Assembly (NCBI GenBank): GCA_019752015.1
Contig: JAIEMQ010000064.1
Coordinates: forward strand, 1-43,512
Source: Cyanobacteriota bacterium
Lineage (GTDB): Bacteria; Acidobacteriota; Vicinamibacteria; Vicinamibacterales; UBA2999
Direction of reading: 5' to 3'
DNA: 43,512 nt
The notes beneath the pieces were generated by a model. It saw only the letters and a program-made list of their open reading frames with translations, had not been told where the DNA came from and made no database searches. Positions 1-43,512 of this stretch are shown here, piece by piece (the first letter of the stretch is position 1; the number at the start of each line of letters is the position of its first letter). Position numbers and translations under genes: made by a program.

Positions 1-119
1 CTTCGTTCAACGTCTTGAGCACGCGCAACGTCAGCGCGTCAGCCTGCTGCATGCCGGCAGAATAGGCTCAGGCGCTCCAAAAGTAAACTTTATTTTGTGG
101 TAACGCCTAAGATGTAGCG

Positions 120-236
120 GTGGCGGAGCCGGCGGGTTCGATCGAGCTGCTGATTCGACTCAAGAACGCGACATGCACCGACGACAAGACCGCCGAACAG
201 ACCGTGGCGCTCGCGAAAGCACTACTCAGACAATGA
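120..236 (+). CDS. possible small ORF overlapping the start of the next gene
   Basis: A reading frame opens after an in-frame stop at 108-110. It can start at GTG 120 and ends at TGA 234-236, giving about 38 residues. Codon third positions look GC-rich like the real genes here, and the stop overlaps the next start as ATGA, which would fit translational coupling. There is no clear ribosome binding site and I recognise no family. The AT-rich stretch at about 78-102 may be a promoter. It may be chance, or the remnant of a longer gene. Confidence 0.22.
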   Translation: MAEPAGSIELLIRLKNATCTDDKTAEQTVALAKALLRQ

Positions 237-637
237 CAATCTATTTTGCCGCCTCCATCCGCGGTGGGCGCGCCGATCAGGCGATCCACGAGCAGATCAT
301 CAGGATCCTCGAGCGGCACGGCACCGTGCTCACCGAACATCTTGGCAGCGAGGCGCTGACCGGCGCCGGCGAAGCGCTCCCCGACTGCGACATCCACGAT
401 CGCGACCTCGCGTGGCTGCGAAGCGCGGACGCCCTCGTCGCCGAGGTGACGACGCCGAGTCTCGGTGTCGGTTATGAGATTGGGCGTGCCGCTGAATGGG
501 GCAAGCCGATCATCTGCCTGTATCGCCCATCCGCGGGTCGCAAGCTTTCAGGAATGATCGCCGGCTGCGCAGGCGCGCGCGTCTTCGAGTACACGGACGT
601 GGCGCAGTTGCCGGCGATCCTCGCGACCTCGCTGTGA
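233..637 (+). CDS. DNPH1/Rcl-like 2'-deoxynucleoside 5'-phosphate N-hydrolase
   Basis: A 134-residue protein of the nucleoside 2-deoxyribosyltransferase-like fold. It starts with MTIYFAASIRGGR and carries the signature ADALVAEVT..PSLGVGYEIGRA, which contains the acidic catalytic and sugar-binding residues of the DNPH1 (Rcl) family. Known members hydrolyse the N-glycosidic bond of deoxynucleoside monophosphates, so a role in nucleotide-pool cleaning in the cytoplasm is inferred. I chose ATG 233 because the family begins at this point; an in-frame ATG at 173 adds 20 unconserved residues. A weak small ORF just upstream overlaps by ATGA. A heptamer repeat array follows the stop directly. Confidence 0.85.
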   Translation: MTIYFAASIRGGRADQAIHEQIIRILERHGTVLTEHLGSEALTGAGEALPDCDIHDRDLAWLRSADALVAEVTTPSLGVGYEIGRAAEWGKPIICLYRPSAGRKLSGMIAGCAGARVFEYTDVAQLPAILATSL

Positions 638-638
638 T

Positions 639-670
639 CCCCGACCCCCGACCCCCGATCCCCGACCCCT
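639..670. repeat. heptamer tandem repeat, unit ccccgac
   Basis: Four units of 7 bp (ccccgac, ccccgac, ccccgat, ccccgac) plus a partial unit fill the gap between the stop of the DNPH1-like gene and the stop of the convergent gene. The last bases of the array form part of that convergent stop codon. It is one of several period-7 arrays in this window. Confidence 0.85.
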
Positions 671-2282
671 ATTTCCTCGCCGGCGCCGCCTTCTTGATCG
701 ATTCGACGACGTCCTTGCCGGCATCCTCGATCGCGTCCTCGAGCGCCGCGTCGAACGACGGGCCGTTCTGCGATCCGGCCGTCGCGCCCATCATCACCTG
801 CTGCATGACGTAGTTCGCCGCACCCGCCGTACGATCCATGCCGCCGCCGCTGCCCATCGGCATCATCGAGCCCATGCTGCCCATGCCGCCCATGTTCATC
901 ATCTGCATGCTGCTGAACGCGCTCAGCTGCCCGGCCATCATGCCGCCCATGTAGAACTTCAAGTAAACCTTGCCGGCAAACTTCGCGACCTTGAGGCCGG
1001 TCTTGAGTCCCACACCCCCGTCTTTGCCGCTGGCGTTCTTCGACAGCCGCGGTTTGCCGCCGACCGGCACCAGCTGCACGTTCAGCTTCGCCTCGGTGAT
1101 GTCGCGCGCTTCTTCCTTCGCCGTCGCCTTCATGACCTTGGTGAAGCCGCCGGGCTTCGAGACCTTGAGCTCGGTGATTTCAGAGAGCAGCAGGAAATCG
1201 ACGCCGAGCTCCTTCGCGCGCGCGTCGAGCTCCGCCGCCGATCCCGCGGCCATCGGCACCGCTTCGATCTTCTGCTGCTCGAGCTCGCTGATGATCCGCG
1301 TCCGCAGCGCGCGTGTATCGGCGGACTCCTTCGTCTTGTTCGTGACTTCGGGCACGCCCACGCGCATCACGCCGGGCTTCTTCGGCGGCGCCACCGTGTC
1401 CGCGGCGCCGCGCGCCAGCTTCGCTTCGTTCGCGTCGCTGATCGTTTTCGTGAACTCGCGCGGATCCGCCGCCGCCGTCAGGCCGGCCGGAATATCGAAG
1501 AGTGCCGCGTCGAGCTTCAGCACTTCGAACTCGGTGACCTCCATCGACGATTCCACCGGCTTGGCTTCCTTGTCGACAAGATCGGTCAGCGTGGTCGTGT
1601 AACCGATCGGGAAACCAATCAGCGTTGCGTCGCCGGTCTCGCTGATCTTGATCTCATCGGCGCATCCCGATGCCGGCGCCGCCTTGCTCGTATCCGGAGC
1701 AGCGGCCATCACCTTCGGCACGTCGATGTACCACGCGTCCGTCTGCGTCAGCGCCTTCGATTGATCGCACGCCCCGGGTTGCGGCTCGCGCTGCATCACC
1801 GTGCGCACGCGGCGCGCCGTCTGCCCGAACACGTCCTTGCGATCGCCGAGATCGACGATCGATACGGTGACATTCACCACGCCCGGTGCCGCCGCCGCTG
1901 CGGCGGCTGGTGCCGGTGCGCTGTCGGGAACGATCACGTATGAGCTGGCGGAGCGGCTGATCTGCACGTTCCGTTTCTGATCGCGCTGCTTGATCAGCAC
2001 GATGTCGCCGAGCTCGTAGCGCTCGCGCTCGCTGGTGATGAACGTGACGCTCTCGGTGGTTTCAGCGCCGGTCGTGTACCTGGTCTTGTAACGAACGTCG
2101 GCCGGTGGCGGCGGCGGCGCCGGTGCGGCCGGCGCGGCTGCAGCGGGTTTCTTGGTTGCCGGCGCCGCTTTCGCCGGCGGCTTCTGCGTTTTTGGCGCCG
2201 GCTTGGTGCCCTGCGCGAACACCGGCGAACAGACGAGCGCTAACGTGGTGAGCAGTATGGGGAGACGAAACCGAGTGTTCAT
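669..2282 (-). CDS. secreted protein with Pro/Ala-rich linker and Met/Gly-rich C-terminal segment, function unknown
   Basis: A 537-residue exported protein. The start at 2282 is preferred over an ATG nine codons upstream because it has an AGGGG ribosome binding site and leads directly into a signal peptide (MNTRFRLPILLTTLALVCSP..AQG). After the signal comes a Lys/Ala/Pro-rich linker, then a central part with a CxxxxxxxC-like pair of cysteines. A roughly 70-residue alpha/beta segment follows (from VMRVGVPEV to FLLLSEITELK) that resembles the nucleotide-free CsgG/TolB-N-type fold; this is a tentative impression. Near the C-terminus is a strongly methionine-rich and glycine-rich stretch (MGGMM..SMQMMNMGGMGSMGSMMPMG). 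Methionine-rich tracts can bind copper or form flexible surfaces; neither is shown. It is divergent from the DUF1801 gene. Confidence 0.7.
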   Translation of the reverse strand: MNTRFRLPILLTTLALVCSPVFAQGTKPAPKTQKPPAKAAPATKKPAAAAPAAPAPPPPPADVRYKTRYTTGAETTESVTFITSERERYELGDIVLIKQRDQKRNVQISRSASSYVIVPDSAPAPAAAAAAAPGVVNVTVSIVDLGDRKDVFGQTARRVRTVMQREPQPGACDQSKALTQTDAWYIDVPKVMAAAPDTSKAAPASGCADEIKISETGDATLIGFPIGYTTTLTDLVDKEAKPVESSMEVTEFEVLKLDAALFDIPAGLTAAADPREFTKTISDANEAKLARGAADTVAPPKKPGVMRVGVPEVTNKTKESADTRALRTRIISELEQQKIEAVPMAAGSAAELDARAKELGVDFLLLSEITELKVSKPGGFTKVMKATAKEEARDITEAKLNVQLVPVGGKPRLSKNASGKDGGVGLKTGLKVAKFAGKVYLKFYMGGMMAGQLSAFSSMQMMNMGGMGSMGSMMPMGSGGGMDRTAGAANYVMQQVMMGATAGSQNGPSFDAALEDAIEDAGKDVVESIKKAAPARK

Positions 2283-2346
2283 TGCGGCCCCTGGGGAAGG
2301 CGGACTCACTCTACACTAGACGGCCGTCAGGCTAAAATTACCCGCT

Positions 2347-2769
2347 GTGGCTGAGCTGAAAACGAAAGCAACCAGGGCGAGCGTTGCACAGTTCATTGCC
2401 GGGATCGACGACGATCAACGCCGAGGTGACTGCAAAACGCTCGTGGCGATGATGACCAAAGCGACGAAAACGAAGCCCGTGATGTGGGGGCCCGCGATCG
2501 TCGGGTTCGGCGCTCGCGATTTTCACGGCGCCAGCGGCGGGTCGACCAGGTGGTTCGAGGTCGGCTTCTCGCCGCGCAAGGCGGCGCTGTCGCTGTACTT
2601 GATGGGCGGCAAGGACAAGAGTCTGCTCGCGAAGCTCGTCAAGGCAAAGACCGGCGGCACGTCGATGGGCGCCGGGTGTGTCTACATCAAGCGGCTCGAG
2701 GACGTCGACAAGCCGACGCTGCAGAAACTGATCGACACGTCGGTGAAGCAGCTGCGCGCGAAGAAGTGA
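2347..2769 (+). CDS. DUF1801 domain protein
   Basis: A 140-residue cytoplasmic protein starting at GTG. The sequence MAELKTKAT..SVAQFIAGIDDDQRRGDCKTLVAMM, the motif MWGPAIVGFG, the segment FEVGFSPRKAALSLYL and the C-terminal YIKRLEDVD...L are typical of the small DUF1801/YdhG-like family. Family members share an iron-chaperone-like fold, but their role is not established. It is divergently transcribed from the secreted protein at 669-2282. A TAAAAT box at about 2333-2338 could be the -10 of its promoter. It is convergent with the selenoprotein gene, separated by a hairpin-forming repeat. Confidence 0.8.
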   Translation: MAELKTKATRASVAQFIAGIDDDQRRGDCKTLVAMMTKATKTKPVMWGPAIVGFGARDFHGASGGSTRWFEVGFSPRKAALSLYLMGGKDKSLLAKLVKAKTGGTSMGAGCVYIKRLEDVDKPTLQKLIDTSVKQLRAKK

Positions 2770-2771
2770 CC

Positions 2772-2826
2772 GCGGACAGGCGGACAGGAATCAATTCCTG
2801 CCTGCCTGTCTGCCTGTCTGGCCTGT
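2772..2826. terminator. inverted short-repeat hairpin between convergent genes
   Basis: Two copies of gcggacag are followed by a CAGGAA/TTCCTG stem with loop TCAA, and then by two copies of cctgtctg plus a third degenerate copy. The left and right period-8 arrays are largely complementary, so the spacer can fold into one long hairpin serving both converging genes. There is no U-run on either side, so factor-independent termination is only a suggestion. Confidence 0.45.
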
Positions 2827-2827
2827 C

Positions 2828-3376
2828 TTACTTCCGCTTCGCGACGCCCAGCTCGCCGAGCTTCGCGACCATGTCCGGACCCGACGACGCCGGCTTCACG
2901 GCGTTGTCGATGTGGAGGATCTTTCCATCGGGTCCGATGTAGAACGTCCATCGCCGCGCGAATCCGGCGGGCGACAGCACGCCGTACTTGGTGGCGATGT
3001 CCTTCGACACGTCGCTGAGGATGGGATAGTCCGCTTCGTGCATCTCGGCGAACTTCTTGTTGTCCTCGGGGGTGTCGACACTAATCATGTAGTACGCGAC
3101 GTTGTACTGCCGAATCAGATCGCCGCTCTCACGGAGCGACTTGCACTCGGCCGTTCAACCAGCGGTGAACGCCTTCGGGAACCACGCGAGCACCACGGCC
3201 CGCTTGCCGCGCGACTCCGCCAGCGTGTGGGTCTTGCCATCCGATCCCGGCGCCGAGAACGCGGGGGCCATGTCACCAACCTTCAATTCCACGGCGGGTG
3301 CCTGGGCCATCGCGCCCGTCGTTACCAGGCTCAACGCCGCTCCGAGAGCGACCTTGAGGTACGACTTCATGCGCAT
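2828..3376 (-). CDS. exported peroxiredoxin (BCP/PrxQ-like), predicted selenoprotein with in-frame UGA
   Basis: One gene split by a single TGA (3155-3157) into two apparently unrelated frames. Read through, it gives 182 residues: a signal peptide (MRMKSYLKVALGAALS..AMAQA), then an AhpC/TSA thioredoxin fold with KVGDMAPAF and WFPKAFTAG-U-TAEC. The family motif P-x3-T-x2-C is intact except that the peroxidatic cysteine, residue 74, is the UGA. A second cysteine four residues later (C78) makes a UxxxC pair, the PrxQ-type resolving arrangement. The frame continues through ISVDTPEDNKKFAE, RWTFYIGPDGKI and a Lys-rich end without further stops. The start at 3376 has GGAGG eight bases upstream. It would reduce peroxides in the periplasm. 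A SECIS-like hairpin follows the UGA. A sequencing error or a pseudogene is the alternative. Confidence 0.85.
3123..3139 (-). promoter_or_regulatory. candidate bacterial SECIS hairpin
   Basis: Reading the minus strand, 15 bases after the UGA a 6-bp stem TCGCTC/GAGCGG (one G-U pair) closes a 5-base loop CGTGA, so the loop begins 21 bases after the UGA. Known bacterial SECIS elements sit within the coding region, with the apical loop about 16-37 bases downstream of UGA and a G among the first two loop bases. This hairpin meets both conditions. I judged folding by eye only. Confidence 0.65.
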
Positions 3377-3475
3377 CAGCTGATCCTCCACCGCGAAATG
3401 GTATCCCAATTGCACCTTGGAAGGCGTGCGTGTAGCTCGGCGTTATCGGCGCGGTTCGCAGCCTAGAATCGAATT

Positions 3476-6400
3476 GTGAGGGTCAGGATTCGGCGGGCGT
3501 TGATCATCCTGGCGGCGGTGGCCGCAGGGCTGATTCTGGCCGTCCTCGCCGCGGTGCACACGCCGATGGCGCGCAGCCGCGCCATGGCCTGGGCGTCGAA
3601 CTTCCTGACCCGCTACAACCTCGAACTCGAGACGGGAAATCTCAGCTACAACGCGTTCACCCGCCGCATTACGCTCACCGACGTGCGCCTCGCGGCGGAA
3701 GGGCACAAAGAGCGTCCCTTCCTCGTCGCCAACCGCATCGAGGTGCGGCTCCCCTGGAGCGTGTTCCGCGCGCGCTTCGCGATTGATCGCGTGGTGATCG
3801 ACAACGGCATCGTCGACATCCTTCGCGACGAAAACGGCGTCGTCAATCTGCCGCCGTCGTCCGGTGCGCCGACGCCCGAACGCGCGCGCGAGCTGGACAT
3901 TCGATCGCTCATGTTGAACGGCCTCGACGTGCAGTACGAGGACCAGGTCCGCAACTGGGGCGTGAAAGTTCCGCGCATTGAATCTGAGCTGCTCAACACC
4001 ACGCTCGGCGCGAAGGGCAACTTCACGGTCCGTGGCAACCTCGAATTCCGCCTGCGCGATCGCAAGATGACCATGTCGCCGTTCGAGACGGTGATGACGT
4101 TCGACGGCTCGAATGTCGTTCTCGAGCAGGCGCGGTTGTCCTCGTCGGAAATCGAGGCGTTCCTGAGCGGCAGCATCAGGCGCGTGCTCGATTCGCCCTC
4201 GCTGGACCTCGCGCTGAAGGGCAGCGTCAACATCGACAAGGCGATCCAGTGGGTGCCGCCGCCGCCGCTGCCGATCAGCGGCATGGCGACGATCGAAGGC
4301 GTCATCAAAGGCGCGGCGCGCGACTTCGCCACCGAGCTGCAGGTGAACAGCAACACGATCGACGCCGGACGCGAGCGCGATCTCACCGTCAGCGGTCCCG
4401 TGAAGGTGACGTTCGCGGCGTTCTCCGGCGACGGCCTGACGATCAAACCGCAGTCCGGCGGATCGATCCGCGCCGCGTTCAACGTGCCATGGGGCACGGG
4501 CGCGGTCAGCACCGCTCGCGCGGAATGGAGCGGCGTTGATTCACAAGCCGTATTGCGGATGGCCGACGTCGATCCGCAGGCAATCAGCGCGACGTTCGAA
4601 GGCAACGGCACGTTCGAGCTCGGCGAGCCGCGCAAGTTCGTGATTCACAATCGCGAGCGCGGCTACGCGCGCTCCGGCGCGGTGTCGATGACCGGCACGA
4701 TCGACGCGACCATCGTCGGCGATGACTATCGCCTCGATCACGACAACAGCTTCCCGGGCTTCCGCCTCGAAGGCAGGATGAACGGCGTTATCAAGCGCGG
4801 CGCCGCGACGCTCAGCACCATGAACGGCCGCGCGCAGGCGCACGTCACGGACGTTGCGACGGCGGCGCGCAGTGCGGCCACGCTTGGCTTGCCGATCGCC
4901 GGCATCGTGCTCGACGTGCGCGGCGGTCTCGACGCGACGATGACGCTCGGCGGGTCGTATCGCTATCCCGAGATCGAGACGGCGATCGCGGGCGACGCCC
5001 TCGACCTGCCGCGGCTCGGCCGCGTCGCGGCGTCGGCATCCGTGACCGCCGATCCAAAAACCGCGATCATCTCGGACATCAACATCAGGCGCGGCACGTC
5101 GGCGATCACCGGCGACGTCGTCGCGAACATCACGAACCGCACCTGGAGCGGCAAGCTCCAGGTTGATGCGCCGAACGCCGAGGAGTTGCAGGCCGATGTT
5201 CCGGCAGCCTGGCGCGTGGCCGGCCGGGTGACCGCCGATGCGGATCTCGGCGGCACCTTCGACAGCTTCCGGCTCGACACCGTGATCAACGGCAACACGC
5301 TGGTGTGGGCGGGCCAGTCGATCGATCGCGCCACCGCGAAAGCCGTCGTCACCGCGGAGGCGATCGACGTCTCGACGCTGGAACTGCACCAGGGTGCGGG
5401 CTTCCTCGGCGGCCGGGTCCGTTACGCGTGGCAGACCGGAGCATACGATGCCAGCCTGAAAGGCGATCGCCTGTCGTGGATCGGCACCGTGCTGACGGAG
5501 AACGAGACGCAGGCGCTGTTCTCGGTTCAATTCGACGGCGCCGGCACCGTCGCGCACCCGCAAGGACACGCGACGCTTGATTTCGCGCTGACCGGCGGCA
5601 AGGCGGGCGCGTTCATCGGCGCCGGTGATGCCACCGCGGATCTGCTCGGCGACCAGGCCCGCATCGTAGCGCGGCTGCCGTCGATCGGCGCGCGCGTCAA
5701 TGCGGACATCGCAACCGCCTCGCCCTACGACTATCGCCTCAACGCGCAGCTCGATCGCTTCGAGCTGGCGCGCCTGTCGCCGTTCATGGGCGCGATCGAA
5801 ACCGAGGTCCTCGGCTTCGCGAACGGCACGATCACGGCGTCGGGCCGTCTCGCCGACGCGCGCGATCGCGTCGCCTTCGTCAACATCACCGAGCTCGATG
5901 CCGGCATCGGCGGCGTCCCGGTCTCCTTGCTCTCGCCGCTCAACGCGGAGCTGCGCGGTGACGATGTGACGCTGAAGGATTTGTTCGTGCGCATCGGCTC
6001 AGGACGGTTGAGCGCATCGGGCCGGTGGAACACGAAGCTCGATGGCAATTTCCAGGCGCAGTACATCGGTGATCTGCAGGACGCAGTGCGGCTGGGCAAG
6101 GCGTTCGGCGTGCCGTACATCCTCGACGGCAGCGGCCCGATGCAATTCAACCTGCGCAGTAACGGCAGCCGCCCGGGTACCGTCGGCACGCTGGCGATCA
6201 ACAACGGCAGCTTCGGCTGGATCGGGGCACCGGGCGCGGTGCAGAACTTGAATGTCAACGCCGCGCTCAATGGAGAGCAGCTCACGATCGAGCGTCTCAC
6301 CGGCGACGTCGTGACCGGCGGCGTTGTCGGCAGTTTCTCGGGCAAGGGCGCGGCGAAAGTACCGCAGCTGACGGTCGCAGCGGTCGATGGCGCCCTCGTG

Positions 6401-9400
6401 CTCGACTCCGCGAGGTTCACGTTTTCCGGCATCCCGGTCCAGCAGCAGCGTCCGTCGCGCTTTGATTTTTCGAAGGGCAGCATCACGATCGGCGACGCAA
6501 CGTGGCTGGTGGCGGAGAATCCGGTCACGTTCGGCGGAGCGGTCGGAGTCGCCGCGGCAGATCCGCCGCTCAATCTGTCCGTCAAGGGGTCGATCGATCT
6601 GCGCATCCTGTCGGCGCTGACGAGCGCGGTCGCATTCGACGGCAGCGCCGACGTCAACACGCGCATCGCAGGCACGGTCGCGAAGCCGCTCTTCGACGGA
6701 CGGATCACGCTCGACGGCGCCGAGATTGCCGTCAACGAACCGCGCCTGTTGCTGTCGGAGCTGACCGGCCCGATCGTGCTCGATGGGTCGCTCGCGGTGT
6801 TCGACGGCGTGCGCGGCCTCGCCAATGGCGGCGCGCTGACGCTGGATGGCTCGCTGGAATTCAGCGCGCTGGCCTTGAGCGGCGGCGAGCTCAGCATCCA
6901 GGCGCAGGGCGTCGCGATCGAATTGCCGAAGGGCCTGCGCAGCGAGCTCGACGCGCTCGTGACGTTGCGGCCCGATCCGCACAGTCCGTCACTGACCGGC
7001 GATGTCCGTGTGGTGCAGAGCGCGTACACGGAAACCATCACGATTGCCGCGTTCGCGCGGCAGGCGGCGTTGCCGGTCATCGCGCCGACGGCTGAGCGCC
7101 CGTATCTCGAACGGCTGCGGCTCGATCTCTCCGTCACCACGACGGCGGATCTGATTGTCGATAATAACTACGGACGTCTCGCGGCCGGTGTCGATGTGCG
7201 GGTGCTCGGCACCGCCGTCCGGCCCGGCGTCGACGGGCGAATCGTCCTGCGCGAGGGCGGTCAGATCTTCCTGGCCGGGCGCACCTTCCGCATCACTCGC
7301 GGCGATATCTTCTTCACTGACCGCCGGACAATCCGGCCCGAATTCAACATCGCCGCGACGGCCAACCTCGGGACCGGACGCACCGGCAACGTCACGATGA
7401 CCCTGACCGGCACGATGCAACGCCCGGCGATCGATCTGCGATCGGAAGAAGGATCGCGCACCCCCGGCGAAATTGCCGCCCAGTTGGTGGGCTCCACCAA
7501 CGCCGAGACGGCGTTGACGTTGTTGTCGGCGGATCTGCTCGGCGTCACCGGCCGCGCCATCGGCCTGGACGCCTTTCGCGTCGAGCGCGGCGCGCTCCTC
7601 GATCGCGACTTCCGCAATTACCAGGAAGACCCGACGCTGATCGGCAATACCACCGACCCGACGACGCGGTTGACGATCGGCAAGCGGCTCAGCGACAACG
7701 TCGAGTTCACCGTGTCGCAGAACCTGCGGGAAAACGGCAAGGCGACGTTCGTGATCAGCTACTTCCCGCGGCGCAATATCGAGTTGCGCGCGTTGTCGCG
7801 CGACAGCGGCACGGTCAGCCTCGGCATCCGCCATCAGGTGACGTTCGGCGGCGGCGAGACCAGACCCCCCTCGGAGCGCAGGGCGAGGCCGATTGTCACC
7901 GCGATCGCCTTCAGCGGTGTCGATCCCGCAGTGGCATCCAGCGTCCGCGCCTTGATCAAGCTGAAGGAAGGCGGCGAATTCGATTTCCTCGACCTGCAGA
8001 AAGACGTCGATCGCATTCGCGAGGCCTTCCACGCGCAGGGCTTTTTCGAAGCGCGGATCCGCACCCGGCGCGGCGATGCCGGTAACGGCGACGTGACGGT
8101 CGAGTTCATTGTCAATCGAGGGCCGCGGACCATTTTGCAGTTCGAGGACTTCACGCCGCCGCCGGACCTCATCGAACAGCTCGAGGAGGCGTGGCGGCAA
8201 AACGTGTTCGATCAGTTCCTGGTCGACGATCTGACCCAGCGCGTCCGCCGTCATCTCGCCGGCTCCAACGATCTGGCGAGCGTCGTCGTCGGACGAATCG
8301 ATCGTCCGTCGCCCGACACCAAGCGCCTGCGGATCGAGGTGACGCCGGGCGCGCCGGTCACGCATCGCGAGATCCGGTTTGCCGGCAATCTGGAGATCGA
8401 CGCGAAGGCGCTCGAGGCCGAAGTCGTCGGCTCCGGGCTCGCGATCGAAGCGTGGCTCGATCGCACGGTCGTCGAAAAGGCGTTGACGCAGCTCTACAAC
8501 GAAGCCGGGTTCCTCAAGGCCGAAGTGACCGGCCGGCCGCTGACCATCGACGGCACGACCGGCGTGCTGTGGTTCGACATCAAGGAAGGCCCGCGCGCCC
8601 AGGTGACGAGCATCACGTGGGCCGGTGTCGCCGAATCGAGGCTGGCCGAAGTCGAGAAGGCCGCGGCGCTGCAAACGCCCGTACCCTACGTGACGGCCGG
8701 CATCAACGAGGCGCGGATTCGCATCGAGGAGCGCTACCGGCGCCAGGGATTCAACGACGCAGAAGTTGACACGCAGCCGGTGGTGGCCGCCGACGACACG
8801 GTGGCGTTGACGTTCAACGTCACCGAAGGCACGCAGCAGGTGCTGCAGGACGTCGAGATCACCGGCAACGAAGTGACCAAAGGCACGGTGCTGACGCAGG
8901 CGCTGCGATTCGAGCTCGGCAAGCCCGTCGATCTCGACGAGTGGACGCTGGCGAGGAAACGCCTCTACGACACCAACGTGTTCCGCCTCGTCGACATCCA
9001 GCCCGTCCCGCTCGGCGATCCGGTCGACGGCGTCCAGCCAGTGAAGGCGGCCGTCAGAGTCGAAGAGTATCCGGAGTGGTCGGTTCGCTACGGCTTCCAG
9101 CTGGAAGGGGAGCGGCGGGCGGCGCTCGGCGAGTTCACGAGCACGCGCAACGCCGGCGTCGTCGGTGAGATCCGCAACCCCAACCTGTTCGGCCGGGCGC
9201 TCACCGGCGGCGTGTTTGGCATGTATCAGCGCAACCGGCAGGACGCGTCGCTGTTCGTCGCGACCTCACGCTTGTTTGGCTGGCGGGCGCGATCGACCCT
9301 CTACGGGTTCTTTACGCGGGATCGCGTGCTCGACGGGGCAGGCATCAATACCGTCGCGATTTCGAAGATCGAAGGCATCAGCGCCGATCAACGCTGGCGC

Positions 9401-10087
9401 GCGAAAGGTTTTCAGATCGTCTACGGCTACCGCTTCGAGCGCAATTACACGGTCAACCCGCAGACCGCCGGCGATATCATCCCCCTCGATGCCGTCGTCA
9501 ACATCGCGAAGCTGAGCCAGGCGCTCGTCTGGGATCGCCGCGACGATCCGCTCAGCTCGCGCAAGGGCACGTTCAGCTCGGTGTCGTTCGATCAATCGGC
9601 GCTGTTTCTCGGCTCCGACAGACGCAACCGCAAGCTGCTGGTGCAGCAGTTCCTGTTCGTGCCGCTGGGCAGGCTGGTGCTCGCATCACGGGTGCTGGCC
9701 GGCTTCGCATTCGGCCGCGACAACCTGGCGTTTACCGATCGTTTCCGCGCCGGCGGCGCGACGAGCGTGCGCGGCTACGGCGAAGAAAGCCTCGGACCGC
9801 GCGACGCGACCGGCCTGCCGAGCGGCGGCGATCGGCTGCTGATCCTGAACCAGGAAGCGCGCTTCCCGATCTACCGATGGTTCAATGGTGTCGCGTTCGT
9901 CGACGCCGGCAACATCGAGCGGCGGGGCGATGCCTGGAGCGGACTGAAACTCGGTTACGGCGTTGGATTGCGGCTCGACACTCCGGTGGGATTGCTCCGC
10001 GGCGACATCGGCTTTCCGCAGACCCCAATTTCAACGAGCCGAAGCAACACCGTCCGGTATTACTTCGGCTTCGGCCACATCTTCTAA
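3476..10087 (+). CDS. TamB-like protein fused to POTRA domains and an Omp85 (BamA/TamA) barrel
   Basis: A 2203-residue protein from GTG 3476. Residues about 8-30 form an uncleaved signal anchor. Residues about 35-1250 are AsmA/TamB-type repetitive beta structure. Residues about 1180-1400 match the TamB C-terminal (DUF490) domain, with GQIFLAGRTFRITRGDIFF and LTLLSADLLGVTGRAIGLD. Around residue 1460 the sequence passes without a break into POTRA-like repeats (IAFSGVDPAVASSV, IRFAGNLEIDAKAL, VEITGNEVTKGTVLTQALRF). From about 1850 to the end there is an Omp85 16-strand barrel with the VRGYG motif at 2098-2102 and a terminal phenylalanine. TamA and TamB are normally separate outer- and inner-membrane proteins that insert outer-membrane proteins or move lipids. 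Here one chain could span the whole periplasm. It is divergent from the selenoprotein gene. Confidence 0.9.
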   Translation: MRVRIRRALIILAAVAAGLILAVLAAVHTPMARSRAMAWASNFLTRYNLELETGNLSYNAFTRRITLTDVRLAAEGHKERPFLVANRIEVRLPWSVFRARFAIDRVVIDNGIVDILRDENGVVNLPPSSGAPTPERARELDIRSLMLNGLDVQYEDQVRNWGVKVPRIESELLNTTLGAKGNFTVRGNLEFRLRDRKMTMSPFETVMTFDGSNVVLEQARLSSSEIEAFLSGSIRRVLDSPSLDLALKGSVNIDKAIQWVPPPPLPISGMATIEGVIKGAARDFATELQVNSNTIDAGRERDLTVSGPVKVTFAAFSGDGLTIKPQSGGSIRAAFNVPWGTGAVSTARAEWSGVDSQAVLRMADVDPQAISATFEGNGTFELGEPRKFVIHNRERGYARSGAVSMTGTIDATIVGDDYRLDHDNSFPGFRLEGRMNGVIKRGAATLSTMNGRAQAHVTDVATAARSAATLGLPIAGIVLDVRGGLDATMTLGGSYRYPEIETAIAGDALDLPRLGRVAASASVTADPKTAIISDINIRRGTSAITGDVVANITNRTWSGKLQVDAPNAEELQADVPAAWRVAGRVTADADLGGTFDSFRLDTVINGNTLVWAGQSIDRATAKAVVTAEAIDVSTLELHQGAGFLGGRVRYAWQTGAYDASLKGDRLSWIGTVLTENETQALFSVQFDGAGTVAHPQGHATLDFALTGGKAGAFIGAGDATADLLGDQARIVARLPSIGARVNADIATASPYDYRLNAQLDRFELARLSPFMGAIETEVLGFANGTITASGRLADARDRVAFVNITELDAGIGGVPVSLLSPLNAELRGDDVTLKDLFVRIGSGRLSASGRWNTKLDGNFQAQYIGDLQDAVRLGKAFGVPYILDGSGPMQFNLRSNGSRPGTVGTLAINNGSFGWIGAPGAVQNLNVNAALNGEQLTIERLTGDVVTGGVVGSFSGKGAAKVPQLTVAAVDGALVLDSARFTFSGIPVQQQRPSRFDFSKGSITIGDATWLVAENPVTFGGAVGVAAADPPLNLSVKGSIDLRILSALTSAVAFDGSADVNTRIAGTVAKPLFDGRITLDGAEIAVNEPRLLLSELTGPIVLDGSLAVFDGVRGLANGGALTLDGSLEFSALALSGGELSIQAQGVAIELPKGLRSELDALVTLRPDPHSPSLTGDVRVVQSAYTETITIAAFARQAALPVIAPTAERPYLERLRLDLSVTTTADLIVDNNYGRLAAGVDVRVLGTAVRPGVDGRIVLREGGQIFLAGRTFRITRGDIFFTDRRTIRPEFNIAATANLGTGRTGNVTMTLTGTMQRPAIDLRSEEGSRTPGEIAAQLVGSTNAETALTLLSADLLGVTGRAIGLDAFRVERGALLDRDFRNYQEDPTLIGNTTDPTTRLTIGKRLSDNVEFTVSQNLRENGKATFVISYFPRRNIELRALSRDSGTVSLGIRHQVTFGGGETRPPSERRARPIVTAIAFSGVDPAVASSVRALIKLKEGGEFDFLDLQKDVDRIREAFHAQGFFEARIRTRRGDAGNGDVTVEFIVNRGPRTILQFEDFTPPPDLIEQLEEAWRQNVFDQFLVDDLTQRVRRHLAGSNDLASVVVGRIDRPSPDTKRLRIEVTPGAPVTHREIRFAGNLEIDAKALEAEVVGSGLAIEAWLDRTVVEKALTQLYNEAGFLKAEVTGRPLTIDGTTGVLWFDIKEGPRAQVTSITWAGVAESRLAEVEKAAALQTPVPYVTAGINEARIRIEERYRRQGFNDAEVDTQPVVAADDTVALTFNVTEGTQQVLQDVEITGNEVTKGTVLTQALRFELGKPVDLDEWTLARKRLYDTNVFRLVDIQPVPLGDPVDGVQPVKAAVRVEEYPEWSVRYGFQLEGERRAALGEFTSTRNAGVVGEIRNPNLFGRALTGGVFGMYQRNRQDASLFVATSRLFGWRARSTLYGFFTRDRVLDGAGINTVAISKIEGISADQRWRAKGFQIVYGYRFERNYTVNPQTAGDIIPLDAVVNIAKLSQALVWDRRDDPLSSRKGTFSSVSFDQSALFLGSDRRNRKLLVQQFLFVPLGRLVLASRVLAGFAFGRDNLAFTDRFRAGGATSVRGYGEESLGPRDATGLPSGGDRLLILNQEARFPIYRWFNGVAFVDAGNIERRGDAWSGLKLGYGVGLRLDTPVGLLRGDIGFPQTPISTSRSNTVRYYFGFGHIF

Positions 10088-10088
10088 A

Positions 10089-10110
10089 CCGGGAGCCGGG
10101 AGCCGGGAAC
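10089..10110. repeat. heptamer tandem repeat, unit ccgggag
   Basis: Three 7-bp units (ccgggag, ccgggag, ccgggaa) make up almost the whole spacer between the convergent stops at 10087 and 10110. The same heptamer, in the opposite orientation, recurs at 14126-14153 and inside the RluA-type gene at 20897-20924. Confidence 0.85.
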
Positions 10111-10721
10111 TACTTAATCGTCCGCAGGATCGCGATGACGGCCGCACGCTCGGGCGCGTCGGGCGCGAGACGCAGGAACGCGTCGAAGTGCTCCGCGGTT
10201 TTCGACAGCTGGCGCTGCCGCTGATACGCGAGCGCCGCGTAGTAGTGCGCGTAGGCAAGGTCGGGCTTCAGCTCCAGGGCCTTGGTGAAGCCCGCCACCG
10301 CGCCGCCCCAGTCGCCGGCCTTCGCAGCCGCGAGACCAAGCTGGTAATACGCGAACGGGTTGCCGCCGTCGGCTTCGATCGCACGGCGGGCGATCTCAGT
10401 CGCGCGCCCGGCGTCGTTCGCGATCAACGCTTCACCGGATTCGCCGATCAGCCGCCACGACGCATTGTCGCTGCCGCGCAGGCGCGTCATCTCCGCCGCC
10501 GCGCGATCGTTGCGATCGAGCTTGAGCAGCGATTGCGCCGCAAGGTAGGTCGACGCCGGATCGCCGTCACGGGCCGCCTCGACCGCCTGTTCGTACGATC
10601 CCGACTGGAAGAGCCGCTGAACCTCCGGCTTTTGAGCCAGAATGGAAGCGCCGGTCAGGCCCACCAGTGCCAGCAGCGCTGCCGTAAATAACGGCCTGTT
10701 TTGCGAGCTTCGCATCGCCAT
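10110..10721 (-). CDS. membrane-anchored or exported TPR protein
   Basis: A 203-residue protein. An N-terminal hydrophobic segment (about residues 11-30, LFTAALLALVGLTGASILA) is a signal or anchor. It is followed by helical repeats, with clear tetratricopeptide signatures in NPFAYYQLGLAAAKAGDWGGAVAGFTKALELKPDLAYAHYYAALAYQRQRQ. TPR proteins act as protein-binding scaffolds; the partner here is unknown. Two nearby ATGs (10721 and 10715) are both possible starts, as neither has a strong ribosome binding site. It is convergent with the TamB-Omp85 gene and divergent from the NYN gene. Confidence 0.75.
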   Translation of the reverse strand: MAMRSSQNRPLFTAALLALVGLTGASILAQKPEVQRLFQSGSYEQAVEAARDGDPASTYLAAQSLLKLDRNDRAAAEMTRLRGSDNASWRLIGESGEALIANDAGRATEIARRAIEADGGNPFAYYQLGLAAAKAGDWGGAVAGFTKALELKPDLAYAHYYAALAYQRQRQLSKTAEHFDAFLRLAPDAPERAAVIAILRTIK

Positions 10722-10774
10722 ATACTTATTAGACGTCCTCGCGTCCCGACGGTTTCCCTGCTCAGCAGTACCGA

Positions 10775-12211
10775 ATGTCAGACCAAAAACTCAAGATTGC
10801 AGTATTCATCGATTTCGACAACATCGAGATCGGTGTCAAGACCACCCTCAACGCGCAGTTCGATATCGGCGCGGTCCTCGAAGCCATCAAGGAGCGCGGT
10901 GAAGTCGTCACCAAGCTCGCCTACGGCGACTGGAAGCGCTCCGGCGATCACGGCCGCGCCATGGCGCAGCACGCCGTGCGCATGGTGCAGCGCGTGATGA
11001 CGCCGGGCGGCGACAAGAACGGCGCCGACATCAACCTCGCCCTCGACGCGCTCGAGATGGCGTTCACGCACGCGCACATCAACGCGTTCGTGATCGTCGG
11101 CGGCGACAGCGACTTCATCACGCTCGTCGAGAAACTCAAACAGTACGACCGCAAGGTCTTCGTCGTCGGCGGTCGCGCCTTCACCAGCCAGGTGATGCAG
11201 AAGAACTGCACCGAGTTCATCGCCTACGAGAACGTGATCTCCGACCCGTCGGCAAGCTCAGCGTCGCCCCGCGCCGAGTCGAGAGGCGAGCGCGGCGGCG
11301 GCCGCCAGCCGAAACACGACAAAGGCCCGCGCCAGAAGAGCAACGGCACGCATTCGATCGAGCAGGCCGTGCCGCTCGTCAGGCGCGCGTTGAAAGTGCT
11401 CACCGATCGCGAGGTCTCGCCGCAGCTGGGACTGCTGAAGAGCACGCTGTTGCAACTCGACTCCTCGTTCTCAGAGCGCGATTACGGCGTCGGCTCGTTT
11501 CGCGAATTCGCCGACAAGCTCGCCGGCCAGGGACTCGTGGCGCTCAAGCACCAGGGACGCAGTACGCTCGTAGAACTCCCTGACGTCGACGGTTCCAATG
11601 GTTCCGGCGGTTCCAACGGTTCCAATGGCAAAGCACTCGAGGACACCGCTCCAGGTTCGAGTGCTCCTGAAAATCTCACCGAGCTTCTCGAGCAGCCGGA
11701 TTCGGTTCCGCAGCCCGATGCATCGCTCGGTGATGGCGTTGCGCTGGTTCGCCGCGTGCTCGCGGAAACCACCACGCAGCCGCGGTGGCCGATGTATCCG
11801 CGGCAATTCAAGCAGTTCCTCCGCAACGCGCACCCCGATTTCGACGAGCGCAAGTACGGATCGATCGCCGATCTGATGCGCGCGTGCCAGAAGGATGGCT
11901 TGCTCCGCCTCGAGCGCGATCGCCAGGGCGCGCTGCGCGTGTTCGCCGGCGGATCATCACGCCCGTCGGTGCCGCATGGATGGAGCGCCGGCACCCGCGA
12001 GAATGGATCCGATCAGGCGTCTGAGACTCCGCAGGTCGTGGAGGTGATCCCCGAAGTCATCGCCGCTCCGGTTGTCGATGCGCAGATCACCGAAGTCGTC
12101 GAAGAGACCGCGGCGCCCGCGCCGAAGGCAAAACGCGCGCGTGCGAAGAAGACCGCCGCGCCTGCGGGCGAGAAAAAGAAAGCTGCACCGCGAAAGAAGA
12201 AGACTGCATAA
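10775..12211 (+). CDS. NYN-domain nuclease-like protein with two OST-HTH/LOTUS domains
   Basis: A 478-residue cytoplasmic protein. Residues 5-150 form a NYN (PIN-like) domain with the acidic metal-binding residues FIDFDN (D13, D15), NGADINLALDAL and GGDSDF, as in LabA/Limkain-type RNases. Residues about 190-270 and about 315-400 are two LOTUS (OST-HTH) domains (FSERDYG..SFREFADKL and FDERKYGSIADLM), which bind RNA, notably G-rich RNA, in characterised cases. The linker between them contains a period-9 repeat that encodes GSN-type residues. The C-terminus is a Lys/Ala/Arg-rich tail likely to bind nucleic acid. An RNA-processing role is inferred. parE follows after 11 bases, so the two may be co-transcribed. 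Confidence 0.85.
   Translation: MSDQKLKIAVFIDFDNIEIGVKTTLNAQFDIGAVLEAIKERGEVVTKLAYGDWKRSGDHGRAMAQHAVRMVQRVMTPGGDKNGADINLALDALEMAFTHAHINAFVIVGGDSDFITLVEKLKQYDRKVFVVGGRAFTSQVMQKNCTEFIAYENVISDPSASSASPRAESRGERGGGRQPKHDKGPRQKSNGTHSIEQAVPLVRRALKVLTDREVSPQLGLLKSTLLQLDSSFSERDYGVGSFREFADKLAGQGLVALKHQGRSTLVELPDVDGSNGSGGSNGSNGKALEDTAPGSSAPENLTELLEQPDSVPQPDASLGDGVALVRRVLAETTTQPRWPMYPRQFKQFLRNAHPDFDERKYGSIADLMRACQKDGLLRLERDRQGALRVFAGGSSRPSVPHGWSAGTRENGSDQASETPQVVEVIPEVIAAPVVDAQITEVVEETAAPAPKAKRARAKKTAAPAGEKKKAAPRKKKTA
11592..11632. repeat. period-9 coding repeat (Gly-Ser-Asn linker)
   Basis: Four 9-bp units beginning ggttcc (ggttccaat, ggttccggc, ggttccaac, ggttccaat) lie between the two LOTUS domains of the NYN protein and encode GSN/GSG tripeptides. 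The units keep frame and differ only at the third triplet. Confidence 0.8.
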
Positions 12212-12222
12212 TCTTTCTCTGA

Positions 12223-14124
12223 GTGGCATCGAATTACACAGCGAAAGACATCACCGTCCTTGAAGGCCTCGAGCCTGTCAGGAAACGCCCCGGCATGTAC
12301 ATCGGCGGCGTCGGCAGCACCGGTCTGCATCACCTTGTCTGGGAAACCTTAGACAACTCGATCGACGAGGCGATGAATGGTCACGCCGGCAACATCTGGG
12401 TGACGCTGCACACCGACGGCTCCTCGATCACGATCGAAGACGATGGCCGCGGCATTCCCGTCGACGTGCACCCGAAGACGAAGAAGAGCGCGCTCGAAGT
12501 GATCTTCACGGTGCTCCATGCCGGCGGCAAGTTCGAAGCGGGCAATTACAAGACCGCGGGCGGACTGCATGGTGTCGGCGCCAGCGTCGTCAACGCGCTG
12601 TCGCGCGAGCTCGTCGCGACGGTGAAACGCGACGGTCATCAGTACCAGATGACCTTCAAGCAGGGCAAGCCGACCGGCAGCCTCAAGAAATTGGGTGCGG
12701 CCCGCGGCACCGGCACGACCGTGTACTTCAAGCCGGATCCGCAGATCTTCCCGAAGGTCGAATTCGACGCGCAGATCATTCGCGAGCGCCTCGAGGTCGC
12801 CAGTTACCTGCATCGCGGCGTCAAGGTTACCTTCGAGGACGAGAGCACCGGACAGAAGGACGTCTTCCAGCACCAGGAAGGCCTCGTTGATTACCTCAAG
12901 AAGATCGTCGCCGAGAGGAACGCGAAGCCGGTTCACGACGCGCCGTTCACGCTCGAAAAAGAAAACGGCATCAAGATCGAGCTCGTGTTGCAGTGGACGG
13001 AATCGACGGAGGAAAATCTCCGCAGCTACGTCAACGGCATCCCCACTGGATCGGGCGGCACGCATGAAAACGGTTTGCGCGCCGGCCTCGGCAAGGCGGT
13101 CCGCAACTACATCGAGACCCACAACCTGTCGCCCAAGGGCGTGACCCTGACCGCTGAAGACATTCGCGAGGGCATGACCGGCGTGTTGTCGGTGTTCATC
13201 CAGGAGCCGCAGTTCCAGGGACAGACGAAGGATCGCCTGAACAATCCCGAAGTGCTGTCGGCCGTCGACGGTCTCGTGCGTCCTGGCCTCGAGCACTGGC
13301 TGAATCACAACCAGTCCGTCGCTGAAGCGATCGTCGCGCGCATCATTCTTTCGGCGCGCGCGCGCGAAGCCAGCCGCGCCGCGCAAGCGGAAGTCGTTCG
13401 CAAAGGCCCGACCGCGGGACGCGTCAATCTGCCCGGCAAGCTTGCCGACTGCACCAGTCCCGGCTCGATCACCAGCGAGCTGTTCGTCGTCGAAGGCGAT
13501 TCAGCCGGCGGCTCCGCGAAACAGGGACGCGATCGCGCGCGCCAGGCGATCCTGCCGCTGCGCGGCAAGGTCCTCAATACCGAAGGCGTGTCGACGGCGA
13601 AGGTGCTCGAGAACAAGGAGCTTGCCGATCTGGTGACCGCGCTCGGTTGCGGCGTCGGCAAGAGCTTCGACCTCGCGCGCATGCGCTACGGCAAGGTCAT
13701 CATCCTCGCCGACGCTGACTCCGACGGCCATCACATCGCGACGCTGCTGCTCACGTTCATCTATCGCCACCTGCCGCAGCTGATCACCGCGGGCCGCGTC
13801 TACCTCGCGCAGCCGCCGCTCTATCGCATCGATCTCGGCAAGGACACGCACTGGGCGCTCGACGAGCAGCAGAAGGAACAGATCATCAGGAAGGCGGGGC
13901 GCGCCAATCCCGAGATCACGCGCTTCAAAGGCCTCGGCGAGATGATGCCGAAGGTGCTGTGGGAAACGACGCTGAACCCGCGCACCCGGCGGCTGCTCAA
14001 AGTCGAAATTGCCGATCACCTTGTGACGGATCGTGTGATCAACGAGCTGATGGGCAAGGACGCATCGGCGCGGTTCCGCTTCATCATGGACCGCGCCGAG
14101 GATGCCGTCGAACTCGACGTGTAG
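12223..14124 (+). CDS. parE: type IIA topoisomerase B subunit, ParE-like
   Basis: A 633-residue ATPase subunit starting at GTG. The GHKL ATPase domain shows ETLDNSIDEAM (E41, N45), DDGRGIPVD and GGLHGVGASVVNALS. The transducer domain has QFQGQTKDRLNNPEV. The TOPRIM domain has VVEGDSAGGSAKQGRDR and ILADADSDGHHIATLLL, with the metal-binding acidic residues present. ParE is preferred over GyrB because of the sequences ADADSDG.HIATLL, PPLYRIDLGK and RDRARQAILPLRGKVLNTE..S, and because the large GyrB insertion is absent. It should pair with a ParC/GyrA subunit, none of which is in this window. A decatenation or supercoil role follows from the family. It lies directly downstream of the NYN gene. 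Confidence 0.85.
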   Translation: MASNYTAKDITVLEGLEPVRKRPGMYIGGVGSTGLHHLVWETLDNSIDEAMNGHAGNIWVTLHTDGSSITIEDDGRGIPVDVHPKTKKSALEVIFTVLHAGGKFEAGNYKTAGGLHGVGASVVNALSRELVATVKRDGHQYQMTFKQGKPTGSLKKLGAARGTGTTVYFKPDPQIFPKVEFDAQIIRERLEVASYLHRGVKVTFEDESTGQKDVFQHQEGLVDYLKKIVAERNAKPVHDAPFTLEKENGIKIELVLQWTESTEENLRSYVNGIPTGSGGTHENGLRAGLGKAVRNYIETHNLSPKGVTLTAEDIREGMTGVLSVFIQEPQFQGQTKDRLNNPEVLSAVDGLVRPGLEHWLNHNQSVAEAIVARIILSARAREASRAAQAEVVRKGPTAGRVNLPGKLADCTSPGSITSELFVVEGDSAGGSAKQGRDRARQAILPLRGKVLNTEGVSTAKVLENKELADLVTALGCGVGKSFDLARMRYGKVIILADADSDGHHIATLLLTFIYRHLPQLITAGRVYLAQPPLYRIDLGKDTHWALDEQQKEQIIRKAGRANPEITRFKGLGEMMPKVLWETTLNPRTRRLLKVEIADHLVTDRVINELMGKDASARFRFIMDRAEDAVELDV

Positions 14125-14125
14125 G

Positions 14126-14153
14126 TTCCCGGCTCCCGGCTCCCGGTTCCCGG
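14126..14153. repeat. heptamer tandem repeat, unit ctcccgg
   Basis: Four 7-bp units (ttcccgg, ctcccgg, ctcccgg, ttcccgg) begin one base after the parE stop and end 16 bases before the MATE start. The unit is the complement of the array at 10089-10110. Confidence 0.85.
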
Positions 14154-14169
14154 ATACAATTTAGCCCGT

Positions 14170-15570
14170 TTGTCCGAGCCGGCCCCAACCAGGAAGTCGC
14201 CGTTCGATCGCTCGCTCGTCGAAGGCCCCGTCGGTCCCGCCGTCTGGAAGCTGGCGTGGCCGACCATGCTGCAGAACGTCATTGCCGGATTGCAGGGACT
14301 GGTCGATCACATCCTGGTCGGCCACCTGCTCGGCTACACCGCGAACGCCGCCATCGGCGTCAGCTGGCAGATTTTCCTCGTCGTCATCGTCTTTATGGCG
14401 TCGCTCTTCACCGGCCAGGCCGTGCTCGTGGCGCGTTATGTCGGCGCCGGCGACGCGGATCGCGTCAACAAGACCGTCCAGCAGGCGTTGATTACCGCCG
14501 TGGCGATGTATGCCGTCATGGCGCCGTTCGGATATTTCGCCACGCCGTGGCTGCTCGACTTTGCGAATGCGTCGCCCGAAGTGCGCGAGCTGGCGATGCC
14601 GTTTCTCCGCGTCAACTTCACGTTCAGCATCGGCATGCTGATGTTCTTCATGCTGACGACGGCGCTGCGCGCCGCGGGTGACTCCCGCACGCCGATGCGG
14701 CTCGGCGTGACGATGACGATCCTGAACGTGGTCCTGAATGTGATCCTGATCCGCGGCCTCGGCCCGATTCCGGCGCTCGGCACCATGGGCTCCGCGCTCG
14801 GCACCGTGATCGCGTCGAGCGCCGTCAGCCTGTTCGCGTTGTATCAACTGCTCAAGGGCCGGCTGGTGATCAAACTGTCGCGCCACATGGACTGGCGGCC
14901 CGACTGGGTGATCATCCGATCGCTGTTCCGGTTCGGCCTGCCGACCGGTGTGCAGGGCATTGCGATGAACGTCGCCGGCGTCATGTTGCTGCGCTTCATC
15001 GGCTCGCTCGAGCAGAGCGCGGAAGCGCAGGGTGCCTACGCGATCGGCTACACCGAGCTCTTCTCGTTGATCACGTGGACGTCGGTCGGACTGATGGGCG
15101 CGGCCGCGACAATCGCGGGCCAGAATCTTGGCGCCGGACATCCTGAGCGTGCCATGCAGGGCGTGCACGCGGCATCACGCATCGGTATTGGCGTGGCCGC
15201 GGGCGTCGGTCTCAGCTTCATCCTGTTTCCTGAAGCGCTGCTGGGTCTGTTCGGCGCCACCGATCCCGCCGTCACGGTCATCGGCGAATCGCTGCTTCAG
15301 TACCTGGCGATATCGGGATTCTTCATCACGCTCGCGTTGACTTACACCGGCGGACTACAGGGCACCGGCGATACCCGCAGCCCGCTCCTCATCACGCTGG
15401 CGTCGCAGGTCGCGGTGCCGATCGGCATGTGTACGGTGATCCAGATGATGCGCCAGCTGCAGCCGGGCGATATCTGGCTGGCAATCGTCCTGGGTCACTT
15501 CACCCGCTGCATCCTCACCGTCGCCAGATTCCGCCAGGGCAAGTGGCGGACCATCACCGTCGTTCACTAA
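14170..15570 (+). CDS. MATE family efflux transporter
   Basis: A 466-residue integral membrane protein with about 12 hydrophobic helices in two similar halves. The first half begins VWKLAWPTMLQNVIAGLQGLVDHILVGHLLG and the second FRFGLPTGVQGIAMNVAGVMLLRFIG, the usual MATE pseudo-repeat. Family members export cationic drugs or metabolites using a Na+ or H+ gradient; the substrate cannot be told from sequence. The start is TTG 14170, the only plausible start before the first helix. Its stop overlaps the stop of the convergent sensor kinase by a few bases. Confidence 0.85.
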   Translation: MSEPAPTRKSPFDRSLVEGPVGPAVWKLAWPTMLQNVIAGLQGLVDHILVGHLLGYTANAAIGVSWQIFLVVIVFMASLFTGQAVLVARYVGAGDADRVNKTVQQALITAVAMYAVMAPFGYFATPWLLDFANASPEVRELAMPFLRVNFTFSIGMLMFFMLTTALRAAGDSRTPMRLGVTMTILNVVLNVILIRGLGPIPALGTMGSALGTVIASSAVSLFALYQLLKGRLVIKLSRHMDWRPDWVIIRSLFRFGLPTGVQGIAMNVAGVMLLRFIGSLEQSAEAQGAYAIGYTELFSLITWTSVGLMGAAATIAGQNLGAGHPERAMQGVHAASRIGIGVAAGVGLSFILFPEALLGLFGATDPAVTVIGESLLQYLAISGFFITLALTYTGGLQGTGDTRSPLLITLASQVAVPIGMCTVIQMMRQLQPGDIWLAIVLGHFTRCILTVARFRQGKWRTITVVH

Positions 15571-17918
15571 GCGATCGGCATAGTCAAAGTAAAAGTCGCC
15601 CCCTGGCCTTCACGCGAAGAGACGCGAATGGTGCCGCCTTGTTTCTCCGCGAGCGCGCGCGCGATCGTCAGGCCGAGACCGGTGCCGGCAATGCGGCGGG
15701 TGTCGCTGCCGTCGAGCTGTGTGAACGGTTCGAAGATGAAGTCGACCTTGTGCGATGGAATGCCTGGACCATGATCGCGAATCGCGATCGCGGCCATGTT
15801 GCCTTCGCGGCCGGAAACCACTTCGACCTTCGACCCGCTGGGCGCGTGCTTCACGGCGTTCGACAGCAGGTTGACCAGAACCTGCACCGTGCGATCCGGA
15901 TCCGCAATCACGTCCTGGATGCCCTCGGCCGTGTGCGTGATCGTGACGCCTGACTCCCTGGCGAACGCCTCGACGGAGCGCACCGAGTCCTCGACGATCG
16001 GCTGCAGCCGCGTCCGCTTCGGCGACACCATCATCTCGCCGGCTTCGATCTTCGACATGTCGAGGATGTCGTTGACGATCCTGATCAGGCGATCGGCGTT
16101 GGACAGCGCCACGCGCACGAGCTGATCGGCATCTTCGTTGCCGGTCATGTCCTCGGCGATCAGCAGCTGCATCGAGGCGCGGATCGACGTCAGCGGCGTG
16201 CGCAGCTCGTGGCTCACCATCGAGATGAACTGCGACTTCAGCCGCTCGAGCTGGCGCGCCATCGTTACGTCGGAGCCGAGGCCGATCAGATACGACGTCT
16301 GCCCGCTCTGTCCGCGTAACGCCATCACCGTCCACGCGATCACGTGCCGCGCGCCGTTCTTGCCGATCCAGATGCGATCGAGCTTCACCGGCTCGATCGA
16401 TGCGGCCAGCCGAGGAATGCCGTCGCGAATCCCGGCGCGGTCCTCGTCGAGCAGGAACGGCACCTCCCAGCACGCGCGCCCGGCCACTTCCGACATCGAC
16501 ACGCCCGACAGCTCCTCGCAGGCGCGGTTGAAGCGCACGATCTGTCCCTGGGAATCGAGCACCATGATCAGGCTCGGCGCCGTGTCGAGGATCGCCGACA
16601 CGAAGTCGCGCTCCGCTCGCAGCTCCGACTGCGCGTTGACGCGGTCGGTGATGTCGCGCGCCATGCCCTGGAAGCCTTCGATGCGCCCGCCGGTGATGAT
16701 CGGGCGCACGTGCTGGCCGACCCAGATTTCCTGGCCGTCCTTCTTGCGGACCGGGAACTCGAGATACGTCGACTCCCGCGTCTTCGCCGCCTTTTCGTAG
16801 AAGCCCATCGCGCGCGGCACCCAGTCGGGCCGCATCAGCTCGAAGTACTTCATCGAGAGCAGCTCGCCCTCGTCGAAGCCGAGGATGCGCATTGCCACCG
16901 GGTTGACGAACGTGAACCGGCCGAACGGGTCGGTGCGGTAGATCATGTCGCTCGCGTTGTCGACGAGATCGCGATAGCGGCGCTCGGTCCGCTCGACCGC
17001 GTTCGTGCGCGCCTGCACCTGGCGATGCAGCGAGCGGTTCCAGATTGTGCCGCCGACAAACAGCAGCGCCACGAATCCGCCGCCCAGTGCGAGCGTCATG
17101 GCGTAGCGTTCGAGCCAGCTGCGGCGGACCGGGCTGCTCAGATACTGCTCGACGATGCGATCGAACTCGCCGCTGTTCTTCAATCGATCGAGCGCCACTC
17201 GCAACGGCGCGACGATGTTCTCGCGGCCGGGCAGCACGGCCAGGTGGTATGGGCGCGAGATCAGCGGTACTTCGGTCGCGTTTTCCGCCAGCGGGCCCAT
17301 CAGGAACCGCATCGTCAGGTGATTGCCCGCGACGCCGTCCACTTCGCCCCGCTCGAAGGCGCGGATCTCGTCCTCGCGGGTCCCGACGATCGTCAACGCC
17401 GGACGCCGCGATTCCGGCAGCGCCGCCAGCAGCTGGTGATTGATCGAGTTCTCGTCGACCGCGATACGCAGGCCCCAGAGATCGTCGAGACCGCGCGGAT
17501 AACGCGGCAGCCCGGGCCGCATCATCACGACCTGCGCGAGCGTCCAGGTTTGATCGAGCAGCTGGTACCGGGCGGCGCGATCCTCGGTGTAGGACAGGAA
17601 CATCACGTCGGTCTTGCCGGCGTCGAATTCCTTCATGCGCTCTTCGCGAGGCCCGAGGCGGACTTCGACGGTCATGCCCGCTTCCCGAGCGAGCGCCCGG
17701 ATCAGATGAATGTTGAAACCCTCGGGGCGGCCCTGCTCGTCGAGGTATTCGTAGGGAGGAAACTGCTGGTCGCCGCCGTAAACGATTGAACGCGACGGTA
17801 TCGCCTGCGACAGCCCTGAGCGAGCGTCGGCTAGTGCAGGCGAGTCGAAGGGCGCCGAGGCGAATGAAGCCCCGGCACACACCAGGCCTGCGATCAGGAG
17901 GACCAGCTGGCGGCGCAC
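15567..17918 (-). CDS. hybrid periplasmic-binding-domain PAS sensor histidine kinase
   Basis: A 783-residue kinase. A signal peptide (VRRQLVLLIAGLVCAGASFA) is followed by a bacterial extracellular solute-binding type 3 domain (about residues 45-270, IVYGGDQQFPPYEYLDEQGRPEGFNIHLI). Next come one transmembrane helix (about 272-295), two PAS domains, HisKA with the phospho-acceptor H570 in MVSHELRTPLTSI, and HATPase with N (LLSNAVKHAP), G1 (DHGPGIP) and G2 (GTGLGLTIA) boxes. The start is taken at GTG 17918, because a longer frame to 18002 would translate the heptamer array at 17933-17964. It probably senses a small polar ligand such as an amino acid. No response regulator is adjacent. It is divergent from pruA, which makes a proline or glutamate signal a reasonable guess. 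Confidence 0.85.
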   Translation of the reverse strand: MRRQLVLLIAGLVCAGASFASAPFDSPALADARSGLSQAIPSRSIVYGGDQQFPPYEYLDEQGRPEGFNIHLIRALAREAGMTVEVRLGPREERMKEFDAGKTDVMFLSYTEDRAARYQLLDQTWTLAQVVMMRPGLPRYPRGLDDLWGLRIAVDENSINHQLLAALPESRRPALTIVGTREDEIRAFERGEVDGVAGNHLTMRFLMGPLAENATEVPLISRPYHLAVLPGRENIVAPLRVALDRLKNSGEFDRIVEQYLSSPVRRSWLERYAMTLALGGGFVALLFVGGTIWNRSLHRQVQARTNAVERTERRYRDLVDNASDMIYRTDPFGRFTFVNPVAMRILGFDEGELLSMKYFELMRPDWVPRAMGFYEKAAKTRESTYLEFPVRKKDGQEIWVGQHVRPIITGGRIEGFQGMARDITDRVNAQSELRAERDFVSAILDTAPSLIMVLDSQGQIVRFNRACEELSGVSMSEVAGRACWEVPFLLDEDRAGIRDGIPRLAASIEPVKLDRIWIGKNGARHVIAWTVMALRGQSGQTSYLIGLGSDVTMARQLERLKSQFISMVSHELRTPLTSIRASMQLLIAEDMTGNEDADQLVRVALSNADRLIRIVNDILDMSKIEAGEMMVSPKRTRLQPIVEDSVRSVEAFARESGVTITHTAEGIQDVIADPDRTVQVLVNLLSNAVKHAPSGSKVEVVSGREGNMAAIAIRDHGPGIPSHKVDFIFEPFTQLDGSDTRRIAGTGLGLTIARALAEKQGGTIRVSSREGQGATFTLTMPIA

Positions 17919-17932
17919 GGGCGAATTGTAAT

Positions 17933-17964
17933 GGGACTTGGGGCCTGAGACTTGGGGCTTGGGA
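17933..17964. repeat. heptamer tandem repeat, unit ggggctt
   Basis: Four 7-bp units (gggactt, ggggcct, gagactt, ggggctt) and a partial unit lie in the divergent promoter region between the sensor kinase and pruA. A related array with the same unit lies inside sucB at 36741-36770. Confidence 0.8.
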
Positions 17965-18013
17965 AGAAGTGCGAAGTAAAATAGTAGGTCTGTCTGATTC
18001 ACAAGGAATGGTC

Positions 18014-19648
18014 ATGTCTGATGTCTTCGCCGGCCGCCGCCGGGTACCGCGTCCAGAAAACGATCCCAATCTCACCTACGCGCCGGGAACGCCCGCACGC
18101 GCCGAGCTGAAAGCCCGGCTCGAGCAGATGGCCGCGGAAACCGTCGACATCCCGATCATCATCGGCGGCAAGGAGTGCAGAACGGCCACCACCGAGAAGG
18201 TCGTGATGCCGCACAAGCACGGTCACGTGCTGGGCAATTTTCACAAGGCGACGGAAGAGCACGTCCGTCAGGCTGCCGAGGCAGCCGTCAAGGCCCGCAA
18301 AGAATGGTCGAGCTGGTCGTTCGACGATCGCGCCGCCGTATTTCTGCGCGCCGCGGAGCTGCTGACCACGACCTGGCGATCGACTGTCGTCGCCGCCACC
18401 ATGCTCGGGCAGTCGAAGACCGCGTTCCAGGCGGAAATCGACGCCGCGTCGGAGCTCGTGGACTTCTGGCGGTTCAACGTGGCGTTCGCGCAGGAGTTGT
18501 TGTCGGAGCAGCCGGACAGCACGCACGCGGTCTGGAACCAGATGGAGTATCGCCCGCTCGAAGGCTTCATCTACGCGGTGTCGCCGTTCAACTTCACCGC
18601 GATCGGCGGCAACCTCGCCGGCGCGCCGGCGCTGATGGGCAACGCCGTGTTGTGGAAACCGGCGAGCACGTCGATGCTCAGCTCCTACTACGTGATGCGC
18701 CTGCTCGAGAGCGCAGGCCTGCCGCCGGGTGTCATCAACTTCCTGCCGGGCGATGCGGTGTCGATCTCGAACACGATTCTCGATCATCCCGATCTCGCCG
18801 GTATTCATTTCACGGGCAGCACCGGCGTCTTCAACAGCATGTGGCAGAAGGTCGGCCAGAATCTCGGCAAGTATCGAGGCTACCCGCGCCTGGTCGGCGA
18901 AACCGGCGGCAAGGATTTCATTGTCGTGCACCCGTCCGCGGATCCGCAGGCGGTGGCGGTGGCGGCGGTGCGCGGCGCATATGAGTTCCAGGGGCAGAAG
19001 TGTTCGGCGGCGAGCCGCATGTATGTGCCGAAGTCGCGCTGGAACGACATCCGCGATCGCATGGTCGCGATGATGAAGGAGATCACGGTCGGCGACGTTC
19101 GTGACTTCCGCAACTTCATGGGCGCGGTGATCGACAAGAAGTCGTTCGACAAGATCTGCGGCTACATCGACGACGGCAGGAAGAACGCGAAGGTGATTCA
19201 CGGCGGCGGCTGCAAGGGCGATGAGGGCTACTTCATCGAACCGACGCTCGTGGAATCGGCGGATCCGTCCTATCGCCTGTTGTGCGAAGAGATCTTCGGA
19301 CCGGTGTTGTCGGTATATGCCTACGAAGATGCGAAGTGGAGCGAGACGCTCGAGCTCGTCGATCGCACGTCGCCGTACGCGTTGACGGGATCGGTGTTCT
19401 CGACCGATCGCGCCGCGATCATCGAGGCCGCCTCGGCGCTCCGCAATGCGGCCGGCAACTTCTACATCAACGACAAGCCGACCGGTGCGGTGGTCGGTCA
19501 ACAGCCATTCGGCGGCGCACGCGCCTCCGGCACGAACGACAAAGCGGGATCGAAGATGAATCTCGTGCGATGGGTGAGCGCAAGAACGGTGAAGGAAACG
19601 CTGGTGCCGCCGACGGACTACAAGTATCCGTTCATGTCCGGGGAATAG
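18014..19648 (+). CDS. pruA: L-glutamate gamma-semialdehyde dehydrogenase (1-pyrroline-5-carboxylate dehydrogenase)
   Basis: A 544-residue aldehyde dehydrogenase of the monofunctional P5C dehydrogenase type, about the usual length. Catalytic residues are visible: E296 in VGETGGKD and C330 in GQKCSAASR. The NAD-binding segment is HFTGSTGVFNSMW, and YRPLEGFIYAVSPFNFTAIGGNLAGAP is typical of this subfamily. It oxidises glutamate semialdehyde to glutamate, the second step of proline catabolism. The start at 18014 is chosen because AAGGA lies six bases upstream; the ATG at 18008 abuts that site. No proline dehydrogenase is next to it. The 3' end overlaps the convergent PLP enzyme gene by 31 bp. 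Confidence 0.92.
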   Translation: MSDVFAGRRRVPRPENDPNLTYAPGTPARAELKARLEQMAAETVDIPIIIGGKECRTATTEKVVMPHKHGHVLGNFHKATEEHVRQAAEAAVKARKEWSSWSFDDRAAVFLRAAELLTTTWRSTVVAATMLGQSKTAFQAEIDAASELVDFWRFNVAFAQELLSEQPDSTHAVWNQMEYRPLEGFIYAVSPFNFTAIGGNLAGAPALMGNAVLWKPASTSMLSSYYVMRLLESAGLPPGVINFLPGDAVSISNTILDHPDLAGIHFTGSTGVFNSMWQKVGQNLGKYRGYPRLVGETGGKDFIVVHPSADPQAVAVAAVRGAYEFQGQKCSAASRMYVPKSRWNDIRDRMVAMMKEITVGDVRDFRNFMGAVIDKKSFDKICGYIDDGRKNAKVIHGGGCKGDEGYFIEPTLVESADPSYRLLCEEIFGPVLSVYAYEDAKWSETLELVDRTSPYALTGSVFSTDRAAIIEAASALRNAAGNFYINDKPTGAVVGQQPFGGARASGTNDKAGSKMNLVRWVSARTVKETLVPPTDYKYPFMSGE

Positions 19649-20715
19649 CGATCAACGAAGCCTTCGGTGAAGAGCGCCGGCATGCCGCCGGTGTGAAGGA
19701 AGACGATCGTCTCCGTTGGCGGGATGTCGCCCGCGCGGAGATGCCGGACCATCGCGGCCGCGGCCTTTGACGTGTAGCAGGGATCGAGCAGGATCGCTTC
19801 GCTGCGCGCGAAGAGCGTGATGGCTTCGAGCGCCGCCGGCGTCGGGATCCCGTAACCTTCGCCGATGAAGTTCTGATCGGTCACGAGATCTTCCCGCTCG
19901 AGCCGCTCGGGCAATCCGAGGAGAGCCGCCGCTTCGTTCGCGATTCGCTTCGCCCGCTCGATCTTCTCCGGCTCGCCGGCGCTGACCGCGACGCCGTACA
20001 CGCGATACGGCGCCGCGCAGAGTTTGGCGCCGAGCGTCAGCCCCGCCTGCGTCCCGCGGGATCCGCTCGCGTAGTACAGACGCGACGGTCCGCCTTCGCC
20101 GATCCGGCTTCGGCGAGACAGGCTCATATCGTGTAATTGTTCGACGAGCTCCACGGTTCCCCCGATGTATCCGCACACGCCGATGCCGCTCGAGCCGCCG
20201 ACCGGAATCACATACGGAACACGGCCCGCCGCCCGCTCCTCCGCGGCGACCGCGGCCACGACCGCCTCGTCCTGGCCGACGGCGAGCATCGGATCGACGG
20301 ACGGCACGAGCCTGATCGCCGCGCCATACAGCTTGTCGAGCAGCAGGTTGCCCGCGATCGCCGGCTCATCGACGCTCGTTGTCAGCACCAGCACGCAGCG
20401 CATGCCGGCCACGCACGCGGCTGCCGCAGTCATGCGGGCATGATTCGATTGCACCGCGCCCGTCGTGATCAGCGTCGTGGCGCCCTGCGCGCGCGCATCG
20501 GCGACGAGGTATTCGAGCTTGCGCGCCTTGTTGCCGCCGAGGCCGAGCGCGGTGAGATCGTCGCGCTTGATCAGGATGCGCGGGCAGGTTTCGCTGCCGC
20601 CGAGGACGGCGCGGAGACGCGTCGCTTCATAAAGTGGCGTCGGCAGTGTGGCCAGCGGCAGACGCGGCCGGGTGGCGAGCGCGCGATGCACGCGCGCAAC
20701 GGCAGCAGCACTCAT
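19618..20715 (-). CDS. D-cysteine desulfhydrase / ACC deaminase family PLP enzyme
   Basis: A 365-residue fold-type II PLP enzyme. The PLP-binding lysine is K63 in GLGGNKARKLEYL, the cofactor phosphate loop is SGSRGTQAGL, and the C-terminal active-site motif is FLHTGGMPALF. These features define the D-cysteine desulfhydrase/ACC deaminase family. The desulfhydrase reaction (D-cysteine to pyruvate, sulfide and ammonia) is the more common activity, but the two cannot be told apart securely here. The start overlaps the stop of the RluA-type gene as ATGA, so the two are translationally coupled. The C-terminus overlaps pruA in the opposite direction. Confidence 0.82.
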   Translation of the reverse strand: MSAAAVARVHRALATRPRLPLATLPTPLYEATRLRAVLGGSETCPRILIKRDDLTALGLGGNKARKLEYLVADARAQGATTLITTGAVQSNHARMTAAAACVAGMRCVLVLTTSVDEPAIAGNLLLDKLYGAAIRLVPSVDPMLAVGQDEAVVAAVAAEERAAGRVPYVIPVGGSSGIGVCGYIGGTVELVEQLHDMSLSRRSRIGEGGPSRLYYASGSRGTQAGLTLGAKLCAAPYRVYGVAVSAGEPEKIERAKRIANEAAALLGLPERLEREDLVTDQNFIGEGYGIPTPAALEAITLFARSEAILLDPCYTSKAAAAMVRHLRAGDIPPTETIVFLHTGGMPALFTEGFVDRYSPDMNGYL

Positions 20716-21698
20716 TCGGCCAATCCCTCCTTCGCCAGGGCTGCGGAGGGCAAGCCTATCGCGGCTGCCAGCGCGGTCATGTCTTCCGGCAGCGGCGCCT
20801 CGATCACGACCTCGCGGCCCGTTCGCGGCTGACGAAACGAGAGTCGCCAGGCATGCAGTGCCTGCCGAGAAAATTTGTCAGCCGCCTGCACGCCGGCTCC
20901 CGGCTCCCGGCTCCCGGTTCCCGATCCATACGCGGCATCCCCGACAATCGGCCACTGCTTCGCGGCCAGATGCACGCGAATCTGGTGCGTCCGTCCGGTG
21001 ATCAGGCGGCATCGCACCAGCGAGAAGCCGTTGGCCGTCGTCAGCCGTTCGTAGCGTGTCACCGACGGTTGGCCGCCGCGATCGGTCACGGTCACCCGCC
21101 GTCGATCCCACGGATCGCGATCGAGCGCGAGATCGATGCTGCCGCGAAGCGGCGACGGTTTGCCTCGCACGATCGCCAGGTAATCCTTGTCGATGCGCCG
21201 CGCATTCATCGCGCGCTGCATCGCCGCGTTGATATCGGTCCGTTTCGTGACGAGCACGATGCCCGAGGTCAGCTTGTCGAGCCTGTTGACCAGCGCCGGC
21301 GTTGATCCATCCGGCCACGCTTTCGCGATCGCGAGCACGCCGTTCATCAATGTGCCCGATGCATTGCGGAACGACGGATGCACGACCAGCCCCGCCGGCT
21401 TGTTGATGGCGATCAGATCGTCGTCTTCGTAGAGGATGGCGAGCGCGATGGCCTGGGCTTCCGGTCTCGCGCGCTTCGGGATCTCGGCGATGCGGACCCG
21501 CAGCTCGTCGCCCGCCTGGACGCGCCACGCCGCCCGCGAGGGCGCCGCGCCGTTGATCAGCACATCGCCGGCCTCGATCCATTTCTGGATCCGGTTGCGC
21601 GATACCGCCTTTTCGCGGCGCAGATGCCGCAGCAGCACGAGATCAACCCGCACACCGTCATCGCCGCGATCGAGCGCGATCCTTCGCCAGTCACTCAC
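20712..21698 (-). CDS. RluA/RluD family pseudouridine synthase
   Basis: About 328 residues. An N-terminal S4 RNA-binding domain (SRNRIQKWIEAGDVLING) is followed by the RluA catalytic domain with INKPAGLVVHPS, the catalytic aspartate in NRLDKLTSG, and RLITGRTHQIRVHL. The usual histidine before RLD is asparagine here. The start is set at GTG 21698, because the longer frame to 21731 would begin inside the terminator hairpin of the upstream gene. Between AAYGSG and RQALHAWRLSF the protein has an extra loop encoded by a heptamer array at 20897-20924. It modifies uridines in rRNA or tRNA. It is coupled by ATGA to the PLP enzyme. Confidence 0.85.
   Translation of the reverse strand: MSDWRRIALDRGDDGVRVDLVLLRHLRREKAVSRNRIQKWIEAGDVLINGAAPSRAAWRVQAGDELRVRIAEIPKRARPEAQAIALAILYEDDDLIAINKPAGLVVHPSFRNASGTLMNGVLAIAKAWPDGSTPALVNRLDKLTSGIVLVTKRTDINAAMQRAMNARRIDKDYLAIVRGKPSPLRGSIDLALDRDPWDRRRVTVTDRGGQPSVTRYERLTTANGFSLVRCRLITGRTHQIRVHLAAKQWPIVGDAAYGSGTGSREPGAGVQAADKFSRQALHAWRLSFRQPRTGREVVIEAPLPEDMTALAAAIGLPSAALAKEGLAE
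20897..20924. repeat. heptamer tandem repeat inside the pseudouridine synthase gene
   Basis: Four 7-bp units (ctcccgg three times, then ttcccga) sit within the coding region. They encode part of the loop SGTGSREPGAG on the minus strand, between two conserved catalytic-domain motifs. The unit equals that of the intergenic array at 14126-14153. Because 28 bp is not a multiple of three, flanking changes must have restored the frame. Confidence 0.8.
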
Positions 21699-21711
21699 AG
21701 GTTCAGCGTAC

Positions 21712-21752
21712 AAAAAAGTGGGCCCGGACACCCCTGGAAAATGTCCGGGCCC
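21712..21752 (-). terminator. intrinsic terminator after the first GNAT gene
   Basis: On the minus strand an 11-bp perfect stem (GGGCCCGGACA with TGTCCGGGCCC) and an 11-base loop are followed within two bases by six T. It ends the S8 protease-GNAT transcript. The stem and loop are almost identical to the terminator at 25151-25188. Confidence 0.9.
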
Positions 21753-21787
21753 TAAACGAGTGACGCGTGAGACTGACGGAGCTTGGA

Positions 21788-21811
21788 CTAGTACTAGTTC
21801 TAGTACTAGTT
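21788..21811. repeat. hexamer repeat of actagt
   Basis: Four consecutive 6-bp units (actagt, actagt, tctagt, actagt). Each full unit is palindromic. It lies at the stop codon of the first GNAT gene, whose TAG (21806-21808) is part of the last unit. Confidence 0.8.
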
Positions 21812-22498
21812 AATCGAGACCGCCTTCGGCTCCTGCGACAGGCGCTGCAGGCGCCAGTCGTCGGCGACGATGCCCCACAACACCTGGTCGTGGTGCACGC
21901 CGTTGCGGATGAAGGAGCGGCGCAGCACGCCTTCCTGCACCGCGCCGATCTTGCGGAGCGCGCCGTTGCCGCGGCCGTTGGCGACCGCCGCGCGGGCCTC
22001 GAGGCGATTGACGCCGATCACGTCGATGGCGAAGTCGACCACCATCCGCGCGCCCTCGGCGAACATGCCCGTGCCCCAGAACTGCGAGCCGATGGCGAAA
22101 CCCCATTCGGCGGTGGTGAAGCCCTTCTCGAGCGACCGCACCTGGAAGATGCCGACTGCCGTCGTCATGCCCTTGGGCACGACCGCGAAGCAGGCGTAGT
22201 TGCCGGCCTGGCGCTCGTTCTGCGCCCACATGATGAAGGCCTCGAAGCCCTCGACGCTGGTCGGCGGCGGCGAGATGAAGCGGGCGACTTCTTCAGTCGT
22301 CAGCATCGCCAGCAGCGACGGCGCGTCGTCGAGACGCAGGTCGCGGAGCGTGAAGGTCGATGCCGCCATCACCGGCAGGCCGGCCTTCCAGTCGCTCGTC
22401 GTGACGACGGTTTCAGTGTTGCGCATATCCAAGTTCGCCGTGCGAATCATGGTCGTGGCTCGTTCGAGAGTGTTGGGTTGAAAGGGCATCTTCTCCAT
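21806..22498 (-). CDS. GNAT N-acetyltransferase, RimJ/RimL type (copy 1)
   Basis: A 230-residue acetyltransferase. After a variable 45-residue N-terminus come STFTLRDLRLDDAPSLLAMLTTEEVARFI, the strand-4 region TAVGIFQVRSLEKGFTTAEWGFAIG, the acetyl-CoA loop QFWGTGMFAEGARMVVDFA, and the family's NRLEARAAVANGRGNGALRKIGAVQEGVLRRSF. It would transfer acetyl from acetyl-CoA to an N-terminus or small amine in the cytoplasm; the substrate is unknown. The start codon overlaps the stop of the S8 protease (TAATG), so it is translated with the protease. A second copy is paired with the second protease at 25210-25869. Confidence 0.85.
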   Translation of the reverse strand: MEKMPFQPNTLERATTMIRTANLDMRNTETVVTTSDWKAGLPVMAASTFTLRDLRLDDAPSLLAMLTTEEVARFISPPPTSVEGFEAFIMWAQNERQAGNYACFAVVPKGMTTAVGIFQVRSLEKGFTTAEWGFAIGSQFWGTGMFAEGARMVVDFAIDVIGVNRLEARAAVANGRGNGALRKIGAVQEGVLRRSFIRNGVHHDQVLWGIVADDWRLQRLSQEPKAVSIN

Positions 22499-24825
22499 TA
22501 GAGGCCTCCTCCAACCGGCGGCACCGTGGGCGGCGGCGTCAACGGATTCAGCGGTAAGGCCGGCAGCGTCGTCGTCGAATCGCTCGGCGGCGGCGTAGTC
22601 GGGTCGCCCGAGGTACCGCTACAGACCGTCAGCGGGCACGTCGAGGTCGACGAGTTGGCCGGCCACTGCGCGTCGAGCGGGAACATCGCATCCCACATGC
22701 TCGCCGGCAGGCTGTTCACTTCATTCGTCTCGTCACCGAAGACGACGCCCTGGACCAGCGTGCCGAGCGCGTTGCCCCATACGATGTTGTCGCCGCCGCT
22801 ATTGCCCCACACGATGTTGTCGTCATCGCTGTTGCCCCACACGATGTTGTCGTCATCGCTGTTGCCCCAGACGATGTTGTCGTCGTCCTGGTTGCCCCAC
22901 ACGATGTTGTCGATGCCTTCGGCGTTGCCCCAGACAATGTTGTCGTCGCCTTCGTTGCCCCAGACAATGTTGTCGCAGTCCTCGCCGCCGCAGTCGTTGC
23001 CCCACACGATGTTGTCGTCACCGTCGTTGCCCCAGACGATGTTGTCGTCATCGCCGTTGCCCCACACGATGTTGTCGTCATCGCCGTTGCCCCAGACGAT
23101 GTTGTCGTCGTCGGTGTTGCCCCACACGATGTTGTCGTCACCGTTGTTGCCCCAGACGAGGTTGTTGCCCCAGACGATCCCGTCGCACGACGCGTCGAGA
23201 CAGTTTTCGCCCCACACGATGTTCGTGCCCTGGGGATACGAGCCCCACACGAGGTTGGTGGCCCACGCCGTGCCGCCGGGCGTCAGGACGCCGCCGCGCA
23301 CGCGCTTGTTGCCCCAGAAGATCTGCTTGCTCCAGCCGTTCATCGCGGGATATGCGCTGCCGGGAACGGCCTGCTGGAAGTACTCGGCGAGCTGCACCGC
23401 GCCGCGGGCGTTCAGGAAGCCGGCGCCCTGCGTCAGCGCGTCGTAGCCCGGATACTCCTGCGACGTGAACTGCAGAATGGCCTTGACGAGGTTCGGGGTC
23501 AGGTTCGGGTTGGCCTGCATCATCAACGCGACGGTGCCGGCCACGACCGGCGTCGCCATGCTGGTGCCGCTCAGCGCGACATACGGCTGGTAGCCGGGGT
23601 TGAGCAGGCCGCCGAGCAGGAAATTCGCCTTGGTCGTATAGAAGAGGCTCAGCGGATCCGTCAGCGAGACCGTTCCGTAACCAGGCGCGACCAGGTCCGG
23701 CTTCGCGGCGTAGTCATACATCGTCGGGCCGCGCGAGCTGAACGCCGCCATCGTGTCGTCCTGGCGAAGCACGGTGCCGTTGGTGCTCGAGGCGCCGACC
23801 GTGATCACCCACGGCGCGTTGCCGGGCGAGCCAATCGCGCCGTACTGCGGCTGGCCGTTGGCCGCCTTGCCGAGGTTGCCGGCGGCGGCGACAACGACGA
23901 TACCCGCGTCGACGGCGCGCTTCGCGGCGAGCGTCAGCGGGTCGGTGTTGTAGCTCTCGTAGACGGCGGCACCGAGCGAGAGGTTGATGACGCGGATGTT
24001 CAGCGCGTCCTTGTTGGCGACGGCGTAATCAATCGCCGCGATGATGTTGCTGATCGTGCCGTTGCCCTGGCCGTTGAGCGCCTTCAACGCGATGATGTGC
24101 GCGCCGGGCGCAATCGCGTTGCGCGCCCCGAGGCTGTCGTAGCCGTTGCCGGCGACGATGCCGGCGACGTGCGTGCCGTGGCCCCAGTCGTCGTAGGGCT
24201 GCGTGTACCCGTTGACGAAGTCAACGAAGTGCGACACGCGCTGGCCCTGGCCGGTGGCGCCGACCGTCAGGTCGTCGTGCCAGCCGGTGATGCCCGAATC
24301 GACCACCGCGACGCCGACGCCGGCGCCGTTGTAACCCATCAGGTCCTGGACCGCGCGCGCGCCAACGGTCACGGCAGTGCGGCCGACGAATCCGTGAGCC
24401 GGACGATCAAGGCTGATCTTCTTGACGCGGGGATCGTTTGCCAGCGCCTTCAGCTTGCGGTTGGACATCCTGGCGACGCGCGCCTTGAGGATTCCGAGCC
24501 GGCGGCCGGCCTTGCCTCCGTGTCCTTTGACAAGAGTAACGGCGTCCTTCTCATCGTTGAACTCGATGATGACGTTCGACTCGTTGTTGATGGCGTCTTC
24601 AACGGCGTCGTTCAGGTGCAGATCGAGCTTCGCGTGGCGACGCGCAATGCGTGCCTGCCGTGCGTGCTGCTGCTTTGCCGTCAGCGCCTTACCTTTGCCG
24701 CGTTGCGGGCCGCTCGCTTCAGCGGGAGCGGCCGACAGGAGCAGTGCGGCGAGCAATGCCATCACAGTGGCACGCCCCCACACGGCTTTTCCCGCGGCAC
24801 CAAACCGGAGGGCAGACAATCTCAT
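22498..24825 (-). CDS. secreted S8 subtilisin-like protease with C-terminal NIVWGN repeats (copy 1)
   Basis: A 775-residue exported protease. The order is: signal peptide (about 1-37); basic segment; I9-type inhibitor propeptide (about 65-140, NVIIEFNDEKDAVTLVKGHGGKAGRRLGIL); S8 catalytic domain with Asp in VAVVDSGI, His in WGHGTHVAGI, oxyanion Asn in VVAAAGNLG and Ser in LSGTSMATPVVAG; then from about residue 515 a run of 14 [IL]VWGN motifs and two variants. The repeats are mostly ten residues apart with acidic spacers (DDD, GDD) and are followed by a Pro/Thr-rich tail. The triad is complete, so it should be active. The repeats contain no lysine. The repeat function is unknown; an acidic beta-roll is one possibility. 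Confidence 0.9.
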   Translation of the reverse strand: MRLSALRFGAAGKAVWGRATVMALLAALLLSAAPAEASGPQRGKGKALTAKQQHARQARIARRHAKLDLHLNDAVEDAINNESNVIIEFNDEKDAVTLVKGHGGKAGRRLGILKARVARMSNRKLKALANDPRVKKISLDRPAHGFVGRTAVTVGARAVQDLMGYNGAGVGVAVVDSGITGWHDDLTVGATGQGQRVSHFVDFVNGYTQPYDDWGHGTHVAGIVAGNGYDSLGARNAIAPGAHIIALKALNGQGNGTISNIIAAIDYAVANKDALNIRVINLSLGAAVYESYNTDPLTLAAKRAVDAGIVVVAAAGNLGKAANGQPQYGAIGSPGNAPWVITVGASSTNGTVLRQDDTMAAFSSRGPTMYDYAAKPDLVAPGYGTVSLTDPLSLFYTTKANFLLGGLLNPGYQPYVALSGTSMATPVVAGTVALMMQANPNLTPNLVKAILQFTSQEYPGYDALTQGAGFLNARGAVQLAEYFQQAVPGSAYPAMNGWSKQIFWGNKRVRGGVLTPGGTAWATNLVWGSYPQGTNIVWGENCLDASCDGIVWGNNLVWGNNGDDNIVWGNTDDDNIVWGNGDDDNIVWGNGDDDNIVWGNDGDDNIVWGNDCGGEDCDNIVWGNEGDDNIVWGNAEGIDNIVWGNQDDDNIVWGNSDDDNIVWGNSDDDNIVWGNSGGDNIVWGNALGTLVQGVVFGDETNEVNSLPASMWDAMFPLDAQWPANSSTSTCPLTVCSGTSGDPTTPPPSDSTTTLPALPLNPLTPPPTVPPVGGGL
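22771..23256 (-). repeat. 30-bp repeat array encoding NIVWGN decapeptides (protease copy 1)
   Basis: About 16 units, most 30 bp long. The core encoding NIVWGN is nearly invariant, and the four-residue spacer varies (SDDD, GDDD, TDDD, QDDD, EGDD). Some neighbouring units are identical at DNA level, which suggests recent unit duplication. One longer spacer (DCGGEDCD) holds two cysteines and is matched at the same place in copy 2. Confidence 0.9.
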
Positions 24826-25150
24826 GCCCGGCGGTAGAGCAATAGGTGGGCCAAGTGGCCGGTCGAAGAATCAAAAGTCTCTAAGAGTCCTTTTAATTCA
24901 CACAACTACTTGGATTTATATGTGCCTAATCTAGACGTCCCACCGGGTGTTTTGGCCTGCTCGTGCATGCTCATGAGCGTCATTTCGGAACACGTCAACG
25001 CACGAAAGGCTTGATTTTCACGCTAAACGCGGCAGCTAAACAACTTAGTAAATGATGTCTACTTTCGCGACAAAAAGTCCGAAACAGCACAGGAAAAACA
25101 CCGCAAAGCGTGTGAAGAAGCGGGCAATGAGCGATCAGGAGGGCGGGCAG
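24826..25150. other. AT-richer intergenic region upstream of protease copy 1
   Basis: About 325 bases without a convincing gene, between the terminator of the second module and the start of the first protease. It is visibly more AT-rich than its surroundings. It holds the shared upstream element at 24881-24898 and a TATTGCTC motif 12-19 bases before the protease start, also present before copy 2. I see no small ORF with a good ribosome binding site and no RNA gene. Confidence 0.6.
24881..24898 (-). promoter_or_regulatory. upstream element shared by both protease genes (copy 1)
   Basis: On the plus strand it reads CTAAGAGTCCTTTTAAT. It aligns with CTATAGAGTCATATAAT at 28020-28036, allowing one gap. 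Both lie about 56-75 bases before the protease start codon. Conservation of sequence and distance in otherwise diverged leaders suggests a promoter or operator. Which part is the -35 or -10 is not clear. Confidence 0.4.
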
Positions 25151-25188
25151 AAAAAAAGGCCCGGACACCCCTGGAAATGTCCGGGCCT
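25151..25188 (-). terminator. intrinsic terminator after the second GNAT gene
   Basis: On the minus strand an 11-bp perfect stem (AGGCCCGGACA with TGTCCGGGCCT) and a 10-base loop are followed directly by seven T. This is a textbook factor-independent terminator. It is nearly identical in stem and loop to the one at 21712-21752, at the same position in the other module. Confidence 0.93.
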
Positions 25189-25209
25189 GACGAGTGACGA
25201 GACAGAGTG

Positions 25210-25869
25210 TTAGTGCGTGACGGCCGGCAGCTGCGCGACGCGCTGGAGGCGCCAGTCGTCCGCGAGAATGCCCCACAGCACCTGGTCGTGATGCTGGCCG
25301 TTACGAAGGAACGAGCGGCGCAGCAGGCCTTCCTGGACCGCACCGATTTTTCGAAGCGCGCCGTTGCCGCGGCCGTTGGCGACCGCCGCGCGCGCCTCGA
25401 GGCGCTGCGCGCCGATCACGTCGAACGCGAAGTCGAGCACCAGCCGCGCGCCTTCCGCGAAGATCCCCGAGCCCCAGTACTGCGAGCCCATCGCGAAGCC
25501 CCATTCAGCGGTGTTGAAGCCGGGGTCGAGCGAGCGGACCTGGAAGATCCCGATCGCGGTCTCCATGCCCTGCGGCACGATCGCGAAGCACGCGTAGTTG
25601 CCGGCGGTGCGCTCGCGGTGCGTCCAGGCGATGAAGCGCTGGAAGCCTTCGACCGTCGTCGGCGGCGGCGAGATGAAGCGCGACACTTCTTCGGTCGTCA
25701 GCGTCGCGAGCAGCGAGGGCGCGTCTTCGGCGCGCAGCTCGCGGAGCGTGAAGGTCGAGCCGGCCATCACCGGAAGAGCCGTCTTCCAGTTGGTGGTCGT
25801 GACCGTCGTCGATGGCGTGGCAGTCATGGCGGTGCCTGGCAATTCGAGAGTGGCGATGGCGGCCTTCAC
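25210..25869 (-). CDS. GNAT N-acetyltransferase, RimJ/RimL type (copy 2)
   Basis: A 219-residue paralogue of the acetyltransferase at 21806-22498, alignable over its whole length after the variable N-terminus (STFTLRELRAEDAPSLL, QYWGSGIFAEGARLVLDFA, LRRSFLRNGQHHDQVLWGILADDWRLQR). The start is taken at GTG 25869, because GTGA overlaps the stop of protease copy 2, mirroring the coupling in the other module. A later ATG would give a shorter N-terminus. The acetyl-CoA loop is intact. The substrate is unknown. Confidence 0.83.
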   Translation of the reverse strand: MKAAIATLELPGTAMTATPSTTVTTTNWKTALPVMAGSTFTLRELRAEDAPSLLATLTTEEVSRFISPPPTTVEGFQRFIAWTHRERTAGNYACFAIVPQGMETAIGIFQVRSLDPGFNTAEWGFAMGSQYWGSGIFAEGARLVLDFAFDVIGAQRLEARAAVANGRGNGALRKIGAVQEGLLRRSFLRNGQHHDQVLWGILADDWRLQRVAQLPAVTH

Positions 25870-27962
25870 TGGGCACCTCCACCACTCTGCGTCGTCGACG
25901 TGATCAGCGGCACATCGAAGAGGCTCTCCCACACGCTCGGATCGAACGATTCGATCTCCGCGGTGTCGTCGCCGAACTCGTCGCCGTCGCCGGCGCTGTT
26001 GCCCCAGCTGATGTTGTCGTCGCCGCTGTTGCCCCACACGATGTTGTCGCCGCCGGTGTTGCCCCACACGATGTTGTCGAGGCCTTCGGCGTTGCCCCAC
26101 ACGATGTTGTCGTCACCGGTGTTGCCCCAGACGATGTTGTCGCAGTCGGCGCCGCCGCAGTCGTTGCCCCAGACGATGTTGTCGTCGGCGGTGGTGTTGC
26201 CCCAGACGATGTTGTCGTCGGAGCCGTTGCCCCACACGATGTTGTCGCCGTTGCTGTTGCCCCACACGATGTTGTCGCCGTCGGTGTTGCCCCAGACGAT
26301 GTTGTCGCCACTGTCGGAGTTGCCCCAGACAATGTTGTTGCCCCAGACGATGTTGTCGCAGCTGGCGGTGTCGCAGTTCTCACCCCAGACGATGTTCTTG
26401 CCGGACGGCGTGCGCTGCGCGCCCCACTGGACGTTGCCCGCCCACGCGGTGCCGCCAGGCGTGAGCACGCCGCCGCTGACGCGGACGTTGCCCCAGAAAA
26501 TGTGGCGGCTCCACGCCTTCATGTTCGGGTAGTTGTCGCCCTTCTGGCCGGCCGCGAAGTAGCGCGACAGGCGAACGGCGCCGAGCGTGTTGAGGAAGCC
26601 CGCGCCCTGCGTCAGGTAGTTGTAGCCGGGATAGACCTGCGCGGTGAACTGCAGGATCGCCTTCACCATGTTCGGCGTCAGGTTCGGATTCGCTTCGAGC
26701 ATCAGCGCGACCGAGCCCGAGACGACCGGCGTCGACATGCTGGTGCCGCTCAGCGTCAGGTACGGGAGATAGCCGAGGCCCAGCTTCTTGCCGTTGACCA
26801 GATACAGCGGCTTGTTCAGATAGAACAGGCTGTCCTTGACGGCGAGCGAGACCGTGCCGCTGCCCGGCGCAACGATGTCCGGCTTCGCGGCGAAGTCGAT
26901 CATCGTCGGACCGCGCGAGCTGTACGACGCCATCGTGTCGTCACGGCGATCGGTCGTGCCCATCGTGCTCGAGGCGCCGACGGTGAGCACCCAGGGCGCG
27001 TTGCCGGGCGCGCCAATCGCGCCGTACTGCGGCTGGCCGTTGAGCGCGCGGCCCATGTTGCCGGCGGCGGCGACAACGACAATGCCCGCGTCGACGGCGC
27101 GCTTGGCAGCGAGCGTCAGCGGGTCGGTGTTGTAGCTCTCGAACACGCCCGCGCCGAGCGACATGTTGATGACGCGGATGTTGTACTGCGCCTTGTTCGC
27201 GATCGCCCAGTCGAGCGCCGCGATGATGTTGCTGATCCGGCCCTTGCCTTCGTAATCGAGCGCCTTGAGCGCAACGATGGTGGCCTTCGGCGCAATCGCC
27301 ATGCGATCGCCGTTCGAGTCGTAGCCGTTGCCGGCAATGATGCCGGCGACGTGCGTGCCGTGGCCCCAGTCGTCGTACTTCGTGGTGCGGTTGTTGACGA
27401 AGTCGACGAACGCGGCGACGCGCTGGCCCTGGCGGTTGGCCACGGTCAGGTCGTCGTGCCACGGCGTGATGCCCGAGTCGATCACCGCGACGCCGACGCC
27501 GGCGCCGGTGTACCCGTATTGCGCCTGCACGTTCCTGGCGCCGACCGACGCGGTCGTGCGCGCGATCTCGCCGTAGACGGCGCGATCGAGATGGACCTTC
27601 TTGACCTTCGGGTCATCGGCGAGCCGCTTGAGCAGCGCGTTCGAAATGCGCGCGGCGCGGCCGCGGACGATGCCGAGCCTGCGTCCGGCGCGGCCGCCGT
27701 TCGCAGTGATGCGAAGGGTGCTGTCCGTGTCGTCGTTGAATTCCACGATGACGTCGGTTTCACCCACGCCGTCGGCGACGTCATTCAACGCGCGATCGAG
27801 CTTTTGATGATGCTGTTTCTTGTTGTTGCCGCCCTTGCCTTTCGCGGGACCCGCGGCTGCGGGTACCGCGACGGCGGCAAGGGAAGCAACGAAGAAGGCG
27901 ATCAGGGTATTCCGGCCCCACACCGCCTTCTTCCTGGGCTTGTCGAACGACGAGAGAGTCAT
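25866..27962 (-). CDS. secreted S8 subtilisin-like protease with C-terminal NIVWGN repeats (copy 2)
   Basis: A 698-residue paralogue of the protease at 22498-24825. The signal peptide lies in MTLSSFDKPRKKAVWGRNTLIAFFV..AAAG, followed by an I9-type propeptide (DVIVEFNDDTDSTLRI). The S8 domain has its triad in VAVIDSGI, WGHGTHVAGI and LSGTSMSTPVVSG, with Asn in VVAAAGNMG. The C-terminal array has 11 NIVWGN motifs plus NISWGN, NIVWGE and NVQWGA variants, again acidic and lysine-free. The tail is acidic and Ser/Thr-rich and differs from copy 1, which is Pro-rich. Both copies share KAVWGR in the signal region. It heads the second protease-GNAT module, and the whole module looks tandemly duplicated and then diverged. 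Confidence 0.9.
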   Translation of the reverse strand: MTLSSFDKPRKKAVWGRNTLIAFFVASLAAVAVPAAAGPAKGKGGNNKKQHHQKLDRALNDVADGVGETDVIVEFNDDTDSTLRITANGGRAGRRLGIVRGRAARISNALLKRLADDPKVKKVHLDRAVYGEIARTTASVGARNVQAQYGYTGAGVGVAVIDSGITPWHDDLTVANRQGQRVAAFVDFVNNRTTKYDDWGHGTHVAGIIAGNGYDSNGDRMAIAPKATIVALKALDYEGKGRISNIIAALDWAIANKAQYNIRVINMSLGAGVFESYNTDPLTLAAKRAVDAGIVVVAAAGNMGRALNGQPQYGAIGAPGNAPWVLTVGASSTMGTTDRRDDTMASYSSRGPTMIDFAAKPDIVAPGSGTVSLAVKDSLFYLNKPLYLVNGKKLGLGYLPYLTLSGTSMSTPVVSGSVALMLEANPNLTPNMVKAILQFTAQVYPGYNYLTQGAGFLNTLGAVRLSRYFAAGQKGDNYPNMKAWSRHIFWGNVRVSGGVLTPGGTAWAGNVQWGAQRTPSGKNIVWGENCDTASCDNIVWGNNIVWGNSDSGDNIVWGNTDGDNIVWGNSNGDNIVWGNGSDDNIVWGNTTADDNIVWGNDCGGADCDNIVWGNTGDDNIVWGNAEGLDNIVWGNTGGDNIVWGNSGDDNISWGNSAGDGDEFGDDTAEIESFDPSVWESLFDVPLITSTTQSGGGAQ
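25997..26399 (-). repeat. 30-bp repeat array encoding NIVWGN decapeptides (protease copy 2)
   Basis: About 13 units with the invariant NIVWGN core and variable spacers (TDGD, SNGD, GSDD, TGDD, TGGD). A two-cysteine spacer (DCGGADCD) and a neighbouring AEGLD spacer occur in the same order as DCGGEDCD and AEGID in copy 1, so the array predates the duplication. Confidence 0.88.
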
Positions 27963-28248
27963 ATTGGCCCGTTCAGGAGCAATAAATGCGCCAGAACGAA
28001 CTAGAAGACAGCCAATGTCCTATAGAGTCATATAATGCAGCAGAATAGGCCGGATATTTAAGGATTCAAATGGCATATAAAGTCGCTTACAGATATGCCA
28101 TTGACCACAGAATGTTCAAATTCGGCCCACGCGTCCACGAATCGGGTGCGACTTTTGTGAATAAGTCTATGTGAGCCAAATACTTAGCATCAATTTGTTC
28201 CGTTTTCATGCCCGGGCTTGAAAATGGAACACTTTGAACGCTGTTCAG
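27963..28248. other. AT-rich intergenic region upstream of protease copy 2
   Basis: 286 bases without a gene, between the protease start and the stop of the FKBP gene; both are on the minus strand. It is clearly AT-rich for this window. The shared element lies at 28020-28036 and a TATTGCTC motif lies 15 bases before the protease start. No U-tailed terminator for the FKBP gene is obvious. Confidence 0.55.
28020..28036 (-). promoter_or_regulatory. upstream element shared by both protease genes (copy 2)
   Basis: CTATAGAGTCATATAAT on the plus strand, 58-74 bases before the start of protease copy 2. It is the counterpart of the element at 24881-24898 at the same distance from its gene. Confidence 0.4.
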
Positions 28249-29064
28249 TCACTTGAATGCGATGAGTTCCACGTCAAAAACGAGCATTCCGAACGGTGGC
28301 CGCTCGCCCTTGTACGCGAGCTTTTCGGGAATCCAGAACCGCATCTTCTCGCCGACGGTCATCAGCTGCAGTCCTTCAGTCCACCCGGAAATGACGTCGG
28401 CCAGACCGAAGCTGATTGGCTGTCCCTTGTCGACGGAGGTGTCGAACATTTTTCCGTCGGTGGTCCAGCCGGTGTAATGCACGGTGACCACGCTTCCCTT
28501 GGTTGGATGCGCACCGCCTTGACCCTCGCGAATCGATTTGTAGGCGAGGCCGGATGCGGTGCGCTTCGAATCCTTTGGCGGCGCGGCCACATCGGGCGGA
28601 GGCGTCGTCGGTGACGGCGCGAATTCGACGAGCTCGATGTCGAACACGAGCATGCCCGCGGGACGGCCGGCCATCCCGTTGTAGGCGATCTCCTGCGGAA
28701 TCCAGAAGCGGCGCTTCTCGCCCGCGACCATCATCTGCACGCCTTCACCCCAGCCCTTGATCAGGCGATTCAGTGGAAACGAGCTCGGCGCGCTGCGCGA
28801 AAACGAGCTGTCGAACATTTTTCCATCGGTCGTCCAGCCGGTGTAATTCACCGTGACGAGATCGGTCGCGGCCGGTTTGGTCTTGCCGGTGCCTGGCTGC
28901 AGCACGATCCACGCGAGGCCGGATGCGCTCTTGGCCGCTTCAGCGGGCGGCTTGGCGACGTTGCCGGGAGGTGGAATCGTCGCGAAGGCCGGCGGTTTCT
29001 GTTGTGCGTGACTGACGGCGCCAACCAGGGCCGTCAGCACCAGGGCGGAGAGCGTTGTTCTCAT
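28249..29064 (-). CDS. exported tandem FKBP-type peptidyl-prolyl isomerase
   Basis: A 271-residue protein with a signal peptide (MRTTLSALVLTALVGAVSHAQQ) and two FKBP domains. Domain 1 (about 50-150) has VTVNYTGWTTDGKMFDSSF, IKGWGEGVQMM and RRFWIPQEIAYN. Domain 2 (about 168-271) has VTVHYTGWTTDGKMFDTSV, ISGWTEGLQLM and RFWIPEKLAYKG. Both keep the FKBP core, so both may catalyse proline cis-trans isomerisation of periplasmic proteins. A longer frame reaches 29157, but the start at 29064 is chosen because it begins the signal peptide and avoids overlap with the upstream gene. It lies 32 bases downstream of the metallophosphoesterase, probably in the same transcript. Confidence 0.88.
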   Translation of the reverse strand: MRTTLSALVLTALVGAVSHAQQKPPAFATIPPPGNVAKPPAEAAKSASGLAWIVLQPGTGKTKPAATDLVTVNYTGWTTDGKMFDSSFSRSAPSSFPLNRLIKGWGEGVQMMVAGEKRRFWIPQEIAYNGMAGRPAGMLVFDIELVEFAPSPTTPPPDVAAPPKDSKRTASGLAYKSIREGQGGAHPTKGSVVTVHYTGWTTDGKMFDTSVDKGQPISFGLADVISGWTEGLQLMTVGEKMRFWIPEKLAYKGERPPFGMLVFDVELIAFK

Positions 29065-29096
29065 CCGCCTATTATCTTTGGCCTCGCTCCGTCCGG

Positions 29097-30008
29097 CTAG
29101 CGGCATGTGTCGAGGCCGCGATCGTTGACCGCGCCGTCCACGCCGAGGAATTCCCAATCGACCTGGGCCGGCCTCAGCGTGAAGCGCACGACCCCGAACT
29201 TCATGATGCGCGCCTCGGAATTCGGCGCGGCGCGCACGAAGTCGTAGAGCTCGGCGCCCCCGGTACCGGCGACGATTTGTCGAATGCCGTTGACGGGATC
29301 GGCGGTGCCGTCGGACCTCTGCCGCGCGAATCGCTCATACAGGTGATCGTGACCGCTGAAGACAATCTCGGCGCGGTTGCTCTCGAGCAGTGCCCACATG
29401 TCGCGCATCCCCGGCGTATTGCCGTTCGGTCCCGACGAGAACAGCGGGTGATGCCACACCGCCATCGTGCACGGCGTGCGCTGACGCTCGAGCACGGCAC
29501 GCGCGAACTCGAACTGCGGTGAGCCGCGCGTCGCGGGAACGTTCGAGTTGAGCATCAGGATCAACCAGTCGCCCGCAGTGAACGAGTAATAGCCAAGCCC
29601 TGGCGGACCCGCGGCCTCCTCGAAGTACGCGAAGTAGGGCGCGGCGCCGGGACTCTCGTACTCGTGATTGCCCGGCGCGGCGTGCCACCGCGATCGGAAC
29701 TGTCCCCAGAATGGATTGAAGCAGTCGCGGAAGTTCGCCGCGGTGCCCTGAAAGTACGCGATGTCGCCGCCGAGGATGACGTCGCCTTCGAGTCCGGCGA
29801 CCAGCCTCGCGGTCTGCGGCACCGCGGGGCTGCCGCAGAGACCGATGTCGCCGACCGCAAGCATCGAGACCGTCAGTCCGTTCGAACCGCTGCCACCTCC
29901 GCCACCACCGCCGCGGCCGGTTGGACCCGACGGGCTCGAACAAGCGGAGATTCCCGCGGCGAGGATCGCGAAGGCCGCTACGCAGTGACCCGGACGAATG
30001 ATTCGCAT
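29097..30008 (-). CDS. metallophosphoesterase lipoprotein (purple acid phosphatase-like)
   Basis: A 303-residue protein with a lipoprotein signal (hydrophobic stretch ending LAAGISAC) and a Gly-rich linker. The calcineurin-like metal-binding blocks follow in order: GDIG, GGDIAYFQG, APGNHEY, WHHPLFSSG and SGHDHLYERF. The pattern fits secreted PhoD/purple-acid-phosphatase-like phosphoesterases, anchored to the membrane and acting on phosphomonoesters or diesters outside the cytoplasm. The exact substrate is unknown. It sits divergent from the STAS-DUF4956 gene by 47 bases. It probably shares a transcript with the FKBP gene. Confidence 0.85.
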   Translation of the reverse strand: MRIIRPGHCVAAFAILAAGISACSSPSGPTGRGGGGGGGSGSNGLTVSMLAVGDIGLCGSPAVPQTARLVAGLEGDVILGGDIAYFQGTAANFRDCFNPFWGQFRSRWHAAPGNHEYESPGAAPYFAYFEEAAGPPGLGYYSFTAGDWLILMLNSNVPATRGSPQFEFARAVLERQRTPCTMAVWHHPLFSSGPNGNTPGMRDMWALLESNRAEIVFSGHDHLYERFARQRSDGTADPVNGIRQIVAGTGGAELYDFVRAAPNSEARIMKFGVVRFTLRPAQVDWEFLGVDGAVNDRGLDTCR

Positions 30009-30055
30009 CAGCCTTTGCCCAGCTTTAGCATACGTGGTACCGTTTCGCCACTTCG

Positions 30056-31171
30056 ATGTCCGTCAAGGGCAGCAGAACCGATCGTTTTCTTCTGTCGCCG
30101 CAAGAAGCGCTCATCGCCGGAGGTCCGGCCGAGGAACTGGAGCGGCGGATCCAGGAAGTCTTCAAGAGCGGCTACGAGCACGTCGTGGTCGACCTGCGCG
30201 GGGTGCCGACGGCCGACAGCGCGGGCATCCGCGCGCTGGTGCGCGGCCATACCTCGGCGCAGCGGTTGAATCGCCGCTTCACGCTGGTGTCGCCGAATCC
30301 GAAAGTGAAAGAGCTGCTCGAGCTGTCGCTGCTGACGCGCGTGCTCGAAGTCGTCGACACGCTCGTCGAAGCGAAGACCAAGACGATCGCGTGGGATCGC
30401 GTGTGGGCGGGCGTTGCGGTTGCCTTCGTCGGCATTGCGCTCGTCGGTGTCGGCGTGAAATGGCCGGGCCTCGGTCTTGCCGAATCGGCGGCGCCCGGCA
30501 CGATTCCCGGAGTGACCGATGCGCCGGCGAGCGGGCTGGTGCTCTCGAATCCGCTCTTCGAGCTCGCCAAGCTGGTCGCATCCGCGGTGATCGGCATGCT
30601 GGTCACGATCGTGCATCGGCAGTATCGCCATGAACGCAACGCCAACCCGGCGCTCGATCAGGCGCAAGTGCTGCTCTGCATCTCGGGCGCGATCATGATG
30701 ATCATCATCGGCAACTCGGTGGCGCGCGCCTTCGGCATTGCCGGCGCGGCGAGCATCATCCGCTTCCGGACGCCGGTCGAAGACGCGCGCGACATCACGA
30801 TCCTGTTCATCCTGATGGGGCTGGGCATGGCCGCGGGCCTCGGCGCCCTGGCCGTCGCCGGCCTCGGCACGCTGTTCCTGTGCGCGATGATTCCGATCCT
30901 CAACCTGTTCAGCTCCGAGCGGCCGCGGCAGATGCACGTGGAGATCGTCGCCGAGGAGCGTAACTTCCCGATGGCGCACGTCCATCATGTCTTTGCGGTG
31001 AACGGCATCCTGTTCGAGCCGCGCGAAGTATCGCAGGGCGACGAAGCCACCGCGAAGTATTTGACGACGCTCAAACCGACCGATTCGCTCGAAGACTTGA
31101 GCGCGCAGCTGATGGGCGACGGCAAGAAGGGCATCAAGAATGTCTCCTGGTCGCCGCCCAAGCGTGGCTAG
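30056..31171 (+). CDS. STAS domain fused to DUF4956 membrane protein
   Basis: A 371-residue protein. Residues 1-115 form a STAS domain (VVVDLRGVPTADSAGIRALV) with D54-S55-A56-G57 at the site that is phosphorylated in anti-sigma-factor antagonists. Then come four or more membrane helices. The last block, GNSVARAFGIAGAASIIRFRTPVEDARDITILF, matches DUF4956, a membrane family often encoded beside VTC-type polyphosphate polymerase and CotH genes. The C-terminal 75 residues are soluble. It heads a plus-strand cluster with a PLD-like gene, an OprO/P porin and CotH, so a phosphate- or polyphosphate-linked role is inferred. The STAS fusion suggests control by serine phosphorylation. Its stop lies in a 20-bp palindrome. 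Confidence 0.8.
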   Translation: MSVKGSRTDRFLLSPQEALIAGGPAEELERRIQEVFKSGYEHVVVDLRGVPTADSAGIRALVRGHTSAQRLNRRFTLVSPNPKVKELLELSLLTRVLEVVDTLVEAKTKTIAWDRVWAGVAVAFVGIALVGVGVKWPGLGLAESAAPGTIPGVTDAPASGLVLSNPLFELAKLVASAVIGMLVTIVHRQYRHERNANPALDQAQVLLCISGAIMMIIIGNSVARAFGIAGAASIIRFRTPVEDARDITILFILMGLGMAAGLGALAVAGLGTLFLCAMIPILNLFSSERPRQMHVEIVAEERNFPMAHVHHVFAVNGILFEPREVSQGDEATAKYLTTLKPTDSLEDLSAQLMGDGKKGIKNVSWSPPKRG

Positions 31172-31182
31172 CGCTAGCCACG
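31163..31182. repeat. 20-bp perfect palindrome at the DUF4956 gene stop
   Basis: CGTGGCTAGC followed by its exact reverse complement. It contains the TAG stop of the STAS-DUF4956 gene. It has no T-run, so it is more likely a protein-binding site, an attenuating hairpin or chance than an intrinsic terminator. Confidence 0.6.
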
Positions 31183-31203
31183 GACGATCCACCGATTACT
31201 CAT

Positions 31204-32100
31204 TTGGCTAAGACACGATCTCGAACGACGCGAGCGAAGACCGCGGAACGACTGGTCTTGGATCCGGCGGAGCGCAAAGCGGCGCTGCTCGGTGTGATCG
31301 GTGCCGCGAAGAAACGGCTGATCCTGTCGTTGTTCCGGTGCGACGACTTTTCCATCCTCGACGCGCTGGCCGCTGCGCTCGAGCGCGGCTGCGAAGTCGA
31401 GGCGGTGCTGACCAAGCGCGCCAAGGGCGGCAAGAAGCGCCTGAAAAAGTTATGGGGCGCGCTCGAGGAAATGGGCGCCGTCGTCACGCGCTACGCCGAT
31501 CCCGTCGTCAAGTATCACGCCAAGTATCTCGTCGCCGACGGCGCGACCGCGGTGATCACCACGCTGAACCCGACGCGCAAGTGCTTCACGCGCACGTGGG
31601 ACGCGGTGTTGATCACGCAGGATCCTTCGGTCGTGAAAGGATTGGTGACGCTGTTCAAGGCGGACGCGGCCGGCGTGCCGCTGCCGTCGCGGCGCCCGCT
31701 CGGGCGGCGGCTGATCGTCGGCCCCGAGCGATCGCGGAAGGAGATTCGCGCCTTGATCGAGAGCGCGAAACACAGCATCCGCATCCTCGATCACAAGCTG
31801 TCGGATCCCGATGTCGTGGCTCTGTTACGCGATCGGCGCTCTGAAGGCATCACCGTCTCGGTGCTCGGCAAGCAGCCGATGGGCGGCGTCCTGCCGCACG
31901 GCAAGATGATGATCATCGACGAAGCGCGTGCCGTTCTGGGCAGCACCGCGCTCTCGACGCTGAGCCTCGACTTCCGCCGCGAAGTGTCGGTGGTGATCCA
32001 CGAGCCGGCGCTGGTCAAACAGCTGAATATGTCGTATCAACAATTGAGCGCGAAGGCCGGCGCCGCGGCCACGCACTTGCCGGGAGACCGAACCGCATGA
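31204..32100 (+). CDS. phospholipase D-like protein with two HKD motifs
   Basis: A 298-residue protein starting at TTG. Both halves of the PLD active site are present as H-x-K-x4-D: HAKYLVAD (in VKYHAKYLVADG) and HGKMMIID (in LPHGKMMIIDE), each followed by the usual N or S residues. There is no signal peptide or membrane segment, and the N-terminus is basic. Family members are phospholipases, cardiolipin synthases, nucleases or phosphotransferases, so the reaction cannot be fixed. It lies 32 bases after the DUF4956 gene and overlaps the porin start by four bases (ATGA), so it is part of the same operon. A role on polyphosphate, lipids or nucleic acid is open. Confidence 0.8.
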   Translation: MAKTRSRTTRAKTAERLVLDPAERKAALLGVIGAAKKRLILSLFRCDDFSILDALAAALERGCEVEAVLTKRAKGGKKRLKKLWGALEEMGAVVTRYADPVVKYHAKYLVADGATAVITTLNPTRKCFTRTWDAVLITQDPSVVKGLVTLFKADAAGVPLPSRRPLGRRLIVGPERSRKEIRALIESAKHSIRILDHKLSDPDVVALLRDRRSEGITVSVLGKQPMGGVLPHGKMMIIDEARAVLGSTALSTLSLDFRREVSVVIHEPALVKQLNMSYQQLSAKAGAAATHLPGDRTA

Positions 32101-33383
32101 AGCGACTTCTGTTTGTGGCGATCCTGACCGCGGGTGCCGCCGTTCCTGCCGCCGCGCAGAACAAGGGCAAGCGCGGTTTCGTCTGGGACGATCGACCGAC
32201 GATCGTGTTCGGCGAAGACGTCAACATCGCCGTCACCGGGCGGGCGCTCGTCGAATGGCGCTGGTTCGATACCGACCTCGGCGAAAACCTGTTCGCGCTG
32301 CGCGCCGGCCGGCTCGGGCTCAAGGGCGATCTGACGAAGCACTTCGACTGGGAAGTCGAGCGCGAGATCGGCGGCGGCGACCTCAGCAACGATGAAAGCC
32401 GCATCGAGTTCGGTGACTGGAAAGATGTCTACGTGCGGTGGCGGACCTTCGACGCCGCCCGCGTCAAGGCCGGCCGCTTCAAGATTCCATTCGGCCTCGA
32501 GCAGAACACCGGTGTCAGCGAGCTCGACTTCGCGTATCGCGCGCTCGGCTCGCGCACCATCGCGCCAGGACGCGATACCGGCGTGATGATCAGCGGCGAG
32601 CTCGGCAGGTTCGGTTACGAGGCCGGCGTCTTCGATGATGACGGCGACAACGCCGAGTCGAGCGAGATCCAGTTCGTCAGGGAAGGCGAGGACCTCAAGG
32701 ACGTGGGACCGTCGTTCGCGGTGCGCGTCACCGGCGATCTGTTCCGCGCGCTGCCGGTGCCCGGACGGCTGCGCAGCGCCAACGTTGGTGTCGCCTACAC
32801 GATCGCGGATGTGCCGGAAGGGCTGAACAGTCTTCGCGGCGCGAGCTTCTGGGGCACCGAGGACTTCGTCGAGCGGGTTTATGTGAAGGGCCGCCGCCAG
32901 CGCTACGGCGCGCAGTTCGACTGGTCGCCTGGCCCGGCCTCCCTCAAGGCCGAGTGGATGCAGTCACGCGAGCAGCGCAACGGGCAGAGCAACCGCGACG
33001 AGGATCTGTCGGACTTCATTGCCAGCGCGTGGTACGTCGCCGGCACGTGGTTCGTCACCGGCGAGGACAAGGACGACAACGTCAACGCCAGGCGTCCGTT
33101 GTGGAAGGGCGGCCCCGGCGCGATCGAGCTGGCGGTCCGATACGAACGGCTCGCTTTCGAAAGCGCGAGCAAGCAAGGCACGTCCTTTACCAATCCGCGC
33201 GCGCAATTCCTGACGCCGAACAGCGACACGGTCGTCACGGCCGGAGTGAACTGGATCACCAGCCGGTGGACGCGCGTGATTCTGAACGCCATTCATGAAG
33301 ACTTCGCGGATCCGGCGAGGACGCCGATCGTCGGCACCACGTCGTTCTGGTCGGGCGTGGTTCGGCTCAATGTTGTATTTTGA
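32097..33383 (+). CDS. OprO/OprP-type phosphate-selective porin
   Basis: A 428-residue outer-membrane protein with a signal peptide (MKRLLFVAILTAGAAVPAAAQ). The alternating-hydrophobicity barrel includes LRAGRLGLKGDLTKHFDWEVEREIGGG and VKAGRFKIPFGLEQNTGVSELDF, and it ends in LNVVF. These are the marks of the phosphate-selective porin O/P family (PF07396). In characterised members the channel prefers phosphate or pyrophosphate/polyphosphate. The selectivity here is inferred from family and context. The start overlaps the PLD-like gene by ATGA and CotH starts eight bases after the stop. Confidence 0.85.
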   Translation: MKRLLFVAILTAGAAVPAAAQNKGKRGFVWDDRPTIVFGEDVNIAVTGRALVEWRWFDTDLGENLFALRAGRLGLKGDLTKHFDWEVEREIGGGDLSNDESRIEFGDWKDVYVRWRTFDAARVKAGRFKIPFGLEQNTGVSELDFAYRALGSRTIAPGRDTGVMISGELGRFGYEAGVFDDDGDNAESSEIQFVREGEDLKDVGPSFAVRVTGDLFRALPVPGRLRSANVGVAYTIADVPEGLNSLRGASFWGTEDFVERVYVKGRRQRYGAQFDWSPGPASLKAEWMQSREQRNGQSNRDEDLSDFIASAWYVAGTWFVTGEDKDDNVNARRPLWKGGPGAIELAVRYERLAFESASKQGTSFTNPRAQFLTPNSDTVVTAGVNWITSRWTRVILNAIHEDFADPARTPIVGTTSFWSGVVRLNVVF

Positions 33384-33390
33384 TTGAGCC

Positions 33391-34620
33391 ATGGCCTCCC
33401 GAACCATCGTCGCGATCCTCCTCACGCTCGGACTCGGCACGACCGCCGCGGCCCAGACGTCGGATGACCTGTTCAATCCCGAAGTCCTGCAGCGCCTCGA
33501 TCTGTGGCTGAACTCGTCCGACTGGTCCAAGCTGAAGGCGGCGTTCCAGGAGAACACCTATTACCCGGCGGACGTGACGTGGAACGGCATCACCGTCCGC
33601 AACGTCGGCATCCGCTCTCGCGGCCTTGGCTCGCGCAGCAGCACCAAGCCGGGCCTGCGCGTTGATTTCGATCGCTACTCGAGCGGCCAGCAGTTTCTCG
33701 GCCTCAAGTCGTTGGTGCTCGACAACCTGACGCAGGATCCGACCGGCGTGAAGGAAACGGTGGCGATGCGCTTCTTCTCGCGCCTCGGCATTCCGGCGCC
33801 GCGCGAAACGCACACCCGGCTCTACATCAACGGCGTCTATGCGGGCTTGTACGGCCTGATCGAAGCCGTCGACAAGACGATGATGGGCCGCGTGTTCGGC
33901 AGCATCGGCGACAACGTGCAGAACGACGGCTACCTGTTCGAGTACAACTACGTGCTCGGCAGCGCGTGGCGGTTCAACTACGAAGGCAGCGATCTGGCGC
34001 CGTATAAGGCGCGCTTCGATATCAGGACCAACGAGAGCCGCGCCGAATCCGCGATCTGGGGGCCGATTGAAGAGCTGGTGCGTCTCGTCAACAACACACC
34101 GTCGCCCTCATTCGAGTCGACCATCGGACCGAGGCTCGATCTGACCGCGTTCGTGCGCTACATCGCGGCGCAGAACTTCATTGCCGAGAACGACGGCTTC
34201 AACGGCTACGATGGGATGAACAATTTCTATTTCTACAGGCTCGAGAACAGTACCAGCCACGTGTTCATCGCCTGGGACGAGGACAACGCGTTCCTGCAAT
34301 CCGATTACGGCATCACCACCCGCAACGAGGAAAACGTGCTGACGCGCAAGACGCTGGAGCTGCCAGCCTATCAGGCGCAGTACTTCAGCGTGTTGTCGGA
34401 GGCGGCGGATTCCGCGGTGGACTGGCTGCGCCAGGAAATGCAGCGCCAGTTGGACATGATCAACGACGCGATGGTCAGCGATACGCTGAAGCCGTATTCG
34501 AATTCGGATTACACAACAGCGCGCGAGGCACTGCTCGCGTTTCCGCAGGCGCGGATCACTTACGTGCGGTGCGAGGTCTCGAAGCAGACCGGCGCGACGC
34601 GTCCTTCCGGCTGTCAATAA
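33391..34620 (+). CDS. exported CotH-family protein kinase
   Basis: A 409-residue protein with a signal peptide (MASRTIVAILLTLGLGTTAAAQ). The CotH kinase core includes the substrate-like N-terminal block VRNVGIRSRGLGS..KPGLRVDF, HTRLYINGVYAGLYGLIEAVDK, NFIAENDGFNGYDGMNNFYFYR, and the metal-binding acidic pair in AWDEDNAF. CotH proteins are atypical kinases that phosphorylate secreted proteins, for example spore coat proteins. It is the last gene of the DUF4956-PLD-porin cluster. CotH is often found with DUF4956 and VTC genes, but no VTC gene is seen here. The 3' end overlaps the convergent kinase-like gene by 65 bp. Confidence 0.87.
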   Translation: MASRTIVAILLTLGLGTTAAAQTSDDLFNPEVLQRLDLWLNSSDWSKLKAAFQENTYYPADVTWNGITVRNVGIRSRGLGSRSSTKPGLRVDFDRYSSGQQFLGLKSLVLDNLTQDPTGVKETVAMRFFSRLGIPAPRETHTRLYINGVYAGLYGLIEAVDKTMMGRVFGSIGDNVQNDGYLFEYNYVLGSAWRFNYEGSDLAPYKARFDIRTNESRAESAIWGPIEELVRLVNNTPSPSFESTIGPRLDLTAFVRYIAAQNFIAENDGFNGYDGMNNFYFYRLENSTSHVFIAWDEDNAFLQSDYGITTRNEENVLTRKTLELPAYQAQYFSVLSEAADSAVDWLRQEMQRQLDMINDAMVSDTLKPYSNSDYTTAREALLAFPQARITYVRCEVSKQTGATRPSGCQ

Positions 34621-35224
34621 GCGCCTTGGCCAGGGCGCCGATGCCCTTGCTGGTGAGGTGATCGACCTTGCGGCCGCGCGCCCGCTCGAGCCTTGCCATC
34701 ATCTTGCGGCGCGCCGGCTTCGACACGCTGTTTGGCGCCGCGGTTTCGAGCAGCAGCGCGCCGTACTCCGGATAGCCACGATCGAAGCGCCGCTTCCACG
34801 GCCGATCGATTTTTCGTTCATCCGCGAGGCCGCGATAATCCGCTTTCGGCGCAAATCGCATCAGCAGCCGCAGCCACTCTTCGTCGAGTCCGCAGATTGC
34901 GCCGAACGTGATCGCCGTATCGAGGTACGGCGCCGCCACGATCACGCCTCCCGCCTCGAGCACCGGGCGGATTTCCCACCGCAGCCGAAAGGCGAGATCG
35001 GCGGCGTAGACGAGCGACAGCGTCCGGATCGACACGTGGCGCCCGCCCTTGACGCCCGCGGCGAGATCCGTGAACAGGCCTGATGCGTCCCAGCGGCTCA
35101 CCGCGCACTCGATGCCGTCGCGCTTGAGTCTCGCGACGATGTCGTTGGCGGCCAGCGTGACGTCCTTGCCGCGCGAGCCGTCGACGGCGATCAGGCGCCC
35201 GGGGTATTTGACTTTGTCAGCCAT
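34556..35224 (-). CDS. thymidylate-kinase-like protein with degenerate Walker A (probable pseudokinase)
   Basis: A 222-residue paralogue of the next upstream gene. Matching blocks are LIAVDGSRGKD against LIAFEGPDGSGKTT, VSRWDASGLF against VSTRWASSTL, LRWEIRPVLEAGGVIVAAPYLDTAI against VETSILPALWAGKTVLADRYLFTAL, and ICGLDEEWLRLL against ARGLDLDWLLHA. The P-loop has lost residues (G-x-x-G-K-D instead of GxxxxGKT) and the DR motif is AP, so ATP-dependent phosphate transfer is unlikely. It begins inside the 3' end of the paralogue (34-bp overlap), implying coupled translation and perhaps a heteromer. The start is set at 35224, the end of the shared N-terminal region. The C-terminus is basic. Confidence 0.75.
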   Translation of the reverse strand: MADKVKYPGRLIAVDGSRGKDVTLAANDIVARLKRDGIECAVSRWDASGLFTDLAAGVKGGRHVSIRTLSLVYAADLAFRLRWEIRPVLEAGGVIVAAPYLDTAITFGAICGLDEEWLRLLMRFAPKADYRGLADERKIDRPWKRRFDRGYPEYGALLLETAAPNSVSKPARRKMMARLERARGRKVDHLTSKGIGALAKALIDSRKDASRRSASRPRTARK

Positions 35225-35943
35225 TCCTCGACGGCTTCCTTGCTGAACTTCGGCCACGGCCGCTTGCCGGCCTTTTCGACCAGCTCTCTCACTTTGGTGT
35301 GCTGGCGATAGACCGCATCGCCGGCATCAACCGTGACGAACTGAAACACCACCGACAGGTTTTCGTACTCGGTGACGACGCGATCGATGAAGCGCCCATA
35401 GCTGGCGAGCGGATCTTCGATGCCGGTCACGTCCTGGCCGGCTTCGTAAAAACGCGGGGCGCGCGTCGACGCGACGCGACGGCGGGAATCCTCCGGCGTC
35501 ATTGAAAAGTAGATGACGAGATCGGGCCAGAGCAGTGGGGAATACGCGTGGAGCAGCCAGTCGAGATCCAGGCCACGCGCGGCATCGCGCGCCAGTGCGG
35601 TGAACAGGTAACGATCGGCGAGCACCGTCTTGCCGGCCCACAGCGCCGGCAGGATCGACGTCTCGACCCGGTGCCGGAAGTCGACGGCGTGCAGCAGCGA
35701 GTACTCTTCGATCGACAGCGCGCGGATCTTCTTCCGCACCTTGAGCATCGGCTTGACGAGCGTCGATGATGCCCAGCGCGTCGACACGACATCGTGGTTC
35801 TGGCTTTCGAGCCACCGTTTCAACAGCTTGCGCTGCGTGGTCTTGCCGGAACCGTCGGGCCCTTCGAAGGCGATCAGCAGGCCGCGCGACGCTTCGCGAT
35901 CGGCGATCAGTTTCTTGATCCGCCGCGCGTTGGGGGGACGCAT
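35191..35943 (-). CDS. thymidylate-kinase-like P-loop nucleotide kinase
   Basis: A 250-residue kinase of the thymidylate kinase-like P-loop group. Walker A is intact (FEGPDGSGKTTQ, K34-T35), the base-binding DR(Y/F) motif is present (LADRYLFTAL), and the later RRRVASTRAPRFYEAGQD resembles the lid region. It is longer than typical Tmk (about 205-215) and has about 20 extra basic residues before the P-loop. A plain Tmk role is possible, but the paired pseudokinase and the neighbouring phosphate-themed cluster leave room for another phosphoryl acceptor. The start is ATG 35943; a strong GC hairpin (35952-35970) lies just before it. Confidence 0.75.
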   Translation of the reverse strand: MRPPNARRIKKLIADREASRGLLIAFEGPDGSGKTTQRKLLKRWLESQNHDVVSTRWASSTLVKPMLKVRKKIRALSIEEYSLLHAVDFRHRVETSILPALWAGKTVLADRYLFTALARDAARGLDLDWLLHAYSPLLWPDLVIYFSMTPEDSRRRVASTRAPRFYEAGQDVTGIEDPLASYGRFIDRVVTEYENLSVVFQFVTVDAGDAVYRQHTKVRELVEKAGKRPWPKFSKEAVEEWLTKSNTPGA

Positions 35944-35951
35944 TACCAACC

Positions 35952-35970
35952 GCCCCGCCGGAGGCGGGGC
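35952..35970. repeat. GC-rich hairpin before the kinase-like gene
   Basis: An 8-bp perfect stem (GCCCCGCC with GGCGGGGC) with a three-base loop ends eight bases before the start codon on the minus strand. It could mask the ribosome binding site or be a REP-type palindrome. Confidence 0.6.
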
Positions 35971-35984
35971 CAAGAGACGTAGTT

Positions 35985-36029
35985 GCTAGCGAGGCGAAGC
36001 CCCATGTTTGTTGGCGTAGCCTCGCTAGC
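35985..36029 (-). terminator. inverted repeat at the sucB stop
   Basis: Arms GCTAGCGAGGC and GCCTCGCTAGC (11 bp, perfect) are separated by 23 bases. The sucB stop codon lies in the first transcribed arm. There is no T-run, so termination would need a factor; a transcript-stabilising hairpin is equally possible. Confidence 0.5.
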
Positions 36030-37266
36030 CTTCCAGGAGCATCCAGGCCGGATCTTCGATGTAGTCCTTGATCTTGACGAGGAACTGCACGGCCTCGCGG
36101 CCGTCGACAAGGCGGTGATCGTAGCTGAGCGCGACATACATCATCGGCCGGATCACGACCTGGCCGTTGATCGCGACCGCGCGATCCGCGATCTTGTGGA
36201 GCCCGAGAATGCCGGCCTGCGGCGGATTCAGGATCGGCGTGCTCATCAGCGATCCGAACACGCCGCCGTTGGTGATCGTGAACGTGCCGCCCTTGAGATC
36301 CTCGAGCGTCAGCGTGCCGTCCTGCGCGCGCTTGGCGAAGTCGCGGATCGACAGCTCGATGTCGGCGAAGCCCATGCGATCGGCATCGCGAATCACCGGC
36401 ACGACCAGGCCGCCTTCGGCGCCGACCGCCATGCCGATGTCGTAGTAGTTCTTGTAGACGATCTCGTCGCCCTGGATCTCCGCGTTGATCTGCGGGAACG
36501 CCTTCAGCGCGCCGATTGACGCCTTCACGAAAAACGACGCGATGCCGACGCCGACGCCGTATTTCCTGGTGAAGGCGTCCTTGCGCCGCTCGCGCAGCTG
36601 CATCACCGCGGTCATGTCGACCTCGTTGAAGGTGGTGAGCATGGCGGCGGTCTGCTGTGCTTCGACTAAACGCCTCGCGATCGTCGCTCGGCGTTTCGTC
36701 ATCCGCTCGCGGCGCTCGCTGCGCTCGCCTGGCTCGCGCGGGGCTTGTGGCTTGGGACTTGGGGCCTGGGAGGGCTGAGGTGCCTGAGGTGCCTGGGGTG
36801 CCTTGAGTGCTTGAGGTGCCTCAGGTGCCGCGGCCTTCAGCACATCGTTCTTCGTAACCCGGCTGTTCGCCGTTTCAACGGCTTCGATCTTGACGTCGTG
36901 AGCCTTTGCCACATTCTTCGCGGTCGGTGTCGCCTTCTTTTCTGAAGGAGCCGCGGCTTTCGGAGCTTCGGTCCTGGATTCGGCAGCTGCCTTGGGTGCT
37001 TCAGGCGCTTTTGCGCCGGCACCATTCGAAGACTCCTCGAGAACGGCGAGGACTTCGCCGACTTTGACGTCAGCGCCTTCTTGATGCTTGATGTTGGCGA
37101 GCACGCCGGCACGATCGGCGCTGACTTCAAGATCGATCTTTTCGGTCTCGAGCTCGACGAGCGGCTCGCCGGCGGTGACCGAGTCGCCCTGCTTCTTCAG
37201 CCACTTCGCGACGCGCGCTTCGACGACGGATTCACCGAGTTCGGGGACGAGGATGTTGGTCGACAT
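36025..37266 (-). CDS. sucB: 2-oxoglutarate dehydrogenase E2, dihydrolipoyllysine succinyltransferase
   Basis: A 413-residue E2 subunit. The lipoyl domain (1-77) carries the lipoylated lysine K43 in [12 protein letters not shown] peripheral-subunit-binding domain follows ([27 protein letters not shown]), then an Ala-Pro-Gln linker encoded by tandem repeats, then the acyltransferase core with H384 and D388 in SYDHRLVDG. It transfers succinyl groups to CoA in the TCA cycle within the E1-E2-E3 complex. It starts six bases after sucA, so the two form an operon. E3 (lpd) is not in the window. One lipoyl domain and the 413 length are typical of SucB. Confidence 0.93.
36741..36770. repeat. heptamer tandem repeat inside sucB
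   Basis: Four 7-bp units (gggcttg, tggcttg, ggacttg, gggcctg) in the coding region of the E2 linker, encoding part of [11 protein letters not shown]. The unit matches that of the intergenic array at 17933-17964. Confidence 0.75.
36777..36830. repeat. nonamer repeat encoding Ala-Pro-Gln in sucB
   Basis: Six 9-bp units around gaggtgcct encode the QAP-type tripeptides of the flexible E2 linker. The same nonamer occurs in sucA at 39912-39956. Confidence 0.85.
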
Positions 37267-37272
37267 GATTCT

Positions 37273-40101
37273 CTAGACTTGTTTTGACAGGACCCGATCG
37301 AGCTCGCGAGTTTCGGTCTTCGCTTCAAACACCTGATCGACAATCGCCCGCTGGTTGGCGGCGTGCCAGCTCGACGATCCTTCCGACGGGCTCGAGTTGC
37401 GCGAGCGGCCGATGTAACGCAGCGGCAGCTTGCCGTCGACGATCGATTCGAGCAGCGGCCGCGCGAATTCCCACGCGCCCATGTTCTCCGGCTCTTCCTG
37501 CACCCAGCAGGCTTCGCGCACGCTCGAGTAGCGATCGATGATCTTGCGAATCGCCTCCTCCGGGAACGGATAGAGCTGCTCGACGCGGACGACCGCGACG
37601 TTGGGGTTTTCCTTGCGGCGCTCGCCGGTCAGCAGATCCACGGCGACCTTGCCGCTGCACAGCGCAATGCGGCGCACTTTCGCGGCCTGAGCTGACACCG
37701 TTTCGTCATCGATGACCGACAGGAACGATCCTTCAGCGAGCTCCGCCGGTGTCGACGCCGTGAATGGATGACGCAACAGACTCTTCGGCGTCATGACGAC
37801 CAGTGGCAGCGGATCCGTTTTCAGCAGCATTGCCTGGCGGCGCAGCAGATGGAAATACTGCGCGGCCGTGGTGCAGTTGGCGATGCGGATGTTGGTGTCG
37901 GCGGCCGCATTCAGGAAGCGTTCGAGACGAGCGCTCGAATGATCGGGGCCCTGGCCTTCATAGCCGTGGGGCAGCAGCAGCACCAGCGACGGCGCCATGC
38001 CCCACTTGGCGCGGCCCGAGGTCAGGTACTCGTCGAGGATGATCTGCGCGCCGTTGATGAAGTCGCCGTATTGCGCCTCCCACAACACCAGCCGCGCCGG
38101 TTCCTGCAGGTTGTAGCCGAGCTCGAAGCCGACGCACGCGTATTCGGACAGCGGGCTGTTGCGGATCTCGAAGGACGCCTTCGCTTCGGGCAGCGCCTGC
38201 AGCGGCACGTGCTTTTCGCCGCTCACCGCGTCGTGATACACCGCGTGGCGATGGCTGAAGGTGCCGCGCTCGACATCTTCGCCGGTGAAACGAATTGGCA
38301 CACCGTCGGCGAGGATCGTCGCCATGGCGAGCTCTTCGGCGGCGGCCCAGTCGATCGACCGTTCCGACGCGGATGCGAACATCGCCTTGCGCCGCTCACG
38401 GCCGCGTTCGAGCTTGCGATGCACCGTGAAGCCTTCGGGTACCGTCATCAAGCTCGTATTGATCGCCTTCAGCGTGTCGAACGCCACCGCGGTGCGCGCT
38501 TTCTTCGCGGCGCCGCTCGGCGGCACTTCGGGCACCGGCGGGATGTAATCCTGCTCCGGCTTCACCGACGCATAGGCGCGCTCGAGCTCTGCCATGCGCG
38601 ATTGCACCATCGCGTCGGCTGTCTCCTGCGTCATCGCGCCGGATTCGATCAGCGTCTTCGCGTACTTGTCGCGCACGCTGGGATGCGCTGCCACGATCTG
38701 ATAGACCTGCGGCTGCGTGAATGCGGGCTCGTCGCCTTCGTTGTGGCCGTACTTGCGATAGCCGACCAGATCGATCAGGTAATCGAGCTTGAAACGATGC
38801 CGGTAGGCAATCGCCAGCCGCGCCGCCTCGATGCACGCGACCGGATCGTCCGCGTTGACGTGCGTGATCGGAATCTTGAACCCGCGCGCCAGGCCGCTGG
38901 CATAGCTGGTGCTGTACGATTCCTCGGGATCCGTCGTGAACCCGAGTTGATTGTTCGCGATGATGTGGATGATGCCGCCGATGTCGTAGCCGTCGAGACG
39001 CGACAGGTTCAGTGTCTCGGCGACGACGCCCTGGCCGGGGAAGGCGGCGTCGCCGTGAATCAGGATCGCCAGCACCTTGCCCTTGTCGACGATCGGCGCG
39101 CCGGCCTCGTTGGCGGTCGTCGCCGCGGCGCGCGCCATGCCGTTCAGGATCGGATCGACCGTTTCGAGGTGGCTGGGGTTCGGCGGCATCGAGACGACGA
39201 CCTGCTTCGGCAGATCGTCGTGCCGCGCTTCGACGCGCGCGCCGGCGTGATACTTGACGTCGCCCATCCACCCGAGATCGACGCGCAGGCGATTGGCGAC
39301 CATCGGGTCCTTGAACTCCGCGAGGATCTGCGAGTACGGCTTCTGCAGGACGTGCGCGAGCACGTTCAGGCGGCCGCGGTGCGCCATTGCGATCATCACA
39401 TGCTGGACGCCGCCTTCGGCGGCATCGTGCACGATCTCGTCGAGGATCGGGACCATCATGTCGAGGCCCTCGATCGAAAAGCGCGTCTTGCCCGGGAAAG
39501 TGCGGTGCAGGAACCGCTCGAAGGTCTCGACCTCCGAGATGCGACTGAGCAGCTTCACGCTGTCGATCGGATCCTTGGGCGGACGGAACTGCCCGGACTC
39601 AACCGCCTGTCGCAGCCACACGCGCTCGTCGGGCACGAACACGTGGTTGTAGTCGTGGCCGGTCGTCGAACAGTAGATCTGCCGGAGCTTCGCGATCGCC
39701 TCGAAGGCATTCGCCGAGCCCACCGCCGCGGGACCGGACACGATCGACGCGGGCAGCTGCTTCAGTGTGTCGTTGGTGAGCCCGTGCGACTGGGGCGCGA
39801 GCGATGGATCGCCGATCGGATCGTGAAAGCCAAGCGGATCGAGACGCGCGGCGAGGTGTCCGACGCGGCGGATCGATTCCGCGAGATTGAACGCGGCAAT
39901 GCCGGCCTGCAACGGTGCCTGGGGTGCCTGAGGTGCCTGAGGTGCCTGAGGTGCTTGAACGAATTCGGTCTCCGCGGGCACCCAAGCAGCAAACGCCCGG
40001 CGAGTCGCCTCGTCGACCGACGAAGGATCGCGCTGATAGCGCTCGAACAACTCGTAGACATACCCCGCGTTGGCCCCGGAAAACTGGTCCCACGGGTTCA
40101 T
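37273..40101 (-). CDS. sucA: 2-oxoglutarate dehydrogenase E1 component
   Basis: A 942-residue thiamine-diphosphate enzyme, close to the usual SucA length. The N-terminal E2-docking region (NPWDQFSGANAGYVYELFERYQRDPSSVD) is followed by an unusual (QAP)5 linker. The catalytic region holds VMIAMAHRGRLNVLAHV, the ThDP/Mg motif HGDAAFPGQGV to ANNQLGFTTDP, and the transketolase-like C-terminal domain (PSLVLLLPHGYEGQGPDHSSARLERFL). It decarboxylates 2-oxoglutarate and succinylates the E2 lipoyl group. The start has AGGAAGG three bases upstream. sucB follows after six bases. The (QAP)5 tract is coded by the same nonamer as in sucB. Confidence 0.95.
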   Translation of the reverse strand: MNPWDQFSGANAGYVYELFERYQRDPSSVDEATRRAFAAWVPAETEFVQAPQAPQAPQAPQAPLQAGIAAFNLAESIRRVGHLAARLDPLGFHDPIGDPSLAPQSHGLTNDTLKQLPASIVSGPAAVGSANAFEAIAKLRQIYCSTTGHDYNHVFVPDERVWLRQAVESGQFRPPKDPIDSVKLLSRISEVETFERFLHRTFPGKTRFSIEGLDMMVPILDEIVHDAAEGGVQHVMIAMAHRGRLNVLAHVLQKPYSQILAEFKDPMVANRLRVDLGWMGDVKYHAGARVEARHDDLPKQVVVSMPPNPSHLETVDPILNGMARAAATTANEAGAPIVDKGKVLAILIHGDAAFPGQGVVAETLNLSRLDGYDIGGIIHIIANNQLGFTTDPEESYSTSYASGLARGFKIPITHVNADDPVACIEAARLAIAYRHRFKLDYLIDLVGYRKYGHNEGDEPAFTQPQVYQIVAAHPSVRDKYAKTLIESGAMTQETADAMVQSRMAELERAYASVKPEQDYIPPVPEVPPSGAAKKARTAVAFDTLKAINTSLMTVPEGFTVHRKLERGRERRKAMFASASERSIDWAAAEELAMATILADGVPIRFTGEDVERGTFSHRHAVYHDAVSGEKHVPLQALPEAKASFEIRNSPLSEYACVGFELGYNLQEPARLVLWEAQYGDFINGAQIILDEYLTSGRAKWGMAPSLVLLLPHGYEGQGPDHSSARLERFLNAAADTNIRIANCTTAAQYFHLLRRQAMLLKTDPLPLVVMTPKSLLRHPFTASTPAELAEGSFLSVIDDETVSAQAAKVRRIALCSGKVAVDLLTGERRKENPNVAVVRVEQLYPFPEEAIRKIIDRYSSVREACWVQEEPENMGAWEFARPLLESIVDGKLPLRYIGRSRNSSPSEGSSSWHAANQRAIVDQVFEAKTETRELDRVLSKQV
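39912..39956. repeat. nonamer repeat encoding (QAP)5 in sucA
   Basis: Five 9-bp units (gaggtgcct and close variants) encode QAP repeated five times, between the docking segment and the catalytic body of SucA. Confidence 0.88.
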
Positions 40102-40199
40102 AACCTTCCTACTTTATCAGGTTGGACGGTTACCGGTTTTGCACGCTTCTGCACAAACTCATACAGTCCGCCTCAACTGAATCCGAAAACTGGGCAGGC

Positions 40200-41039
40200 A
40201 TGGGAAGCGGTTGCGGTCAGGGTAACGGATCAGCGAACGGCGCCGCCGTCGCGGCCAACCTGGCGTTCACCAAGTTTCTGTTCGTGATTGCGCGGGCAGA
40301 CGACGACGCACACGGCGCCCGGCTGCGGACCGCGGGCGGCAACCTGGCGCGCGGCTTCTTCAACGACTTCGATATCGACGACGCGCGCGAGATGCAGGCG
40401 CAGCGTTTCGAAACCATCCAGTTCTACGTGCGTGAAGGCGACGCGCCCGATCCGGAATCGTGCCCGAGCCCGTGCATTCAGAAGGCGCGGCACATGGTGC
40501 AGGTGTCGAGCAAGTACCGGCCGCGTCTGCAGGAGATCGACGAAGAGCTGCGCCGGCGCATCGGCGACTCCGCGGAGATCCTGTCGCTCGAGGGCGCCTT
40601 CCGCAATCCGCGCTATTCGAGCCCCGAGATGGTGAACTACTCGACCAAGGGCTCACCGCCGCGCCGATCGGGACGCCTCAGCAAGAACGCGATCGTCGTC
40701 CCGATTCGCAAGACGCCCGAGTGGTGGCAGAAGAGCACGCTCGAGCGGCACTCGTATTTCTATCCGCATGTCGATCATGCCAGCGCGACGCCGGTGAAGG
40801 GACACGCGCAGGCGGCGGAGAAGGGCATTCCGTCGCTGTTCCGCCGCGTTTATCACAACCCCGACGGCTACGAGCGCGCCGGCGAGTTCGACTTCGTGAC
40901 GTATTTCGAATGTGACGACGAAGGGCTGCCGGTCTTCGACCAGGTGCTCAACTCGCTGCGCGACCCGCACCTCAATCCGGAATGGAGATATGTCGAAGAA
41001 GGACCCATCTGGAGAGGCAGACGGGTTCTTCGATGGTAA
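40200..41039 (+). CDS. chlorite dismutase-like family protein
   Basis: A 279-residue protein. The C-terminal part (HVDHASATPVKGHAQAAEKGIPSLFRRVYHNPDGYERAGEFDFVTYFECDDEGLPVFDQVLNSLRD) with NPEWRYVEEGPIWRG resembles the second ferredoxin-like repeat of the chlorite dismutase/Dyp heme superfamily. The N-terminal FVIARADDDAHG.. begins a matching first repeat. Histidines suitable as the proximal heme ligand are present (RHSYFYPHVDH), but I cannot assign it. A CPSPC motif lies near residue 110. The start at ATG 40200 is favoured; the frame is open to TTG 40122, but the added residues look non-coding. It is divergent from sucA. Activity and heme binding are unproven. Confidence 0.6.
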   Translation: MGSGCGQGNGSANGAAVAANLAFTKFLFVIARADDDAHGARLRTAGGNLARGFFNDFDIDDAREMQAQRFETIQFYVREGDAPDPESCPSPCIQKARHMVQVSSKYRPRLQEIDEELRRRIGDSAEILSLEGAFRNPRYSSPEMVNYSTKGSPPRRSGRLSKNAIVVPIRKTPEWWQKSTLERHSYFYPHVDHASATPVKGHAQAAEKGIPSLFRRVYHNPDGYERAGEFDFVTYFECDDEGLPVFDQVLNSLRDPHLNPEWRYVEEGPIWRGRRVLRW

Positions 41040-41084
41040 TTAAAAGTTAAAAGTTAAAAGTTAAAAGTTAAAAGTTAAAAGTTA
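41039..41084. repeat. heptamer tandem repeat, unit gttaaaa
   Basis: Six 7-bp units (one attaaaa, then gttaaaa five times) and a partial unit fill the spacer between the convergent stops at 41039 and 41090. It is AT-only apart from one G per unit, and so compositionally opposite to the other heptamer arrays. Confidence 0.88.
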
Positions 41085-41089
41085 CAGAT

Positions 41090-42142
41090 CTAGTGTGCGA
41101 CTTGTTTTAAGTGCTCGCGCAAGATATCCCGCCCGAAGTCGCCGTTGAAATCCCGCCACACCGAGTGAATGTGATTGCCGTTGTTCTGGGTGTTGTCGTA
41201 CTCGATTAAGAACGTCGGCCCCTGCACCATGTAGTAGTGCTTCTTGCCCTTCTCGGTCTCGCCGAGCCACGCGAAGCGCACGTTGTTCATGCCGTGCGAC
41301 TTGATGCGCGCCATCCGCTCCGCGGCGATGTCGCTTTCCATGTTCGTGGTGTAGACCTCGATCAGCTTCGTCAGCAGCGCCTGCTGTTGTGATCCCATCG
41401 CGCCGTAGGTAACGCCCTGCTCGGGAAGCGGCGTGATGTCGTTCTTGTTCATCGTCAGGATGTCGGTGGGAGCGACGGCATTGACGATCGCCTTCGCCTG
41501 GAGATCCGCGGGCAGCGCCAGCACCAGCGCGCGGGCCGCGTCTTCTTCGTCGGCGAGCACGCGCTGGCCTTTCTTCGGGCCGTCCTGCACTTCCGCCGGA
41601 TTCGATCCGAGGAACATCGGCGAGCTGGCAATGTCGCTGCTCATCGCGCCGTCGACGATCGCGAACCGCAGCGAGATGTGATGCCCTTCGACGCGCCAGC
41701 CCCAGCGGCCCTTCGCCGCCGGCGTGCCGAACACCGAGAACAAATACTCTTCCTTGTTGCGCGCCATCTTGCCGCCGGTCTCGATCGCCTTGAGGATGTC
41801 TTCGAGCTCGATGATCGACGTGACCTTGAGATAGCCGCGCGCGCTGAGGCCGCTGCGCAGGAGATCGTGCGCGAGCCGGCGCTGCGATTCGTTCATGTCC
41901 TTGATCATCAGGCCCTGACGCGGGAACATCTCGTTGGGAATGAAGTGCCAGCGCAGGCGCTCGTCGCTGTCGAACGCGAACGACGCCTTGCCTTTCTGCT
42001 CCGGCGACAGGCTGTCGAGGAACAGCGTCGCCGTCTTCTGCATGGTGGCGGCGGATTTCTGCGACGCGATGATCGCGGCGCCGGTGAACGTGAGGATCAG
42101 CGTGGCGGCGACGACAAGTCTCAGCGCGGTCAGGCGGCTCAT
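41090..42142 (-). CDS. exported DUF3500 protein
   Basis: A 350-residue protein with a signal anchor or signal peptide (residues 8-27, LRLVVAATLILTFTGAAIIA). The DUF3500 pattern is clear: FLDSLSPEQKGKASFAFDSDERLRWHFIP, GLMIKDMNESQRRLAHDLLRSGLS, WGWRVEGHHISLRF, and near the end FLIEYDNTQNNGNHIHSVWRDFNGDFGRDILREH. The conserved GHH and NHIHSVWRD histidines hint at a metal site, but the family function is unknown. GGAGG lies five bases before the start. It follows the Omp85 gene by 21 bases and is probably co-transcribed. Confidence 0.82.
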   Translation of the reverse strand: MSRLTALRLVVAATLILTFTGAAIIASQKSAATMQKTATLFLDSLSPEQKGKASFAFDSDERLRWHFIPNEMFPRQGLMIKDMNESQRRLAHDLLRSGLSARGYLKVTSIIELEDILKAIETGGKMARNKEEYLFSVFGTPAAKGRWGWRVEGHHISLRFAIVDGAMSSDIASSPMFLGSNPAEVQDGPKKGQRVLADEEDAARALVLALPADLQAKAIVNAVAPTDILTMNKNDITPLPEQGVTYGAMGSQQQALLTKLIEVYTTNMESDIAAERMARIKSHGMNNVRFAWLGETEKGKKHYYMVQGPTFLIEYDNTQNNGNHIHSVWRDFNGDFGRDILREHLKQVAH

Positions 42143-42163
42143 GGAAACCTCCGGGGACGAATC

Positions 42164-43512
42164 TTATTTAAAAGTCACCCCCATGCCAAAGTGGAATCGG
42201 GTGTTGCCGGTGAGCGATCGGGCCACGTCCAGCGACAGGCTGACGACGGTGAGGTGCAGATACGCGCCGCCGCCGATGCCGCGATCGAATGTCTGATCGG
42301 AGAGCCTGGCACCGACGCCGTAAACCGTTCCCCAGTCGACGAATGCCTTGACGCCGAAGCGGCCGACGTCGAGCGGGGACGTCAGGGGGACGCGCAGCTC
42401 AGCCGATGCGGCGGCGAGGTTGTCCCCGGCCTTGTAGCCGGCGTCATAGCCGCGAAGATTGGCGGCGCCGCCGAGCAGGTTGTGCTCATACAGCGGCATC
42501 GCCGTGTCGGTGGTGATGCTCACGCCACGGACCGCCAGCACGGTCTGACCGAACAACCCGACGTAGCCGCGCACGTCCGCCTTCTTCTGGTTGGCGCGGC
42601 CGGCGTCGAAGGTCACCCGATCGATGCCGAACACGCCGTGAATCGCGTTGCGCGGAAAGGCGGGATCGACGCGCGTGTCGATCGTCACGTCGCCGCCGAA
42701 TCGCGACACGCGATCATCGATGTCGCCGAACTGCACGTCGTCGCGCCGGCCGCCGGTGCCGAGGCGGAACCATCGCGCCGGCGCCGATTCCACCCGCGCC
42801 GCGGCGCCGATGCGCCGATCGCCGATCTCGTAGTGAGGATTCTCCCTGCGCCGGAGGCCGACTTCACCGGATATGCGCTGGATGGGGCCTGATTGAAACG
42901 ATCGCTCGAGCTGGACGCGCGCCTGGCGCTCGCCGCCCCAGGTCACCGGCACCGAGATGCGGCTGCGCGGTCCGAAGCGATCGACGAAACTGGTGCGCAA
43001 CCCATACGTGACGCCGTAGCCGTCTTCCGAATGCAGGATCGGCAGGAACATCCCGCTGCTCCAGAACCGCGTGATGGGACCCGGCACTGTCCCTTGCGTG
43101 ATGTCGAAGTGGTCGATGCCGGGGAATTCGTCGACGATCACCATCAGCAAAATGTCGTCGGGATTGTCGATCGATCGGAACCGCTTGCGAATCCCGACAT
43201 CGTCAAATCGTCCGCTGCGATCGAGCTTCGTCTGCGCTTCGGCGATCAGCTGGTCGGTCGCCGGCTTGCCGACGAGATCGCCGATGATGCCGAGGATTTC
43301 GGCATCGGGAGTCGTGTGATTGCCGTGCACGCGCACTTCGCCGACCACACCTGGCGAGGTTTGCGCCGCGATTTCTGGTCCGCCTAAAGGCGGACCCCCA
43401 CAGGATTCTTGTGAGGGTCCGGCTTCAGCTGCACTCCCACAGGATTCTTGTGAGGGTCCGGCTTCAGCTGCACTCCCACAGGATTCTTGTGAGGGTCCGG
43501 CTTCAGCTGCAC
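42164..43512 (-). CDS. Omp85/BamA-family outer membrane protein, 5' end beyond the window
   Basis: At least 449 residues, with the N-terminus cut by the right edge. A single POTRA-like domain (VGEVRVHGNHTTPDAEILGIIGDLVGKP) is followed by a 16-strand surface-antigen barrel with the LRGYDAGYKAGDN motif and a C-terminal strand ending FHFGMGVTFK. This suggests a small TamA-like or lipase-secretion-type Omp85 protein in the outer membrane. The frame stays open upstream of the POTRA through a palindrome and a 39-bp tandem repeat that encodes a 13-residue repeat. The start is either GTG 43348 (giving no signal peptide) or beyond the window; the second is more likely. DUF3500 follows in the same direction. 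Confidence 0.82.
   Translation of the reverse strand, partial: AAEAGPSQESCGSAAEAGPSQESCGSAAEAGPSQESCGGPPLGGPEIAAQTSPGVVGEVRVHGNHTTPDAEILGIIGDLVGKPATDQLIAEAQTKLDRSGRFDDVGIRKRFRSIDNPDDILLMVIVDEFPGIDHFDITQGTVPGPITRFWSSGMFLPILHSEDGYGVTYGLRTSFVDRFGPRSRISVPVTWGGERQARVQLERSFQSGPIQRISGEVGLRRRENPHYEIGDRRIGAAARVESAPARWFRLGTGGRRDDVQFGDIDDRVSRFGGDVTIDTRVDPAFPRNAIHGVFGIDRVTFDAGRANQKKADVRGYVGLFGQTVLAVRGVSITTDTAMPLYEHNLLGGAANLRGYDAGYKAGDNLAAASAELRVPLTSPLDVGRFGVKAFVDWGTVYGVGARLSDQTFDRGIGGGAYLHLTVVSLSLDVARSLTGNTRFHFGMGVTFK
43377..43396. repeat. 20-bp REP-like palindrome
   Basis: GGTCCGCCT and its exact reverse complement are separated by AA. It lies inside the open frame of the Omp85 gene (encoding GGPPLGGP) or in its leader, directly beside the 39-bp repeat array. 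Confidence 0.65.
43397..43512. repeat. 39-bp tandem repeat, three copies to the window edge
   Basis: Units at 43397-43435, 43436-43474 and 43475-43512 are identical as far as they go, and the last is cut by the window edge. Each unit begins cccacaggattcttgtg and ends cagctgcact. Since 39 is 13 codons, the array stays open in the Omp85 frame and would encode CGSAAEAGPSQES repeats. Perfect identity implies very recent expansion. Confidence 0.93.

Follow-up and report, generated by a model that had tools for sequence, protein, structure and literature searches.

Organization of the Locus

On the minus strand of the window (the whole 43,512-nt stretch of DNA that was analysed), we found a gene that very probably encodes a selenocysteine (Sec) peroxiredoxin. 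The features of the locus are as follows.

2828..3376, minus strand: predicted Sec-peroxiredoxin gene, 549 nt, 182 codons, with a single internal TGA and a TAA stop at 2828-2830
3385..3389, minus strand: putative GGAGG ribosome-binding site, 8 nt upstream of the ATG, read from the sequence
3305..3376, minus strand: predicted signal peptide, residues 1-24, with a cleavage-like site between AMA and Q and no lipobox, judged by eye
3155..3178, minus strand: PxxxTxxU motif, residues 67-74, with P and T in 84 of 85 copies and A and T in one
3155..3157, minus strand: TGA, predicted Sec codon (U74), with TGA in 58 and a Cys codon in 27 of the 85 rows
3143..3145, minus strand: Cys78, a second Cys of catalytic type at +4, present in all 85 copies
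3122..3140, minus strand: predicted bacterial SECIS hairpin of 7 bp with the 5-nt loop CGUGA, from pairing and covariation in TGA copies
2951..2953, minus strand: Arg142, the conserved arginine of the peroxiredoxin active site, the same in all 52 aligned sequences
3476..10087, plus strand: divergent neighbour of 2203 aa with TamB, POTRA and Omp85 matches (Pfam), context outside the selenoprotein

The original prediction had joined two frames at one TGA, and a single frame of 182 codons was found between the same limits. The TGA had also been placed where a P-x3-T-x2-C motif has its catalytic Cys, with a further Cys four residues later, and this agrees with the active-site sequence P67-KAF-T71-AG-U74 followed by Cys78. 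Such joined frames were frequent in this GC-rich window: 117 TGA-interrupted frames had two long parts, and in 11 of them GC3 exceeded 0.75 in both parts (the peroxiredoxin gene is counted in both figures). Considering that joined frames and SECIS-like hairpins were both abundant by chance, frame and hairpin alone were unconvincing, and the comparison with relatives decides. In the first 14 comparisons, dN/dS was 0.09-0.30 downstream of the TGA and 0.04-0.30 upstream of it; the downstream values indicate that the part behind the TGA has been selected as protein.

No promoter or terminator was found by a scan of positions 2700-3600 on both strands, and a scan of the window against Rfam at gathering scores gave no match. 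The 2203-aa neighbour holds both partners of a translocation and assembly module in one chain (TamB, POTRA repeats and an Omp85 barrel). Farther along the window (10775-12211, plus strand), a NYN domain and an OST-HTH/LOTUS stretch were found in a predicted RNA-handling protein.

Family, Fold, and Active Site

The protein matched PF00578 (AhpC/TSA) with 105.2 bits (E 2.8e-30, cut-off 26), and AhpC-TSA and Redoxin were its only Pfam matches. The best NCBIfam match was the BCP model NF006960, with 74.3 bits against a cut-off of 140, while the PrxU model NF040737, which we take to stand for the Eubacterium acidaminophilum enzyme, gave 40.3 bits against a cut-off of 270. Since both cut-offs were missed, the protein was filed as an AhpC/TSA peroxiredoxin nearest to PrxQ/BCP and outside both curated families. 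The earlier description of it as PrxQ/BCP-like thus held for the general likeness, but not for full membership of BCP: the score is too low, and the second Cys lies at +4 instead of +5.

The structure model had a mean pLDDT of 90.8, with low confidence for residues 1-30, and its helix 72-83 bears both U74 and C78. The best solved match was Bcp1 of Sulfolobus (E 8.6e-16; Z 22.9, rmsd 2.0, 149 residues aligned), and the 1-Cys peroxiredoxin AhpE tied with it (Z 22.9 over 148 residues, 30% identity). Arg142 was assessed in an alignment of 52 sequences, which drew on 51 of the 84 locus copies. Fold, Pxxx(T/S)xxC motif with Sec for Cys, and active-site Arg together place the predicted protein in the peroxiredoxin superfamily, as judged from sequence and model.

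The spacing of the second Cys was unusual. All 85 copies had it at +4, the following position being K, N, R, H, Q, T or I, and neither spacing of the resolving Cys in PrxQ/BCP (+5, or about 38 residues on) was found in the gene. Three solved sequences were compared, and both of those with two Cys showed the +5 spacing; no solved peroxiredoxin with a resolving Cys at +4 was seen. The nearest other relative in the parent genome (30% identity) also had +5, in PGCTRESC. Nor was the CxxC/UxxC pattern of TlpA/ResA found, Thr71 standing three positions before U74 in 85 of 85 copies.

Codon 74 in Relatives

The best 80 of 412 loci with relatives were fetched for comparison. The four best relatives, which come from different MAG records and share 87, 82, 83 and 80% identity with the gene, have TGA too. 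At E 1e-5, codon 74 could be aligned in 86 places and was TGA in 57, TGC in 26 and TGT in 3, with no other codon. Two copies (L053 at 2495 and L071 at 2484) were distant paralogues and were dropped at E 1e-15; the window with 84 copies gave 85 rows, 58 with TGA and 27 with Cys. The alternation of TGA with TGC or TGT for which the original prediction had called was therefore seen, and the in-frame UGA is aligned with the Cys of homologues, as in a predicted selenoprotein.

Sec and Cys copies adjoin in the same locus in L011 and L025. Tandem Sec-peroxiredoxin copies occur in L045 (3001 and 3793) and L051 (3001 and 3902), and all four have an altered SECIS stem core, TCATTC/GAATGG. In L053, a Verrucomicrobiales MAG, a second redoxin-like frame (2495-2836) adjoins the Sec-peroxiredoxin and carries an in-frame TGA in W-TGA-P-F-C; perhaps it is a UxxC selenoprotein neighbour.

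The SECIS Hairpin

A stem-loop that satisfies bacterial SECIS rules had been predicted 21 bases downstream of the TGA. A hairpin was found there, with 14 nt from the TGA to the stem and 21 nt to the loop, but the rule itself (a stem of 7 bp or more, a folding energy of -7.5 kcal/mol or lower, and G at loop position 1 or 2) was weak evidence on its own: on both strands of the window, 138 of 1221 TGAs had a qualifying hairpin downstream. Single-sequence SECIS rules were rejected as evidence on this ground, being too permissive. The 42-nt fold was no better than shuffles (z 0.07), and the 25-nt fold was better (z -2.36).

The copies with TGA and those with Cys differed clearly. In the 58 TGA copies, of which 56 are distinct, pairing was seen in 98.2% of 392 cells, and 21 cells had both sides changed; the covariation score was 0.183, against 0.006-0.081 for versions with a slid partner. 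Paired share, both-sides cell count and covariation score in the TGA copies were each reached by 0 of 500 shuffles. In the 27 Cys copies, only 63.5% of cells were paired, no better than in shuffles. The full 7-bp stem was present in 53 of 58 TGA copies versus 0 of 27 Cys copies, the median 24-nt folding energy was -11.0 versus -5.9, and G stood at loop position 2 in all 58 TGA copies. Two further measures were not above chance: pairs changed on both sides numbered 3 of 7, which 75 of 500 shuffles reached, and further pair types numbered 5, which 318 of 500 reached. This is because the compensatory changes lie in only three of the seven pairs and are common to related copies.

Part of the stem contrast lies at the peptide level, since the residues around the hairpin are LRESG in Sec copies versus LAENG in many Cys copies. 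When the local peptide was recoded synonymously, the same 7-bp stem arose in 605 of 20,000 recodings, and the observed 24-nt energy was reached in 456 of 5000. It is the contrast with the Cys copies and the covariation that carry the evidence. By these comparative measures the stem-loop behaves as a SECIS element, and its place just past the UGA and its small loop with G are those of a putative selenoprotein gene.

Selenocysteine Machinery in the Parent Genome and the Class

The absence of selB and tRNA-Sec from a complete genome had been named as a refutation of the prediction. The parent genome (5.9 Mb, with a listed completeness of 100%) has both, namely selB (341.9 bits, a 672-codon frame) and a tRNA-SeC with anticodon tca, and also selA (541.1 bits) and selD (353.3 bits). 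By its gene matches, this genome has the selA, selB, selD and tRNA-Sec set expected of a predicted bacterial selenoprotein producer. SelD of the same genome (L119, C19:36115-37035) is itself a predicted selenoprotein, with one in-frame TGA in CAG-U-ASK.

The class was surveyed in 149 genomes, an even sample of a larger group in which each genome chosen was at least 85% complete. A single TGA within a match was read as codon 74, and no stop as a Cys copy; this reading was verified in seven copies. In these seven matches a second stop (TAG or TAA) inside the match was considered and dismissed as the natural gene end, 104-107 codons past codon 74; in the fetched copies codon 74 was TGA in 7 of 7, and the 80 upstream codons were free of other stops. 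At E 1e-40, 116 of the 149 genomes had a relative, including 90 in which one or more copies had TGA and 26 with stop-free copies only.

The gene selA was present in 85 of 90 TGA genomes versus 13 of 26 Cys-only genomes (Fisher p 8.6e-7, the genomes not being independent). All five TGA genomes without selA had selB over the cut-off, so that selA or selB was found in 90 of 90; their best tRNA-Sec match was called tRNA-SeC by ARAGORN in three and tRNA-Ser in two. Among the 13 Cys-only genomes without selA, one had selB over the cut-off; a match to the selB model at E 1e-40 occurred in 8 of the 13, and the 7 of these under the cut-off were not counted. The remaining 33 genomes had no copy of the peroxiredoxin at all, and 22 of them had selA, which indicates that the Sec machinery serves other genes too.

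Predicted Export

The N-terminus consists of MRMK, a hydrophobic stretch and the AMA-Q junction. A hydrophobic N-terminus (11-residue mean of at least 1.5) was found in 84 of 85 copies, L068 being the exception; starts were chosen partly by hydrophobicity, so this count leans towards export. The predicted signal peptide strongly suggests that the protein would be exported to the cell envelope. Exported selenoproteins are not new as such, as periplasmic formate dehydrogenase and NiFeSe hydrogenase illustrate.

Distribution, Evolution, and Gene Neighbourhood

An exported Sec-peroxiredoxin in this lineage had been thought worth remark. The survey showed that it is not rare there, since a TGA form was present in 90 of the 149 genomes surveyed. 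The record titles of relatives were mostly of Acidobacteriota; TGA copies also occurred in MAGs titled Verrucomicrobiales and Gemmatales, and Cys copies in MAGs titled Planctomycetota and Gammaproteobacteria. No relative was confirmed in viral contigs. The plasmid matches comprised 263 records, all below 60% identity, and the best eight listed had about 32%.

A tree built without the columns of the trait itself gave six Sec/Cys changes (bootstrap 5-6), of which the starred, best-supported branches force only one.

The 80 relative loci were searched with the two neighbouring genes as queries. The TamB-Omp85 gene lay in divergent orientation to the peroxiredoxin in 18 of them (L002-L013, L015, L016, L018, L022, L037 and L052), and the DUF1801 neighbour had no match. 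The peroxiredoxin copy nearest to the TamB-Omp85 gene was the Cys form in L037 and L011. Most of these 18 loci are nearest relatives, and shared descent may therefore explain the pairing.

Interpretation and Alternative Readings

By comparison we established an in-frame UGA at the Cys position, a SECIS element, the Sec machinery, the peroxiredoxin fold and the active-site residues. It is highly likely that the gene encodes an exported Sec-peroxiredoxin, a judgement that leaves aside the later catalytic steps. SelB would bind the hairpin at 3122-3140 and bring Sec-tRNA to UGA codon 74, and translation would run on to the TAA. The signal peptide would direct secretion, and the protein would act in the cell envelope. 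There the selenol of U74, activated by T71 and R142, would reduce hydrogen or organic peroxides and become a selenenic acid; the peroxidase activity of the Sec protein is inferred. Cys78, one helical turn off, would then form an intramolecular selenenylsulfide with U74, and a periplasmic thiol pathway would re-reduce it. Resolution by Cys78 appears somewhat more probable than its opposite. The electrons might plausibly come from a DsbD-like protein of the same genome, a tentative assignment to which we give rather less than even weight. The corresponding open frame (594 aa, 126.6 bits) has, by eye, an N-terminal domain, a membrane part and a thioredoxin-like end with WCKNC.

The alternative that survives best accepts Sec insertion and differs on what follows. 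In a 1-Cys type of enzyme, an outside thiol would reduce the selenenic acid directly, and Cys78 would be structural or protective. The tie of BCP and 1-Cys AhpE on the fold (Z 22.9 each) agrees with this, as would the geometry, residues at i and i+4 within one helix probably being an unusual resolving pair; moreover, most prokaryotic BCPs lack a resolving Cys according to the part of PMC8945050 that treats them. However, Cys78 was kept in 85 of 85 copies, whether the form was Sec or Cys, and this points to a catalytic need common to both. We regard the 1-Cys course as fairly unlikely.

Sec insertion is also compatible with an exported UxxxC protein that is mainly a Sco-like thiol-disulfide exchanger or metal binder with no peroxidase activity. 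The location would suit it, and CxxxC is the spacing of Sco1 in a thioredoxin fold, as described in the section of PMC2757866 on that protein. The same source, as far as it covers the fold, puts the CxxxC of Sco earlier, with the first Cys in a loop before the helix, whereas here the first catalytic residue is already the one in the helix and PxxxT stands ahead of it in 84 of 85 copies. R142, a peroxiredoxin signature, was invariant in 52 of 52 sequences, and the Pfam matches were limited to AhpC-TSA and Redoxin. Such a function is improbable.

That the TGA is a true stop, in a pseudogene, through an assembly error or with a 73-residue product, might be thought because chance joining of frames is frequent in the window and the protein itself is known from sequence alone. 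Against it stand the TGA in 58 of 85 copies from different MAG records, purifying selection downstream, the conserved SECIS and the presence of the Sec machinery, and we consider it very improbable. Reading of the TGA as another residue through an altered code or a suppressor tRNA, under any of which the frame would be open, is hardly credible: all 27 rows of TGA-free homologues had Cys rather than Trp, the genome has a tRNA-Sec whose anticodon is tca, and the link with selA and selB would be left unexplained. Sequencing error, pseudogene and altered code were thus all rejected on the recurrence of the TGA, the selection and the Sec machinery.

Returning to the exported Sec-peroxiredoxin, one may speculate further that these proteins form a separate old branch of exported UxxxC/CxxxC envelope peroxidases, with a selenenylsulfide formed inside a single helical turn, a Sec form widely kept in Acidobacteriota and, in the home genus, a tie to outer-membrane protein assembly through TamB-Omp85. 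We think this wider picture unlikely to hold as a whole. No description of the one-helical-turn selenenylsulfide geometry was found for PrxQ.

As the count of 90 of 149 genomes suggests, an exported Sec-peroxidase may be common equipment of a large class known mostly from MAGs. Gene callers that treat TGA as a stop would truncate such genes. The several Sec/Cys changes and the Sec and Cys homologues lying side by side would make these genes a natural test set for the benefit of selenium outside the cytoplasm, and the second Cys at +4 poses a testable question on resolving geometry.

Comparison with Known Systems

TxxU Sec-peroxiredoxins are an established selenoprotein family, as the relevant parts of five papers indicate (PMC1088965, PMC1794560, PMC5029168, PMC9312934, PMC13188914). 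Sec-containing peroxiredoxins stand in the review tables of PMC9312934 and PMC13188914; 43 Sargasso Sea sequences appear in the counts of PMC1088965, and 91 in 78 organisms in those of PMC5029168. For Acidobacteria in 2006, the corresponding figures of PMC1794560 were four selenoproteins in three families. Among the matches listed from the open-licence literature, no paper naming an Acidobacteriota Sec-peroxiredoxin that is exported or has UxxxC was found, which is a weak form of absence. The TxxU family being already known, the finding, itself well supported, adds as its new parts the wide occurrence in one class and the unusual spacing of the second Cys.

The gene resembles the TxxU family (COG1225 Bcp, including PrxU of Eubacterium acidaminophilum) in having Sec at the peroxidatic position of PxxxTxxU and a SECIS just past the UGA. 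It differs from PrxU in lying below the NF040737 cut-off, and may differ from the earlier TxxU sequences in that the present branch is predicted to be exported and has UxxxC. With PrxQ/BCP it shares fold and active site. The second Cys of BCPs follows after four residues (+5) or about 38 residues, or is absent, in the account given in a part of PMC8945050; in the present protein three residues separate U74 from C78, which puts it at +4. The likeness to AhpE is one of fold, and the present protein differs in its Sec for Cys, its conserved Cys78 and its predicted signal peptide. Finally, the Prx-like thiol:disulfide oxidoreductase selenoproteins (UxxC/UxxU) are likewise PF00578 selenoproteins, according to the entries for them in PMC13188914, but the Sec predicted here is the second position of TxxU, not the first of UxxC.
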